IMG/VR virus record: IMGVR_UViG_3300035161_000034
Location: 1-53,650 of that record
From: a virus
DNA: 53,650 nt
Direction: 5' to 3' (one strand)
The translations under genes were made by a program, and so were the position numbers. Numbering within the stretch: position 1 is the stretch's first letter; every line of letters begins with the position of its first letter. The notes beneath the pieces are model-generated. The model made no database searches, was not told the DNA's origin, and was given only the letters and a program-made list of their open reading frames with translations. This document shows positions 1 to 53,650 of this stretch, in pieces.

Positions 1-2
1 CA

Positions 3-245
3 ATTAAGGATGGCTACGACAAACCGATGACCCCCTTGGATGATCGCAGTCTGGCATGGCGTCAGATATTTGGCTGTAATGACGCGGACATCTGGACAAT
101 TGCGGATGTTAAAGCATTGCGCCCCGGTCTTGATGATGAATATTGCATGGATGTACTGGATACCGTACTCGCCGACAACAAAGCCAAACGAGGTATTACT
201 GAACAGATGCTGATTGATGCGGCAGAGGATCTATACCCGAAATAA
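3..245 (+). CDS. Small phage protein, 5' end cut by the window edge
   Basis: Hypothetical protein. The first ATG (27) is probably not the true start: the frame is open to the window edge, and the upstream codons (IKDGYDKP) align with EAEGYGNP of the protein at 873-1247. The two proteins are paralogues, sharing WTI-DVK--RP-L-DE-CM-VL and the C-terminal LYP-K. The family is not recognised and has no membrane segment or catalytic motif that I can see. It leads the early + strand run. The homology and frame are seen directly; a missing N-terminus of perhaps 45 residues is inferred from the paralogue. Confidence 0.75.
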   Translation: MKDGYDKPMTPLDDRSLAWRQIFGCNDADIWTIADVKALRPGLDDEYCMDVLDTVLADNKAKRGITEQMLIDAAEDLYPK

Positions 246-327
246 ATAAACAAAGATTTTTCAACTCAAAAAGGAGGACGCAATTTCTGTGACGAATAAA
301 CCCTAAATCAAATTAAAGAAGACTCTA

Positions 328-355
328 GTCCGGCGGGTGTCGATCCCTGCCGGAC
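328..355 (+). promoter_or_regulatory. Intergenic GC-rich hairpin
   Basis: GTCCGGC and GCCGGAC form a 7-bp stem, extended by GGG/CCC with one bulged T, around a TGTCGAT loop. It lies in the gap between the first two genes, about 20 bases before the AAGGAG of the next. There is no T-run after it, so it is more likely a processing or stability element than an intrinsic terminator. The loop looks a little like a tRNA T-arm, but no tRNA folds here. Confidence 0.5.
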
Positions 356-378
356 CCTTAAAAACAAGGAGACAACGA

Positions 379-876
379 ATGAAAGAATCCATACGACAAA
401 AACTCGCACGTAATATTCTGGCGGATACCCACATGACCGAGTTCACGGACATGATTGAAGAAGCCATTTGCAAAGACGCACTGGCAACATTGCCGCAGCC
501 GATCAAAAATCTAATCAGATCACACCCGGATCTGGAACGGTTCTTGAAAACCGGATGGATTAGCTTTGGTGACATAAGTGTCGTCGTATCCAATCCAGAA
601 TATAAAATGTCAGCAAGTGTTAAAGAAGAATGCGACGACATGCTGATCCAGCATCACGATCAACTTAAACGGCGCAAGGATCTGCGGCTGAAACTGCTGG
701 CCCTGTTACGGAAATATGAAACGGCTGAAGATTTTGTGGCTGAACACTGGCAATTTAAACACTACCTGCCGGAGAACTGGACAATCAGCGACAGTCATGC
801 CGCCATGACGGACGGCAGTCTCAGATCGCTATTAAACCTGCCCAAGTACGCAGAGAAAGAAGGAGATACCGAATGA
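379..876 (+). CDS. Hypothetical phage protein, 165 aa
   Basis: Not recognised. The ATG at 379 is chosen over an in-frame GTG at 337 because it is preceded by AAGGAG at good spacing, and the longer version would run into the hairpin at 328-355. The protein is mostly helical and charged, with no signal peptide, membrane segment or catalytic motif seen. The stretch around residues 60-75 (FGDISVVV) may be a small beta element. The stop overlaps the ATG of the next gene (ATGA), so the two are translationally coupled. Confidence 0.8.
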   Translation: MKESIRQKLARNILADTHMTEFTDMIEEAICKDALATLPQPIKNLIRSHPDLERFLKTGWISFGDISVVVSNPEYKMSASVKEECDDMLIQHHDQLKRRKDLRLKLLALLRKYETAEDFVAEHWQFKHYLPENWTISDSHAAMTDGSLRSLLNLPKYAEKEGDTE

Positions 877-1247
877 AAAAGGAAGTTATTGTACTGACGT
901 GGACAAGTGATGAAGCTGTATTTGTCCGGTACACATTTGATATAACAGAATCTCAGAGAGAACTCGGCAAGCATTTTAATATGGCTTATGACAAGGCTGA
1001 AGCTGAAGGGTATGGCAATCCGATGGTTGCGTTTGATGATACCAGTCCCGCATGGTGGGAAGTATTTGACAGCAGCCGCAGTGTTGCCGTTATCTGGACG
1101 ATTGAGGATGTAAAAATGCACCGGCCCGACCTGACAGATGAACAGTGCATGGAGGTATTAAAGTATATCCGCGATAACAATGCCGAGTTGAGTGAGACAA
1201 GTTACATACTGCAAGATACCGCAGATGAACTTTACCCACTGAAATAA
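873..1247 (+). CDS. Hypothetical phage protein, paralogue of the first gene
   Basis: 124 aa. The second half is clearly related to the truncated protein at the window start (GY--PM---DD, WTIEDVK, RPDL-DEQCMEVL, DELYP-K). The first half is seen only here because the other copy is cut. Function unknown. It starts in an ATGA overlap with the preceding gene, with GAAGGAGA just upstream. A duplication flanking the 379-876 gene suggests fast turnover of small early genes, typical of host-takeover regions; that role is inference. Confidence 0.8.
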   Translation: MKKEVIVLTWTSDEAVFVRYTFDITESQRELGKHFNMAYDKAEAEGYGNPMVAFDDTSPAWWEVFDSSRSVAVIWTIEDVKMHRPDLTDEQCMEVLKYIRDNNAELSETSYILQDTADELYPLK

Positions 1248-1259
1248 CCACGTCTTAAC

Positions 1260-1288
1260 TTGACTTACAGTGCATAATTGCGTATAAT
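1260..1288 (+). promoter_or_regulatory. Strong sigma70-type promoter upstream of ardC
   Basis: TTGACT (1260-1265), a 17-base spacer, then a perfect TATAAT (1283-1288), in the gap just before the ArdC gene. This is close to bacterial housekeeping consensus and implies early transcription by host RNA polymerase. Confidence 0.75.
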
Positions 1289-1314
1289 AGGTATTGTAGG
1301 TTGATGATTTAAAT

Positions 1315-1326
1315 ACACAAAGGAGA
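1315..1326 (+). repeat. Repeated translation leader ACACAAAGGAGA (first of eight copies)
   Basis: The 12-base string ACACAAAGGAGA precedes gene starts at 1315-1326, 2338-2349, 3216-3227, 4087-4098, 4845-4856, 7355-7366 and 7743-7754. A one-base variant (TCACAAAGGAGA) lies at 5583-5594. It contains the Shine-Dalgarno AAAGGAG but extends 5' of it with the same ACAC. The next ATG usually follows within 6-12 bases. It marks a set of early genes between 1.3 and 7.8 kb; later genes have plainer ribosome sites. Confidence 0.85.
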
Positions 1327-1332
1327 AGTAAC

Positions 1333-2259
1333 ATGAGTAAGAAAACCACCACCAAAAAAGACTTGTATCAGGAAATAACCGACCGCATCGTGGCCTACCT
1401 TGAGAAAGGAGTCAAGCCGTGGGAAAAGCCGTGGCATGCAGCATCCAAGCATGGTCATGTATCCCGGCCATTGCGCTATAACGGCGAGCCGTATCAGGGC
1501 GTAAACGTGATCAATCTGTGGATGTCGGCAATGGAGCAGGGCTTCAGCACACCCATATGGATGACCTACAAACAGGCAGAATCATTGGGCGGTCAGGTCC
1601 GTAAGGGTGAGAAGGGATCGCTGTCGGTTCGGGCTGGTACGTTTCTTAAAACCGAACAGGACCGTAATGGGGATGAAGTGGAAAAGACACTGCGATTCCT
1701 GAAACGATTTGCCGTATTCAATGTGGATCAGATCGACGGATTGCCGGACAAATACTATGCAACACCGGACGAACTGGTGCCGTTGAGTGAGGATGAACGT
1801 ATTGACCGCGTGGATCAGTTTTTCAAAAACACCGGTGCATCCATTCAGCATGGCGGAGCCAGTGCGTTCTACAGTCCGACGCATGACTTTATTAACATGC
1901 CACCGTTTGAACGGTTCTTTAATCGGGAGAGCTATTACGCGACACTGGCGCATGAAACCACCCACTGGACCCGGCACAAGTCACGGCTTAACCGCGACCT
2001 TGGCCGCAAGTCTTGGGGCGATGCCGGGTATGCGATGGAAGAACTGGTGGCGGAACTGGGGGCGGCATTCTTATGTGCCGATCTTGCGATTACACTGGAG
2101 CCGCGTGATGATCATGCCGACTACATTGGCGCTTGGCTGGAAGTCCTGAAGAAGGACACCCGCGCCGTGTTTACCGCAGCCAGCCACGCCACCAAAGCGG
2201 TGACCTACTTGCACGAACTACAACCGGGCAGTGAAGTATCTGCACGCGCCGCTGCTTGA
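1333..2259 (+). CDS. ardC: ArdC-type antirestriction protein (ssDNA-binding domain plus zincin-like domain)
   Basis: The N-terminal ~125 residues fit the ArdC N-terminal ssDNA-binding domain (DLYQEITDRIVAYLEKGVKPW, then YNG-PYQGVNV, then PIWMTYKQA, G-VRKGEKG). The C-terminal half is the zincin-like metallopeptidase domain with HETTH followed by a downstream glutamate in EELVAELGAAFLC. Length (308 aa) is normal for the family. ArdC proteins protect incoming DNA from type I and some type II restriction, which fits an early phage gene. It starts 6 bases after AAGGAGA and has its own strong promoter at 1260-1288. Family assignment is confident; protease activity is unproven. Confidence 0.92.
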   Translation: MSKKTTTKKDLYQEITDRIVAYLEKGVKPWEKPWHAASKHGHVSRPLRYNGEPYQGVNVINLWMSAMEQGFSTPIWMTYKQAESLGGQVRKGEKGSLSVRAGTFLKTEQDRNGDEVEKTLRFLKRFAVFNVDQIDGLPDKYYATPDELVPLSEDERIDRVDQFFKNTGASIQHGGASAFYSPTHDFINMPPFERFFNRESYYATLAHETTHWTRHKSRLNRDLGRKSWGDAGYAMEELVAELGAAFLCADLAITLEPRDDHADYIGAWLEVLKKDTRAVFTAASHATKAVTYLHELQPGSEVSARAAA

Positions 2260-2271
2260 CACCCTGACAGA

Positions 2272-2295
2272 GACTGACCGCCAAAGGCGGCAGTC
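2272..2295 (+). promoter_or_regulatory. Hairpin after ardC
   Basis: GACTG-A-CCGCC, loop AAA, GGCGG-CAGTC: a 10-bp stem with one bulged A, 12 bases after the ardC stop. No T-run follows, so it is a weak terminator candidate or an mRNA 3'-end stabiliser. The AACTGGTA palindrome follows 10 bases later. Confidence 0.5.
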
Positions 2296-2305
2296 CGCTT
2301 CGCTG

Positions 2306-2325
2306 AACTGGTATTTCTACCAGTT
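2306..2325 (+). repeat. Intergenic palindrome, copy 1 (TTTC centre)
   Basis: AACTGGTATTTCTACCAGTT: perfect 8-bp inverted repeat around TTTC. It lies between ardC and the next gene, ahead of an ACACAAAGGAGA leader. One of five copies seen in the early region. Confidence 0.9.
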
Positions 2326-2356
2326 ACACCATTAAACACACAAAGGAGATGACACC

Positions 2357-3178
2357 ATGACAAAATTTTATTTACCAAACGGCATGACCAACGGGCTTGA
2401 GGTTGAATGGCTGCATGAATTCACACTACAGCGACGTTTTATTAACGCGCTGAATGAATCATCCAAGGCACCGGCATCGAAGTCACTATATGACAACCGC
2501 TTTGTCGGGACGCTGAATATACGGCTGATACATGATGAAGAATTGACATGGAAATGCCACACCTATCTGGCTGCCACGGACTGCACAATGGCAATGATAT
2601 TGAACCAGACGACCCACGCACTGTGCTTCGATGAATCAACTGAAACACCAACTATCGCGGAGTCGGTGGAGTTTAACGTGTCGCTGACAGCCCTGTACCG
2701 GTTTATGCAGAACTTCCCGGCGAAAGAAGTACACAAGGTGCTGATATCCGTTGTCAAATATGTCAATGGCTCATATGAGATCTATGCATCATGTAATACC
2801 GATTGCATCGAGCTGGCTCTATTGGATATCGTGTATCCAAACGTAGCCAAAACCGTACCAGATCACATATCGGAAGTGACTGCGTATTTTTCCGACGCAA
2901 CACTGGAAAAGGTGCTGAAGATTAATAATTTTCTTAAAGGTAAAACAAATGCGAAGGGCGCGGTATCGGTTATGATTCGGCATAATGGTAATCGATCCAA
3001 CGTGGTATCACTGAATGACGGCGATTGTGTGCTGGTCATCATGCCGGTTAGATTAGGCAAGTCGGATGATGAGGCACTGAATAATGAATTCCGCTATCAA
3101 CAATCGTGGGTAAAGCATATGTGCGAGGCCAAATCACAACGAATTACCGACAGGATGGACATGCGCAAGGCGGGTTGA
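2357..3178 (+). CDS. Possible truncated DNA sliding clamp (DnaN-like) or unknown early protein
   Basis: 273 aa. Residues 105-168 follow the pattern of the second half of DnaN domain 2 (hydrophobic strand, helix TALYRFMQNF, strands, then LLDIVYPNVAKTVP, compare LVDGRFPDYRRVLP). Residues 224-233 (CVLVIMPVRL) match the C-terminal VVMPMRL of bacterial beta clamps. The region between is much shorter than DnaN domain 3, and about 40 residues extend past the clamp end. If correct it would be a shortened polymerase processivity clamp for the phage family A polymerase. This is a by-eye inference; the resemblance could be chance. It starts after ACACAAAGGAGA, and its stop codon shares its last base with palindrome copy 2. 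Confidence 0.4.
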   Translation: MTKFYLPNGMTNGLEVEWLHEFTLQRRFINALNESSKAPASKSLYDNRFVGTLNIRLIHDEELTWKCHTYLAATDCTMAMILNQTTHALCFDESTETPTIAESVEFNVSLTALYRFMQNFPAKEVHKVLISVVKYVNGSYEIYASCNTDCIELALLDIVYPNVAKTVPDHISEVTAYFSDATLEKVLKINNFLKGKTNAKGAVSVMIRHNGNRSNVVSLNDGDCVLVIMPVRLGKSDDEALNNEFRYQQSWVKHMCEAKSQRITDRMDMRKAG

Positions 3179-3197
3179 ACTGGTATTTCTACCAGTT
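3178..3197 (+). repeat. Intergenic palindrome, copy 2 (TTTC centre)
   Basis: Identical 20 bases to copy 1. Its first base is the last base of the TGA stop of the 2357-3178 gene. An ACACAAAGGAGA leader follows 18 bases later. Confidence 0.9.
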
Positions 3198-3234
3198 CTG
3201 AAGAATTACTTAATTACACAAAGGAGATTTGAAA

Positions 3235-3564
3235 ATGACTGACAGAACTATTCACCCTGAAAGAATTATTTTGCCGGTTGACGGCGAGCCGGACTTGGCA
3301 TTTACCGGTACATTATTGGCAAAGGTTTTGGATAACGATGAACCTGATGATGAATACTGGACCATACTGGCGTTGTATATTACGACAAAAGGTCAGTATG
3401 TAATTCATCGCACAGATGACTCGCGCCGGTCGAATTATCCTGCGATCCACCTTGCAAAAGTATGCAGCACACCGCAAGAAGTGATTGAGTTTCTCGGTCA
3501 AGATACGTTACCGAAAAGACTGTACGAAGCGGCCAGCATTCCTAACATCCGTGAGATCGAGTGA
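3235..3564 (+). CDS. Conserved hypothetical protein of plasmid/phage type
   Basis: 109 aa. The ATG at 3235 is preferred over the TTG at 3229 because it sits 8 bases after AAAGGAG. The core (EYWTILALYITTKGQYVIHRTDD, then TPQEVIEFLG) resembles small proteins often found near ardC genes on plasmids and integrative elements, as far as I recall. Function unknown. It belongs to the small-gene group sharing the ACACAAAGGAGA leader. Confidence 0.8.
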   Translation: MTDRTIHPERIILPVDGEPDLAFTGTLLAKVLDNDEPDDEYWTILALYITTKGQYVIHRTDDSRRSNYPAIHLAKVCSTPQEVIEFLGQDTLPKRLYEAASIPNIREIE

Positions 3565-3571
3565 GGCTGAC

Positions 3572-3805
3572 ATGAACCTTAAACAGAAAGACCTGTTGAT
3601 GTTGACGCGAAAAATTGGCGGCTATACGCCTGCGCCGAGGTATCAAATGACGGAATCCGAGTGCCAAGCACTATGCGGGTTACACAACCTTGGATTTGCA
3701 AAAGTCGCCCCGGACTGGAGCTTTATGCTAACGAAACAAGGGGAAGCAAAAGCGGATGAACTGATCAGACAAGGAGATAACCTATGCAACCACGACTCAA
3801 TCTGA
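3572..3805 (+). CDS. Hypothetical small protein, 77 aa
   Basis: The ATG at 3572 lies 7 bases after the previous stop with a GTGAGG site. A longer in-frame start at 3485 would overlap the previous gene heavily and is not favoured. The sequence (two helices, ESECQALCGLHNLGFAK, then W and LTKQGEAKADELI) looks like a small winged-helix or DNA-binding fold, but no family is recognised. Its 3' end overlaps the next small gene by 22 bases. Confidence 0.65.
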   Translation: MNLKQKDLLMLTRKIGGYTPAPRYQMTESECQALCGLHNLGFAKVAPDWSFMLTKQGEAKADELIRQGDNLCNHDSI

Positions 3806-3963
3806 TCGAATCCCCGCAGCCGGACAGCTATGCCGATCCGTCGGCGACACCGTATATGATGCGCCGCCAAGGGCGTCTGCATCGCATTCATGCCGGGCCT
3901 ACGGGCGGGATGTATATTATCATAAAAGGACGCAAAGTCGGCTTAAGCCGGAAAAGGCGTTAG
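3784..3963 (+). CDS. Very small basic protein, 59 aa
   Basis: ATG at 3784, 6 bases after AAGGAG, running to TAG at 3963. The first half is proline-rich (NLIESPQPDSYADPSATPY), the second basic, with GMYIIIKGRKVGLSRKRR at the end. The arginine/lysine tail suggests nucleic-acid binding, but no family is recognised. It overlaps the end of the previous gene in another frame. The good ribosome site and tight packing are the main support. Confidence 0.6.
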   Translation: MQPRLNLIESPQPDSYADPSATPYMMRRQGRLHRIHAGPTGGMYIIIKGRKVGLSRKRR

Positions 3964-4003
3964 GCACTATCACGGCACCGTGACCGGTGGCGGCTATTAT
4001 TAA

Positions 4004-4023
4004 AACTGGTAGAAATACCAGTT
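4004..4023 (+). repeat. Intergenic palindrome, copy 3 (GAAA centre)
   Basis: AACTGGTAGAAATACCAGTT, the reverse complement of copies 1 and 2. As + strand RNA it would be an 8-bp stem with a GAAA (GNRA) tetraloop. It lies 40 bases after the 59-aa gene. Confidence 0.9.
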
Positions 4024-4033
4024 ACATTTAGTA

Positions 4034-4081
4034 ACTGCTTAAGGTGGTGGTTTAACCAGTTAAGACCCTGCCTTAAGCAGT
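4034..4081 (+). repeat. 11-bp inverted repeat ACTGCTTAAGG / CCTTAAGCAGT
   Basis: Perfect arms at 4034-4044 and 4071-4081 with a 26-base loop, directly after palindrome copy 3 and directly before an ACACAAAGGAGA leader. A related repeat with a shorter loop lies at 7689-7717 in the same context. Confidence 0.8.
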
Positions 4082-4104
4082 CAAAAACACAAAGGAGACA
4101 CATC

Positions 4105-4521
4105 ATGAGTCAGAATAAAATTTTACTGGGTAAGACCGCCGAACACGGAGTTATTTATCTGGAAAAACACAGTTGGGATTGCGACTGGTACTGGGGCTTT
4201 GGCTATGTTGGCAACAACCACAGCCATTTTCATTTTGAGTCGTTCCTCGGCAGTGAAACCGATATCCATAAGATATTCGAGGAAACGCCGTTGACACAGC
4301 TTCAGTGGTGGGTACTGCGCGATCTGTTTATTCAAGCCTATGCCCTGAAGAAAGCCGCAGAAGTGTATCGTTACGGCGGTCATCAGATAGATAGAGTCAT
4401 TTGCCGCGTCATTGTCGACAAGGAAAAAGCCAAGATTCTTAACCATGATCTGGAAGTGGTATTGAACTGGATCTGGCAGTTGTTACAGGGTTGGTCTGAA
4501 GATTGGACAGGCAATCATTAA
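4105..4521 (+). CDS. Conserved hypothetical protein rich in Trp and aromatic residues
   Basis: 138 aa, ATG 6 bases after the leader AAAGGAGACAC. Marked by LEKHSWDCDWYWGFGYVGN near residues 15-35 and a His cluster (NNHSHFHF) after it, then helices with QLQWWVLRDLF and a final WIWQLLQGWSEDW. I recall similar proteins from phages and enterobacterial plasmids, without known function. No signal peptide or membrane segment. It is the last gene before a terminator-like hairpin and a new promoter, so probably ends a transcription unit. Confidence 0.8.
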   Translation: MSQNKILLGKTAEHGVIYLEKHSWDCDWYWGFGYVGNNHSHFHFESFLGSETDIHKIFEETPLTQLQWWVLRDLFIQAYALKKAAEVYRYGGHQIDRVICRVIVDKEKAKILNHDLEVVLNWIWQLLQGWSEDWTGNH

Positions 4522-4655
4522 GAATCACGGCGACCTGAAGCTGAAAAGGCAGGTTTCAGCGGGCCGCCGCTTGGAAGTGATGCTCAAAATTACGATTGGA
4601 GATACTACTAGTGTAAAACTGAAAGACAATCGAACCCGATTTGGCGGTGCGGATT

Positions 4656-4689
4656 CCGGGGCGGGTTTAGTTCGAGAGATTCGCCCCGG
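4656..4689 (+). terminator. GC-rich hairpin, probable terminator
   Basis: CCGGGGCG at 4656-4663 pairs with CGCCCCGG at 4682-4689, and inner wobble and AU pairs extend the stem to about 13 bp around an AGTTCGAG loop. Only TTT-C follows, so intrinsic termination may be partial. Its position between a gene end and a consensus promoter supports the call. Confidence 0.55.
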
Positions 4690-4796
4690 TTTCACACACA
4701 ACACACAATTGCCACACCAAATAAAACAACATGAGTCCGACGAAATGCATCATACCGAAGCGGCAGACAGATGTAAAGGGGTAAAACAAATCTGAA

Positions 4797-4825
4797 TTGA
4801 TACGTGAGGTAAAACAAGCTATTAT
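4797..4825 (+). promoter_or_regulatory. Sigma70-type promoter
   Basis: TTGATA (4797-4802), 17 bases, TATTAT (4820-4825), each 5 of 6 to consensus. It is followed by the ACACAAAGGAGA leader and the gene at 4864. Confidence 0.7.
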
Positions 4826-4863
4826 CGCGGACTTTACATTAATGACACAAAGGAGATACACCA

Positions 4864-5505
4864 ATGAGAGCCTATTATCCACCTGAACTCAAAGCCGATA
4901 TTGTTGCGGAAGCATCCAAGCCCGGTGCGCGGTGTGCGGATGTTGCCGAACGGCATGGCATCCGTACCAATCTGGTCAGCCGGTGGGTGCGGGAAGCCAA
5001 ACTTCCCGGCAAAAAACGATCGTGGATGTCGCAACGCGCCGAGGCATGGATAGAAAAGATTAATGAACTGACCGCGCTGAACAAGGCGCAGGCCGACACC
5101 ATTGCCAAGCTGGAAGAAAAGCTGGAGCAGCAGACCGGACATGCGGAACTGGCAAGAAGTTGGGATGATGTTGATGAAGTCGGCAATACGCTCGTAACCA
5201 GCGACGAAACCGCCGCAGAAATGGCACGGTTGCAGGCGTTACTCGAATCCTGCCGTGAGAAGTTAGATGAAAAAGACAATCAGATTGCCGCACTACACCA
5301 GAATGCCGAGCATCAACAGCGGCGCGAAAATATGTTCAACGCCATGCATGAAAAACTGCTGGCGATAGATGACGCACTGGATGCCATGACCATCGAGCGT
5401 GATATGCTGCGCAACATGATGATCGCGGAAGAACGTAAGAAACGGAAAAAAGCGCAGGTATTAAAACATTCGGTGCTGTGGGATACCGGCAAAAAGGAAG
5501 ACTAA
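4864..5505 (+). CDS. HTH (transposase-OrfA-like) DNA-binding protein with coiled coil
   Basis: 213 aa. Residues ~5-46 form a homeodomain-like helix-turn-helix as in IS3/IS911 OrfA (YPPELKADIVAEA, CADVAERHGI-TNLVSRWVREAKLPG). Residues ~57-95 and ~115-195 are long charged helices likely to form coiled coils. No DDE transposase follows and there are no terminal inverted repeats, so this is a phage DNA-binding protein rather than an insertion sequence. Residues 99-105 (SWDDVDE) match the acidic tail of the SSB-like protein (SWDDVDD at 20543). It has its own promoter and leader. A replication or regulatory role is inferred. Confidence 0.8.
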   Translation: MRAYYPPELKADIVAEASKPGARCADVAERHGIRTNLVSRWVREAKLPGKKRSWMSQRAEAWIEKINELTALNKAQADTIAKLEEKLEQQTGHAELARSWDDVDEVGNTLVTSDETAAEMARLQALLESCREKLDEKDNQIAALHQNAEHQQRRENMFNAMHEKLLAIDDALDAMTIERDMLRNMMIAEERKKRKKAQVLKHSVLWDTGKKED

Positions 5506-5506
5506 A

Positions 5507-5581
5507 GACTAACCGGTGTGGGCGGGAGACAACATCCATACGTCAGCACGAAATGAAAAAGCAGTACCCACACCGTTAGTC
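5507..5581 (+). repeat. Inverted repeat in the gap after the HTH gene
   Basis: GACTAACCGGTGTGGG (5507-5522) is complementary to CCCACACCGTTAGTC (5567-5581) with a single bulged base and a 44-base loop. It could fold as a long mRNA stem or be a protein-binding site. The second arm abuts the variant leader TCACAAAGGAGA. Confidence 0.75.
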
Positions 5582-5599
5582 GTCACAAAGGAGATTCAG

Positions 5600-5620
5600 A
5601 TGGCCACCACACCATGCTGA
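5600..5620 (+). other. Six-codon minigene after a full ribosome site
   Basis: ATG GCC ACC ACA CCA TGC TGA begins 6 bases after TCACAAAGGAGA. Either a gene remnant left after a deletion, or a leader peptide ahead of the gene at 5685. The conserved ribosome site has no other start to serve. Confidence 0.35.
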
Positions 5621-5684
5621 ACTGTTGCCGCGTGACCAGCAACCCGACCATTGTATAACAAAATGAACCATGACGGAGACAACA

Positions 5685-6350
5685 ATGTTAAGTATGACCT
5701 TGAACCAAATCTGGCAGCATGACCCCTGCGAGGAAAGTTGGGACACGCTGGCCGCGACCCTTGGCGTCAGAAACCATATCTCATTGCAGGATTGCGAAGA
5801 TACCGGCAAGCTGGTCGATTTCAACAAGCCGATCCCGCTGACGGTGGTTTTGAAAAGTAACGGTATCGTCGATGCGTTATGGTGTGTGGATCGCGGCACC
5901 AGTCGGTTAATTCGCGTCAAGGTTTGTTTTATGAGTGCGAATTACATTGCCCATCACGCATCGTCGGATCTGTACCTGATATTCAAACACTTTAGAAATG
6001 AGGTAGATGAACTTTGGCTGGAAACCCTCAGTGTGCCGGTTGTTGACCCCAAAGCATGTGCAGATCGGCTTGAGCAGATCATGGATGACTATGAAAGCAA
6101 ACTGCATGATGCGGTGAAGGATTTTTTAGCACAACCTTACGATGCGCACTGGGAAAAGGTCCAGCGGGAGCGGATGGTGATGGTGATTCGATTGCGCCGA
6201 CTCAAGCAAGATTGGTCAGCAATGACGACTTATTTACGGACCCATCTATACGTCCGGCAATACCTGAATGACTTTTTAACCGAGGAAGAATTTAACGATA
6301 TGTACGAGAATCAACTGGTTAAACTACTTAATCAAGGTAGATTGTCATGA
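5685..6350 (+). CDS. Hypothetical protein, 221 aa
   Basis: The ATG at 5685 has GGAG 7 bases upstream; an ATG at 5670 in the same frame has no ribosome site. The N-terminal half is mixed alpha/beta (LTVVLKSNGIVDALWCVD, RLIRVKVCFMSANYIAHH). The C-terminal half is helical and charged (ADRLEQIMDDYESKLHDAV, then basic helices). No family, signal peptide or membrane segment seen. The stop overlaps the next gene in an ATGA, so the two are coupled. Confidence 0.75.
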   Translation: MLSMTLNQIWQHDPCEESWDTLAATLGVRNHISLQDCEDTGKLVDFNKPIPLTVVLKSNGIVDALWCVDRGTSRLIRVKVCFMSANYIAHHASSDLYLIFKHFRNEVDELWLETLSVPVVDPKACADRLEQIMDDYESKLHDAVKDFLAQPYDAHWEKVQRERMVMVIRLRRLKQDWSAMTTYLRTHLYVRQYLNDFLTEEEFNDMYENQLVKLLNQGRLS

Positions 6351-6634
6351 TACGGCAATCGGAGTTAAAAAAGATCCTGCATTATGACCCGATCAAAGGG
6401 GTTTTCACGCGGCTGGTTAAGGTGAATAATCGCAAGATTGGTTCTGTCGCCGGATGCATACAGAACGGCTATATCACCATCATGATTGCGGGCAAACCCT
6501 ATCAAGGGCACCGGCTGGCATGGATATACATGAAAGGCAATAAGGATATGCCGTACCGCTTAACGCTGAAGAACGGCATCCGGCACGACATCCGGTGGGA
6601 AAATATTGCCGTACTGAAACAACGGTTATGCTGA
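6347..6634 (+). CDS. HNH-endonuclease-like protein with lost active site
   Basis: 95 aa. It has the usual N-terminal layout of phage HNH/AP2-type proteins: ELKKILHYDPIKGVFTRL (6-23), GSVAG (32-36), GYITIMIAGKPYQGHRLAWIYMKG (41-64), then NGIRHDIRWENI (76-87). In active relatives the residues before NG are I-D-H-I; here they are L-T-L-K, so the catalytic Asp and His are replaced by Thr73 and Leu74, while the downstream Asn is kept. It is probably a DNA-binding relic or repurposed protein rather than a nuclease. Starts in ATGA overlap with the previous gene. Confidence 0.7.
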   Translation: MIRQSELKKILHYDPIKGVFTRLVKVNNRKIGSVAGCIQNGYITIMIAGKPYQGHRLAWIYMKGNKDMPYRLTLKNGIRHDIRWENIAVLKQRLC

Positions 6635-6665
6635 AGATTGAACAACTTGCCGAGTGCGGTAAAAC

Positions 6666-6694
6666 TTGAGTCAGGGCTGGATCTGGTGTAGTAT
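6666..6694 (+). promoter_or_regulatory. Sigma70-like promoter candidate
   Basis: TTGAGT (6666-6671), 17 bases, TAGTAT (6689-6694), in the 96-base gap before the gene at 6731. The -35 matches consensus at 4 of 6 and so does the -10; weaker than those at 1260 and 4797. Confidence 0.45.
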
Positions 6695-6730
6695 GAGCTA
6701 TCCATTATTTAAAGATACAAGAGGTTCAGA

Positions 6731-6982
6731 ATGGTCGATCTAGTAGAACTGGCAGACCGGGAAAATGTTAGCGTCGAAGAATTCATGGACGCGATACTTT
6801 GTTATACCGCCGCGATTGCAAACGCGGCAATTGACAAGCACGACGACCCGGACAGCGAAAACAAAACAGAATTTATCCTGCATAATGTCAATTACTCGTA
6901 CCGTATCACCGTGGAGCGCCTGCCGCTACCGCACAGTGTTTACAACGGGACTTTTGACAGACGAAAAAAACAACGCGCATGA
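6731..6982 (+). CDS. Hypothetical small acidic protein, 83 aa
   Basis: ATG at 6731 after AAGAGG, 37 bases past the promoter candidate. Sequence VDLVELADRENVSVEEFMDAILCYTAAIANAAIDKH is helical, followed by two strands (KTEFILHNVNYSYRITVERLPLP) and a basic tail. No family recognised. The acidic, compact form resembles many early phage host-takeover proteins, which is only inference. Confidence 0.65.
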   Translation: MVDLVELADRENVSVEEFMDAILCYTAAIANAAIDKHDDPDSENKTEFILHNVNYSYRITVERLPLPHSVYNGTFDRRKKQRA

Positions 6983-7034
6983 ATTTTTTAAACCGTCACG
7001 GCTTGGCATAACCCGCCAAGCCTGACAGATATTT

Positions 7035-7355
7035 ATGGATGACCGTGACGAGGGATTTGTCATCAAGGTTGGGCTGGCTGAAGTGCTGGCACAGTTGGTT
7101 GAGGCTTATATCGGTGGGGTGGACGAATACGTGAATGATGTACTTTACGGTCTGATAACGTATAGCGATCTGATCGACTTCATTGAAGCGCAGCCTAAAG
7201 TACATGCCCACATCGTCAAGACCCTGATGGAAATTGACGGCGACGATGACAAAGTATTTGAGTACATCCATTATCTGGCGCAGACCATGCTGGATAAAAC
7301 CACGCAGTGCGGCGAAAATCATTTTGTCGGCCTGCCAAGCAGTAGCATTCATTAA
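7035..7355 (+). CDS. Hypothetical acidic helical protein, 106 aa
   Basis: ATG at 7035, 52 bases after the previous stop, with a weak ribosome site, so the exact start is uncertain. The protein is strongly acidic and helical (EVLAQLVEAYIGGVDEYVNDVLYG, then LIDFIEAQPKVHAHIVKTLMEIDGDDDKVFEYIHYLAQ). No motif or family recognised. The next gene follows after one leader. Confidence 0.65.
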   Translation: MDDRDEGFVIKVGLAEVLAQLVEAYIGGVDEYVNDVLYGLITYSDLIDFIEAQPKVHAHIVKTLMEIDGDDDKVFEYIHYLAQTMLDKTTQCGENHFVGLPSSSIH

Positions 7356-7372
7356 CACAAAGGAGAGACACC

Positions 7373-7663
7373 ATGTACCAGTATATGAGTAAAGGCAAGT
7401 TTATCGAACGGTTGTCGGACGATCTGACACGCACTAACGCAACCGCGTTATTCGAGCATTTAGAGATTATTCACCGGGGTGAATACTTGTTTGATATTGG
7501 AGATATTCGCCAGCAATTTGATCAAACCACGCTGGACGAAATCCGCAAAGTACATCCGGTTGAGTTCGCCGATCTGGATGACTGGCAGGTATTAAAAAAA
7601 CTTGGCCGAATGACCTTAATCATCCAGTCGGATGAAGAACCGTATCTGATTGGCCGGTTTTAA
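7373..7663 (+). CDS. Hypothetical protein, 96 aa
   Basis: ATG 6 bases after the leader ACACAAAGGAGAGACACC. Helical and acidic: KGKFIERLSDDL, ALFEHLEIIHRGEYLFDIGDIRQQF, LDEIRKVHPVEFADLDDWQVLKKLG. No recognised family. The stop is followed at once by palindrome copy 4, the same arrangement as for the 2357-3178 gene. Confidence 0.75.
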   Translation: MYQYMSKGKFIERLSDDLTRTNATALFEHLEIIHRGEYLFDIGDIRQQFDQTTLDEIRKVHPVEFADLDDWQVLKKLGRMTLIIQSDEEPYLIGRF

Positions 7664-7664
7664 A

Positions 7665-7684
7665 AACTGGTAGAAATACCAGTT
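7665..7684 (+). repeat. Intergenic palindrome, copy 4 (GAAA centre)
   Basis: AACTGGTAGAAATACCAGTT, extended by one more A/T pair on the outside (9 bp). Starts 2 bases after the preceding stop codon. Confidence 0.9.
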
Positions 7685-7688
7685 TGTC

Positions 7689-7717
7689 AACTGCTCAAGT
7701 CAGTACCTTGAGCAGTT
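7689..7717 (+). repeat. 11-bp inverted repeat AACTGCTCAAG / CTTGAGCAGTT
   Basis: Perfect arms at 7689-7699 and 7707-7717 with a 7-base loop, directly after palindrome copy 4. It is a variant of the repeat at 4034-4081; a further half-site TTAAGCAGTT follows at about 7730. A leader and gene start come next. Confidence 0.8.
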
Positions 7718-7761
7718 AAGAACACCATTTAAGCAGTTAAAGACACAAAGGAGAGATCACA

Positions 7762-8169
7762 ATGTCCGTAGGGAAACTGGATACTGTCGGCATGTCGCTG
7801 GAACTGGCGCGTATCGACGAAAAACATAATGGCCGGGTGGAAGCATTCGCGCGGTTGTCTGGCGTACTGTCGAATCTGCTGGAGATCGAGCAGGCCAAGG
7901 AGCATTTGCTGGATGCGGAAATCTTCAGCCTGAGCATCACGGAAGCGACGATCCGAACCTTGATGCGGCAAGCGCCGAACAACCAGAAAGGCCGGGAGTA
8001 TAAGGCGGAGTGGATGGGTAAACGCGCCAATCTGATGTCCGCGATCAAGGTGCGCAAACGGCAGGCGGAACAGACCCGCAAGCGATTGGGCAAACTCAAC
8101 AGCATGTTGAATCAGGTCGTCGCATTCAACAAGTTGACCGATGCCGCGCAGGAGGTGGACGATGGGTAG
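7762..8169 (+). CDS. Hypothetical basic helical protein, 135 aa
   Basis: ATG 7 bases after the last ACACAAAGGAGA leader. Almost wholly helical. The N-terminal half is mixed charge (LELARIDEKHNGRVEAFARL, NLLEIEQAKEHLLDAE); the C-terminal half is basic (KRANLMSAIKVRKRQAEQTRKRLGKLNSML) and could bind nucleic acid or form a coiled coil. No family recognised. It overlaps the next gene by 8 bases. Confidence 0.75.
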   Translation: MSVGKLDTVGMSLELARIDEKHNGRVEAFARLSGVLSNLLEIEQAKEHLLDAEIFSLSITEATIRTLMRQAPNNQKGREYKAEWMGKRANLMSAIKVRKRQAEQTRKRLGKLNSMLNQVVAFNKLTDAAQEVDDG

Positions 8170-8527
8170 AAAAGCAATGATTTACTACAAAGGCAAGACC
8201 ATGAGCCTTAGCGATCTGTCCCGGCAGGTTGGCATTCCACCGACCACATTGTATTCGCGCATCAAGCGCGGCTGGACACTGGAAGAAGCGGTCGCCGGTC
8301 GGCCCGGTCAGGAATTTGAGGTGCGGCGCAAGGATATTAAAGTGCATTACACCGGGACCAAGTACCCGTTAAGCACCGGAAAGCGGTTGAATCTGGTGGA
8401 GTGGTCAAAGGAGATCGGCGTTAATGTCAGCACGTTGCGCAGCCGGTCATACCGGCACTGGCCGGACAACGATATTATTGAAGGACGAGGGGAGGATTTG
8501 CGGGTTGCCAAAATGCGCGATGATTGA
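8162..8527 (+). CDS. DNA-binding protein with two tandem helix-turn-helix units
   Basis: The ATG at 8162 has GGAGGT 7-8 bases upstream and overlaps the previous stop. 121 aa with two related units: residues 16-46 (LSDLSRQVGIPPTTLYSRIKRGWTLEEA) and 76-107 (LNLVEWSKEIGVNVSTLRSR), each a helix-turn-helix of the kind attached to phage HNH proteins. No nuclease domain accompanies them. Probably a phage regulator or accessory DNA-binding protein; targets unknown. It overlaps the next gene by 8 bases. Confidence 0.75.
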   Translation: MGRKAMIYYKGKTMSLSDLSRQVGIPPTTLYSRIKRGWTLEEAVAGRPGQEFEVRRKDIKVHYTGTKYPLSTGKRLNLVEWSKEIGVNVSTLRSRSYRHWPDNDIIEGRGEDLRVAKMRDD

Positions 8528-8723
8528 CGAGATTACCATGATGATTTTATTTGCCAGCTACCAGTACACCTTATGTGCCTGTGTCACCGGCTTTTGTGTC
8601 GCGCAGTTTTATCAAGGCATGCCGGTGCGCTGCCGTGTTGCGCGGATTATCGCAGGCGGCTTGTTGTGGTGGCTGACCCTGCCGTGGCTGTTTTTTCAAT
8701 TGCGTCGCGGGAGCCGACAGTGA
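8520..8723 (+). CDS. Small membrane protein, 67 aa
   Basis: Two hydrophobic stretches, residues ~7-28 (MMILFASYQYTLCACVTGFCVA) and ~43-60 (RIIAGGLLWWLTLPWLFFQL), joined by a short basic loop and ending RRGSRQ. This predicts a two-pass inner-membrane protein. Start at 8520 (overlapping the previous gene) or at an inner ATG near 8538; the evidence does not decide. Function unknown. The stop overlaps the GTG of the next gene (GTGA). Confidence 0.6.
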   Translation: MIDEITMMILFASYQYTLCACVTGFCVAQFYQGMPVRCRVARIIAGGLLWWLTLPWLFFQLRRGSRQ

Positions 8724-9250
8724 CGGAAGCCGACCTGATTGACGACAGCCCCCTGACGCCTGAAAAACGGGCATGGTTTAAACTGGAAACACGGCGGCTG
8801 ATGCTGCTGCTCGGCTCCATGCACATTCTGGAATCGCTAAAACTGCCGGAGCCGAAAACGGATAAGAAGCCGATTATCAAGGCGCGTCGCTGTGTCCGTC
8901 TTGAGCAGAAGCAAGTGGACGATATGAAGGCCATTATCCGACCATTGGTGGAGGCCAAGCTGCCGCAGCGGGAAATACTTGATGCGATTGAGGATGCCGG
9001 ACTGGACATCTGCAAGCGGACCGGCCTGACGGTATCGCAGGCCAAGCTGTATGACCTGATCGTGCAGGTCAAACGGGAAACCGGCAATTTCTACACGACG
9101 ATTGACGCACTCGGCCAGCAGATTTATGAGCTGCGGGAAAACGGTATGTTAAATAAAGACGTGGCGCAACTACTCGGCATTAATCCGGCCACTGCGTCAA
9201 CGACATACAGGCGATATAAATTCGGCCTGCAACAGGAGCAAAAGCGGTAA
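8720..9250 (+). CDS. Probable HTH DNA-binding protein, 176 aa
   Basis: The GTG start at 8720 overlaps the previous TGA and lies 6 bases after GGGAG; the open frame runs further upstream but only as an overlap of the membrane protein gene. The middle is helical (VDDMKAIIRPLVEAKLPQREILDAIEDAG). The C-terminal part (QIYELRENGMLNKDVAQLLGINPATASTTYRRYK) has the form of a helix-turn-helix. Possibly a regulator of the phage early-to-late switch; unproven. Confidence 0.7.
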   Translation: MTEADLIDDSPLTPEKRAWFKLETRRLMLLLGSMHILESLKLPEPKTDKKPIIKARRCVRLEQKQVDDMKAIIRPLVEAKLPQREILDAIEDAGLDICKRTGLTVSQAKLYDLIVQVKRETGNFYTTIDALGQQIYELRENGMLNKDVAQLLGINPATASTTYRRYKFGLQQEQKR

Positions 9251-9279
9251 TTTATTCACTTCAACAAGGGGAACAGAGC

Positions 9280-9888
9280 GTGTTAAAGAAACTCGTCAAA
9301 GAAATCAAAAACCGGTACCATCAAAAATTATTCGCACGTCAGTTGCGCCGATCTGCCGCCGATAATTACTTTCACTATTTGACTGAATCAACACCTGACG
9401 CGGCGCAAGTGGCGCGTCAAAAAGAGATTGATGATGCGGTCAGTCGATTGATGCGGGATGAACCCGACACGCTGATACGGCCCGATCCGATTACCGATGA
9501 CGAACGGCAGCGGCTGCACGACTTTGCGCGGGATCTGTATGACCGGCATGCCCCTAAAAAGGTGCCGCATGCACCCGAGTGGTCACAGGCACCCGTACCC
9601 GTGAAGCGGCCCCCGGCGATAGACCCGGACACCTCGGTGTATGTCAAGAAACTGAACCCGATGACAATGGCGGATCACTGGGGGTATTACGACGGCACCA
9701 TGCCGATTGTGTACGCCTACCATATCAACCACCAGCATTTTATCGAGGTATCATTCGACCGCACCACCATGATGTGGTTTAGTGAACTACTTAACGTGCA
9801 TATGCCGGAAGAAGTTTTCGCCGGATGGATACCGGTATTTGTGGTGCTGCCGGAAGCCTTGCCAACCCAACCACCTGTGAGGGATTAA
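9280..9888 (+). CDS. Hypothetical protein, 202 aa
   Basis: GTG start at 9280, 8 bases after AAGGGG. The N-terminal ~35 residues are very basic (KKLVKEIKNRYHQKLFARQLRR), followed by helices (ARQKEIDDAVSRLM), a proline-rich linker around residues 95-115, and a C-terminal beta-rich part (PIVYAYHINHQHFIEVSFDRTTMMWF). No recognised family. It abuts the next gene: its TAA is followed at once by ATG. Confidence 0.7.
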   Translation: MLKKLVKEIKNRYHQKLFARQLRRSAADNYFHYLTESTPDAAQVARQKEIDDAVSRLMRDEPDTLIRPDPITDDERQRLHDFARDLYDRHAPKKVPHAPEWSQAPVPVKRPPAIDPDTSVYVKKLNPMTMADHWGYYDGTMPIVYAYHINHQHFIEVSFDRTTMMWFSELLNVHMPEEVFAGWIPVFVVLPEALPTQPPVRD

Positions 9889-10197
9889 ATGACGGATACC
9901 GCGAACTGTGAACCTAAACTACTTGCCGAAGTGCATGACCGGGCGCGGCGTATTGAAACCAAACTCAGCCATTTGTGCGAACGGCTGGACATTGATCTGC
10001 GCGTCAAGCCGATCCGTATTGTGATTAAAAACGATACGTGCAGTGCATTGATACCCGGTAACGATGTGACGGTATCGGCGATCCGCAAGGCGTTGCACGA
10101 CAATCAACTGGTGCCGAATAAGGTGGGTGCGGTCGCGCTGTTTGACAGCACGGAAGTCCCTTACCGCAATATCGGATCAATTGAATTTCAGGAGTAG
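9889..10197 (+). CDS. Hypothetical protein, 102 aa
   Basis: Starts on the base after the previous stop and ends 5 bases before the polymerase gene, so it is probably co-translated with both. A helix (AEVHDRARRIETKLSHLCERLDI) is followed by strands and a helix (PIRIVIKNDTCSALIPGNDVTVSAIRKALHDNQL). No family recognised. Confidence 0.7.
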   Translation: MTDTANCEPKLLAEVHDRARRIETKLSHLCERLDIDLRVKPIRIVIKNDTCSALIPGNDVTVSAIRKALHDNQLVPNKVGAVALFDSTEVPYRNIGSIEFQE

Positions 10198-10202
10198 TTA
10201 AG

Positions 10203-12608
10203 ATGGGCGAGATCAAACTACTAGCTTTCGATCTGGAAACTCCGCAGGTTGAGCCGAGTTATGGCCTGCAACCGTGGCGGCTGAAGACCGGTGAAGCGGT
10301 GATTCAGAGCTATGCCGCATGGTCGGAAGACGGCATTATTTGCGGCGCGAAAAAGCGGCCATCCGTTGCCCTGCTGCGGGGATTCTTGCAACTTGCCGCC
10401 GTCAGGGGTTACACGCTGGTCGGCTGGAATGTGCTGTTCGATGTGGCTTGGCTGGTCGCTGCCGGGTTAATGCCGGAATTGAAAAAATGTCAGATTCTTG
10501 ACGCCATGCTATTATTAAAGCACGTCGATCCGTGGCTGGACAAGGCGCACGGCGGACCCGGCTTCGGGCTGAAGTCGGCAGTCGCGCGAGCTTGGCCGGA
10601 ACATGCCGCGTATGCGGCTGAAGTCGATGTCACGCTGGTGCCTGAGACTGCGGAAGAATGGACGCGATTGCTGCGCTATAACCTCGACGACAGCCGCTTT
10701 ACCGGTCGGCTGGCGCGGGAATATCTCAACGTACTATCACAGTCTGAGATACAGAACTGCCTGATCGAGGCAAGTTCGATCCCGGATGTGGCGCTGTCAT
10801 ACATCAATGGCATCCACATCAACGAGGCGGCAATCAAACCGTTTCGCGAGCAGGTGCAGATCATGCAGGATGAAGCCATGCCGGTGTTCGGCGCGACGGT
10901 TGATGTAGTTCGATCCCCGAAAAAACTGGCCGAACTGCTGTTCGACAAGTGGGGGTACGAGCCGGTCGGCCAAACCAAGACCGGCAATCCGTCAACGGAC
11001 AAGGAATCGTTGATGAAACTGGCGATTGAAAACCCGCAGGATGAACGCTTTGCCGCGTTGATGAAACTGCGTAAGTGCAACACCAAAAGCAGCAAGTTTT
11101 TAGGTGGCGTAATCAAGGCAATGGAATACCACGGCGAACCGGTGGCACGACCAGCACCGGCGATTTCCGGCACGATGACGGGACGCTTTGTTTATTATTC
11201 GACGCAAGGCAAGAACAAGGGGCTGATTCAGACCGGCATCGCCCTGCACCAGTGGGAACGCGACCGCGAAACGCGCGATCTGTTGACCGCGCCACCGGGG
11301 TATCTGCTCGCGGAGTTTGACTTTTCCGGGCAGGAAATGCGCCTGATGGCAATCCTGTCGGAAGACGATGTGATGCTGGATCTGTTCGCCAATGGCGGCG
11401 ACGGCCATGCCTACATGGGTGCCAGCATTGAAGGCGTGGATTATGACTGGGTGCGGCAAAAAGCGGATGTGGATAAGAACGCCAAGGCGATCCGCAACCT
11501 TGGCAAGTTTTGTGTGATGGAAGGGCAACCGGTGCTGACCGAGCGTGGACTGGTGCCGATTGAAAAGATCCGGCTGAACGACCGGGTGTGGGATGGCGTG
11601 GAATGGGTGACTCATTCCGGCGCGGTCTATCAAGGAGAATGCGATGTCATGTACTACCAAGGAATCTGGCTTACCCCGGACCACTATGTCTGGTGTGAGG
11701 GACGACATGAGCCGGAAAGATTTTACCAAGCTGCATCCCAAAGGCTACAACTCACTCGTACCGGAAATGGTGGGCGTAAAATTCGGTGCGTGGACGATTG
11801 TATCCGACGAGATTACCCGCAGCCCGAACCATCCCCGCACCGTGCGGGTGAAGGTCAAATGCGGCGGGTGCGGCACCCGGCAATGGATTACGCTGTCCAG
11901 TCTGATCGACCACCAGTCGAAGTATTGCACCCGGTGCAGCGTGAAACGGCGACCCAAGGCGACGATCCAGCTATTCAATCTTTCCAAACCCAAAGTAATG
12001 TAGCCGTATGGGATATTACCAATGCCGGACCGCGCCGCCGTTATACCGTGTGCGACCGGCTGGTGAGCAATTCCAACCTGTCGTTGCAGTACCGGATCGG
12101 GGTGGATTCGATCATGTCCCGCGCGTTGACGCAATATAACCTGCAACTCTCAAGGCATAAGGCGCAGCATATCAAGACGACCTACCTGCAAACTTACAAG
12201 CAGGTGCCGCAGTACTGGCATCAGGCGATTAACCGGGCAACCATGAAGAAGTATGCCGAATCACTGGGCGGACGGCGCATCCCGCTGACCGATCTGAATG
12301 TGTACCAGCAGCAGCAGACCGCGATCAACTTTCCGATTCAGGCGACCGGCGGCGATATGAAGGCGCTGGCACTGGCGGTTTCGCGCAATCTGTTCGATAA
12401 TGACTTCATTTATGCATGGGATCTGCATGACGCCTTGTTCGTGTACGTGAAGAACGATCAGAAGGCAAAGGGGCGTATCCTCGCCATGCAGAAGATTTTA
12501 AGCCACCTGCCATACGGTGCGGCATGGGGCTGGCATCCGAGCATTGATTTGCCGGTGGACGCCAAGGTCGGCAGGACTTGGGGCACATTAAGCGCCGTAC
12601 AATCATAA
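10203..12608 (+). CDS. polA: Family A DNA polymerase with 3'-5' exonuclease, interrupted by an intein
   Basis: 801-residue precursor. Residues 1-175 are a DEDDy proofreading exonuclease: FDLET (D10, E12), GWNVLFD (N76, D80), YNLDD (Y159, D163). Polymerase motif A is FDFSGQEMRLMA (D373), and motif C is LHDALFV (H742, D743). Motif B (O helix) is RNLGKF then SNLSLQYRIG, and the intein (C437-N623) lies between those two halves. Removing it gives a 614-residue polymerase in which K435 and Y630 are 8 residues apart, as K758 and Y766 are in E. coli Pol I. The residue equivalent to Phe762 is Leu626. It replicates the phage genome with the PrimPol-helicase and SSB-like protein. Confidence 0.93.
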   Translation: MGEIKLLAFDLETPQVEPSYGLQPWRLKTGEAVIQSYAAWSEDGIICGAKKRPSVALLRGFLQLAAVRGYTLVGWNVLFDVAWLVAAGLMPELKKCQILDAMLLLKHVDPWLDKAHGGPGFGLKSAVARAWPEHAAYAAEVDVTLVPETAEEWTRLLRYNLDDSRFTGRLAREYLNVLSQSEIQNCLIEASSIPDVALSYINGIHINEAAIKPFREQVQIMQDEAMPVFGATVDVVRSPKKLAELLFDKWGYEPVGQTKTGNPSTDKESLMKLAIENPQDERFAALMKLRKCNTKSSKFLGGVIKAMEYHGEPVARPAPAISGTMTGRFVYYSTQGKNKGLIQTGIALHQWERDRETRDLLTAPPGYLLAEFDFSGQEMRLMAILSEDDVMLDLFANGGDGHAYMGASIEGVDYDWVRQKADVDKNAKAIRNLGKFCVMEGQPVLTERGLVPIEKIRLNDRVWDGVEWVTHSGAVYQGECDVMYYQGIWLTPDHYVWCEGRHEPERFYQAASQRLQLTRTGNGGRKIRCVDDCIRRDYPQPEPSPHRAGEGQMRRVRHPAMDYAVQSDRPPVEVLHPVQRETATQGDDPAIQSFQTQSNVAVWDITNAGPRRRYTVCDRLVSNSNLSLQYRIGVDSIMSRALTQYNLQLSRHKAQHIKTTYLQTYKQVPQYWHQAINRATMKKYAESLGGRRIPLTDLNVYQQQQTAINFPIQATGGDMKALALAVSRNLFDNDFIYAWDLHDALFVYVKNDQKAKGRILAMQKILSHLPYGAAWGWHPSIDLPVDAKVGRTWGTLSAVQS
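11511..12071 (+). mobile_element. Intein in polymerase motif B, without in-frame endonuclease
   Basis: 187 residues, C437 to N623. Block A is CVMEGQPVLTERGLVPIEKI, with Cys at position 1. Block B is around GIWLTPDHYVW (the TxxH pattern T-P-D-H). Block F/G is VWDITNAGPRRRYTVCDRLVSN, followed by Ser as the +1 residue. The residue before the final Asn is Ser rather than the usual His. The part between blocks B and F has no LAGLIDADG or HNH motif in this frame and is low in protein character; another frame there encodes a separate gene. A functional splicing element is inferred because the polymerase would be dead without excision. Confidence 0.88.
11707..12003 (+). CDS. Zinc-ribbon protein gene nested inside the intein, different frame
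   Basis: 98 aa in the +1 frame relative to the polymerase; ATG at 11707 with GAGGG 6 bases upstream. The pattern VGVKFGAWTIVSDE, then VKVKCGGCGTRQWITLSSL, then KYCTRCS matches small phage proteins (GxxFGxWTV ... CxCG ... CxxC) often found beside HNH or homing endonucleases. Four cysteines (CGGC, CTRC) probably bind zinc. The gene begins just after intein block B and stops at the codon before block F. No nuclease residues are seen. It may be a DNA-binding helper left from, or inserted in place of, an endonuclease. Confidence 0.7.
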   Translation: MSRKDFTKLHPKGYNSLVPEMVGVKFGAWTIVSDEITRSPNHPRTVRVKVKCGGCGTRQWITLSSLIDHQSKYCTRCSVKRRPKATIQLFNLSKPKVM

Positions 12609-12619
12609 AGGAGAATAAC

Positions 12620-12820
12620 GTGAAAATACCGACTTTCAAGAACCGCCGCGCAGCGATTGAATTTTATACCAATGTGATCGAGGTATCGAAGGAAACCCGT
12701 AATGCGCTGGTAGAAGACATCCGTAACGGCATGTCCCGACCGGAAGTGTTTAGCGCGATCCGGGAAATGGACGGCCATATTAAAACACTAGAGATTGAGT
12801 TGGCACGATGGAAGAAATAA
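12620..12820 (+). CDS. Small helical protein, 66 aa
   Basis: GTG start 7 bases after AAAGGAG, 11 bases after the polymerase stop. Two long helices (RRAAIEFYTNVIEVSKETRNALVEDIRNG and AIREMDGHIKTLEIELARWKK), likely a helical hairpin or coiled coil. No family recognised. It overlaps the next gene by 13 bases. Confidence 0.7.
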   Translation: MKIPTFKNRRAAIEFYTNVIEVSKETRNALVEDIRNGMSRPEVFSAIREMDGHIKTLEIELARWKK

Positions 12821-13011
12821 CAGCGCTGTATTTACACAGCAAGGAGGAACATCGTACGCATCTGGAATATCGTGTATTATCATACGATAAGACGACAAAA
12901 CGGGGGCGGATTGTCGGATCGTGCAACACACCGTTCGAGACAGACCTGTCCGTTGAGACATTGAAGAAATACGGCTGGTATCTGGATACCAAACCGTACC
13001 CGAAAAACTGA
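12808..13011 (+). CDS. Hypothetical small protein, 67 aa
   Basis: ATG at 12808 inside the end of the previous gene, with a weak ribosome site, so probably translated by coupling. Mixed charge, beta-rich in the middle (LEYRVLSYDKTTKRGRIVGS). No family recognised. The next gene follows after 16 bases. Confidence 0.6.
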   Translation: MEEITALYLHSKEEHRTHLEYRVLSYDKTTKRGRIVGSCNTPFETDLSVETLKKYGWYLDTKPYPKN

Positions 13012-13027
13012 TTTGGAGAGATTAATC

Positions 13028-13291
13028 ATGCCGAAGAAATATCCCCGTAATTACAAACGCGAACTGGAGTTGCAGAAAAAACGCGGCGACGACAAGAACA
13101 AGGCGCTGCGCATGAAGGCGCGGCGGAAGATGGTTAAACTCGGCTTGGTTAAAAAAGGTCAGGACGTAGACCATAAAAAGCCACTCAGCAAAGGCGGCGC
13201 GGCAACAGCCGTCAGCAACCTACGTGCGGTTTCACCCAGTAAGAACCGCAGTTTTAAACGCACCAGCAAAGGTGCTATCAAGGGAGACTAA
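13028..13291 (+). CDS. Small HNH nuclease-like protein, 87 aa
   Basis: ATG at 13028 after GGAGAG. The N-terminal half is very basic (KKYPRNYKRELELQKKRGDDKNKALRMKARRK). The C-terminal half has the short phage HNH signature DVDHKKPLSKGGA, then SNLRAVSPSKNRSF, with D48-H49, N64 and N73 in place. It looks active. Possible roles are nicking, packaging support or homing; the position in a replication operon does not decide. Confidence 0.85.
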   Translation: MPKKYPRNYKRELELQKKRGDDKNKALRMKARRKMVKLGLVKKGQDVDHKKPLSKGGAATAVSNLRAVSPSKNRSFKRTSKGAIKGD

Positions 13292-13293
13292 CC

Positions 13294-13656
13294 ATGTCGG
13301 AATCAACTAAAAAAACACAGGAACAAGCGACTGAAGATTTATGGAAAGATGTTGAAGAACAGATTTATGAAAACCCGGAACAAATGCTGCGCATGCTGAA
13401 TTCGCAGTTGTTAAATACGGTCAATCTGGTTGAAAAGCTCACAATTGTTGTCGTGCAATCCTGTGATGACGACACGTTGAAAAAAACACTGGTGGAAGAA
13501 GCACTGGTATGCCAGCAGACCCGCATGGCGATCATAAAAAATCTGGACAAGTCATTCGAGGAACAGCGCAAAATTGGCCGTGAAGAAATGAAAAAGATTG
13601 CCAAGGCGATTCTTGAAGAAGTCAGGCAACCCAAAACTAAACACATGGCATCTTGA
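13294..13656 (+). CDS. Hypothetical coiled-coil protein, 120 aa
   Basis: ATG 2 bases after the previous stop, with GGGAG upstream in the HNH gene end. Charged helical protein (ATEDLWKDVEEQIYENPEQMLRML, FEEQRKIGREEMKKIAKAILEEVR) likely to oligomerise. No family recognised. Confidence 0.7.
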   Translation: MSESTKKTQEQATEDLWKDVEEQIYENPEQMLRMLNSQLLNTVNLVEKLTIVVVQSCDDDTLKKTLVEEALVCQQTRMAIIKNLDKSFEEQRKIGREEMKKIAKAILEEVRQPKTKHMAS

Positions 13657-13665
13657 GGGTACGGC

Positions 13666-13974
13666 ATGAGTGATATTGAAGAACGGCTACAAAAACTGGA
13701 AGCGCGGAACGCCAAACTGGAAGTTGGCGTTCACCTGCTGATGTCGCATTTGCTTAACATGCAGGAGTTAATTCTTGACCTGACCGATACCTATGCGAAA
13801 GGTGTGGATGATTCACCGATACGCACCGAAATTATTTCCCGCAGTGTGCTATACCATGAAATAGCCCGAGCGATTAAAGAAAACCCGGACCTGAAATTTC
13901 TGGAGCAGCGCAGTATCGGTTTCGCCCAGTACAACCAGAAAGTCGATGAAGTACAAAAAGGTAGGCGGCGATAG
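13666..13974 (+). CDS. Hypothetical coiled-coil protein, 102 aa
   Basis: N-terminal heptad pattern (IEERLQKLEARNAKLEVGVHLLMSHLLNMQELILDLTDTYA), then a helical basic C-terminus. This could be a small multimeric DNA- or protein-binding factor; no family is recognised. The stop is directly followed by the ATG of the next gene. Confidence 0.7.
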   Translation: MSDIEERLQKLEARNAKLEVGVHLLMSHLLNMQELILDLTDTYAKGVDDSPIRTEIISRSVLYHEIARAIKENPDLKFLEQRSIGFAQYNQKVDEVQKGRRR

Positions 13975-14244
13975 ATGCTTGAGACAATTCACGTATTAAA
14001 GCAGGACGACTCGATGTTTCAGGCCATTGTCGATGGCCGTATGCGAGCGATTAACCGTTTTAACGACCGCGATTATCAGGTCGGCGATATTGTCACGCTG
14101 CGCGAAGGCTCACTGGATAAGGGTGAGTTTAAACTCAGTGGCCGCACTGTCAGCGCGGTCATATCACATGTTGACGACTTCGGTTGTCAGGGGGGTTTTG
14201 TCACGCTGTCACTGGCGCGAGTCGGTATGATCATTGTGTCATGA
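13975..14244 (+). CDS. DUF3850-like ASCH/PUA-fold protein
   Basis: 89 aa. The pattern HVLKQDDSMFQAIVDGRMRAINRFNDRDYQVGDIVTLREG, then a strand RTVSAVISHVDDFG and final GFVTLSLARV, fits DUF3850 proteins (ASCH/PUA superfamily; usual form HELKxxxxyFxAVxxGxKtFEIRkNDRdyxVGDxLxLxE). The usual EIRKNDR is changed to AINRFNDR. Such folds bind RNA or modified bases; the role in phages is unknown. Starts right after the previous stop. Confidence 0.8.
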   Translation: MLETIHVLKQDDSMFQAIVDGRMRAINRFNDRDYQVGDIVTLREGSLDKGEFKLSGRTVSAVISHVDDFGCQGGFVTLSLARVGMIIVS

Positions 14245-14245
14245 C

Positions 14246-14464
14246 ATGAAAACCCTTATTACGATAGCACTGTGGCCGGTTTTGTTGGCTGGCATCCTAC
14301 TGGGCTTTTTGTTCAGTATGCTGGTTTACGCAGTGGTATCGGTGTTTCGCGATACCCGGCAGTTTGAAGCACGGGAGGCCGCACTTCGCGAGATCCGCTG
14401 CGCAGAATGCAGGCAGCAGGAAAAAGAGATTGAATATCGGCAGGATGTCGATAACTGGCAGTAA
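14246..14464 (+). CDS. Small membrane protein with CxxC, 72 aa
   Basis: ATG at 14246. Residues 3-34 are strongly hydrophobic (LITIALWPVLLAGILLGFLFSMLVYAVV), long enough for one or two passes. A charged cytoplasmic-type tail follows with C-A-E-C in the middle. No family recognised. It may change the host envelope or anchor a complex; inference only. Confidence 0.65.
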   Translation: MKTLITIALWPVLLAGILLGFLFSMLVYAVVSVFRDTRQFEAREAALREIRCAECRQQEKEIEYRQDVDNWQ

Positions 14465-14492
14465 AACATTTAACGGCATAAAGGAGAACACC

Positions 14493-14672
14493 ATGAGACT
14501 ATTTCTATTAACAGTAACCCTTGTCGCTGCAACAATGGCTTTTGGCTTGGACATTGACAGCATGGACCGGGGATTTTACGACTATGACTTTGACGGTCGG
14601 CTGAACGATTACGAGCTTGATTTTATGCTCGATGACGCTAAACAGGCCGCTCGTCAGGACAACCCCTGCTAA
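14493..14672 (+). CDS. Secreted 59-aa protein with a single EF-hand loop
   Basis: ATG at 14493 after AAGGAGA. Residues 1-18 are a signal peptide (MRLFLLTVTLVAATMAFG). Then comes a 12-residue loop DYDFDGRLNDYE with acidic residues at positions 1, 3, 5 and 12 and Gly at 6, the EF-hand calcium-binding pattern. A short helix and DNPC end the protein. A lone EF-hand usually dimerises. Export to the periplasm is predicted. Its role is unknown; superinfection exclusion or periplasmic regulation are guesses. Confidence 0.7.
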   Translation: MRLFLLTVTLVAATMAFGLDIDSMDRGFYDYDFDGRLNDYELDFMLDDAKQAARQDNPC

Positions 14673-14683
14673 AAGGAGACTAA

Positions 14684-15043
14684 ATGACACAAGATGCGGT
14701 ATCACTGGATGCCCTGACGCAAAATATCGAAAAATGGGCGCATGACTGCAACCTGTTTGATGAAGGCAATAAACTCACACAGGGCTTGAAGCTGGTTGAG
14801 GAATTCGGTGAACTGGCCGCAGCACTGCTACGCGGCAAGAACATCGAGGACCATGCCGGTGATATGTTCGTCGTGCTGGTAATCCTGACCCGACTGGCTG
14901 GCACCACCATGTCAAAATCGGTGGCGGTGGCGTATGACGAGATCAAGGACCGGCGTGGCGTGATGCTGGACGGCGTGTTTATCAAGTCAACCGATGCGGC
15001 TTATCCGACGGCGCTGGCGACGATTGCCGCGCGGCAGACTTAA
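14684..15043 (+). CDS. MazG-like nucleotide pyrophosphohydrolase
   Basis: 119 aa. It carries the four-helix MazG pattern: KLVEEFGELAAALLRG (E39, E40, E43, the EExxE metal site) and DHAGDMFVVLVILTRLAG (D56, D60). Such enzymes hydrolyse NTPs or dNTPs to monophosphates; phage forms are linked to nucleotide pool control or alarmone levels. ATG at 14684 after AAAGGAG. Family assignment good; substrate unknown. Confidence 0.85.
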   Translation: MTQDAVSLDALTQNIEKWAHDCNLFDEGNKLTQGLKLVEEFGELAAALLRGKNIEDHAGDMFVVLVILTRLAGTTMSKSVAVAYDEIKDRRGVMLDGVFIKSTDAAYPTALATIAARQT

Positions 15044-15127
15044 GGGGATTTATCTAAACACAACCAACAATACAAATGTGACAGATTAGCAAAGGAGCCT
15101 TTTTTAATTTTATTGGAGGCAGGTACT

Positions 15128-15679
15128 ATGAAGTTAATCAAGTCGGGTTTGGCATTGTTGGTTGCCATCCTGTTAATCAGCCCGGTGATGGCAATGCAGC
15201 CGATCATGCTGAAAGTAGATGGCGTCGGTCATATGCGTAACGCAGCGGTTCCGTCATTTCGTGGTGTCGGCACCGAACCGGCAATGTGCTTCGATCTGGC
15301 ACTGCTGGATCTGACGACCGGCAAGCGGATCGGTCGCGCGACCGACTGCATGTCGGAAGTGGTGCCGAACGAACAAGGCGGACTGGTGACGGTTGCCACC
15401 ACGACGTTTTTTGTGGAAGGTGGATCGGCGACGGTACAGACATTTGTATCGGTGCAGCCAGTGACACAACCGGGGCGTTTTATTGACCGTGATGGGCGTA
15501 ACTACACCCATATGTCCGGCGCGGTACGCGATCAGAGCAAGGTGATCGCAAGCACCGGCACGTTAAGCGGACTTTCCGGCACCGCGCGTATTTCCGGCCT
15601 GTTGGACATGGGCCATTTTAATCAGGTGGAAGGTGATATTGTTATCTTCAACTGCTTATTTGAAGTCTATTTGGATTAA
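15128..15679 (+). CDS. Predicted exported protein, 183 aa
   Basis: The ATG at 15128 is 8 bases after GGAGG; the frame opens slightly earlier (15113) without a ribosome site. Residues 1-22 are a clear signal peptide (KLIKSGLALLVAILLISPVMA). The mature part is beta-rich (ALLDLTTGKRIGRATDC, GLVTVATTTFFVEGGSATVQTFVSVQP, TGTLSGLSGTARISGLLDM, EGDIVIFNCLFEVYLD) and could be a beta-barrel of allene-oxide-cyclase-like form, seen in bacterial exported proteins. Possibly a moron-type gene that alters the host. It is followed by palindrome copy 5. Confidence 0.7.
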   Translation: MKLIKSGLALLVAILLISPVMAMQPIMLKVDGVGHMRNAAVPSFRGVGTEPAMCFDLALLDLTTGKRIGRATDCMSEVVPNEQGGLVTVATTTFFVEGGSATVQTFVSVQPVTQPGRFIDRDGRNYTHMSGAVRDQSKVIASTGTLSGLSGTARISGLLDMGHFNQVEGDIVIFNCLFEVYLD

Positions 15680-15682
15680 CCA

Positions 15683-15702
15683 AACTGGTAGAAATACCAG
15701 TT
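15683..15702 (+). repeat. Intergenic palindrome, copy 5 (GAAA centre), possible terminator
   Basis: AACTGGTAGAAATACCAGTT plus one flanking A/T pair, with T-tract to 15705. It lies 3 bases after the exported-protein gene. With its short T-tail it is the copy most like an intrinsic terminator. Confidence 0.85.
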
Positions 15703-15710
15703 TTTAACCA

Positions 15711-15728
15711 GACGCCCGTAAGGGCGTC
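15711..15728 (+). promoter_or_regulatory. Hairpin GACGCCC-GTAA-GGGCGTC
   Basis: Perfect 7-bp stem with a GTAA (GNRA) loop, directly after palindrome copy 5 and 17 bases before the next start. No T-run; possibly an mRNA 5'-end stabiliser or processing site. Confidence 0.7.
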
Positions 15729-15745
15729 ATATAAAGGAACCCCTC

Positions 15746-16429
15746 ATGAAACCGAAAGCATGGAGTTATTCGGCGCTGAACAAGTTTCTCAACTGCCCAA
15801 TGCAGTATTACGAGGTCAGTGTCACCAAGCGATTTGCCGATGACACTACGGAAGAAAACCTGTGGGGTGCGCGAGTACACGACGAGATTGACAAGCTGAT
15901 CTGCTTGGGCCGGTATGATATGGCCGGTGCCAAGGATCTGACCCCGGCGATGCAGCAGCATGTGGCGCGGGTACTTGAACCGATGACACAGTACGGACTG
16001 TTGATGTCGGAGTTGAAAATCGGCCTGAACCGCCGCTTGCAGCCGTGCGACTGGTTCGATAACAAGAACATCTGGCTGCGGGCAATACTGGACATTCTGC
16101 ATGTGCATAATGAAGTGGCAACGGTTTGTGACTGGAAAACGGGCAAGGTCCGTGCCGACATGAAACAGATGAAACTGTTTGCGCTGGTGACGTTCTGGAC
16201 CCGTCCCGATATTGAAGTCGTCAATACCCGATTGGAGTGGTTGAAGTATAACGACTGCACCGAAGTGGATTTTGACCGTGACGATGTGCCGATGCTGGAG
16301 GCGTCATTTACCGGGGATATTACCCGCTTCAGGCAGGCATTTGTCGAGGAACGCTTCCCGGCCAAACCGTCCGGGCTGTGCAAAAAATACTGTCCGGTAT
16401 TGTCCTGTGAACATAATGGGAGGGTGTAA
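15746..16429 (+). CDS. Cas4/RecB-like PD-(D/E)XK nuclease, probable Fe-S protein
   Basis: 227 aa. Nuclease core: GARVHDEID (H45), WLRAILDILHV (D116), CDWKTGKV (D129, K131), then a helix DMKQMKLFALV. One cysteine near the start (C17 in FLNCPMQYY) and three at the end (C212, C216, C221 in LCKKYCPVLSC) match the [4Fe-4S] arrangement of Cas4 and AddB. A 5'-3' or recombination exonuclease role is likely. No CRISPR genes are nearby. It overlaps the Fic-like gene by one base, so the four genes 15746-18978 form one translationally coupled block. Confidence 0.88.
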   Translation: MKPKAWSYSALNKFLNCPMQYYEVSVTKRFADDTTEENLWGARVHDEIDKLICLGRYDMAGAKDLTPAMQQHVARVLEPMTQYGLLMSELKIGLNRRLQPCDWFDNKNIWLRAILDILHVHNEVATVCDWKTGKVRADMKQMKLFALVTFWTRPDIEVVNTRLEWLKYNDCTEVDFDRDDVPMLEASFTGDITRFRQAFVEERFPAKPSGLCKKYCPVLSCEHNGRV

Positions 16430-17100
16430 TGCAACAGAATGATATAACAACAATAACTGACATTGAAGGGCTTGCAATTGACGATGATTCAGGTGATAAT
16501 GGGGTAAAACAGGTAGCAAGCCCATTTGTGCGGCATGAGGGGTCAGCACCCAATCTGCCGCCAATTCTGAAATCGGGAGGCGATATGCCGGAGTGGTCGA
16601 ACTTCGATTGTGACGAAAGATTGCCGGTGTTTGGTGCGCAGACGATACCGGCTAAATCGCTGTACGCTTTTTGCGCCGAGAGTCATGCCATCGAGGGCGT
16701 GTTCGATTCCGCGTTGACGGAAGAACTGGCGGCGCGGACGGCGGATTTTCTGGACACCGAACTGAGTCTGGATTCACTCAGCGCCTTTAACATCAAAGGG
16801 CATTTGCGTTCGCAGTACGGCATGGCACTAAGGGTTGGCCCTTATGTGGCCCCGGCAGGCGGACCGCCGGTACGGGTGGCGTTGCGTAATCTACTTACCG
16901 GCATTGCGCAGCATGAAACCAGTTCGTATGACGCGCACTGTGAATTCATGGCGTTGCTGCCGTTTACCGACGGTAACGGGTTGTCCGGTCGGGCGTTGTG
17001 GCTGTATCACCGGCTGCTGGCGGATGAAGGGGTGCCGCACAAGTTTCTGCGCAACTGGTATGTGAGCAGTTTGAGTCACTGGCGCAACCGTTTGGGGTAA
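16429..17100 (+). CDS. Fic-fold protein with altered active site
   Basis: 223 aa. The Fic core reads HCEFMALLPFTDGNGLSGRALW (from H170), against the canonical HPFxDGNGRxxR: the catalytic His is Leu177 and the Arg after GNG is Leu185, while D181, N183 and R188 are kept. Residues 85-90 (SHAIEG) fit the inhibitory-helix motif (S/T)xxxE(G/N) of class II Fic proteins. Residues 1-55 are acidic and probably disordered. Without the His, ordinary AMP transfer is unlikely; it may bind nucleotide or protein, or use other chemistry. Lies between two nucleases in a coupled operon. Confidence 0.75.
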   Translation: MQQNDITTITDIEGLAIDDDSGDNGVKQVASPFVRHEGSAPNLPPILKSGGDMPEWSNFDCDERLPVFGAQTIPAKSLYAFCAESHAIEGVFDSALTEELAARTADFLDTELSLDSLSAFNIKGHLRSQYGMALRVGPYVAPAGGPPVRVALRNLLTGIAQHETSSYDAHCEFMALLPFTDGNGLSGRALWLYHRLLADEGVPHKFLRNWYVSSLSHWRNRLG

Positions 17101-17510
17101 TGGCAAAAACCCCGGAAGGCAAGGTTAAGGACCGGCTTAAAAAGTTTCTTAACCAGTTTGAGTATTTGTATCAGTTTTGGCCGGTGCAAAACGGCATGGG
17201 GCAACCGACACTGGATGTGATTGTCTGCTACAAGGGCTTTTATCTTGCGATAGAAGCGAAGCCGGGGAAAAAGCAGATGACCGAACGACAGTCGCTGACC
17301 GCTGAAGACATGCGGAATGCGCGGGGTTGTGTATTGTTAATTAATGACGAGGCAGCAACGTGGCGGCAACTGGTGACGTGGATAGATACCGTCGATCAGA
17401 TGGCGCAGGCACTTGCTGGCGTATATGCTTATACACACAGAATCAAAAAGCCTGCTGCTGCGGGTCAAGGACGCAGCGCGGGTGACGGAATTGCTGGCAA
17501 ACCGATGTAA
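17100..17510 (+). CDS. VRR-NUC domain nuclease
   Basis: 136 aa. TPEGKVKDRLKKFL at the start, then PTLDVIVCYKGFYLAIEAKPGKKQMTERQ, giving D39, E52-A-K54 and Q64 of the VRR-NUC (PD-(D/E)XK) fold. Stand-alone phage VRR-NUC proteins are structure-specific nucleases, for example for Holliday or flap substrates. Starts in a TAATG overlap; its end overlaps the SNF2 helicase gene by about 86 bases, a pairing common in phages. Confidence 0.87.
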   Translation: MAKTPEGKVKDRLKKFLNQFEYLYQFWPVQNGMGQPTLDVIVCYKGFYLAIEAKPGKKQMTERQSLTAEDMRNARGCVLLINDEAATWRQLVTWIDTVDQMAQALAGVYAYTHRIKKPAAAGQGRSAGDGIAGKPM

Positions 17511-18978
17511 GCCGATTACTTATAACGGCCATAATCTGGCCGTCCGGCATGGTCTTGACGAAACCAAGATTTTAAACAATATCGGCATTAAAGCGCCGAG
17601 TCCGATTCACTATTACTATGATTGGCCCGGCAAATACCGGCCAATGGCGCACCAGCGGGACACGGCGGCGCGGCTGACCATCCACCGGCGCATGCATGTA
17701 CTGAACCAAGCCGGGACCGCGAAAACCGCAGCCGCGCTTTGGGCGGCGGATTATCTACTATCCGTCGGCGCGATTCGGCGGGTGTTGGTGGTTGCCAAAC
17801 TGTCCACCTTGGAGCGGGTTTGGATGGAGGAAATTTTCAGCGTATTAATGCATCGCACCGCCGCCTTATTGTATGGCGCGAAGTCACGGCGAGTTGCACG
17901 GCTGGAACAGGATGTGGACTTCTACGTGATTAATCATGAGGGGGTGCGCACCATCAAGAAGGAAATTAAAAAGCGTACCGACATTGATCTGATCATACTG
18001 GACGAGGCCAGCGATTACCGCAATGCATCGACAGACAAGTACAAGGCGCTGGCCGATATATTGCAGCCGGAAATGCGTTTCTGGTCGATGACGGCCACGC
18101 CCTGCCCAAACCATCCGACCGATGCGTGGGCGCAGGCAAGACTGGTATCACCGTCGAAAGTACCTGAGTACTTTGGTACTTTCCGGCGCATGACCATGCG
18201 GCAGATCAACCAGTTCCGATGGGAGCCGAAGCCGCACGGATTTGAGTTGGCGTTTGAAGCATTGCAACCGGCAGTGCGCTATAAAAAGTCGGAATGCATG
18301 GACCTGCCGCCGGTGATTACCAAAGAACGGTCAGCGGAGTTGTCCAAGGAGCAGCACAAGGCGGTGCGGGATCTGATCAACAGCTATGTGCTGAAAGCGA
18401 AGTCCGGCGAGAAGGTGTCGGCGGTCAATGCGGCGGATCGCGTCAACAAAATCCTGCAAGCGTTATGCGGCAGTGTGCGCAACACCGATACCGGCGAGTA
18501 CTTGGCTATTGATTATAGGCCGCGCTTTGACGTACTGATGGAGTGCATCCAAGAGGCGGATGCAAAAGTGGTTGTTGTGGTGCCGTTTAAAGGCATCATA
18601 CTGGATTTGCAGAAACGGATTTCAGCGCATTATAGCTGCGAGATCCTGAACGGGGATGTCTCCCCGAAAAAACGTAACGAGATCGTCACCCGGTTCAAAA
18701 CGTGCAAAGATCCGCATGTCCTTGCCTGCCACCCGAAAGTGATGTCGCATGGCCTGAACCTTACCGAAGCAGATACGACGATCTTTTACGCGCCGATCAA
18801 CAGCAACGATGAAGCAATGCAGGTGGTTGAACGGTTTAACCGGCCCGGTCAGACCCGCAAGATGACCATTGTGCGGATCGGGGCGCATAAACTGGAGTGG
18901 GACCGATATGCCGTTCTGGACGGTCGAGAGAAAGGACAGGACAGCATGTTACAGATGTATAACAATTTAATATCATAA
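17425..18978 (+). CDS. SNF2-type DEAD/DEAH helicase
   Basis: 517 aa from the ATG at 17425 (a TTG at 17413 is possible; both lie inside the VRR-NUC gene). Motif I is NQAGTAKT, varying from GTGKT; motif II is LDEAS; motif III is SMTATPCPN. The C-terminal lobe has VVVVVPFKG, NGDVSPKKRNEIV, SHGLNLTEADTTIFY and QVVERFNRPGQTRK (motif VI). This is an ATP-driven DNA translocase, probably for recombination or replication fork repair with the VRR-NUC and Cas4-like nucleases. The Lys of motif I is kept, so it should be active. Confidence 0.9.
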   Translation: MLIHTESKSLLLRVKDAARVTELLANRCKPITYNGHNLAVRHGLDETKILNNIGIKAPSPIHYYYDWPGKYRPMAHQRDTAARLTIHRRMHVLNQAGTAKTAAALWAADYLLSVGAIRRVLVVAKLSTLERVWMEEIFSVLMHRTAALLYGAKSRRVARLEQDVDFYVINHEGVRTIKKEIKKRTDIDLIILDEASDYRNASTDKYKALADILQPEMRFWSMTATPCPNHPTDAWAQARLVSPSKVPEYFGTFRRMTMRQINQFRWEPKPHGFELAFEALQPAVRYKKSECMDLPPVITKERSAELSKEQHKAVRDLINSYVLKAKSGEKVSAVNAADRVNKILQALCGSVRNTDTGEYLAIDYRPRFDVLMECIQEADAKVVVVVPFKGIILDLQKRISAHYSCEILNGDVSPKKRNEIVTRFKTCKDPHVLACHPKVMSHGLNLTEADTTIFYAPINSNDEAMQVVERFNRPGQTRKMTIVRIGAHKLEWDRYAVLDGREKGQDSMLQMYNNLIS

Positions 18979-18990
18979 AGGAGAATCACA

Positions 18991-19413
18991 ATGACGGCAC
19001 ACCCAATTAAAGACAGCGAAATTTCACTGGATAAACTGATCAGCATTTATATTAAAATCCGTGACGCCAAGTCGGAACTCAAGAAAAAACAGGATGCGGA
19101 AATGCAGACGCTGACCGATCAGCAGGATATGATCGCCACCGAACTCAAGCGCCGCGCAATGGATGCCGACGTGACCGCATTTAAGACGGCGGCGGGTACG
19201 GCGAGCATGGTAACGAGTATTAAAGCCAGTTGCGGCGACTGGGACGCATTTGGTGAATTTCTGAAGGACCAAGACCCGGTTGAATTTCTCGGCAAATCGG
19301 TGAAGGCGGCAACCATTCGCGCCTACATGGACAGTCACGACGGCGCACTGCCACCCGGCATTAACATCTTCAAGGAAATCTCGGTTAGCGTCAGACGTGC
19401 CAACAGTGCATAA
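18991..19413 (+). CDS. Hypothetical protein before the SSB-like gene
   Basis: 140 aa, after AAAGGAGAATCACA. N-terminal ~60 residues form a coiled coil (LISIYIKIRDAKSELKKKQDAEMQTLTDQQDMIATELKRRAMD). The C-terminal half is compact (CGDWDAFGEFLKDQDPVEFLGKSVKAATIRAYMDSH, PPGINIFKEISVSVRRA). I have a sense of similar proteins beside SSB genes in other phages but no named function. Probably a replication/recombination accessory. Confidence 0.75.
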   Translation: MTAHPIKDSEISLDKLISIYIKIRDAKSELKKKQDAEMQTLTDQQDMIATELKRRAMDADVTAFKTAAGTASMVTSIKASCGDWDAFGEFLKDQDPVEFLGKSVKAATIRAYMDSHDGALPPGINIFKEISVSVRRANSA

Positions 19414-19442
19414 CAATAAACTTTCAATTCATGGAGAGAACA

Positions 19443-20543
19443 ATGAGTAACAATACAAAACTTACTTTATTTAACAGCCCACAGTTGCCGAGCTATCTGG
19501 CCGATGCGTTCAGCGACGAGGAAACCAATCTGGTTGTCGCGGAAAGCATCCCGACCCTGACGTTCCGGGGTAAGCAGTTTCGTATTCGCATTGGCGGCGA
19601 GGAACATCTGTTGCAACGTACCGTTGATGGCGAACTGTACCCGGTGCCATCAATTAAAGTGATTGTGCTGGATGTCAACCCGAACCGCAGCCGGACCTTT
19701 TTCGAGGGGGCGTATGTGTCCGGCGAAAACCGCGCACCGGACTGCTGGTCGAATGACGGCAAGGAACCGGACCCGACCGTGGCGCAGCCGCAAGCAAAGA
19801 CTTGCGCCGCCTGTCCGAAATCGGTCAAGGGATCGCGCATCACCGACAATGGCAAGGAAGTCTCTGCCTGCACGACCAACCGCAAGCTGGCCGTCATTCC
19901 GTGGAACAAGCTGGATATGGAACCGCTATTGCTGAAAGTCCCGCAAACGTCAATGTGGGACAAGGATAACAAGGAGAACGAGGCGCAAGGCTTTTTTGCA
20001 TGGGATCAGTATGTCGCATTCCTGCGCGGTCGCGGGGTGCCGCATACCGCTGCGGTGGTGACACAAATCAAGTTCGACAACACCGAGTATCCGAAATTGC
20101 TGTTCTCCGCGCACAGTTGGGTGGAAGGCACCGACATGGCAACAGTGAAGGAGCTGGTGCATAGTCAAGCGGTGGCCGACATTATCAACAAGTCGGACGT
20201 GGCGAAGAACGGCGATCACGCCCCGGAAACCGAACCGCAATCGGCAGATGCGGCTCCGAAACCCGAGCCGAAACCCGAGCCGGAAGTAAAACCGGCTCCC
20301 AAACCGGCCAGTCGCAAGAAGGCAAAACCGGCTCCCAAACCGGCCCCCGAACCGGATACCAGTGATGACGACGGTGACGACACGGACTGGGGCGGTGCCG
20401 CGACACCGGAACCCAAAACCGTCGAAGCGGCAGGTAAAGGTAAGAAAGTGGCGCAAACTCCGGCCATACCACCTACGACGGAAGAAGCTAAAATATCAGG
20501 TCTTGCCGATCTCGCTGCTTCGTGGGATGATGTGGATGATTAG
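19443..20543 (+). CDS. SSB-like protein with acidic C-terminal tail
   Basis: 366 aa; ATG at 19443, 5 bases after GGAGAG. The N-terminal ~245 residues are a mixed beta domain with CAACPKS and a later Cys (zinc-ribbon-like), as in phage ssDNA-binding or recombination-associated proteins. A linker of Pro-Lys-Ala-Glu repeats (KPEPKPEPEVKPAPKPA) leads to an acidic stretch and the end LADLAASWDDVDD, a hydrophobic/acidic tail like those by which SSBs recruit partners. Residues 6-10 (KLTLF) resemble clamp-binding pentapeptides. Named by form and context, between helicase and PrimPol genes. Confidence 0.7.
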   Translation: MSNNTKLTLFNSPQLPSYLADAFSDEETNLVVAESIPTLTFRGKQFRIRIGGEEHLLQRTVDGELYPVPSIKVIVLDVNPNRSRTFFEGAYVSGENRAPDCWSNDGKEPDPTVAQPQAKTCAACPKSVKGSRITDNGKEVSACTTNRKLAVIPWNKLDMEPLLLKVPQTSMWDKDNKENEAQGFFAWDQYVAFLRGRGVPHTAAVVTQIKFDNTEYPKLLFSAHSWVEGTDMATVKELVHSQAVADIINKSDVAKNGDHAPETEPQSADAAPKPEPKPEPEVKPAPKPASRKKAKPAPKPAPEPDTSDDDGDDTDWGGAATPEPKTVEAAGKGKKVAQTPAIPPTTEEAKISGLADLAASWDDVDD

Positions 20544-20553
20544 TCTCGCCCTA

Positions 20554-20590
20554 GCGGTTTTCAGGTTCCGCTTGACAAAAACCTGACCTG
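20554..20590 (+). repeat. Direct repeat, copy A, with inner inverted repeat
   Basis: GCGGTTTTCAGGTTCCGC followed by TTGACAAAAACCTGACCTG. Inside, TCAGGTT and AACCTGA can pair. Copy B lies 80 bases on. Together they fill the gap between the SSB-like and PrimPol genes. Confidence 0.85.
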
Positions 20591-20633
20591 CAAGACTCAG
20601 GTTATCAAGTTCCTCTAGCCAAGAAAAACTTGG

Positions 20634-20671
20634 GCGGTTTTCAGGTTCCGCCTGACCAAAAACCTGACCTG
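20634..20671 (+). repeat. Direct repeat, copy B
   Basis: GCGGTTTTCAGGTTCCGC followed by CTGACCAAAAACCTGACCTG; one base longer than copy A with two small differences. Further CAGGTT elements lie between the copies (20598) and after them (20698), giving an iteron-like cluster upstream of the PrimPol-helicase. Confidence 0.85.
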
Positions 20672-20719
20672 ATATTTTGCCGATCCCGGTCCGGGTTCAG
20701 GTTTCTGTTGAGAATAAAA

Positions 20720-23488
20720 ATGAAAGACTTTTTTAAGAAGCTGATGCCGGAAGGCTTTGTTGTGATTGCGCACCCGAATGGCCGGGGCGGATTCACCCAC
20801 CACGTTTGCGATGATGTTGACATGGTGCAGAAGAAGCTGGCGCAGTTAAACCCGGCTAAACGGGATCTGTTCTTCGGCCTCGGCACGGTGCGGCAGCGGT
20901 CGGTGAAACTGGATAATGGCCGCACTGCCGTGCGCGTCAAGGACAACATTGCCGGGCTGAAAAGTTTTTTCCTCGATCTGGATGTCGGCGACGCCCCGAA
21001 CAAATATCAAACGCAAGAAGCCGCGATTGCGTCGATTAATGAATTCTCGGAACTGAACGGTTTTCCAAAACCGATGCTGGTATCCAGCGGACGCGGGGTG
21101 CATGTCTACTGGCCGCTGAAAAAAGCAGTTTCGGCGCGGCTGTGGTCGGATACGGCGGCACTATTCAAGCAATGTCTGGCCGCGCATGGTATCAAGACCG
21201 ACCCCTGTGTCACTGCCGATGTTACGCAGTTACTGCGGGTGCCGGGTACGATCAACCACAAGGACGGCTCACCGGTACGCCTGTTGCAGGATGCCGAACC
21301 GACCAGCGGCAAGGCGTTCGTTGCCAAACTGTTTGAAATGGCAAAGGATCTGAAGGTTGACACCCCGCTGCCAAACCTGTCGGGTGGCGAACCACCTGAA
21401 GGCTTCAACCAACTCGGCAGTAATACACAGCCAACCGACGACTTCCCACCATCCGATTTTGACCGTATCAAGGTGGAATGCAATCAGGTCAAACGCATGA
21501 TTGCCACCGGCTGCGATACCGAACCCATGTGGCATGCCGGGCTTTGCTTGGTAAAAGCCGTCACCGACCCGGAACAGGCCGCGATTGAAATATCGCGCAA
21601 TCACCCGGAGTATGACGAAATGGTGATGCGCCGCAAGCTGGCGTATGCGATCAGTACCGGTGTCGGCCCGACCACCTGTGATCGGTTGCGGCGCTTGAAT
21701 CCAAAGTCCTGCGAGGGGTGCCGCCACAAGGTTACGTCGCCGATTCAACTGGGGGTGACCCCGGTCAGATTGCCGCAATCCAATGATATTCCAATCGCCC
21801 TGCCGCACCCTTATGTGGTCGGGCCGAGAGGCGAGGGCGTGGCGATAGCCGGGCAGGAAAAGGTCGAAATATGTTCGATGGACGTGTACCCGAAACTGCG
21901 CGTTGATGATGAAACAACTGGTGAGGCCAGCACCACATGGTGTTTTCGCGATCCCCGGACCCGCCGGTTTGTCGAAATACCGATTCCGCAAAGCACCCTT
22001 GCCGACCCCCGCGCCCTGCACCGTGTATTGCTTGGCAAGAGTATCACGGTTAATCACCATCAACTGCTTAAAATGACCAACTTCATGATCGCCTACATTA
22101 AAAAACTGCAAGAAGAAGCGCAACTGGAACACAAGTTTTCATCCCTTGGCTGGCGCGACGAGGACCGCTCGTTTGTCCTTGGTGACAAGGTGTATGACCG
22201 TAACGGCATTGCCACCACGCATCATCTGTCGAATGATATTGTCAACGCAATACCGGGGCTGGAAAGCTGTGGCACCCTGCAAGGCTGGATAGACGCGATG
22301 CAGTTTTATAATGCCCACGGCCATGAGGCGCACCGCTTTGTACTGTATGCCGCATTCGCGTCGATCATTTATCATATGACCGGCCACACGGCAGCACTGT
22401 GCTTTCTGACCGGCAAGTCGGGTTTTGGCAAGACCACGGTGTTACGCGCGGTCAATTCGATCTTCGGGCATCCATCCAAACTGGGCGTCAACGGTACGAC
22501 GACCGGCACCACGGAAAACGCCATGTACGGTATGCTTGGCAAATATCACAATATCCCGATGTGTCTGGATGACATGTCGCACTGGGAGTCCAAGCTGTTC
22601 GCCCGGTTCGCGCTGTGCATATCCCAAGGCTCCGGCAAACGGCGCAGCACCAAGTCGGGCGGTGTCAGCAACCTGCTGGACCTGTGGTCGCTGATCGCCT
22701 TTGCATCCGGCAACAGTGACGCCTACACCACACTGGCAAGCGCCCGGTCGGATGTACTGGCTGAAGCGATGCGGATCTTCCAGATCCAGATGACCCTGCC
22801 AAGCACGTACTCGGTTGATCAAGCCAATCATTTTGCCAACACGGTGATGTATCAGAACTACGGGCTGGCCGGACATGCGTATGTGCCGTGGGTGACGAAA
22901 AACTATGACAAGGTGCGCGACGTGCTGCACCAGAACATGGACCGGGTATCGAGAGAATCCCGCGCGATTTCGTCAGAGCGTTACTGGACCAGCATCATTG
23001 CGTCGGCGGCGACATCCGGCAGTATCGTGCGGCGCATTGGCCTGCTGCCGGACTTCCCGGTAGAAAAGGATATTGCATGGGCGGTATCCCATATGAACAC
23101 GGTCAGAACGCAAGTGGTGGACAATTCCGTCACACCATCCGAACTGCTGTCTGAATACCTGTCGAGCCGCATTAACGAAACCCTGACCGTGCTGACCAAC
23201 GATGCCGGGCATGTGCGCATTGATTCGGAGCCGCGTAACAACCTGCTGGTACGGCGCGATCTGGCATTGAAAACCGCGCAGATCAACCGCAAGGATTTTC
23301 GCAATTACTGCATTGAACGGGGGTGCGTGGTGCGTGACGTGATTAATACTTTGACCGGATCACGGGTGATTGTCGCGAACGGTTCACTGGTGACACTGGG
23401 GCGCAAAACGGCTTATGCCGCCGGTCAGATCCGCGCCATTGAAATTGATCTGGACCGGCTTGAAACATTAGTCCCTACCGAGAAATAA
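20720..23488 (+). CDS. PrimPol-helicase fusion (AEP-like primase plus P-loop ATPase)
   Basis: 922 aa from the ATG at 20720; the frame is open from 20630, but that would run over repeat B. The primase part has FFLDLDVGD (D86, D88), SSGRGVHVYWPL (122-133) and VTADVTQLLRVPGTINHK, the three archaeo-eukaryotic primase motifs. A Cys-rich segment (CDRLRRLNPKSCEGCRHK) follows. The C-terminal half resembles DUF927-type helicases with GKSGFGKT (565-572, Walker A) and MCLDDM (614-619, Walker B). It should prime and unwind DNA for the polymerase. Its last 14 bases overlap the convergent lysis gene on the other strand. Confidence 0.88.
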   Translation: MKDFFKKLMPEGFVVIAHPNGRGGFTHHVCDDVDMVQKKLAQLNPAKRDLFFGLGTVRQRSVKLDNGRTAVRVKDNIAGLKSFFLDLDVGDAPNKYQTQEAAIASINEFSELNGFPKPMLVSSGRGVHVYWPLKKAVSARLWSDTAALFKQCLAAHGIKTDPCVTADVTQLLRVPGTINHKDGSPVRLLQDAEPTSGKAFVAKLFEMAKDLKVDTPLPNLSGGEPPEGFNQLGSNTQPTDDFPPSDFDRIKVECNQVKRMIATGCDTEPMWHAGLCLVKAVTDPEQAAIEISRNHPEYDEMVMRRKLAYAISTGVGPTTCDRLRRLNPKSCEGCRHKVTSPIQLGVTPVRLPQSNDIPIALPHPYVVGPRGEGVAIAGQEKVEICSMDVYPKLRVDDETTGEASTTWCFRDPRTRRFVEIPIPQSTLADPRALHRVLLGKSITVNHHQLLKMTNFMIAYIKKLQEEAQLEHKFSSLGWRDEDRSFVLGDKVYDRNGIATTHHLSNDIVNAIPGLESCGTLQGWIDAMQFYNAHGHEAHRFVLYAAFASIIYHMTGHTAALCFLTGKSGFGKTTVLRAVNSIFGHPSKLGVNGTTTGTTENAMYGMLGKYHNIPMCLDDMSHWESKLFARFALCISQGSGKRRSTKSGGVSNLLDLWSLIAFASGNSDAYTTLASARSDVLAEAMRIFQIQMTLPSTYSVDQANHFANTVMYQNYGLAGHAYVPWVTKNYDKVRDVLHQNMDRVSRESRAISSERYWTSIIASAATSGSIVRRIGLLPDFPVEKDIAWAVSHMNTVRTQVVDNSVTPSELLSEYLSSRINETLTVLTNDAGHVRIDSEPRNNLLVRRDLALKTAQINRKDFRNYCIERGCVVRDVINTLTGSRVIVANGSLVTLGRKTAYAAGQIRAIEIDLDRLETLVPTEK

Positions 23489-24029
23489 CATTGGACAGGG
23501 TGCGGCCAAACTCCAGCGCGGAGAACACCGCCTTATTTTCATTTCCAACCTTAATCAAATTCTTGACATCATCCCGGTACGCTTGCGCCAAGCGATTGTA
23601 GCTGCCGAGAATACGCTGATCGACCGTGGTGTATTCATCCCATTTCTTCACCACCAGTTGCCGCACTCGCTCATATTCCACCAGCAGCTTGTCGAAGTCC
23701 GGCTCGAACTCGGCAAATGACGTATCCAGTATGGCTTCGGGCAATGTATCACGGTCCAGAAACGCACGCCATTTATTGCGAAACGCAATATACTCCCCCA
23801 ACGCCTGCTCCAGAACCTGACGTTCTTCCAAGGTATGGTACACGCTGGTGATTACGATTCCGGCCTCGCCAGACAGGATCAGATCGTCAACCTGATTGGC
23901 CTCGGCTATCAGTTCGTGGGTATCCTGCAAGGCTTCACACGCGGTCAGTAAAAAGGTGGTCACACTGCCAAGCGTCAAGCCGCCGAAGCTGAGCAGAAAA
24001 ATAATCAGTTTGCTTTTCAAATTAACCAT
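23475..24029 (-). CDS. Membrane-anchored or lipoprotein, last lysis-cassette gene (possible spanin)
   Basis: 184 aa. Residues 7-30 are hydrophobic and end in LLTAC, which fits a lipobox (L-T-A-C31), so this may be a lipoprotein; a plain signal anchor is the alternative. The rest is a long helical, charged domain (EERQVLEQALGEYIAFRNKWRAFLDRD, LLVEYERVRQLVVKKWDEYTT). A periplasmic coiled coil beside the endolysin gene suggests a spanin, but no second transmembrane segment is seen. ATG overlaps the endolysin stop by 8 bases. It ends inside the convergent PrimPol gene. Confidence 0.65.
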   Translation of the reverse strand: MVNLKSKLIIFLLSFGGLTLGSVTTFLLTACEALQDTHELIAEANQVDDLILSGEAGIVITSVYHTLEERQVLEQALGEYIAFRNKWRAFLDRDTLPEAILDTSFAEFEPDFDKLLVEYERVRQLVVKKWDEYTTVDQRILGSYNRLAQAYRDDVKNLIKVGNENKAVFSALEFGRTLSNVISR

Positions 24030-24390
24030 GCCACCTCGCCTTATCGTGTCGAATATCTACATGCGTAAATGTTGCGTACGCGCCTAATCCCCCGGACCAG
24101 TGCCGCGCCCACGACTGAAAATCTTTCGGGTCCATGCCGACAATCACAATGTCTGCCGCCATGCCGTGCAGGTGCATACTGTTCTTGCCGCCACCGACTT
24201 TTTCGTTATGTGATGGGGTACGGTAGCCGGAGTTGATTATAATCGGTCGCTGCAATACATCACGAATTACTTGCAGCCGTTGTGCAAGGCTGCGAATATT
24301 CCCCACCTGCCCAAGATTCGGTAACGGCTCGCCTTCCACCAGAAATTCCGAAAAGCGGAAGTTAGAGGTTACCAAAAAATCGTTGTTCAT
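24022..24390 (-). CDS. Endolysin: M15-family peptidase (VanY/D-Ala-D-Ala type)
   Basis: 122 aa from the ATG at 24390, which has GGGAGA upstream; the frame extends further only through the HNH gene. Zinc-site motifs are SMHLHGMAADIV (H73, D80 of SxHxxGxAxD) and FTHVDIR (H110, D112). INSGYRTPSHNEKVGG is the usual upstream element. It would cut the peptide part of peptidoglycan at lysis. There is no signal peptide, so release through a holin is expected. Confidence 0.9.
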   Translation of the reverse strand: MNNDFLVTSNFRFSEFLVEGEPLPNLGQVGNIRSLAQRLQVIRDVLQRPIIINSGYRTPSHNEKVGGGKNSMHLHGMAADIVIVGMDPKDFQSWARHWSGGLGAYATFTHVDIRHDKARWHG

Positions 24391-24721
24391 ACACTTTTCT
24401 CTCCCAACGGTCTTTACATGAATCACCTGCACAAGACTTGATTGACTTGTGCAACCATTGCAGATTCCATACCGTATCGCAGCCCCCCCGCGCAAGCGGA
24501 ATGACATGATCGACCGCCCAATCCTTGCGGTCATACTGCGGCGGTAACGGGTGAATCTGCTCAAACTTGCGTACCACGTATGAATTACGTTTGATCCGCC
24601 CCGTGCTGGTGCGCTCGGGCGGTCCGCAGTAACGGATCTCTTTTAGATGACTGTCGGCAGGTACATCCTCAACAAACAGCATTGCGACCAGCGTCACAAT
24701 GACGCAGGCGTTTCTATTCAT
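24362..24721 (-). CDS. HNH nuclease-like protein with predicted signal peptide, in lysis cassette
   Basis: 119 aa from the ATG at 24721; the frame extends to 24799 inside the holin-like gene, so the start is uncertain. Residues 1-22 (NRNACVIVTLVAMLFVEDVPA) look like a signal peptide. HNH motif: WAVDHVIPLARGG (D71, H72), then DTVWNLQWLHKSIKS (N86, H91), with C97 and C102 possibly structural. HNH proteins of this kind occur near phage lysis genes. If exported, it could degrade DNA in the periplasm; unproven. No strong ribosome site is seen at 24721. Confidence 0.72.
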   Translation of the reverse strand: MNRNACVIVTLVAMLFVEDVPADSHLKEIRYCGPPERTSTGRIKRNSYVVRKFEQIHPLPPQYDRKDWAVDHVIPLARGGCDTVWNLQWLHKSIKSCAGDSCKDRWERKVYEQRFFGNL

Positions 24722-25001
24722 GCCGCGACGCGCTGTTATAATGGGTCTGTTTGCAAGGGACGCCATCCAGCTTGTTTTCAATGCGCAGCAGAATGGCATG
24801 GATTTTTTGATCGGCTTTGTTATGATCTTCCTTGGTGATATAACTACCGGCGACCAGCACTTCCACTTTCTGCTGGCGGTCTTCCGATTTATCCTGATTA
24901 TCCGCCAAGCGGTTAATGCGGCTGTGCAAATAATTCAATACGAACAATGTCAACCCTCCCAAACCGGCAAGCAATACATTAACAATGGTCTGCAAATCCA
25001 T
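24714..25001 (-). CDS. Small membrane protein, putative holin (or inner-membrane spanin)
   Basis: 95 aa. One transmembrane segment, residues 3-24 (LQTIVNVLLAGLGGLTLFVLNYL), then a charged helical tail with coiled-coil character (DQKIHAILLRIENKLDG). Position directly before the HNH and endolysin genes supports a holin, although single-pass holins with such long tails are less usual and an i-spanin is an alternative. Confidence 0.6.
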   Translation of the reverse strand: MDLQTIVNVLLAGLGGLTLFVLNYLHSRINRLADNQDKSEDRQQKVEVLVAGSYITKEDHNKADQKIHAILLRIENKLDGVPCKQTHYNSASRHE

Positions 25002-25040
25002 CCGTAAAACCTCTGTGTGTTTTGGCTGTCCATGATGCCT

Positions 25041-25352
25041 CTACGGGTAAAAGCGAAGCTCGTCAGGACAAGGCGTGATTCCGCGCGTCTTACCGACCAG
25101 ATCCGTAATGCGGATGGAGATGTCATACACCCCGGCCACCGTAATGTCCGGGTTTAGAATCAGCAAGGTTATGACACTGCCAACCACGGTGACACCGCCG
25201 CCGGATTTGGTATAGGTAACTGTATTGGTGGCATCTGCTTTTTCTGTCAAAACAACAGTCATATCGACAATATCGGTTACAGTGAACCCACTGTCGATGG
25301 TGAGCAGGACATCCACATCGGTGTTGATATAGAGAACAGGTGTACAAGTCAT
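25041..25352 (-). CDS. Small structural protein, beta-sandwich type
   Basis: 103 aa, almost all beta strands (LYINTDVDVLLTIDSGF, MTVVLTEKADATNTVTYTK, GGVTVVGSVITLLI, AGVYDISIRITDL), ending LRFYP. Ig-like or tail-fibre accessory domain by form. It starts 2 bases after the stop of the repetitive protein, so is part of the tail-fibre cluster rather than lysis. Confidence 0.65.
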   Translation of the reverse strand: MTCTPVLYINTDVDVLLTIDSGFTVTDIVDMTVVLTEKADATNTVTYTKSGGGVTVVGSVITLLILNPDITVAGVYDISIRITDLVGKTRGITPCPDELRFYP

Positions 25353-25354
25353 AG

Positions 25355-26620
25355 CTAGATTGTCATAGAGATTGATTGATCACTGTCAGCCATACCAACT
25401 TCTGGACTGAGTAATGATGTCTCGACACTTTGTTGCTTCATGGAGACAACTACTTCAGGAGCTAACAATACCATACTAATTGTGGTTGTGCTTTCAAGAA
25501 TAATGTCCTCTGGCGATAAGCCGAGAACAGTGGCAGAACCTGCCGCTATACCGACGGATTGCGCGGTACTTTGTGCAACAGATGAAACACTTGCAGACCC
25601 CGCAGCACTGCCGACACCCCGTGCGACAGGTGCGGCAGTTGAACTACTTGTCGATGATCCTGACGCGGCACCGTCACCCAACCCTTGCGGCGCACCAACG
25701 GCACTCGCCGTAGCAGATCCGGCACTGCTGCCGACCCCGGTTTTGGCAGCACCGGTTAGCCCTTGAACCAGACTGGTGCCGGACGCATTACCGACGCCTT
25801 CGGTATTTGCCGCGCCGACCGCCGTATCGGTTGAACTGCCTGACGCCGCGCCGATTGCTTCGGCAAAGGCTTCAGCAATAGCAGCAACGGTGCATGATCC
25901 TGAACTACTCCCTGCGGCCTCGGCAGTTGATGTTGCTGTCGCGGTAACGGTCGATGTGCCAGCAGCAACCCCATCACCGGAAGTCCCGGCAGAACCGGTC
26001 GCCGTGGCGGTACTGACACCGCTTGAGCTACCGACGCCACTGGTGGAGGCGGCACCGCTACCAGTCGCAGTCGCAACACCACTGGTGGACCCGACAGCTT
26101 CAGCAGTCGAAGATCCGACGGCGGTATCGGTACTGGCACCACTCCCGGCCCCGGCAGCTTCTGCCGTTGACGATCCGACGGCGGTATTGGTCGATGTGCC
26201 TGCCGCTGCGCCATCCGCCTGATTCTCGGCCAGTCCGGTAGCTAGTGCTGTGCTGGTGCCTGCCGCACTACCTGCGCCTTCAACCTGTGCGGTGCCGACG
26301 GCGGTGGCCGTACTGGTGCCTTCGGCCAGCCCTTCACTATCGGTCGTGCCGACCCCGCTGGCTGCGGCAATACCAGCAGCAGAACCAACCGCCTTATGCT
26401 CGGCAACCCCAACCCCGGATGCGGCTCCGACCCCTGCCGCCGTGCCCGGATAAGCGATGGTGACATTGCTCGTCGCGGTTGCGCTGGCGACCCCGGCACT
26501 GCTGCCGACCGCCTGATGTTCGGCAATACTGGTGGCTGACGCAGACGCTGTGCCTGCTGCCGCGCCGACCGAGCCGGTATCCGGGGCAATGTTGCCGAGA
26601 AAAAGGCGAAAAGATGCCAT
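25355..26620 (-). CDS. Repetitive Gly/Ala/Ser/Thr protein, tail-fibre-like
   Basis: 421 aa. About residues 15-345 are some 18 imperfect repeats of ~18 residues of the form VGSAAGTSTATAVGSxxAE, consistent with a repeated strand or collagen-like fibre. The C-terminal ~60 residues are different and hydrophobic (IILESTTTISMVLLAPEVVVSM, ISMTI) and may be a trimerisation or attachment tip. Probably a fibre or head-decoration protein. Repeat number is likely to vary between relatives. One base separates its ATG from the previous stop. Confidence 0.7.
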   Translation of the reverse strand: MASFRLFLGNIAPDTGSVGAAAGTASASATSIAEHQAVGSSAGVASATATSNVTIAYPGTAAGVGAASGVGVAEHKAVGSAAGIAAASGVGTTDSEGLAEGTSTATAVGTAQVEGAGSAAGTSTALATGLAENQADGAAAGTSTNTAVGSSTAEAAGAGSGASTDTAVGSSTAEAVGSTSGVATATGSGAASTSGVGSSSGVSTATATGSAGTSGDGVAAGTSTVTATATSTAEAAGSSSGSCTVAAIAEAFAEAIGAASGSSTDTAVGAANTEGVGNASGTSLVQGLTGAAKTGVGSSAGSATASAVGAPQGLGDGAASGSSTSSSTAAPVARGVGSAAGSASVSSVAQSTAQSVGIAAGSATVLGLSPEDIILESTTTISMVLLAPEVVVSMKQQSVETSLLSPEVGMADSDQSISMTI

Positions 26621-26621
26621 A

Positions 26622-26936
26622 TTATGTTGTCGTCGGGATGCTCAGTGAAAAGTCCGCCCACTCTTTCGGATCGGTCTGGTCAATACCGGTGACGAGGATA
26701 TTATCTGCGTTCATTTCCGTCGCGCTCAGGGTGACTTTCACTGCAACCCCACTGGCCGGGGTGACGGTCGGCAGCGTGGTCAGATTGGCAAATGCCCCAC
26801 CATCCTTGGAGATTTTAAAATCGCCTGCGGCGATGGTGGGATTGGCTTTGAACGATAGATTATCGTCCGCGTCGGTCAAGGTAATGTAGACAACAAAGTC
26901 CTCATTCTTGACTGGTGGATTGTACGGAGCTGCCAT
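26622..26936 (-). CDS. Small beta-rich virion protein
   Basis: 104 aa; ATG after GAAAGGAAAG. Contains NEDFVVYITLTDADDNLSFKANPTIAAGDFKISKDGGAFANLTTLP, VAVKVTLSATEMNADNILVTGID. I recall this as a common phage structural family, often next to tail-fibre genes. Likely a fibre- or neck-associated domain; exact role unknown. Confidence 0.7.
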   Translation of the reverse strand: MAAPYNPPVKNEDFVVYITLTDADDNLSFKANPTIAAGDFKISKDGGAFANLTTLPTVTPASGVAVKVTLSATEMNADNILVTGIDQTDPKEWADFSLSIPTTT

Positions 26937-26955
26937 TTACTTTCCTTTCAATAAG

Positions 26956-28107
26956 TTATAACCCAATTGCAGCAGTTGCAATGCCTTTACGAGTGCGCAG
27001 ACCGCAGACGTTGAAGATCATGCAATAACGGACATTCTTGTCAGATCCACCATATCCGGCAACTGAGAACGCCCCGGAATTATCCAACCGTTTAATGGCA
27101 TGATATGTTTCGTCCGACATTCCTTGTACTTTTAAATATGATGAGAGCGAACCGGTTTCGATACTTCGACCATACAAGGTGCTTGACGTTGTTGTCGTCG
27201 GTCGCATGGTAATGCCGTACGACTGACCGGCCCGTAACGTATGCTCTGACGCAAACAACAGATTCCACTCCGAACCGTTGATCATCGTACCGGATTCATC
27301 AACCGAAAGGGCTTCCAGTAAGGTCGGTGTGCCAAGCGGATCTGAATACAGGCAAATTTCCAGATCGGCCTGAACCAGCGCGGAAAACGTCACCCCACTG
27401 ACAATAATGTCAAACTCCGGGGTGATCAGATTGCCGTACTCGTCCGCACCGCTGGTATTCACAGCGAATGAACTTGTAATGCCAAACGACATTATCGCAC
27501 CACCGGAGATCCAACCGAGCGTACCGTCATCAAACTGAATCGCACAGCACGGCACACCGTTGGCAACCGCAGGTGATCCGTCATCAAGCCACACACCCGG
27601 CAGTCCCGGTGTGGTGTCATCATGAAATACATCACCCATAGACAGTATCGAAACATAATCCGAACCGCCATGCGATGTAAACTCAAACGCCACCGCAACA
27701 AAATCACCGTGACTAAGTGTTTTAGTCCCGGACTCCATAGCCGTTTCGTAATCATCATTGCTGACCAGTGAATCCGTGCCCCCAACCAGATCGGCATACA
27801 CATCAAAGGTGTGATCACCGTGCGCCGGTTGACTGGTAACATCAAGATCCTGCAAACCGATTCTGAGATTGGTGCTGGCATTGGAAAACGCGATAACCGT
27901 ATTTGTGCGCCACAGAATTTTCCCGCCGCCAGCCGCCGACACCGTTTTCGATCCGGCATCGGGGCCACCTTCGATCATGATCTGACCGACAAAATGCACG
28001 ATCTCATTGGCGGCATTCAAGGTATGATTATAGGTGGTGACTGTCGAATCCGCCCAAAACTTCGGCGGATAGACCAGTGACTGACCGTTCAAGCGCGTGA
28101 AACTCAC
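26956..28107 (-). CDS. Putative tail or fibre protein, 383 aa
   Basis: GTG start at 28107 with GGAGG 7 bases upstream. Beta-rich throughout with no repeats (STVTTYNHTLNAANEIVHFVGQIMI, DYVSILSMGDVFHDDTTPGLPGVWLDDG, ADLEICLYSDPLGTPTLLEALSVDE). The length and place between two virion proteins suggest a receptor-binding or tail-appendage protein. No domain recognised. Confidence 0.65.
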   Translation of the reverse strand: MSFTRLNGQSLVYPPKFWADSTVTTYNHTLNAANEIVHFVGQIMIEGGPDAGSKTVSAAGGGKILWRTNTVIAFSNASTNLRIGLQDLDVTSQPAHGDHTFDVYADLVGGTDSLVSNDDYETAMESGTKTLSHGDFVAVAFEFTSHGGSDYVSILSMGDVFHDDTTPGLPGVWLDDGSPAVANGVPCCAIQFDDGTLGWISGGAIMSFGITSSFAVNTSGADEYGNLITPEFDIIVSGVTFSALVQADLEICLYSDPLGTPTLLEALSVDESGTMINGSEWNLLFASEHTLRAGQSYGITMRPTTTTSSTLYGRSIETGSLSSYLKVQGMSDETYHAIKRLDNSGAFSVAGYGGSDKNVRYCMIFNVCGLRTRKGIATAAIGL

Positions 28108-28108
28108 G

Positions 28109-28537
28109 TTAGTCCTCCGTGATCGCGGTCGCGGTGGTCAACACCGGCGTGACGCCGGAGCCGGTCACGATGTTCGGTGTCACCGTACCAGAGTACAGGA
28201 GCTTACCAGTACCTGACACAGCCGTACCCACACCGAAGTGAGTCACCGTACCAGAGCCGCCGGTGCCTGCCGGGAAGTTGATATTCGATACCGGGCTGAC
28301 GCTGTTGCCGGATACCGTCCAACCACCGGAAGTCCTTGCCACCGCCACCCGCGCATAACTGGTGTAGGTCGCCTCGTTGGTTGTCTGATCACCTGCCTCA
28401 CCGGGATCGGAAGTATGCAGGCTGACATACAGATTGGTGAGCGGGCTGGTTGCCGCGTTGTCTGCGATGTTGGCAATTGCGGTTGCATTAAAAGTTAGCA
28501 ACAATAAATCATTTTCCCACTGATTGGCCTTACTCAT
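28109..28537 (-). CDS. Conserved phage tail-fibre-type protein, 142 aa
   Basis: The segment NLYVSLHTSDPGEAGDQTTNEATYTSYARVAVART--GWTV, then FGVGTAVSGTGKLLYSGTVT, matches a widespread phage virion family often annotated as tail fibre protein. ATG at 28537 with GGAGAT upstream; follows the giant ejection-protein gene after 26 bases. Confidence 0.8.
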   Translation of the reverse strand: MSKANQWENDLLLLTFNATAIANIADNAATSPLTNLYVSLHTSDPGEAGDQTTNEATYTSYARVAVARTSGGWTVSGNSVSPVSNINFPAGTGGSGTVTHFGVGTAVSGTGKLLYSGTVTPNIVTGSGVTPVLTTATAITED

Positions 28538-28556
28538 TTCTTAATATCTCCAATTT

Positions 28557-28573
28557 AAAGTAGTTATCTACCT
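28557..28573 (-). repeat. 17-base late-region hairpin repeat, copy 1
   Basis: On the - strand AGGTAGATAACTACTTT, a 6-bp stem with an ATAA loop, placed over the stop codon of the giant gene. The same 17 bases recur at 49348-49364. Confidence 0.8.
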
Positions 28574-31500
28574 TCCGCCAGCCGCTCTCGTAAAGCTGCC
28601 GTAGGTAGTCCGCTAAACGCCGTCTGCAACCGGTAAGCATCCCGGACACTGGTTGCACCCGGTGTCTGAAGTACTTGAGCCAAGTCCAGCTTGCGCTGTT
28701 GGTTGGTGACGATCCTTGCCAGATCGAAATCACCGTGATCCGGGTTACGGGTCTGGAATGCAATCAACTCCGCTGCCTTGGCGTTAATCGCGTCCCGATC
28801 CCCGGATTCAATAGCTTTCACCATGTCCCGCCCCAGTTCAGTCTTACGCGCCGCCAGCAGTCGTTGCTGCGTGGTGAACGAACGCGCGTTGCGCTGAAAC
28901 TCAGTCTTGATTGCCGGGGTGAAATTAAGGAATTGCGTCATGATCTCCCAGTCCGTGGCGGCGATAGGTAGTTTGTTACCTTTCATGTCCGTATAGCCAT
29001 TCATGAGTAGATCCGGTCCTTTGACAAATCCCTGCAACGCGGCAGGTAGCATCATTGCCATACCCTTGAAAATGTCACCGTCCGCCATCTTCATCGCACC
29101 TACCCCGATATTCGTCATCGCGCCGATGGACGGTCCTAAAGTACTTAGCGCCAATGAGTCTAGTTTATCGGAAAATTCGCGCCGGTCGCGCAGAAATTCA
29201 GACGCAGGTAGTAGATCACCTAACGATAATCGCGTGGATAACGTGGTGCCGGTCAGTGGGTCAATCGCACCGTGGGCAATCATGTTCGCGGCATCCGGCC
29301 CCAACATATCCGACAGGAAGTGGGTAAAGTCAGCGCGAAGTTCGCGTGGATCGTCATCATCGCCCAGTCCGTTATACACCGCTGCAATCGCGGTCATAAA
29401 CGGCAGGCCCATCGCCCCGGCCAGTGTCATCGTCGCGACCATCATACCGGCCAGCGAGCGCCGCGCGGCAATCTTGTCTTCAAGCGATGCATTGCCAAAC
29501 GCCTGTGTCGAAAGATCCACAAGTAGTTGGATCATCTGCATGTTGAATTGCATGAACCCGGTGAACAGCGGCGTCAGCTTACCGAAGATGCCGTTCTTGG
29601 AGAACGCATAGCCCCGGTTGGCCGGGTCGTAGTTGAACTGAGTCCGGTCGATGGTGAACTCGGCAAACCGTGCCGCGTCAAGGACGCGCTGATCGTCGCT
29701 GGCTTCCGGGTTAAGTTTTTTCAGCCGTTCGTATTCCAGATTGAATGCGGCAAGGCCGGTCACCAGCCGGTTCGCGGCTTCGGAGTAATGCGACATCGCA
29801 CCGAACAGTTTGACCGCGACTCCGCTTGACCGCGCGTCCGCGCCCTGTTCCACCCGCGCCAGTCCGTGCGCTTGGGTGAATTCCACCACCCCGGAGTCCA
29901 CCAGAATATGCAGTGCGCGGGTCTGCTGTTTGGACAGCCCGGCCCGGTCAACAATAATGTGGGCGTCAAGTACTCCCTTCCAGCCTTTGCCATCTACCCA
30001 TCCTTGCGACACGGTATCCTTGAGTACTTTGGATATGCTCTGGTACGTGTTGAACATCGTGCTGGCCGTCTTGGTGAAGCCGAACTTGCCGCCAAGCACC
30101 GGCAATGTGGTCTGGAACGGTTGCGCCATATTCGCCACGATGTACGGAATATTGCTTGCCAGAAACATCGAATAGCCTATCGAGGACAGATGGTCCAGTG
30201 TCGGGGTGGACAGCGGCTTCAATGCATTGTTATGGCGTTTCTTGATATGGTTGAACATATCCTGCGCCATTTCCCGGACGCGCGGATCAGCGGTCGGATC
30301 TTGCCGCATCGCCGTGATCTCGGCACGAAACGATTTCAGGGCTTCCATCACCTCCGGCTGTGCGGTATTCTGCGCGACGAAAAACATGTTCGCGCGGGAC
30401 CGCTTCACAAAATTGCGGCGCATATCCAGCGAGTAGCCCGGTGTGCCCTTGCGTCGGGCCAGTGCCTTGCCGCCTGACATTTCCGGCAGCATTTCCACCA
30501 TTGTGCGGCGGATCAACTCCTTGGTCTGTTCGCGGAATTCTTCATCCAGATTGGTGTTGGTGTCGATTTTCACCAGCACGTTTTGCATGAAGCCGACATT
30601 GCTGAAGTCCAGCTTGGAAATGTTTTCCTCGATCTTGCCGCTGGAAACCTTGTCAATATGCCCTGCCGCCTGTAATTGCTTCAGGGCGCGATCCTGCGTC
30701 ACCCAAGACGAGTATGTCTCGAAGCGGTTGAACACATGGTCGGCATCCTCTGACACAAACGCTTCACTGCGCAAGCCGGTTTCTTTAAGCATGGCCTGCA
30801 CCGCCTGCTGCGCTTCCGGGTTTTTCGCGATGTCATACTGCACGAAATAATCCCCATGCCGCCCCAAGTGGAAATACGGCCCTTGCAGGCGGCTGGCACG
30901 GAAGTCGCGCATGTTCTGGATCGTCAGCCGCGCCGGTTCGCCACCGGTATTGATAACCTCGCGTTCCAACTGCGTTACCGCGTTCTTGAAGCGCATGCGG
31001 ACCTTCGCATCGTCACTCACCGCGTCTTGCGGATTGACTTCGCGCCAGCGGTCTTTCGGCACTTCAAAGGTAAACGCGACACTGCGCAACAGCGAGCCGT
31101 ACGTCATTTCCAGATCGCGCTCATTATGCGCGATGGCCTTGTCGTACACCGCCGCAATGCCGGGCTGGTTGTACATCGTCTGCAATTTGTTGTACAACTG
31201 CCGGTTCTTGGATTCGTTCTCGTCGTGCAGCCACGGCTGATTGCGAAACGGCTTGTTCGGATAGATGCCAAGCCGGGTGGATTCGCCAGCCAGTTCATTA
31301 AAGACAGCCTGCGATTTTTCCGGCAACCGCGCCATTTCCTGCTCCCGCGCCGACAGATCCTTGCCATGCTTGGCGACCGTCGCCGACGCCACCCGTTCTG
31401 CGCGGTTCTGTTGGGTGATCGCGTCCTGCACTTCCTGATTGAATATCCGGGCATGGTAGGACGCCAAGAAGTTACCGGTGGAAAGTTCCAGTCCGCGCCG

Positions 31501-34500
31501 GTTCAGCCAACCCGTCACCGCCGGTTTGTAATTGTCCACCGCCTTCGCCAGCGACGACAGTATACCGTCCACCTTGTCCATTGCCTGCGCTGGAGAGGTG
31601 TTAGGTTTGCTGGAGAGCCGGATGTCCGGTGCCAGCGGTGCCGTTGGCCGTTGCGCATTCAAGACCTGACTGTCTGCGGCCAGTCCCGCCTCGGTCGCCC
31701 CGGCGACAATTTCCTCAACGGCGGTATCGGTCAGATTGAAGTTAATGCCGAACACGTCATACAGCCATTGCGATACCGCGTTATAAATCCGTGAAAACAG
31801 ATTCACCGACCGCGCCTCACCCACTTTCGCCATGTCCGCCAGCACTTCCTCGATGGCTGTCAGTTTCAGCGTCATCGGACTGTTCTGCAAGGCGGTGCGC
31901 GCTTCACCCGTGCGGCTGTTCAACAGATCGGCCTGATATTGTTTCACACGGTCACGTACCAACTGGTTGCGGTCATAAATATCCAGCAGGGCGCGGTTCA
32001 TGCGGCTACCGAATACGGTGCGCAAACCCTTATGCGCGGCTTCGTGCAGTGCGACAAATACCGCCTCACGCGGCGAATGAATATTCTCAGCCAGCAGCCA
32101 GATTTGATCCTGTTGACCTGTGGCATCGCGACTTAAGAACATGCCGCGCGTCAGGTGCCCTTTGTCGATATTTGCAACCAATTCCTGTCCGGCCTTGGGC
32201 AACTGGTCAACCGATTCGGCAATGCGAATCACCGGCCCACCTTTACGCTGCAACGGGGTGATGGCCTCAAGTATCTGCGACCGCGACAACGGTTGTTTTG
32301 GATCGGCGGGATCAGCAATCCCGACCCCGGATCGCAGATCGGGAATCGTATTTAACCGGGTTGATTCCATCGCCGCGCGGTGTGCGGCCACCACATCGCC
32401 ACCCTGTTCAAAATCCGCACTCGGGCGGGTGTATTCATTCAGCAATGACTCACGCAATTCAATCGTGTCAACGGCGTTCTGCACCATCTCCGCCGGGGGT
32501 GTATTGTCGATCAGCCCGGCATTGATCGCATGGCTCACTACATCCGGGTGGCTCTGAATGATCTCAACCAGTGCTTGTTCCTGCTGCGGAGTCAGTTCTT
32601 TCACCAGCCGCTTTAACAGGTTGTCGGATACCCCCGGCACCAGCGATTGTTCTTCATGATGAAAACGAAAGTTATCCTGTGGCCGGGTGCGCAGCACCAG
32701 CCGGGTCGATTCCGTAACCGGGATCTTAGCCAGAATTTTCTCGCGTAATACATCGGTCATCAGCCCGGCCTGCTTGATCTTCAGCTTGGCACTGATCGCG
32801 TTCAGATCCGGTCGTCCGGCCACTGCGACAATCTGCTGTGCGGTTTCCGTATGCAGGCCATCAGTCACGGCGCGTTTAACGATTTCAGCCTGTGCGCGGC
32901 GCACCAGTTTTTCCCGGTTGTTAATCGCTTTAACTTCCATCGCAGCGATAATGCGTTCAACATCCGCATCGGATTGCGTGGCAAGATCCTCAACCACCAG
33001 TGCATCAGCCCCGGATTTAATATCCGCGACGAATTCCGCCACTTCTTCATTGGTCAATTCAGATGTCAACTGCGGTGCGGTTGCAACCGTTTTCAAACGC
33101 GGTTGTGGCTGACGGCTCTGCGCCAATAACTGCAAGGTCTTGGCATTGGTCAGTACGGATGAATAACCGGTGCCTTCGGTCTGCATCTCGGCAATCAGGG
33201 GCAGCGTGGCATAATTCTGCGGTTTGCGTACCCCGGCACCGGTAGCTACACGGTCAAGATCCTTACGAGGGAGTTTCAACAACTGGTCGGTATCCTGCAC
33301 ATTGACCATGCCCAGTCCCGGCGCATCGACAAAACGCGATTTCACCAGATTGACCAGTGTTGGCGGGGTGATCTGCCGTTTTGCCTGCTCAATGACGAGC
33401 AGGGACGTTCCCGGTTGAACCCCGGTGTTTTCCGCCGTTTCCGTGTTTTCTTCCGAAGCCTGATTTGGATTCGGCAATAAACGGCTATCGGTATACAGAT
33501 CGGCAGGGGTTAATCCTTCCAGAAAATTACGCGGTGCCGACGTTGACTCCTGCCCGGCTTGCTGCTGTGACTTCGGCTCACGCCTGAGCGTATCCCCCCG
33601 GATCGCCTCGGTTTTCAGCCGCGCTCCGACCGTCACTTCAATAATCTTATCGGCAATTTGCTGCTTGGTATCCCGACTGGTTACATGGATGTCCAACGCC
33701 TTCGCCAGCTTGACATGATCCTGCTTGGTCTTGACTTCACCGGCCAGCAAGGTTCGAGCGGCATCTCGGTCAGCGGCATTCGTCAGGCGTTCGGGCAATG
33801 CCCCAGTGCCCAAGTTTGCCTCGGTTTGCTTGTCGTTGATTTCATTGACATTCTCAACGCCCAAGTTTGCCTCAGTTTGCCCGGTGACAGGCGGTGCCTT
33901 ATCATCCGTATCCGATTCGCCAAGGGCGGCGGCAATCGCCTCGCCTTGCGTCGGGGTCGAATCTTCATTGGTGCTAAAGTCAATCGGGCCGGTATCACCT
34001 TCCACGGGTGGTTCGGTCGATGCGACCAGTTTTTCAATCAGCGTGTCACGGGTATCCTTGGCTTTGACATCAATGCCGTTATCACGGCCATACTTAAACA
34101 GCGCCGCCTTCTTCAGCGAGCGATCTGCCTTCATGTCGGTCACGCTTGCCGGAACCGTCTTTCCGTTAATCTCAAAGTTCGGGATGACTTCATCCTCGAT
34201 CAACCCCGAATTTTCGGGTGCTTGAGGCGCTCGTTCTTCAACCTGTGTTTGTGGTATGCCCTGCGCGGCTAACGGCTCTGCTTCGACCGTTGCGTCAACT
34301 TCAACCGTCGGCAGCGGTGTTTCACGACTGGCCGGTATTCGTGGTGCTTTTGGCACCCCTTCCAGTTTCGGCAACGGGGCTTTTTCCTCACGGTTCAGCG
34401 CAATCTCACTGTCCGGCAGCAGTGGTGCCACCTCAGTCAGGTCCAGATCCGGCAGGAAGTCACCCCGCGCGGCCAACGCCTCCCGCGTCAACTCACCCGT

Positions 34501-36177
34501 CGGCTCCTGAATACTTGCACTTGCGGCCAGTGCCTCGGCAATCTGCCGGTCCTCCCGGCTTATGGGTTGTGCTTCGCCGGTCAACTGCGCCAGTACCCGC
34601 CGTGCAACGTCCGCGTTATCCGGGTTATTGCGGTTCTTGGCAAATTGCTCGATGGTCGCATTTAAGCCGCTGATCCGTTCTTCGTCGGTCGCCGCATTGA
34701 GATTCTTTTTGATCCGGGCCAGTGCCTGCTTGGACGGCTGCAACACATCATCTTCGACCGTTACTGCATTCTGAATCAAGGCATCCACGCGGTTCTTGTT
34801 GGCATCCTGCACGGCTGTCCGTACCTGCTCAAGTCGGGCTTCTTCCGCCGCGCGTAATACTGAGGTATCCCCGGCCTTGCGGCGCAAGCCAAAGATCAGA
34901 TCCGCATCCGATACACCCTCGACATCCAAGCCGACCTGACGTGCCGCTGCCTGCAACGTGGCGCGATTGGCCGACCCGATCACCGACGGCGGCAAGGTTT
35001 CAATCAGGTTACCGTCATCGTCAGTACGGCCATAGGTATTAACCCCTTCAACAATCCGCGCGACTTTCTTGTCATCCACATCGGTAGGCGCTTTAGCCGG
35101 TTGCGGCACTGCCGGTTCCGATGTTTCCGCCGCTTTTTCCCGTTCAGCCGCCGCCAGTTCATTGCGCCGCTGCTCAGCTTTCTCCATCCGCGCTTCGCGG
35201 GTGGCATTCACCTGCCCGGTCACACCGCCAATCGTGCCACCCACAGCAGCACCGATCACCGCACCTTCTACGGCGGATTCAAGCGCATTGACCAGCAGGT
35301 TGTCCAGTTTTGCCGCCGACGGATCGACAAAGGTGCCAGTGGTCAGATCCTGTGCGATGGACTCCAGCGCCGATTGTGAAAATTCCTGCACCGCTTCGCG
35401 CCCGGCCCCTTTCGTACCGGCCTTCAACAGCCCGGTTGACGCGGTGACCGATTCGTCAAACACACCCCCCGCCGATCCTTTCAACAGCCGACCGGCAAGG
35501 GCTGAGCCGCCCAACGTCGCCAAGGCGTTACCAGTCGCACCGGTCAGCATGGCTTGACCTTTCAGTTCACTACGGGCCTGTGCATCGCGTTCATTGTCCG
35601 GCAAACCGTCATACTTCGCGTACGCATCGCGGAATGCCTGCGAGGTCTGCAACAGGTTCGCGGTCGAACGGTTCTCGATACTGGACGCCTGATTCGATGC
35701 ACCGCCTGCCGCAGACAGCCCGGCTTCGGTTGCAACCGAGCCTGCACCCAGTCCAATCGCCCCGCGCGTGGCTGCACGAATGCCTAAACCGCCGACACCG
35801 GCGGCTGCGGTACTGGGCAGCGCCCTTGCGCCTTGGATCGCGAGAAACCGCGACAATGGGACATCCCCGCCAAATCCGAACACGCCAACATCGCCGATGC
35901 CCGAATCAAACGCCTGTTGACCTGCCGGAGATAGCGAGGCTGTCCGTTCTTGAACTGCCTGCTGGTGCTTCTGGCGGAATTCCTGTCCAATCCGTTCCAG
36001 CGGTCTGCTGCCGCTGGCGGCACCAATCGCCTCGGGGATTGCACCCAGTGAGCCGACCAGTTCCTGTGCGCCGGACAGGGCTGACTTGCCGACATCCGAT
36101 AACGTGATGCCGTTATCGCGGCGGCGTGGTTGAAATTCCGGTAACGGAGCAAAGAACTGACTGGTATCAATCGCCAT
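28564..36177 (-). CDS. Giant internal virion / DNA-ejection protein (PLxRFG-like), with zincin-like motif
   Basis: 2537 aa. Residues ~75-320 hold Gly/Ala-rich hydrophobic segments (AAAGVGGLGIRAATRGAIGLGAGSV; GAVIGAAVGGTIGG) suited to membrane insertion. Between ~690 and ~1130 are repeated short SAP/Rho-N-like helical units (GIDVKAKDTRDTLIEKL; LDIHVTSRDTKQQIADKI; LREKILAKI). HEAAH at 1378-1382 fits a zinc-peptidase motif. The C-terminal third (SIGYSMFLASNIPYIVANMAQPF, FGKLTPLFTGFMQFNMQMIQLL) resembles large phage polyvalent proteins ejected with the DNA. Probably forms or uses a channel through the host envelope. Polymerase motifs of N4-type virion RNA polymerase were not found. Confidence 0.75.
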   Translation of the reverse strand: MAIDTSQFFAPLPEFQPRRRDNGITLSDVGKSALSGAQELVGSLGAIPEAIGAASGSRPLERIGQEFRQKHQQAVQERTASLSPAGQQAFDSGIGDVGVFGFGGDVPLSRFLAIQGARALPSTAAAGVGGLGIRAATRGAIGLGAGSVATEAGLSAAGGASNQASSIENRSTANLLQTSQAFRDAYAKYDGLPDNERDAQARSELKGQAMLTGATGNALATLGGSALAGRLLKGSAGGVFDESVTASTGLLKAGTKGAGREAVQEFSQSALESIAQDLTTGTFVDPSAAKLDNLLVNALESAVEGAVIGAAVGGTIGGVTGQVNATREARMEKAEQRRNELAAAEREKAAETSEPAVPQPAKAPTDVDDKKVARIVEGVNTYGRTDDDGNLIETLPPSVIGSANRATLQAAARQVGLDVEGVSDADLIFGLRRKAGDTSVLRAAEEARLEQVRTAVQDANKNRVDALIQNAVTVEDDVLQPSKQALARIKKNLNAATDEERISGLNATIEQFAKNRNNPDNADVARRVLAQLTGEAQPISREDRQIAEALAASASIQEPTGELTREALAARGDFLPDLDLTEVAPLLPDSEIALNREEKAPLPKLEGVPKAPRIPASRETPLPTVEVDATVEAEPLAAQGIPQTQVEERAPQAPENSGLIEDEVIPNFEINGKTVPASVTDMKADRSLKKAALFKYGRDNGIDVKAKDTRDTLIEKLVASTEPPVEGDTGPIDFSTNEDSTPTQGEAIAAALGESDTDDKAPPVTGQTEANLGVENVNEINDKQTEANLGTGALPERLTNAADRDAARTLLAGEVKTKQDHVKLAKALDIHVTSRDTKQQIADKIIEVTVGARLKTEAIRGDTLRREPKSQQQAGQESTSAPRNFLEGLTPADLYTDSRLLPNPNQASEENTETAENTGVQPGTSLLVIEQAKRQITPPTLVNLVKSRFVDAPGLGMVNVQDTDQLLKLPRKDLDRVATGAGVRKPQNYATLPLIAEMQTEGTGYSSVLTNAKTLQLLAQSRQPQPRLKTVATAPQLTSELTNEEVAEFVADIKSGADALVVEDLATQSDADVERIIAAMEVKAINNREKLVRRAQAEIVKRAVTDGLHTETAQQIVAVAGRPDLNAISAKLKIKQAGLMTDVLREKILAKIPVTESTRLVLRTRPQDNFRFHHEEQSLVPGVSDNLLKRLVKELTPQQEQALVEIIQSHPDVVSHAINAGLIDNTPPAEMVQNAVDTIELRESLLNEYTRPSADFEQGGDVVAAHRAAMESTRLNTIPDLRSGVGIADPADPKQPLSRSQILEAITPLQRKGGPVIRIAESVDQLPKAGQELVANIDKGHLTRGMFLSRDATGQQDQIWLLAENIHSPREAVFVALHEAAHKGLRTVFGSRMNRALLDIYDRNQLVRDRVKQYQADLLNSRTGEARTALQNSPMTLKLTAIEEVLADMAKVGEARSVNLFSRIYNAVSQWLYDVFGINFNLTDTAVEEIVAGATEAGLAADSQVLNAQRPTAPLAPDIRLSSKPNTSPAQAMDKVDGILSSLAKAVDNYKPAVTGWLNRRGLELSTGNFLASYHARIFNQEVQDAITQQNRAERVASATVAKHGKDLSAREQEMARLPEKSQAVFNELAGESTRLGIYPNKPFRNQPWLHDENESKNRQLYNKLQTMYNQPGIAAVYDKAIAHNERDLEMTYGSLLRSVAFTFEVPKDRWREVNPQDAVSDDAKVRMRFKNAVTQLEREVINTGGEPARLTIQNMRDFRASRLQGPYFHLGRHGDYFVQYDIAKNPEAQQAVQAMLKETGLRSEAFVSEDADHVFNRFETYSSWVTQDRALKQLQAAGHIDKVSSGKIEENISKLDFSNVGFMQNVLVKIDTNTNLDEEFREQTKELIRRTMVEMLPEMSGGKALARRKGTPGYSLDMRRNFVKRSRANMFFVAQNTAQPEVMEALKSFRAEITAMRQDPTADPRVREMAQDMFNHIKKRHNNALKPLSTPTLDHLSSIGYSMFLASNIPYIVANMAQPFQTTLPVLGGKFGFTKTASTMFNTYQSISKVLKDTVSQGWVDGKGWKGVLDAHIIVDRAGLSKQQTRALHILVDSGVVEFTQAHGLARVEQGADARSSGVAVKLFGAMSHYSEAANRLVTGLAAFNLEYERLKKLNPEASDDQRVLDAARFAEFTIDRTQFNYDPANRGYAFSKNGIFGKLTPLFTGFMQFNMQMIQLLVDLSTQAFGNASLEDKIAARRSLAGMMVATMTLAGAMGLPFMTAIAAVYNGLGDDDDPRELRADFTHFLSDMLGPDAANMIAHGAIDPLTGTTLSTRLSLGDLLPASEFLRDRREFSDKLDSLALSTLGPSIGAMTNIGVGAMKMADGDIFKGMAMMLPAALQGFVKGPDLLMNGYTDMKGNKLPIAATDWEIMTQFLNFTPAIKTEFQRNARSFTTQQRLLAARKTELGRDMVKAIESGDRDAINAKAAELIAFQTRNPDHGDFDLARIVTNQQRKLDLAQVLQTPGATSVRDAYRLQTAFSGLPTAALRERLAEGR

Positions 36178-36180
36178 GTT

Positions 36181-37191
36181 TTATTGACCTTGATTCTGTA
36201 ATCGCTGAAACTGTAGTAACTGGTTAGGCTGCAACCCGGCAGTAAAGGCACGTAACACATCCTGATCTTCCGGCGTCCCTTGGCCTGCTTGAACACGTCG
36301 GATAACATCCGCAATGATCTGCTCTTGCAGCGTCGGCGGATTTGTGACTGCCTGTGCTTTTTGTATTGCTTCCGGCAATGACAGCCCTTCCACCCCGGTA
36401 TAATGATTGATTAACTGTTCACCAATGGATTGCTTTCCACCCGTTGCCGAGATCCGCGCCGCATCCCGCAATCCTTGCGCCTTGATGTCCTGCGCCAGTG
36501 CTTCAACACCGCCTGCCCGTTGTACCCGCTCCAGTCCTTCCAGTACGCCCGGTTGCAGGGATTCAATGGTAAATTCGCCATCCTGCCCCGGCCCTGCCCG
36601 GTCAAACAGCTTGAAGCTGCGGTTCATGCCCCGGATCACTTCCACCCCTTTACCATCCTGTATATCCTTCAGCACGGCGGCAAGACGGTTCGGCTGTGCC
36701 GGTTGCCCGGTTGCTGCACCGCGTGGTTGTGCGGCATTACCCTGACCGGCGGCACCTTTTTTGATACCAGATCGCTGATCAACCGCACTCGCCGCGTCAG
36801 CCGCATCCAGCCGGTCCTTATGGCGGCGGAAAAGTTCCTGCGCCTGCACCTGCTGATCTTTGGTTACCTGTGATGCTTGCACTGCCGGTACAACATTTTC
36901 TGTACCGAACACACCCCGAACAACGCCTTTACTGACATCTTTCAAGGCATTAATGCCGGTAATCTGATTAAACCCCTCAACCAGATTCAGTGTATCCTGC
37001 GGGAATCGACGAATTCCTTGACCAATCGCTTCACCAAGCTGCCCGGTGGTTGTCGTCGCAACTTTTCTCGCTGCGTTAGCGACAAGGTTGTCCGGGTTGT
37101 ACGCTTCAGACAAAGGTTTCGTGAGTCGTTGACCGAGTGGCAGCAGATTTTCATCCATGCGCTTTTGCAGTTCTGTTCGTTCGTCAGTCAT
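36181..37191 (-). CDS. Putative internal virion protein, 336 aa
   Basis: Largely helical with Gln/Ala-rich linkers (DRLDAADAASAVDQRSGIKKGAAGQGNAAQPRGAATGQPAQPNRL, residues ~130-175). Last residues LLQFQRLQNQGQ. No recognised domain. It lies immediately before the giant ejection-protein gene (3 bases) and overlaps the preceding gene in an ATGA; such partners are usually co-ejected or act as a chaperone. Role inferred from position only. Confidence 0.6.
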   Translation of the reverse strand: MTDERTELQKRMDENLLPLGQRLTKPLSEAYNPDNLVANAARKVATTTTGQLGEAIGQGIRRFPQDTLNLVEGFNQITGINALKDVSKGVVRGVFGTENVVPAVQASQVTKDQQVQAQELFRRHKDRLDAADAASAVDQRSGIKKGAAGQGNAAQPRGAATGQPAQPNRLAAVLKDIQDGKGVEVIRGMNRSFKLFDRAGPGQDGEFTIESLQPGVLEGLERVQRAGGVEALAQDIKAQGLRDAARISATGGKQSIGEQLINHYTGVEGLSLPEAIQKAQAVTNPPTLQEQIIADVIRRVQAGQGTPEDQDVLRAFTAGLQPNQLLQFQRLQNQGQ

Positions 37192-37451
37192 ACGGTTTCA
37201 TCCTCATTCAGATTGGTATCCAGCAGCGTTGAATTGCGCACCGCACCACGGCGTGAACGACGAAACGGTCTGCCGGTTGCCGGATCGAGCGCGACACGCA
37301 CCTCGTCGGTCGGTTGATCGACCAGTCCGAGGCGGGTTTTCAGACTCTGCTGCGCGTTAATTACATCAGTGACGACCCCTGCGCGAAGATTGCGGCGCAG
37401 CCTTCGTTGACTGTCTCTGACCTGTTGTGCGACGGGTATGCCTAAAGCCAT
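37188..37451 (-). CDS. Small basic structural-region protein, 87 aa
   Basis: Basic helical N-terminus (VAQQVRDSQRRLRRNLRAGVVTDVINAQQSLKTRLGL) then ALDPATGRPFRRSRRGAVRN. No family recognised. Sits one base after the stop of the coiled-coil protein and overlaps the next gene, so is translated as part of the late block. Confidence 0.6.
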   Translation of the reverse strand: MALGIPVAQQVRDSQRRLRRNLRAGVVTDVINAQQSLKTRLGLVDQPTDEVRVALDPATGRPFRRSRRGAVRNSTLLDTNLNEDETV

Positions 37452-37452
37452 G

Positions 37453-39231
37453 TTATAAACTCACTACTAAGGTGTTGGTAAAGGAATTCGACCACGCCTC
37501 GATACTGCGTGCTTCTTTCAGATGCGTGGTGTTATGCGAGGTGTTGAACGCGGTCGAATTCGACGTCGATTCGGACGTGCTGTTATTGTTGCTGATCGAA
37601 TGCTTGCTGATTTCCGCAGCCGCCAACTGTCCGTCAATCTGCCCTTTCTGCCGTTCGTTGGCCTGTTGAATATTTGACGCGGCGACAATCGTACGGGCAC
37701 GGGCCAAGATGGACTGCGCGGTAATGCTGGAACACAACAGATCAACATCGGCGCTGATCATTTCACCCTTGGCGGCAAGCCCGGCAATATCGCCGAGCGC
37801 ATCAAGGCGCACACTCTCAACATCGACATGCGCGGCAATCGCCGCCGTATCTGCCGCTATCTGCGCGGCCTCCGCCGCAATGACCGACACAAACGCATCC
37901 ACCTCTGCCGCCAGTACTTCCGCCGGGAACAACGCATTCACATTGACATCCGCTTCCAGTTGCGCGATCTGTGCGCGGACGACCGCCCCGTACGCATCCC
38001 CCTGCGCCCGGTACGCCTGCGCTTCAGCAACATAGGCATCCACTTTCAGCCCTTCAGCGGCGACCTGCGCCCCGTACGCCTGCTGTGCAATATCGTCGGC
38101 TTCGACGGTTGCCTTGTATGCTTCCAGCCGCCCTTTAAACACATCCAGCCGTGCAGTGTTGACTTCGGCCTGCGCTTTCGCGGCTTCCACCTGTGCGCGG
38201 AACACTTCGACCTGCGCGTTAATGCCTTCCAGCCGTCCCAAGTACACCTTAACCTGACTCTCGTTCAGTTTCGCTACCACCTGCAAGGCTTCCAGTTCGG
38301 CGCGGTAAACCTCCAGCTTCGCCAGTTCCGCTTCCAGTTGCACCATGAAAATCTCGGCACGGACCCGGAACACCTGTGCGTCCACTTCATACAGGCTGAC
38401 TTCCGCGTTAAACAGTTTCACCGCCAGCTCTACCGCTGCGGCACGGCCTTCCAGTTCGCGCTGCTGATACTTGGCATGATTGTCGATGCGCATGGATTCA
38501 AACTTCAGAATCGCATCTACCGCCGCGCGGAAGTTTTCCTGCTTCAGCCGCGCGATTTCGATCTTGACTTCCCGGTCGAGCGACTGTTCTTTCATCATCC
38601 GTGCATGCAGGGCGCGTTGTGCGAAGTCGATTACGACCGCCTGCGGCACCTTCAGACCGCGCGATTTCACCACCTGCGTGACCCGGCTGACCATGCTGTT
38701 ATACAGTTCATCCTGACGGCTCCGGGCGCGGTTCCAGATCGCGTCCTGCACGTCGATCACCACACCCGTCGAATCATTCTCGACAAACTCCAGCAGCCGG
38801 GTTTCAATGTCCTGACTCAGTTGCGTGGTCAGATCCGCGTTCACCCAGTCAAACGTCGCATCCGGGGCATCCGGCAGCGTCGGCGCTGTCGCGTCAAACG
38901 ACGGCAGGTTCAACGTCGGCGCAGTCGGCAGATCCAGTGACCGGATCGTCGGCACCGGCGGCAGCGTGAAGTCCGGGGCGACCGGAATTTCGATCACCGA
39001 TAAGCCCGGCTCTGCTGGTAATGATGGCCGGACAATATCCGGGATGGTGATACTGGACAGCATCGGGCGGGTAACATTGAAGTCCGGCACCGTGCCAATA
39101 CTCAATGGCGTCACGTCGCCCAGTTCCGGGCGGGTCGGTGCGACCGGAAAGGTTGGCGTCAGACATTGAATACTGTCAGCAATATCCGGTAATGTAATAT
39201 TTGCAGGTGTTATTTGCGCATTGCAAGTCAT
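37453..39231 (-). CDS. Long coiled-coil virion protein, paralogue of its neighbour
   Basis: 592 aa. Residues ~15-120 are a proline-rich beta region with spaced IPD, PxLP and FxLPxxP elements. Residues ~130-480 are almost continuous heptad-like helix (AQVEVFRAQVEAAKAQAEVNTARLDVFKGRLEAYKATVEA; YVAEAQAYRAQGDAYGAVVRAQIAQLEADV). The tail is Ser/Asn-rich (ISNNNSTSESTSNSTAFNTSHN). Domain order is the same as in the 39228-41054 protein. A long helical fibre or tail rod is likely. ATG overlaps the neighbour's stop (ATGA). Confidence 0.65.
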   Translation of the reverse strand: MTCNAQITPANITLPDIADSIQCLTPTFPVAPTRPELGDVTPLSIGTVPDFNVTRPMLSSITIPDIVRPSLPAEPGLSVIEIPVAPDFTLPPVPTIRSLDLPTAPTLNLPSFDATAPTLPDAPDATFDWVNADLTTQLSQDIETRLLEFVENDSTGVVIDVQDAIWNRARSRQDELYNSMVSRVTQVVKSRGLKVPQAVVIDFAQRALHARMMKEQSLDREVKIEIARLKQENFRAAVDAILKFESMRIDNHAKYQQRELEGRAAAVELAVKLFNAEVSLYEVDAQVFRVRAEIFMVQLEAELAKLEVYRAELEALQVVAKLNESQVKVYLGRLEGINAQVEVFRAQVEAAKAQAEVNTARLDVFKGRLEAYKATVEADDIAQQAYGAQVAAEGLKVDAYVAEAQAYRAQGDAYGAVVRAQIAQLEADVNVNALFPAEVLAAEVDAFVSVIAAEAAQIAADTAAIAAHVDVESVRLDALGDIAGLAAKGEMISADVDLLCSSITAQSILARARTIVAASNIQQANERQKGQIDGQLAAAEISKHSISNNNSTSESTSNSTAFNTSHNTTHLKEARSIEAWSNSFTNTLVVSL

Positions 39232-41054
39232 CGGCAGTTCCCCAAATGTGGTCCGCGACCGGACGTGTCGATGGCGATCCCTTCCAGCGATTGCGAGTTG
39301 ATGACATTGTTCGAGGACGATTCTGCCGACGAACTAATGCTGACACAGGACTTGGTGTCGGAATCATTGAACGACTCGGACGTTGTTCGGGAGGTACTTC
39401 TTGAAATATTGCGCGACTGATTGAAGGTTTCCACCGAAATCGTCGCGGCTTCCGCCATTGCCTGCGCTTGCAGTTCGGCACGTACAATGGTCGCATCCAG
39501 TGCGTCGTTAGCCACTTCAATACGGTCGTTGGCGTCGATCCGCGCATCACTGACACGCTGACCGGCCAATGCCGACTTCATGTTCGCACCTTCGCTATCC
39601 ATCCGGGCAGACTCCGTTTTTATCACTGACGAAACACTCGCCTTGTACAACTTCGCTAATTCGCCCTGAATACCGCCTACGGCCTCAATTCTACTCCTTT
39701 CGGCATCGACTTGGGCCTTAAATGCATTATTCTGTTGTTTATATACTTCCAGCGGTGCCTTCTGGTTCGCGTTAAATTCCGCCAGTTGCGCCGCAACCTG
39801 TGCATCCACCAGTGTTTTATATACTTCCGCCTTGTCCCGGTGCGCCTCGGCTTGCGCGGCGAACGAGGTGAACCGTTGCGTTTCCGCCTTAATCTGTTCC
39901 ACGAAGCCATCGACTTTAGACTTCTCAGCCAGCAATGAGTACTTGGCTCCATCTACTTGAGATCGGTATTTCTCCGCGTTATTCAGATCGGTCTGCACCT
40001 TGATCTTCGCCGCCTCGACATTGCTCTTGTAAATGTTGACCTGCGCTTTAACGCCTTCCACCTGCGCCACATACAGATCCACCGCCGCCTGATCCAATTC
40101 CGCAATCAGTTGCCGCGCCTCCAGTTGCGCCTTGAATACCTCCAGCTTCGCCAGTTGCGCTTTCAGATTGGTACGGAACACATCGGCCAAGGTGGAGAAT
40201 ACCTGCACATCGACCCGCGCCAGTCCCAAGTGTGCGTTAAACAATTCAATCTTACTGTTCACCGCGATTTTCGCCGCATCCAGTATGCGCTGCTGCATGC
40301 GGTTATGGTCCTCGAACACCAAGGCTTGCTCCTGAATCCCGGATACCATGCCAAGCAACATGTTTTGCTGCTCCAGCCGTACCTGCTCGATCATCAGCTT
40401 GCGCGATTCTTCCGACGCCTGATCGACACCGGCTTCAAACTGGTCGGCGATTTGCCGCAAGGCCGCGCCGCCCGGCAGGATATGCCCCCGGCCACCATGC
40501 GCTTCAAAGGTTTTCGCCACGACATCCTGATCCACCTTGGCCGGGACATCCCGCGCCTTGTCCGCGATCAGGGCTTCAACATCCGGCGGCAGCGCGGTTG
40601 CCAGTCCCAAAATAAACTGCGACTGCTTCAACGCCAGATTGGTCAGTAACTGACTGCTGTACGCCTGATCACTCCAGACAAATGATTCGCTCTCCGGGAT
40701 TAACGGTGCGGAACGGAATACCTCGTTAAACACCGGCAGATTCACTACCGGTTCATCCGGGATGTCCAGACTCAACAGTGTCGGTACATCCGGCAAGGTG
40801 ATGGTCGGCGCTGCCGGGTTTTCCACCACCGTCAGATCCGGCGCTTCCGGCACCGGCCCGGCCAACGGATTCGGAAACGTAATCGTCGCCAGTAACGGCG
40901 GCTGCGAATCGAACTCCGGCGCATCCGGGATGTTCAGGCTGGCTATCGGTTGCGTCGTCACATTGCCGGTAAATGTTGAGAATTCAAAACTGCCAGCGGC
41001 GGCAACCGCGTCCGCTACGGCAGTCACCAGTACATCAGAGCCTAAGCAAGCCAT
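39228..41054 (-). CDS. Long coiled-coil virion protein, paralogue of its neighbour
   Basis: 608 aa with the same layout as the 592-aa neighbour: proline/beta-rich start (NIPDAPEFDSQPPLLATITFPNPLAGPVPEAPDL; TLPDVPTLLSLDIPDEPVVNLP), then ~350 residues of helix (FKAQLEARQLIAELDQAAVDLYVAQVEGVKAQVNIYKSNVEAAKIKV), then a Ser/Asn-rich end (SRSTSRTTSESFNDSD). Both share YVAQVEG / YLGRLEG-type heptads, so they arose by tandem duplication. They may form a hetero-oligomeric fibre. TAATG overlap with the preceding gene. Confidence 0.65.
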   Translation of the reverse strand: MACLGSDVLVTAVADAVAAAGSFEFSTFTGNVTTQPIASLNIPDAPEFDSQPPLLATITFPNPLAGPVPEAPDLTVVENPAAPTITLPDVPTLLSLDIPDEPVVNLPVFNEVFRSAPLIPESESFVWSDQAYSSQLLTNLALKQSQFILGLATALPPDVEALIADKARDVPAKVDQDVVAKTFEAHGGRGHILPGGAALRQIADQFEAGVDQASEESRKLMIEQVRLEQQNMLLGMVSGIQEQALVFEDHNRMQQRILDAAKIAVNSKIELFNAHLGLARVDVQVFSTLADVFRTNLKAQLAKLEVFKAQLEARQLIAELDQAAVDLYVAQVEGVKAQVNIYKSNVEAAKIKVQTDLNNAEKYRSQVDGAKYSLLAEKSKVDGFVEQIKAETQRFTSFAAQAEAHRDKAEVYKTLVDAQVAAQLAEFNANQKAPLEVYKQQNNAFKAQVDAERSRIEAVGGIQGELAKLYKASVSSVIKTESARMDSEGANMKSALAGQRVSDARIDANDRIEVANDALDATIVRAELQAQAMAEAATISVETFNQSRNISRSTSRTTSESFNDSDTKSCVSISSSAESSSNNVINSQSLEGIAIDTSGRGPHLGNCR

Positions 41055-43210
41055 TAGTACACCTCCATTACACGTGTGTACGTGTTAAGTGAAAAATCTG
41101 CTGAGAAGTAACCGCCGAAACCCCCTGCCGCTGACCACGCACTTTCCGTCGATCCCTGCGATGTGCTGGTATTGGACCAGATGGTGCTAATCTGACCGTC
41201 ACCGTAATCGTCGCCATTTCGCGCCGTTGCTTGAAAAGTGCTACTGGTGTACAAAACGAACGGGTTTGAGAGCGGGTGCAACTCAGCGTCGATCAACTCC
41301 TGTATGCCCGGCGAGATATCATCAATATCAACCGTAATCCTGACATCCTTGACAGCACCAAAGCAGCTATTTTCTTGCCAGAAATCAATCCCGTTACCGG
41401 GCGATTCACCCTGCGCAATCGTAATTCGACTGGTGCCGCCGCGCATCGGTGTGTAAACTCCCGGCGGTGATGTCAACCGGCCAAAGACCTGATTGAAATC
41501 TGGATCGCCGTTAAATACGCCGATCATCGACAAGGTGCTGGGCAGCGAGGCGCTGGCACAACCTTCCGGCGCATTTTCCAATAGTTTTGCTTTTACCTGA
41601 TCACCGCCGAATGCCATCTGTGCCAGTGTGGTATTAATGACGTTGCGGGCAAAGCCGTCACTGATTAAAGCGGCTGCCGGGGATAGATCAATGCGCGGAT
41701 GATAAATAGAATCCGCCGGGAACTGTACGGCGTTCGGTTCGACATCCGGTCGCCAAGGTTCATCCTGCTCTGCAATTTCCTCTTCCAGAATCGGTGCGAC
41801 AAACAACCGCTCAGGTGTGTGCGGCGGCTGCGGTGGGGGCATATACGCGAAAACACCGCCGCTCCACCACCACGGTCCATGACCATTGGTGCCACGATCC
41901 GGCACCTTTGATGCAGTTTCATCTTTCTGACTGCCGGTCAGAAATGATTGCAACACGCCCGGTGTATTCCAATCTTCGTCCGCCCACTCCTGATACCATG
42001 CCGCCGAGCTACGAAGCCGGGGAAACCAGCCGCCGGGCAGGATTGACGACAAATATCCGGTATAGGCTTCAATCGTGACTTCATATTTATCAATCAGCTT
42101 GTACGGCCCCATGCCGATCTGCACATGCAGATCAAATTCTGTATTGTGAATGTTGTACTGATCGATAAACCATTCACCGCCCATCATCACCTTGATCGCG
42201 TAGCGACCAGATCTCGGTGTCACACAACCGGCCCCGGACCGATCCGTTACCGGTGTATCGTCATTGGTGCGGCGGCTGCGGATAATGACATCCCAATATT
42301 CTTCTTCATGATCCTGTGCATTCTCACCGTAATCCGTCGCGATGTAATTGAATTCATCGCCATCATCACCGGTAATCGCCGGATTCACCCATACTTCCAG
42401 TTTTGACGCATCACTGACTTCCGTATCCGCAGACTCCGCAACACAACGCCCGTCCGGGTACAGTTCCGTCGGCCCCTCCTGAGCCAGATCTTCACGGTTT
42501 TCAACTGCTTCTGTATGACTGCCGAATAGGTGCGGCAACACTGCCTGATCGGTAAACATGGCACGGTTGGAAATGACGTTATGCGTCGCATTGTCATTGC
42601 TGTCCGGGTTGATGGGTTCGTACACCACCAGATGCGGATAGACAAAACGGTTACCGCGCTCACTGCCCCACCCGGCAAAATCTGGATACCGCATATCACC
42701 GCCGGATCGGTGATGAATGCCCACCCACAAAAACGGCATGAAACCGCGTTCCGGCTCGGTGAGATCTTGTTCCGGGATATCCGGTAACTGGGGATTGTCC
42801 GGTGTCGGAGTGTCAATAATGGTACGCGACAGCGCCCCAAGGGATTGTGTCTTAACCACGGTGCCATCTTCAAGCTGTCTCACCCGCACCACATACGGTG
42901 GGTTTTCGCCTTGCGCCTGAATGACATTAACCCCGCTTTGCAGCTTCAGATCCGCCATCTGACGCATCGCAATTTTGCGATTGCGCAGCTCTTTATCGCT
43001 TAGCCCATTTAATGCCAGCTTGCCGAGGACCGGATCAAGCGGCTGATTGGTAACTTCCGGCGGCGCAATACGGAACAGTTCGCGCAACCCTTCGTCGAAA
43101 TCATCATTGGAGGCGAAATTAACCAGATCGTCGGCATTGATGATTTGCTCGGTATCAAAGCCGTCATCGTCTGGATGGGGGCCAAGATCGTCAAATTCAT
43201 CATCCATCAC
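41054..43210 (-). CDS. Large structural protein of unknown role, 718 aa
   Basis: Acidic N-terminus (DDEFDDLGPHPDDDGFDTEQI), then a beta-rich body with few repeats (PERGFMPFLWVGIHHRSGGDMRYPDFAGWGSERGNRFVYPHLVVYEP; GRYAIKVMMGGEWFIDQYNIHN). A proline stretch FAYMPPPQPPHTPE lies in the middle. It ends with Ser/Gly-rich strands. No family recognised. Its size, position and coupling to both neighbours make it a virion component, probably of the tail or neck. Confidence 0.6.
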   Translation of the reverse strand: MMDDEFDDLGPHPDDDGFDTEQIINADDLVNFASNDDFDEGLRELFRIAPPEVTNQPLDPVLGKLALNGLSDKELRNRKIAMRQMADLKLQSGVNVIQAQGENPPYVVRVRQLEDGTVVKTQSLGALSRTIIDTPTPDNPQLPDIPEQDLTEPERGFMPFLWVGIHHRSGGDMRYPDFAGWGSERGNRFVYPHLVVYEPINPDSNDNATHNVISNRAMFTDQAVLPHLFGSHTEAVENREDLAQEGPTELYPDGRCVAESADTEVSDASKLEVWVNPAITGDDGDEFNYIATDYGENAQDHEEEYWDVIIRSRRTNDDTPVTDRSGAGCVTPRSGRYAIKVMMGGEWFIDQYNIHNTEFDLHVQIGMGPYKLIDKYEVTIEAYTGYLSSILPGGWFPRLRSSAAWYQEWADEDWNTPGVLQSFLTGSQKDETASKVPDRGTNGHGPWWWSGGVFAYMPPPQPPHTPERLFVAPILEEEIAEQDEPWRPDVEPNAVQFPADSIYHPRIDLSPAAALISDGFARNVINTTLAQMAFGGDQVKAKLLENAPEGCASASLPSTLSMIGVFNGDPDFNQVFGRLTSPPGVYTPMRGGTSRITIAQGESPGNGIDFWQENSCFGAVKDVRITVDIDDISPGIQELIDAELHPLSNPFVLYTSSTFQATARNGDDYGDGQISTIWSNTSTSQGSTESAWSAAGGFGGYFSADFSLNTYTRVMEVY

Positions 43211-44481
43211 GTAATCCGCCGTTTGGTATCCTCTACATCAAAGGTAATCGCCCGGATCGCCACTGACCCGCCGGTCGAATTAAAGCCCCACTGCCAATGC
43301 CGTCCAACGACCCCTAAGCCTAACTTCACTTTCGCGCCATGCAGTCCGGTCAGCTTGCGCTGCACCGTGTACGACCGCTCGGTCTTGTTGTCCGCCGCCA
43401 TCGACATCGTAATGTCGCTACTCGCGTCAATCACCACATACGCCAGCGGAATCTTCTTGACACGGGTGCTGTTAATATCGGTCAGCCCGGATCGCACACG
43501 GGTTGCAATCGCGGTGCCTGAATCGGTTATGCCGGTCAACGCCACGATACCGGCATCCGTCGCAGCAAGGTCCAGCCCGGCAAACTTGGTCATACTGTTA
43601 ATTTCAAGCCCGGTGTATTCGGTTACCGCGTTCAGCCGGGTATTCACCGCCAGTCCTTCAAATACGGCAGTGACAACCGCCGCCACCCCTGCCGCATCGA
43701 CCACGGCGCTCGGTACGGTAATCGCCACCGACCCGGTATTATTCCCGGCATGGCTGGCAATAATCGTGGTACTGGGCACGGTAATACTGCCAGTGCCGAC
43801 CCGCCCGGTAACGCCAATACCCTGTATCGTCGGTGCCACCGTAACGGCTCCGGATATGATGGCGGCTTGCGAGCCGTTGCCATCGACCAGCGGGGCCGTT
43901 ACGGTAATCGACCCGGCTTGTGTGCCTGCCAGCGGGGTACTTTCCAGCGTCGCCGATACGACCACCCGCCCACCATTAACAGCCGCCAATCCAAGTCGGC
44001 CATTTTGTCCGACTGCACCAATTGTCGGTGCAGAAACATCGACCTCAGCGTAATCACGGCTACCCGCACGAACGTCCGCGCCGGGCAATAGCACCGATCC
44101 CGTGCCAATCGGCCCGTTAAGACCACTGCCAACGGCGGTAACATCCGGCGTATCCACATCGCCAGTGCCGGGAAAGCCAATCGCGCCGGTACTCGAAACC
44201 GTGACACTCGGGACAATGATATGGTCCTGAAGCCCCTGTCCGCGCACCCGCACCACCGGCGGGATGATATTCGCAACCCCGACCTTGCCGGACTGATTGG
44301 TGGTCGTGGTAACGGTAACGGTCGGCGCGGTAACACTGGCCGACCCTGCCCAACCGGTAAATCCTGACGCTAACGCCGTACTGCTAGGCGCAGTGACCTC
44401 ACCGGGGCCAAACGGTCCCGGATACCCGGCACCTAACGGGGCCGGGGCGGATGCGGTAACGTCACCAGTGCCGGTTGCCAT
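43207..44481 (-). CDS. Repetitive Gly/Val/Thr structural protein, fibre-like
   Basis: 424 aa. Residues 1-~260 are about ten imperfect repeats of ~25 residues, GTGSVTVPSxxVxxxGxxGxxG, each likely a beta strand plus turn. Residues ~265-424 form a non-repeated domain (FAGLDLAATDAGIVALTGITDSG, IPLAYVVIDASSDITMSM, GLHGAKVKLGLGVVGRHWQWGFNSTGG). Layout is like the 25355-26620 protein (repeat shaft plus tip) but the sequences differ. Probably a fibre or spike. Confidence 0.65.
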   Translation of the reverse strand: MATGTGDVTASAPAPLGAGYPGPFGPGEVTAPSSTALASGFTGWAGSASVTAPTVTVTTTTNQSGKVGVANIIPPVVRVRGQGLQDHIIVPSVTVSSTGAIGFPGTGDVDTPDVTAVGSGLNGPIGTGSVLLPGADVRAGSRDYAEVDVSAPTIGAVGQNGRLGLAAVNGGRVVVSATLESTPLAGTQAGSITVTAPLVDGNGSQAAIISGAVTVAPTIQGIGVTGRVGTGSITVPSTTIIASHAGNNTGSVAITVPSAVVDAAGVAAVVTAVFEGLAVNTRLNAVTEYTGLEINSMTKFAGLDLAATDAGIVALTGITDSGTAIATRVRSGLTDINSTRVKKIPLAYVVIDASSDITMSMAADNKTERSYTVQRKLTGLHGAKVKLGLGVVGRHWQWGFNSTGGSVAIRAITFDVEDTKRRIT

Positions 44482-44488
44482 CTACTGA

Positions 44489-45262
44489 TTAGGTTTCAGG
44501 TAGTGTAATGCTGAACGACGACACGGTTTGCGTCGCGGATGTGACAAACGAGGTGCTGGACATGTTCAACTGCTGGCCGGATGTTCCGACCGCGCCGTCC
44601 ATGCGCACTTCTGTTTCCAGTGAATCCGCCGCCCCGCTGTCGGCAACCGCGCTGGTAAAGCGAAACCAACCTGCCGTACCGGTCGCAACTGCAACACCTG
44701 TCCATGTCTGACTGGCATCCTTGGTCAACACCCCTGCCGCGACCGGGCCGAAATCCAAGCCGTTGACGCTGTTGACACCGCCCGACATATTGGTGTCGGT
44801 CTTGGTAATCGTCGTGACCGTGGAGGCGACAACCAGTGAGTTTGCGCCGGTGCCGACACCCAGTTTAGCGGCGATGGTAATCACCGCGCCGGATGCTGAA
44901 GCCGTATATTCCGGGAACGACTGGCCGTTATTGATCGCATCCGCGACATCGCTGGCGGTCTGTGCCAGTGAGGTATTAAACGGTACTGCCGCTGGTAGAA
45001 TGGCAACACTGTCAACGGTAATGGCATCAACCGAACCACTCGCGCCACCCGTTAGTTCGACACTGCCGGTCGCCTTGACTTCATTGGTATGCGCACCGCT
45101 TGCGTCGGTAATGGTAACGAGCAATGTACCTGTCGGCGCATCGTCCGCGCTGGACGGCTGCGAGCCGGAATAAATCTGAATTTTGCCGCCGTTTAACGCG
45201 GAACGGTACGAACCTTGTTGGGCGACATGGTTACGAAAACCCTTGCTGAACCTGACTGTCAT
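44489..45262 (-). CDS. Virion structural protein, 257 aa
   Basis: Begins RFSKGFRNHVAQQGSYRSALNGGKIQIYSGSQPSSADDAPTGTLLVTI, a start I recall from phage virion proteins of podoviruses. The rest is Ser/Thr/Ala-rich and beta (SVDAITVDSVAIL, GAVITIAAKLGVGTGANSLVVASTV, GWFRFTSAVADSGAADSLETEVR). Probably a head or neck surface protein. ATG with GGAGTC upstream. Confidence 0.7.
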   Translation of the reverse strand: MTVRFSKGFRNHVAQQGSYRSALNGGKIQIYSGSQPSSADDAPTGTLLVTITDASGAHTNEVKATGSVELTGGASGSVDAITVDSVAILPAAVPFNTSLAQTASDVADAINNGQSFPEYTASASGAVITIAAKLGVGTGANSLVVASTVTTITKTDTNMSGGVNSVNGLDFGPVAAGVLTKDASQTWTGVAVATGTAGWFRFTSAVADSGAADSLETEVRMDGAVGTSGQQLNMSSTSFVTSATQTVSSFSITLPET

Positions 45263-45271
45263 TTGAGACTC

Positions 45272-46486
45272 CTATTGCTGTTGAACTACAATGTATTGAT
45301 GCACGTCTGACGTGCCGCGAAACAAGGCAGCGCCTTTACGCCGGGCCGTCACGTCGTAGCTGTCCGAGGTCAGGTTGACGAGGGTGCCGTCAGCGAAACC
45401 CGCCAACACCCCTTCCACCGACACAAACACCACGACATTCTGTCCGGCGAGTTCGATGCGACCGAACAACTCGTAGCCGTCCGCAATGACTGCCGTACCC
45501 GGAACGACACGACCAATCGAGGCGCGTGTCGCCTTCAGAGAGCCTTGTGCGTCGCCCTGTAGCACACTGACCCCTTCTTCCGTTCCAATAAATACCACTG
45601 ACTCCAGCGATGCCAGCATGTTGATGCGGCTTCCGTCGCAGGCGATGTACTCGCGCAGATCGACATGCTCCAGACTGTGTGTCGAGGTAACGTAAATTTC
45701 TTCGCCGCTGGCTATCAGGATGCGTCCCTTGTAGAACGTCAACCACTGCCCGGCGGGTGGTTTCTGCAACCATTGCAGATTGAGCGGCACCGACAACGGT
45801 GCGCCTGAATGCGTGAACGACTCGTCACCAACCGGTGCGGTCCCGGCCAAAAACAGCGCCTCGCCGTCGCGGTTGCTGACATAGATATTGATGTGACTGA
45901 TTTCAGTATCGCCGCTGTCCAACCATGTCACGGTAATCGAGGAATTATCGGCAAGATCAATCGTGTCCGGCAGACTGGTGCCGGATTCCACACCGTTCGG
46001 ACGCATCGCGGTCAGCACCACCTGATAACGTCCGGCCAGTAGAAGTCCTGAACCACTACTTGTCAGTCCGGCAATCAACGGCGGGTTCAACCCCCACGAC
46101 CGGTTCAGGCCGTTGTCGATAACACCGGTCAAGGTGCCGTCCGTCCAGTACACGCGGTCATCCACGCGCTGGAATACGACATCGGCACCGACACCACTGC
46201 GAATACTGGTGGTTGTCATATCCGGCCATAACCGCTTCAATACGCCGCCATCCACATAAAACGCCACTTCGCCGTCCGACCATAGGGATGTCGGTGATCC
46301 TGCCACCTGCAAGGTGGTGCCGGTACGACTGCGGATTTCGCGCCGGTCGGTAATGTCAATATTGCTGCCTGCGGTCAGTTCAGCAGGCAAGGATTCCTTG
46401 ACAGGTGAGATCCACCCGCTTTGCAGGCTTTCAGGATTGGCCTTGTTGTTGATTCCGGCGAATTGCTGGATGGTTTGTTCTGGCAT
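45272..46486 (-). CDS. Beta-propeller-like virion protein, 404 aa
   Basis: The ATG at 46486 (TAATG overlap with the preceding stop) is preferred over one at 46498. N-terminus PEQTIQQFAGINNKANPESL, then AGSNIDITDRREIRSRTGTTL, a pattern common at the start of podovirus tail-tube or neck proteins. Repeated WSDGEVAFYVDGGVLKRLW, LAGRYQVVLTAM, FYKGRILIASGEEIYVTS, VVFIGTEEGVSVLQG units suggest propeller blades. Likely part of the tail tube, plug or nozzle. Confidence 0.65.
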   Translation of the reverse strand: MPEQTIQQFAGINNKANPESLQSGWISPVKESLPAELTAGSNIDITDRREIRSRTGTTLQVAGSPTSLWSDGEVAFYVDGGVLKRLWPDMTTTSIRSGVGADVVFQRVDDRVYWTDGTLTGVIDNGLNRSWGLNPPLIAGLTSSGSGLLLAGRYQVVLTAMRPNGVESGTSLPDTIDLADNSSITVTWLDSGDTEISHINIYVSNRDGEALFLAGTAPVGDESFTHSGAPLSVPLNLQWLQKPPAGQWLTFYKGRILIASGEEIYVTSTHSLEHVDLREYIACDGSRINMLASLESVVFIGTEEGVSVLQGDAQGSLKATRASIGRVVPGTAVIADGYELFGRIELAGQNVVVFVSVEGVLAGFADGTLVNLTSDSYDVTARRKGAALFRGTSDVHQYIVVQQQ

Positions 46487-47247
46487 TACCGGCTCCAAGA
46501 AAAGCCGTTACCGCCATAGCGTATTTGCGCGGGTGCGAATGTCTTACGCTTGAATTCTTTGATGGCGTTTTTGACGGCTTCGTCAAACGCCTGTTTATGA
46601 CTTTCAACGTCGATCTGACTGCCTTCATCGGCATCGAAGCCGCGTTTGGCGCGGTACGCCGCCCACTCCAGTACATCCAACTGGTAGTCGAGCGGAATCT
46701 CAGACTCGCGCGACTGCGAGAACTCCGAGTAGGTCGTCATCGGCAGTCGCGCGACACGCAAGTACACAGTATCGCCATTCTGATCGGCTGAGGGTTTCGG
46801 ATAGACCGACAATGTGACGCGGTTGTTGCCGCCGAACACGACCGTTTCATCGGTCCAGAATGCCAGCGGTTTACCGTTAGGTAGATCAGTACTTATGGTG
46901 GGGTCAAAGGTCAGAAATTCCGGTGTCGTCACTCCGGCGGCGACGGCATGGCCGGTGCGTACCAAGTCGTTGACCTCGGTATCGTATTTGGCGGAAATCA
47001 CTGACAGCACCGACGCATCCAGTGCGTAGTTCTGTGTGTCCGTCGCCAGTGTCACCTGTGTTGCCGCAACCGTGGTCGAGTCACGTAACAGCAGGGTCTG
47101 CCGGGCGAAACGGTATTCCGCGTCCTTGATAAATCGGATCAGCCGGGCATCGGAAAACAGGCGGTCATCGACACCGCCCGGTGTCAGATCGCTAATATCG
47201 CGAAGTAGATGCGTCCTGAGTTCATCCAACTGATCTTCAAGGTTCAT
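46486..47247 (-). CDS. Head-to-tail adaptor protein
   Basis: 253 aa. DQLDELRTHLLRDIS, then DRLFSDARLIRFIKDAEYRFARQTLLLRDSTT, then QNYALDASVLSVISAKY, fits the phage adaptor family found after capsid genes in podoviruses, where a helical bundle joins portal to tail tube. The C-terminus (LDVLEWAAYRAKRGFDADEGSQIDVESHKQAFDEAVKNAIKEFKRK) is helical as in that family. ATG overlaps the previous stop by one base. Confidence 0.75.
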   Translation of the reverse strand: MNLEDQLDELRTHLLRDISDLTPGGVDDRLFSDARLIRFIKDAEYRFARQTLLLRDSTTVAATQVTLATDTQNYALDASVLSVISAKYDTEVNDLVRTGHAVAAGVTTPEFLTFDPTISTDLPNGKPLAFWTDETVVFGGNNRVTLSVYPKPSADQNGDTVYLRVARLPMTTYSEFSQSRESEIPLDYQLDVLEWAAYRAKRGFDADEGSQIDVESHKQAFDEAVKNAIKEFKRKTFAPAQIRYGGNGFSWSR

Positions 47248-47588
47248 TAGTCGAGTGACCGGAAAGGAAAGCGCAGCCGGTCACGGTAGCCAATCACTTC
47301 ACCGGCGCTGTTGGTGATTGCAAATGTTTGCACCGCGTCATTCAACACGCTGACAATTTCTTCCGGCACATCCACCGGCTTACCGGCTTCAAGAATGTAC
47401 GCGCGGCCATTGACCGAGAAAAACTGGCCGGTTGGCGGAATATGCTCGTTATCTTCCAGCAGGATCTTGCGGCGCTTGACGGCTTCTGCCTGTTTCGGCG
47501 CGGACCGCTTGGCGGGTTTTTTCGCCGGTAGCGGATTCGGATCGCCACCGCCGTGCAGGTTTGATTTAAGTTCGAGTTGTTCGCTCAT
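47247..47588 (-). CDS. Conserved hypothetical virion-region protein, 113 aa
   Basis: Lys/Pro-rich start (PLPAKKPAKRSAPKQAEAVKRRK), then a small beta domain HIPPTGQFFSVNGRAYILEAGKPVDVPEEIVSVLNDAV. I recall the second part from other phage genomes at the same position (between capsid and adaptor). Role unknown. Starts in ATGA overlap. Confidence 0.7.
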   Translation of the reverse strand: MSEQLELKSNLHGGGDPNPLPAKKPAKRSAPKQAEAVKRRKILLEDNEHIPPTGQFFSVNGRAYILEAGKPVDVPEEIVSVLNDAVQTFAITNSAGEVIGYRDRLRFPFRSLD

Positions 47589-47839
47589 TTTTTACCTTTT
47601 GGTGGTTTGTTTAGTTTTTCAAATTCAGCGGAGAATTCCTCCGTCTGCTCTTTTTCCCGGACTGCCTTGATGATCGGCTCTATGTGCCTGAATACATCTT
47701 TTATCTCGTCGAATACGAATTCCTTATCAGGGTCTTTGAACATGCCATCCGACGACCGATTGGCCTGTAGGATCGACGGATCTTCATAACAAAGCGTGTA
47801 GCCGTTATCCAGTACCTTGATACGGAATTCGTGGCGCAT
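47585..47839 (-). CDS. Hypothetical virion-region protein, 84 aa
   Basis: Beta strands first (RHEFRIKVLDNGYTLCYED), then an acidic/basic helix (FVFDEIKDVFRHIEPIIKAVREKEQTEEFSAEFEKL) with a lysine tail. No family recognised. Overlaps the next gene by 4 bases and follows the 108-aa gene after 2. Confidence 0.65.
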   Translation of the reverse strand: MRHEFRIKVLDNGYTLCYEDPSILQANRSSDGMFKDPDKEFVFDEIKDVFRHIEPIIKAVREKEQTEEFSAEFEKLNKPPKGKK

Positions 47840-47841
47840 CT

Positions 47842-48168
47842 TTAACCTTCGACCAGTAATGCAAACGCTTTACTTGCCGCCATTGTGACCGCTGTAAACG
47901 TGACATCGCCACCAGACACCGTAACGCCGTTGGTGGTTTCCAGTGTGCGTGTACCCACCGCAACACTGTGCAGCGAACTGGCAGCGGCCATGCCGCTGAA
48001 CCACTCGTCAGAGATACGGTCGGTCAGATTGTGAAGGACTACCCGTTTCGGCTCGAAGCCGAAAGTAAATGTCAGGGCTGTCGCCGTGGCAGCACTGGTC
48101 GTTACGTACACCTGTTCGCGGCGTACCACACCATCGGCTTTCGTCCGGGTTTCTGTATCAATTGGCAT
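47842..48168 (-). CDS. Small beta-rich protein after the capsid gene, possible head decoration
   Basis: 108 aa; ATG with AGGAGA 5-6 bases upstream. Strands ADGVVRREQVYVTTSAATATALTFTFGFEPKRVVLHNLT, SLHSVAVGTRTLETTNGVTVSGGDVTFTAVTMAASKAFALLVEG. Such small beta proteins next to the major capsid gene are often decoration or cement proteins. It lies just past the terminator 48190-48216, so it would be made at a lower level than the capsid protein. Confidence 0.65.
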   Translation of the reverse strand: MPIDTETRTKADGVVRREQVYVTTSAATATALTFTFGFEPKRVVLHNLTDRISDEWFSGMAAASSLHSVAVGTRTLETTNGVTVSGGDVTFTAVTMAASKAFALLVEG

Positions 48169-48189
48169 TGCTTTCTCCTAAAATTTTTG

Positions 48190-48216
48190 AAAAACCGGGC
48201 CAGCCAGCGGCCCGGT
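48190..48216 (-). terminator. Rho-independent terminator after the major capsid gene
   Basis: On the - strand ACCGGGCC, loop GCTGGCT, GGCCCGGT, with a run of five T at the 3' side (48194-48190). Stem of 8 bp, mostly GC. It lies 22 bases after the capsid stop and before the next late gene, so it probably lets only part of the transcripts continue. Confidence 0.85.
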
Positions 48217-48238
48217 AAACCCCCCACCAGGTTTGATC

Positions 48239-49273
48239 TTACGCAGTTGCTGCGGCTTCCCAACGTACCAAGAAGGCATCTTGCAGAATGACCGTTGCAT
48301 TGTATGTTTTCCAGCCAACCGTACCACGCTGTGCCAGCGGATCGCCGGGTGCCGGTTTTGGATTGACGACCATTGGGTGAATGCTATTCTCGCCTTTCAG
48401 CGGCACCAGACCGTAGGCGTCGCGAGCGATCACCAGAATCGGATACACGTCAGCCGATGTACCGGTGGTGGAACGCATCAAGCCTTTCGCACCGCCTGCA
48501 TCGGCAAATGGGGCAAAAACGGTCGAGGTCAGATAGCGCACCTGTTCAACCGTACCGATTTCATTCTCGAACGGGGTTGCCGAACCGTAATCTTTAGGAT
48601 TGATGTAACCACTCAAGGTCCGAATGTCGGTTTCCGAATCCGGGTGACACAGTGCGATGTACGACGCTTCAACCGACTGCTTGGCATAGCTTGGCGTGCT
48701 GGATAGCACTTGCGTCAATTTCTTGGCATTCTGCCGGTTCATCGACGTGGTAATCTGGCGTTGTACTGCTAAAGTCGGTGCGGTATTTACCGCGTTGCGT
48801 GCGCCACCGTTGTTGTAGAACACGTTGGTTCCGGCTTTCAGTACGTTAAAACGCAAGGTTTCAATCGTCTGTGCAGCAGATTCACCAAGGACTTCCATTG
48901 CTTGTTGCAATACCGGATCTTCATGGGTATCCATGACCACATCGGTAATCGTCACGAAATCGCCGTATTGCTGCAACGTTGCCGTGTAGTCAACACTGGC
49001 GAGTTTTTTGCCGGTCGGAGTAATCCCTTCAACCAGCGGTGTCGTTGCCAACGGTGTGTAAAAAGCAGCGGTTGCATCGCCGTCACCGGCGGCACCGGTT
49101 GCACCACTTAAGAAATAACGACGCCATTTAGCGGTTTTAGAGCTTTTCTTCGGCAGTGGATAAGATTGACCAAAGCGTTCAATGACTAAGTAAGGTAACG
49201 CGCGTTTGAGCAGTTCAGTCACTGCATAGGCGGCAGTCCGTGGGCTAATATCCCCGTAAACTGTAGATGGCAT
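48239..49273 (-). CDS. Major capsid protein, N4-gp56 family
   Basis: 344 aa. Start VYGDISPRTAAYAVTELLKRALPYLVIERFGQSYPLPKKSSKTAKWRRYF, then TPLVEGITPTGKKLASVDYTATLQQYGDFVTITDVVMDTHEDPVLQQAMEVLGE, then LKAGTNVFYNNGGARNAVNT. These are the hallmarks of the N4-gp56 capsid family (HK97 fold). ATG has GGAG upstream, with a promoter candidate in front and a terminator behind, as expected for the most abundant virion protein. Confidence 0.95.
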   Translation of the reverse strand: MPSTVYGDISPRTAAYAVTELLKRALPYLVIERFGQSYPLPKKSSKTAKWRRYFLSGATGAAGDGDATAAFYTPLATTPLVEGITPTGKKLASVDYTATLQQYGDFVTITDVVMDTHEDPVLQQAMEVLGESAAQTIETLRFNVLKAGTNVFYNNGGARNAVNTAPTLAVQRQITTSMNRQNAKKLTQVLSSTPSYAKQSVEASYIALCHPDSETDIRTLSGYINPKDYGSATPFENEIGTVEQVRYLTSTVFAPFADAGGAKGLMRSTTGTSADVYPILVIARDAYGLVPLKGENSIHPMVVNPKPAPGDPLAQRGTVGWKTYNATVILQDAFLVRWEAAATA

Positions 49274-49347
49274 GTTGCATTCTCCAAAAGAGTTGTCGCC
49301 ATGTCATAAACGCCAGCTTGTTTTGGCTTATCACAAGAGCGGTTATA

Positions 49348-49364
49348 AAAGTAGTTATCTACCT
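49348..49364 (-). repeat. 17-base late-region hairpin repeat, copy 2
   Basis: The same 17 bases as at 28557-28573, in the gap before the capsid gene and just downstream of the promoter candidate, so it would lie near the 5' end of the capsid mRNA. A weaker partial copy (GTAGTTGTCTA) lies at about 49385. Confidence 0.8.
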
Positions 49365-49365
49365 A

Positions 49366-49395
49366 AATATAACACGTTTTTCGAGTAGTTGTCTA
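49366..49395 (-). promoter_or_regulatory. Promoter candidate for the major capsid gene
   Basis: On the - strand TAGACA (49395-49390), 18 bases, TATATT (49371-49366), each 5 of 6 to sigma70 consensus. It overlaps the end of the 49393-49683 gene and lies about 100 bases before the capsid ATG. Confidence 0.45.
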
Positions 49396-49683
49396 AAGTA
49401 TGTAACGGTAGTCATCGGCCAGCCAGTAAAGTCCTTCAACCTCTAAGGGCAGGTGGATGCTGTCGCAGCAGGCTGGCGGCAATGTCAGACCGAAATCATA
49501 GCGCGTTTCCATCGCATCGAGCGATTCTTCGTTAAAAGAATCGTCCAATACAGCAACATCTTCCAATGCCGTCACGTCAAAGTATTTGACCGGATCAAAA
49601 CACTCTCGATCTTGCAGCCAGTTAAGAAACCGGTCTGTTTTTATTGTCAGGTTCCTCAGTCTTGACGCTGGCAAATATTTCAT
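49393..49683 (-). CDS. Hypothetical protein between scaffold and capsid genes, 96 aa
   Basis: N-terminal basic helix (YLPASRLRNLTIKTDRFLNWLQDRE), then acidic (DVTALEDVAVLDDSFNEESLDAMETRYDF) and a final EVEGLYWLADDYRYIL. No family recognised. ATG overlaps the scaffold stop, so it is coupled to it; this suggests a role in head assembly. Confidence 0.65.
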   Translation of the reverse strand: MKYLPASRLRNLTIKTDRFLNWLQDRECFDPVKYFDVTALEDVAVLDDSFNEESLDAMETRYDFGLTLPPACCDSIHLPLEVEGLYWLADDYRYIL

Positions 49684-50642
49684 TTCATTGCGGCGAACTC
49701 TTTGAAAGCGGCGCTAAAGTCGTTGGCATCAGGTTCTGTCCGGTCCTCAGACCGTTTTGTTTTAACCACTCGGAGAGCGGCAGCGGCTGCGGCCTTCTTA
49801 GGATCTGGCGTTGGCGCTGCTGGCGCAGGTGCGACTGACGCAGCAGGCGCAGGTGCTGTTTTGCCATAATTCGTTGCCTGTTTATAGAGGTTGATAAAAT
49901 GCGCGACTTCCTCAGCGGTGCCGTTATCAATCACCTGCTGATAGGCTGCTTTCAAGTACTCGGGCTGTTGCCCGGCCCATTCAATCGCTTTATCGCGTAC
50001 GTCATCGTAATCATCAACCCGCGCCTTAATATCGGCATACTGGTCGCGGCCACTGCGCCCTTCCACATAGTCCAGTGCCGGGCCGTAAACCCCGTGAATC
50101 TGGTCAAAGATGTACTGCACCAACTGCTGGTATTCCGCCCGGCGCGTCAGTGCTTCGCCGCGCTGCACATCGCCCCAGTCCTCGGCGTACTGCTTCAATA
50201 GCTGCTGTTCGTCGTCGGTGTACAGGGGTTTCTGTTCGGTTGGCGCTTCCGGTTCGGGTTGCGGTTGGGGTGCCTGTGCCGTCTGTTGCGCCTGCTTTAA
50301 TTGCTCAATCTGCGCTTGCAGTTCTTCAATAATTTGAGACTGATCAGCGGCGGCAGGTGCTGGCGGCGTTTCATCCATCGGCGCGGGGTTATCCGCGTCT
50401 GCGACGGTTTGATCTGGCGCGGCGTCATCGCTTGCAACCGTATCATCACCGGCAACGGCGGGTTCACCGTCACCCACCACTGCGTCAGATTCGCCTTCAA
50501 CCACGGTATCGTCAGTGGCATCAGGTTCATCCACTTGTGGTTTTTGCATTTCTGAGAAGGCATCGCTGTATGCTTTTTCATCATCGGTCAATACCTCGCT
50601 GTCATCGGTATAGGGGTTAATATCTACATCATCTTCGGCCAT
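49680..50642 (-). CDS. Head scaffolding protein
   Basis: 320 aa with AAGGAGG 5 bases before ATG. The first ~100 residues are very acidic and Ala/Asp/Thr-rich (EDDVDINPYTDDSEVLTDDEKAYSDAFSEMQK; DDTVASDDAAPDQTVADADN), then Gln/Pro-rich helix (IIEELQAQIEQLKQAQQTAQAPQPQPEPEAP), a middle helical region, and a basic C-terminus (KKAAAAAALRVVKTKRSEDRTEPDANDFSAAFKEFAAMK). Acidic-to-basic layout directly before the capsid gene is typical of internal scaffolds whose basic end binds the coat protein. By form and place, not by family signature. Confidence 0.82.
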   Translation of the reverse strand: MAEDDVDINPYTDDSEVLTDDEKAYSDAFSEMQKPQVDEPDATDDTVVEGESDAVVGDGEPAVAGDDTVASDDAAPDQTVADADNPAPMDETPPAPAAADQSQIIEELQAQIEQLKQAQQTAQAPQPQPEPEAPTEQKPLYTDDEQQLLKQYAEDWGDVQRGEALTRRAEYQQLVQYIFDQIHGVYGPALDYVEGRSGRDQYADIKARVDDYDDVRDKAIEWAGQQPEYLKAAYQQVIDNGTAEEVAHFINLYKQATNYGKTAPAPAASVAPAPAAPTPDPKKAAAAAALRVVKTKRSEDRTEPDANDFSAAFKEFAAMK

Positions 50643-50651
50643 ATCGCCTCC

Positions 50652-50885
50652 TTATTGCTTGGTTATCGGTTTACTGTTATTGAAGTCCCGAATCAAGTCC
50701 TCTAACACTTGTGCCCGTGCCTGCTCCGCCAAGAAATTCTCCGGCGGCACCTTCACCAGCCGGTCCTTGCACCGCGCCAGCCGAAGGTCCAATAAAGCCA
50801 GCACCGCCGTCATCGCCGACTCCATCCGCAGGTTGCGGATTCGGTCCAGTAGTTGGCTCTCCTTCAAGTCCTTTGTCTGTTGCAT
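50652..50885 (-). CDS. Small protein nested in the 3' end of the portal gene
   Basis: 77 aa in a different frame from the portal. The ATG at 50885 has GGAGGTGGG upstream, a strong ribosome site inside the portal gene. 209 of its 234 bases lie within that gene. Sequence MQQTKDLKESQLLDRIRN, then DLRLARCKDRLVKVPPENFLAEQARAQVLEDLIRDF, follows a small helical phage protein type seen at this place in other genomes (V-x-VPPE-F---Q--A--LE-L---F). Function unknown. The portal tail in the same DNA is Gly/Ala-rich. Confidence 0.78.
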   Translation of the reverse strand: MQQTKDLKESQLLDRIRNLRMESAMTAVLALLDLRLARCKDRLVKVPPENFLAEQARAQVLEDLIRDFNNSKPITKQ

Positions 50886-52923
50886 TGATTCCCACCTCCA
50901 AGGCATCTAAAACAGTTTTCGCCTGCTGCGCTTCCGCAGCGGCATTGTGTTTCACCGACAGCGACACATCTTTCAGGGCGCTTGCCAGTGTTTCACGGAT
51001 TTCAGCGCGGATCATTTCCGCCTCACGTTGCTGTGCTTCCTGTTGTTCTTTCGCAGCCGCCGCATCCAGTGCCTGTGCTTCGGCTTCGGACACGACAATA
51101 TCGCTGTCATCCAGATCGCGTACGCGAATACGCGCCATTGCCAGCCGTCGGAAGTTAATGTAGCGTTTTTCCTCGTCGGTCAGCGTGGTTGCCAGATTAT
51201 CCAATTGAATGCCCTGCACCTCTTTGGCGATCAGGCTGGTCGCACCGCGCGCTTTCGGCAGGAAGTCGCCGCGTATGCGCGTATCGTCAGAGAACACCTT
51301 ATTGAAGGTAATAATCGACCCGATCACCGATTCGGTGAAAATGTCAAAGTTGCGAACCACATCCTTGAACGGCAGCGCCGCCTGCCCTTGCAACATGCTG
51401 GCTCCGGCAGCGGTGCGCAGCGGCTCACTCGGGCCGTTCTGCAAATCCCCGCCGGTGGCCGGACTGACAAAGGTTTCCTGATCGGAAAACTGCTTGAACA
51501 ATTCCACCACGGCTTGCAGTTCCGGCAAATGCATCGGCAGGTCAATCGACCGCACCGCCGGGACGTTGACGGTCGGCCCGTCATCCTCGCGATACCAGAT
51601 TTTGTCGGTTTCTATCGCGGTCATGTCCTGATCCGGTCGGAGTAGTTCGGTATTGACCTCCAGATTGCGCAGCACCGACGCATTGTCCAGTATCATACGC
51701 ACCGCCGCACACACCCCCAACTGGCTGTCACGCACGATATTCGGCAGACCGGAGCCAAGAATGCTGGTTTCGTCATCCTCGAAAATGAAGTGGTGGTACA
51801 TCTTCATCGTCATGCCATCAGGGAGTAGATCACTCCACGGACTGGTCTGTGCCTTGATTACGATGCCGTCCACCATCCAGATATGCGCCTGCAAATCTTC
51901 TTCCAGCCGGTCATCCGGTATTTCAATCCCGGCCTGTTTCAACAGCCGCCCGGACAGCGCCCCATCCCATATCACCACGTCGTATTTGCAGCGCCCTTGC
52001 GCGTTGACATTCTTCTGATCACCGTGCTGCGTCATATCCACTTCAAACTCACGGCGGCGGTAATTGCCGTCCGGCAGTCTTTTCAGTACGGTGTCGATGG
52101 CATCACTGATAAAATCCTCACGCCGTTTCAGACCGATCAACTCATGCTTGGTCATTACCGGGCGTTCAAACTGCCCTTCCATCTGATCCAGCGATTTCGC
52201 CGACATATCCGGGTAATAATCCCACAGTTTGACGAACTCGAAACGGGGCCGGTATGCGGTGGTCGGCACCGCCATCAGCCGCCCGGAGGTATCCGCCAGC
52301 CATGTGCGCCGTTGCACCGTTTCGACGAACGGGCCTTTCAGCACCCCCATACCGTAGTCGATGCCGCTGACCAGCACCTTCCGCGCCAGCGCGGTATAGG
52401 ACAACGACCGTGAGCCGCCCAAGTCCTGCAATTGGTCGCTGATCTCGCGCGACAGGTTCTTGCCGCGTTCCCGCGCAAACTGACGGATCGCTTCTTCAAT
52501 CTGTGCATCATCCGGGTTGGGGGACTCCAGCGCATCCAGTACCTGTTGCAGGTCGTCTTGGTGCAGGTCTGGTACATCGGAAGGGGTTACCGTCCAGTTG
52601 GTTTCGGATGCCGGGAACAGCAGGTTCATCAGGCGCGACACCATGCTGACGCACTTTACGCGGGTGATTTTCGGGTATGCCTTACTGCGGTTTTCGCCAA
52701 TCTGCCGTTCGATTTCCGGGTCGTAGATGCCCTGCTTCTGCCGCGCGTTCTGCGCCCATCGTTTTTCGGCAATCCGGCGGTCGGCTTCATACATCTCGAA
52801 CTTGGTCATCAAGTGCCGTCCGAGTACTTTGAGTCCTTCCTTGTTCAGCACGGTCTGAACCACGCCCCCACTGCTCGGATCGGGGAGTTGTACTTCGTTA
52901 ATTTCCGCTGTTTCTTCAGTCAT
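50677..52923 (-). CDS. Portal protein
   Basis: 748 aa, right for podovirus portals. Segments LGRHLMTKFEMYEADRRIAEKRWAQNARQKQGIYDPEIERQIGENRSKAYPKITRVKCVSMVSRLMNLLFPASETNWTVTPS, then IWDGALSGRLLKQAGIEIPDD, and WSDLLPDGMTMKMYHHFIFEDDETSILGSGLPNIVRDSQLGVCAAVRMILDNASVL resemble portals of N4-gp56-capsid phages. Helical region around ~640-675 (AEAQALDAAAAKEQQEAQQREAEMIRAEIRETL). The last ~75 residues are low-complexity Gly/Ala/Pro and overlap the nested gene. It forms the dodecameric DNA gate in the head. Confidence 0.9.
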   Translation of the reverse strand: MTEETAEINEVQLPDPSSGGVVQTVLNKEGLKVLGRHLMTKFEMYEADRRIAEKRWAQNARQKQGIYDPEIERQIGENRSKAYPKITRVKCVSMVSRLMNLLFPASETNWTVTPSDVPDLHQDDLQQVLDALESPNPDDAQIEEAIRQFARERGKNLSREISDQLQDLGGSRSLSYTALARKVLVSGIDYGMGVLKGPFVETVQRRTWLADTSGRLMAVPTTAYRPRFEFVKLWDYYPDMSAKSLDQMEGQFERPVMTKHELIGLKRREDFISDAIDTVLKRLPDGNYRRREFEVDMTQHGDQKNVNAQGRCKYDVVIWDGALSGRLLKQAGIEIPDDRLEEDLQAHIWMVDGIVIKAQTSPWSDLLPDGMTMKMYHHFIFEDDETSILGSGLPNIVRDSQLGVCAAVRMILDNASVLRNLEVNTELLRPDQDMTAIETDKIWYREDDGPTVNVPAVRSIDLPMHLPELQAVVELFKQFSDQETFVSPATGGDLQNGPSEPLRTAAGASMLQGQAALPFKDVVRNFDIFTESVIGSIITFNKVFSDDTRIRGDFLPKARGATSLIAKEVQGIQLDNLATTLTDEEKRYINFRRLAMARIRVRDLDDSDIVVSEAEAQALDAAAAKEQQEAQQREAEMIRAEIRETLASALKDVSLSVKHNAAAEAQQAKTVLDALEVGINATDKGLEGEPTTGPNPQPADGVGDDGGAGFIGPSAGAVQGPAGEGAAGEFLGGAGTGTSVRGLDSGLQ

Positions 52924-52931
52924 GGCAATCC

Positions 52932-53650
52932 TTAACGCGCGATATACGGGTTACTAAATCTCGGTATTGTAAACGGTTTATGTTTCTGCCGCGATCCTTT
53001 TACCGGATCGGTACGGACGCAGTAACGGCAGACATAACCGACGGCATCGCCCGGATGGGAGGATTCATTCTTGACCGGCTTGGTCTTTTCTTCACCTTTT
53101 AAAGTCTTTTCATAACGCCAACCACTCGCCAATGCCCGGATTACTTTCTTGCAGCGCGGATCGACCAGAAACGCCGGTCCCACTTCAGTCAGCCGGGTGG
53201 TGAAATTGTCGATAGCTTCCAGACGCGGCGATAAAAGATTGGTGTTATCTACTTTTACCGTCCAGAATTTCTTGTATTTATTTTGCTTGAGTACTTGAAC
53301 TACCGTTCTTTCATCGGTCGGGGTGCGTGAATTACCTGCCGGGTCGGGTGCGATAATCACTTCCATGCCGCTATACCGCAGCTTCAGTTTCGGCAGCAGC
53401 TTGTCGCGGATCATGCGTTCGGTGCCAAAGCCGGTCAGCACCAGCTCGTCGATAATGCACAAGCGGCCATACAGGTCATACTGCCCAAACACCAGCGCCG
53501 ACACCATACCCGGATCGTAACCGATAATAAGCGGCAAGAGTGGATCAGGACTTAACGGCGCTTGGGCGACGTGAATGGTGCGATTAAAGGTCGGCACGAC
53601 CGGCTCTCCGGCAAGAGAAAAGCCCCAGTTGGCATGAATGAACTGCTCGA
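52932..53650 (-). CDS. terL: Terminase large subunit, C-terminal nuclease part (5' end beyond the window)
   Basis: The frame is open to the window edge: residues before the GTG at 53597 read HANWGFSLAGEPVVPTFNRTIHV, so that codon is internal. The RNase H-like nuclease domain shows IIGYDPGM (first Asp), EVIIAPDPAGNSRTPTDERT, and SSHPGDAVGYVCRYCV (last Asp). Two-thirds of the gene, with Walker motifs, lies outside. It cuts and packages the genome through the portal encoded next. Confidence 0.9.
   Translation of the reverse strand, partial: EQFIHANWGFSLAGEPVVPTFNRTIHVAQAPLSPDPLLPLIIGYDPGMVSALVFGQYDLYGRLCIIDELVLTGFGTERMIRDKLLPKLKLRYSGMEVIIAPDPAGNSRTPTDERTVVQVLKQNKYKKFWTVKVDNTNLLSPRLEAIDNFTTRLTEVGPAFLVDPRCKKVIRALASGWRYEKTLKGEEKTKPVKNESSHPGDAVGYVCRYCVRTDPVKGSRQKHKPFTIPRFSNPYIAR

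Follow-up and report, generated by a model that had tools for sequence, protein, structure and literature searches.

Textbook inteins are single proteins that both splice and home. In bifunctional inteins a LAGLIDADG or HNH endonuclease is encoded in frame between blocks B and F of a HINT domain, which is inserted at a conserved site of a replication enzyme. The intein described here shares the HINT blocks, the conserved replication-enzyme site and the position between blocks B and F, but its endonuclease belongs to a separate gene, in another frame and with its own start, and the linker in the intein frame is predicted to be disordered. It resembles mini-inteins in having a splicing domain without an in-frame endonuclease domain. 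In contrast to the true mini-inteins of its family (110-143 aa), which have lost theirs, its linker retains the remnant of an overlapping endonuclease gene.

Out-of-frame HNH insertions have already been reported recently. In the ShiLan domain and in Pacc40 gp60 an out-of-frame HNH gene lies hidden inside a phage gene whose host frame stays open, and the in-frame product is disordered, as here (PMC11855218, 2025). These insertions, however, lack intein blocks and are considered non-splicing, and ShiLan is without an identified ribosome-binding site (PMC11855218), whereas our locus has splicing motifs. A single sentence in PMC4422536 proposes an out-of-frame intein-encoded HNH in a brucellaphage terminase, which would be the same architecture in another host gene; no analysis of frame or selection accompanies it. 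In phage APSE-1 (NC_000935), GenBank has the HNH endonuclease P46 nested in +1 within the polymerase P45, which carries intein blocks. That case differs in its complete HNH, in its insertion site and in a nested frame that begins further 3'. In the searchable literature we found no account of an out-of-frame HNH as the norm throughout a clade of splicing inteins; part of such a picture may be covered by a 2025 preprint of Gosselin et al. on non-canonical intein architecture (10.1101/2025.01.02.630785).

The sequence analysed was a virus record of 53,650 bases, referred to as the window. Our reading, to which we give a probability of about 0.86, is that it carries an overprinted two-gene mobile intein in a copy that illustrates endonuclease loss, that probably still splices and whose nested remnant is likely decaying. 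The features of the polymerase frame (frame 0) are as follows.

10203..12608, + strand: family-A DNA polymerase precursor (open reading frame; Pfam DNA_pol_A, 1e-41; PHROG_17 DNA polymerase, 1e-48)
11511..12071, + strand: intein of 187 aa, C437-N623 (splicing blocks; Xp15 empty site; predicted intein fold)
11511..11549, + strand: block A (CVMEGQPVLTERG) with the nucleophile Cys1 (conserved alignment columns)
11661..11696, + strand: block B (GIWLTPDHYVWC) with T55 and H58 (invariant alignment columns)
11778..11990, + strand: in-frame intein linker, predicted disordered, a by-product of the nested frame (pLDDT ~50; frame-0 dN/dS of ~1 or higher in relatives)
12000..12050, + strand: block F (VAVWDITNAGPRRRYTV) (alignment of splicing blocks)
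12051..12071, + strand: block G (CDRLVSN) with the terminal Asn187, followed by Ser at +1

The precursor has 801 codons and would yield 614 aa after the predicted splicing. The intein sits in polymerase motif B, between F436 and S624, and the sequence contains it just as the original prediction described, with all four blocks in frame within the 801-aa reading frame. Frame 0 thus holds the HINT elements expected of an intein: blocks A, B, F and G, Cys1, TxxH, the terminal Asn and a Cys, Ser or Thr at +1. The penultimate residue of block G is Ser rather than the usual His, and other inteins at the same site also vary here (F, S, A). When the exteins are joined without the intein (RNLGKF|SNLSLQYRIG), they align without gaps to the uninterrupted site of Xanthomonas phage Xp15 (RQLGKL|TNLSCNYRIG); the insertion is therefore precise, and the host polymerase is continuous once the intein is removed. 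An AlphaFold model shows an intein (HINT) fold in which residues 1-88 and 163-187 have pLDDT ~97 and residues 90-160 pLDDT ~50. Solved inteins rank best when this model is compared with the PDB, NpuDnaE coming first (probability 1.00, top E 1.7e-3). On these sequence features and the predicted fold the window intein is probably competent for splicing.

Several other reading frames of the window were recorded. About 400 bases 3' of the polymerase gene lies a small HNH-like frame (13013-13291, + strand; PHROG_4590, E 7e-13; weak Pfam HNH), possibly a small HNH protein of the kind usual in phages and a candidate trans-acting nuclease. Two adjacent frames of similar size on the - strand, 37453-39231 and 39228-41054, both match PHROG_10969 (unknown function) and form a tandem paralogue pair. 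A single frame of 2537 codons (28564-36177, - strand) takes up ~14% of the window, and 1333-2259 (+ strand) gives a strong match to the anti-restriction protein PHROG_7245 (E 1e-102).

Overlapping the intein in the +1 frame are the following features.

11632..11637, + strand: Shine-Dalgarno sequence AAGGAG of the nested gene (6 nt upstream of ATG 11644)
11644..12003, + strand, frame +1: nested gene of 119 codons plus TAG (62-bit profile match; alignment of nested proteins)
11764..11937, + strand: zinc-ribbon region of the nested protein (EMVGVKFG ... CGGC ... CTRC; four invariant Cys)

The original prediction had placed a free-standing zinc-ribbon gene at 11707-12003. Its end stands, as the frame is closed by the TAG at 12001-12003, immediately 5' of block F. 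The start does not: one at 11707 is possible but weaker, and ATG 11644 is the better choice, its AAGGAG having the same position and spacing as in L039, an intein at the same polymerase site. The gene is also not an independent zinc-ribbon gene but a truncated HNH endonuclease gene. A profile of 245 positions, made from nested HNH genes with the window copy left out, matches the window's nested protein with 62 bits, its positions 2-100 aligning with residues 6-107. This homology bears out the claim that an out-of-frame gene occupies the endonuclease slot. By sequence, the nested gene corresponds to an HNH homing-endonuclease gene without its nuclease core: what remains encodes the N-terminal segment and the zinc ribbon. 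Both CxxC pairs of the N-terminal zinc ribbon are present, so that all four of the Cys invariant among 31 nested proteins are retained. The catalytic core found in relatives (YGxRGI ... DRIDNxGxYxxGNxR) is deleted in this copy, and the implied role of a 98-aa product as a working endonuclease is not supported. Three inteins at the same site, L038, L039 and L061, are 325-326 aa long and contain full nested genes; the window intein has 187 aa, and therefore ~140 codons have been deleted, in multiples of three.

The truncated gene might still be functional, its 119-aa zinc-ribbon protein binding DNA, with the polymerase site as one conceivable target, and so acting as a repressor or competing with intact homing enzymes. 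The intact AAGGAG and ATG, the four Cys and the open frame of 119 codons all fit such a role, as does the similarity of the zinc ribbon to its relatives, which is higher in the nested frame (0.33) than in frame 0 (0.19). Against it, the window copy has lost the glycine of the LxSGxS motif that nearly all relatives have. Furthermore, end points differ among the other deletion derivatives that can be read (L034, L040, L062, L140 and L153), and a whole zinc ribbon on its own is kept in none of them; there is therefore no recurring zinc-ribbon-only class. We regard a retained function as unlikely. To judge from its sequence, the 119-aa remnant is most likely decaying; that the zinc ribbon stays closer to its relatives than frame 0 does and keeps its four Cys counts against decay.

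A +1 reading frame of this length occurs in 6% of synonymous recodings of frame 0 (P = 0.06), so its length by itself is unremarkable and it could at first sight be a chance open frame across the linker of an ordinary mini-intein. It is more than that because of its homology to nested HNH genes: the 62-bit match covers 102 of 119 residues of the window copy. In addition, when the intein and the nested protein were searched by tblastn against phage genomes, both matched the polymerase of Gardnerella phage AB1 at the same place and with the same +1 offset (E 5e-4 for the nested protein against the intein there). A chance frame is thus ruled out, with only a negligible probability left to it. In Pfam and NCBIfam the nested proteins have no match above the cut-offs, only weak zinc-finger and DUF matches below them; Foldseek with a model of the L039 nested protein gave no significant match in the PDB, and phmmer with the APSE-1 nested protein gave no match there. 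No close relative of the window copy turned up in IMG/VR when it was scanned for exact peptides of the window proteins and for one DNA pattern; the contig scan yielded one distant locus.

Related inteins were collected mostly from IMG/VR, by scans with splicing-block alignments, and otherwise from phage records, and 125 distinct inteins in phage contigs were read in six frames with HMMs (HNH profile cut-off >60 bits). The census covers relatives of the window intein rather than inteins at large, and contig ends truncate a few loci. Complete out-of-frame HNH endonuclease genes of ~200-290 codons were found in phage polymerase inteins, and the nested proteins of the relatives match the HNH endonuclease families PHROG_374 and PHROG_3377 with E 1e-16 to 1e-55. 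Of the 125 inteins, 89 have the HNH gene in +1 (a number that includes the window copy as well as L034 and L040, both deletion derivatives), 16 have it in +2 and 6 have HNH fragments. The remaining 14 have no HNH gene; where their end could be measured, they are mini-inteins of 110-143 aa. Neither frame 0 nor the minus strand holds an HNH gene in any of the 125, and an HNH-type endonuclease domain in the intein frame, the mark of a bifunctional intein, is likewise absent from the window intein. The locus, predicted as a singular case, is therefore one of many: 105 of the 125 score well for an out-of-frame HNH gene, and the proposed search for relatives with and without the nested gene has found both kinds.

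In full relatives, substitutions in the overlap are most frequent at codon position 3 of the nested frame, which is frame-0 position 1 for +1 genes and position 2 for +2 genes; in blocks A-B, which do not overlap, the maximum is at frame-0 position 3. Median dN/dS in the +1 group was 0.12 for the nested frame against 1.59 for frame 0 of the same DNA (nested lower in 56/56 pairs), and in the +2 group 0.12 against 0.94 (lower in 9/9 pairs), values obtained by the Nei-Gojobori method, which is biased for overlapping frames, from pairs that share sequences, with a uniform direction throughout; all pairs were drawn from relatives of the window copy. The nested frame in the relatives is under strong purifying selection. 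No frame-0 stop occurs in 65 nested regions, where shuffling of synonymous codons leads one to expect 9.5 per +1 gene and 6.0 per +2 gene. With its high dN/dS and absence of stops, the linker therefore drifts freely yet must remain translatable, as expected if the precursor is translated across it and then spliced. The codon-substitution test suggested with the original prediction has thus come out for the nested frame, and the family as a whole shows neither a +1 frame broken by stops nor selection on the polymerase frame only. Together with the pLDDT of ~50, the selection in relatives upholds the idea that the in-frame linker is a by-product of the second gene.

Most +1 genes share a conserved start, at nucleotide offset 133 or 145 of the intein, which AAGGAG or AAGGAGGT precedes by 6-8 nt. 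Of 67 distinct inteins, 43 have an ATG with a Shine-Dalgarno match of >=5 nt; 10.9 would be expected under synonymous recoding of frame 0. From these signals we infer that the nested gene is translated by internal initiation on the polymerase mRNA. Two compensating shifts, from sequencing or assembly errors or recent frameshifts, could imitate the pattern in one sequence by displacing the in-frame endonuclease of an ordinary bifunctional intein; an identical offset recurring in dozens of independent contigs and isolates, conserved internal starts and a stop-free frame 0 leave this explanation hardly credible, and it is rejected. HNH genes are known in phage polymerase introns, for example I-PfoP3I (PMC3428280), but a group I intron with an HNH gene in place of an intein is rejected as highly improbable: frame 0 conserves all four splicing blocks and has no stop over ~250 codons, its junctions match the empty site in register, and an intein fold is predicted.

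In a tree of the intein blocks, built on few columns, the +1 inteins, the mini-inteins of their clade and the window form one group with support 100/99, and the +2 grouping is weakly supported (59/76). Mini-inteins are scattered among the full forms (supported branches require 5 or more label changes), and loss of the nuclease gene has therefore been repeated. The existence of two frame classes points to two or more origins. Several forms occur at the same polymerase site (L038, L039, L061, the window and L173). An early stop in the nested HNH frame with an intact polymerase frame was observed in L010 (Streptococcus phage PhiSdyV1524, locus 3140-3733), which is a copy at an early stage of endonuclease loss. 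The polymerase genes at L050, L141 and L164 apparently have two inteins each, and in some of them the downstream intein contains a second nested HNH gene. Four inteins of the family (L060, L062, L068 and L071) have exteins unlike PolA motif B (junction ...|CIDYAD/CVDYA); the overprinted form has therefore spread to other genes or sites.

The overprinted two-gene reading is supported directly by the anatomy and homology of the locus, by selection on the nested frame of the relatives, by the conserved translation signals and by the truncation in the window, and we infer splicing, nested-gene translation, DNA cutting and homing as follows. Frame 0 encodes a small HINT domain that would splice itself out. 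Over its loop, where ordinary inteins have a fused endonuclease, lies an HNH homing-endonuclease gene in +1 that brings its own ATG and ribosome-binding site. Intact relatives would make the HNH protein by internal initiation; it would cut motif B of polymerase alleles that have no intein, and repair would copy the whole element so that the DNA spreads, while splicing in frame 0 would restore the essential polymerase. In the window, a multiple-of-three deletion took out the ~140 codons and with them the nuclease core, leaving the polymerase frame and splicing blocks unharmed, and the nested frame is now closed by the TAG before block F. With its cutting part lost, the copy is presumably not mobile by itself. 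Very likely, this large clade of phage inteins consists of two overprinted genes, one for a splicing protein and one, in +1 or +2, for an independently initiated HNH homing endonuclease, the latter being repeatedly lost by in-register deletion, and the window represents one step of that loss.

Homing and splicing would here be separate genes on one stretch of DNA, a parallel to introns with open reading frames but at the level of protein. One-frame annotation pipelines overlook dozens of endonuclease genes, and all frames of intein 'linkers' of the overprinted type should be read. If the reading is true, an intein could be mobile without having the endonuclease as one of its own domains. The finding bears on the long-standing question of how endonuclease genes come into inteins and are lost from them: the set includes full, partly deleted and mini forms, several of them at one polymerase site, and the cycle of gain and loss is therefore directly testable.
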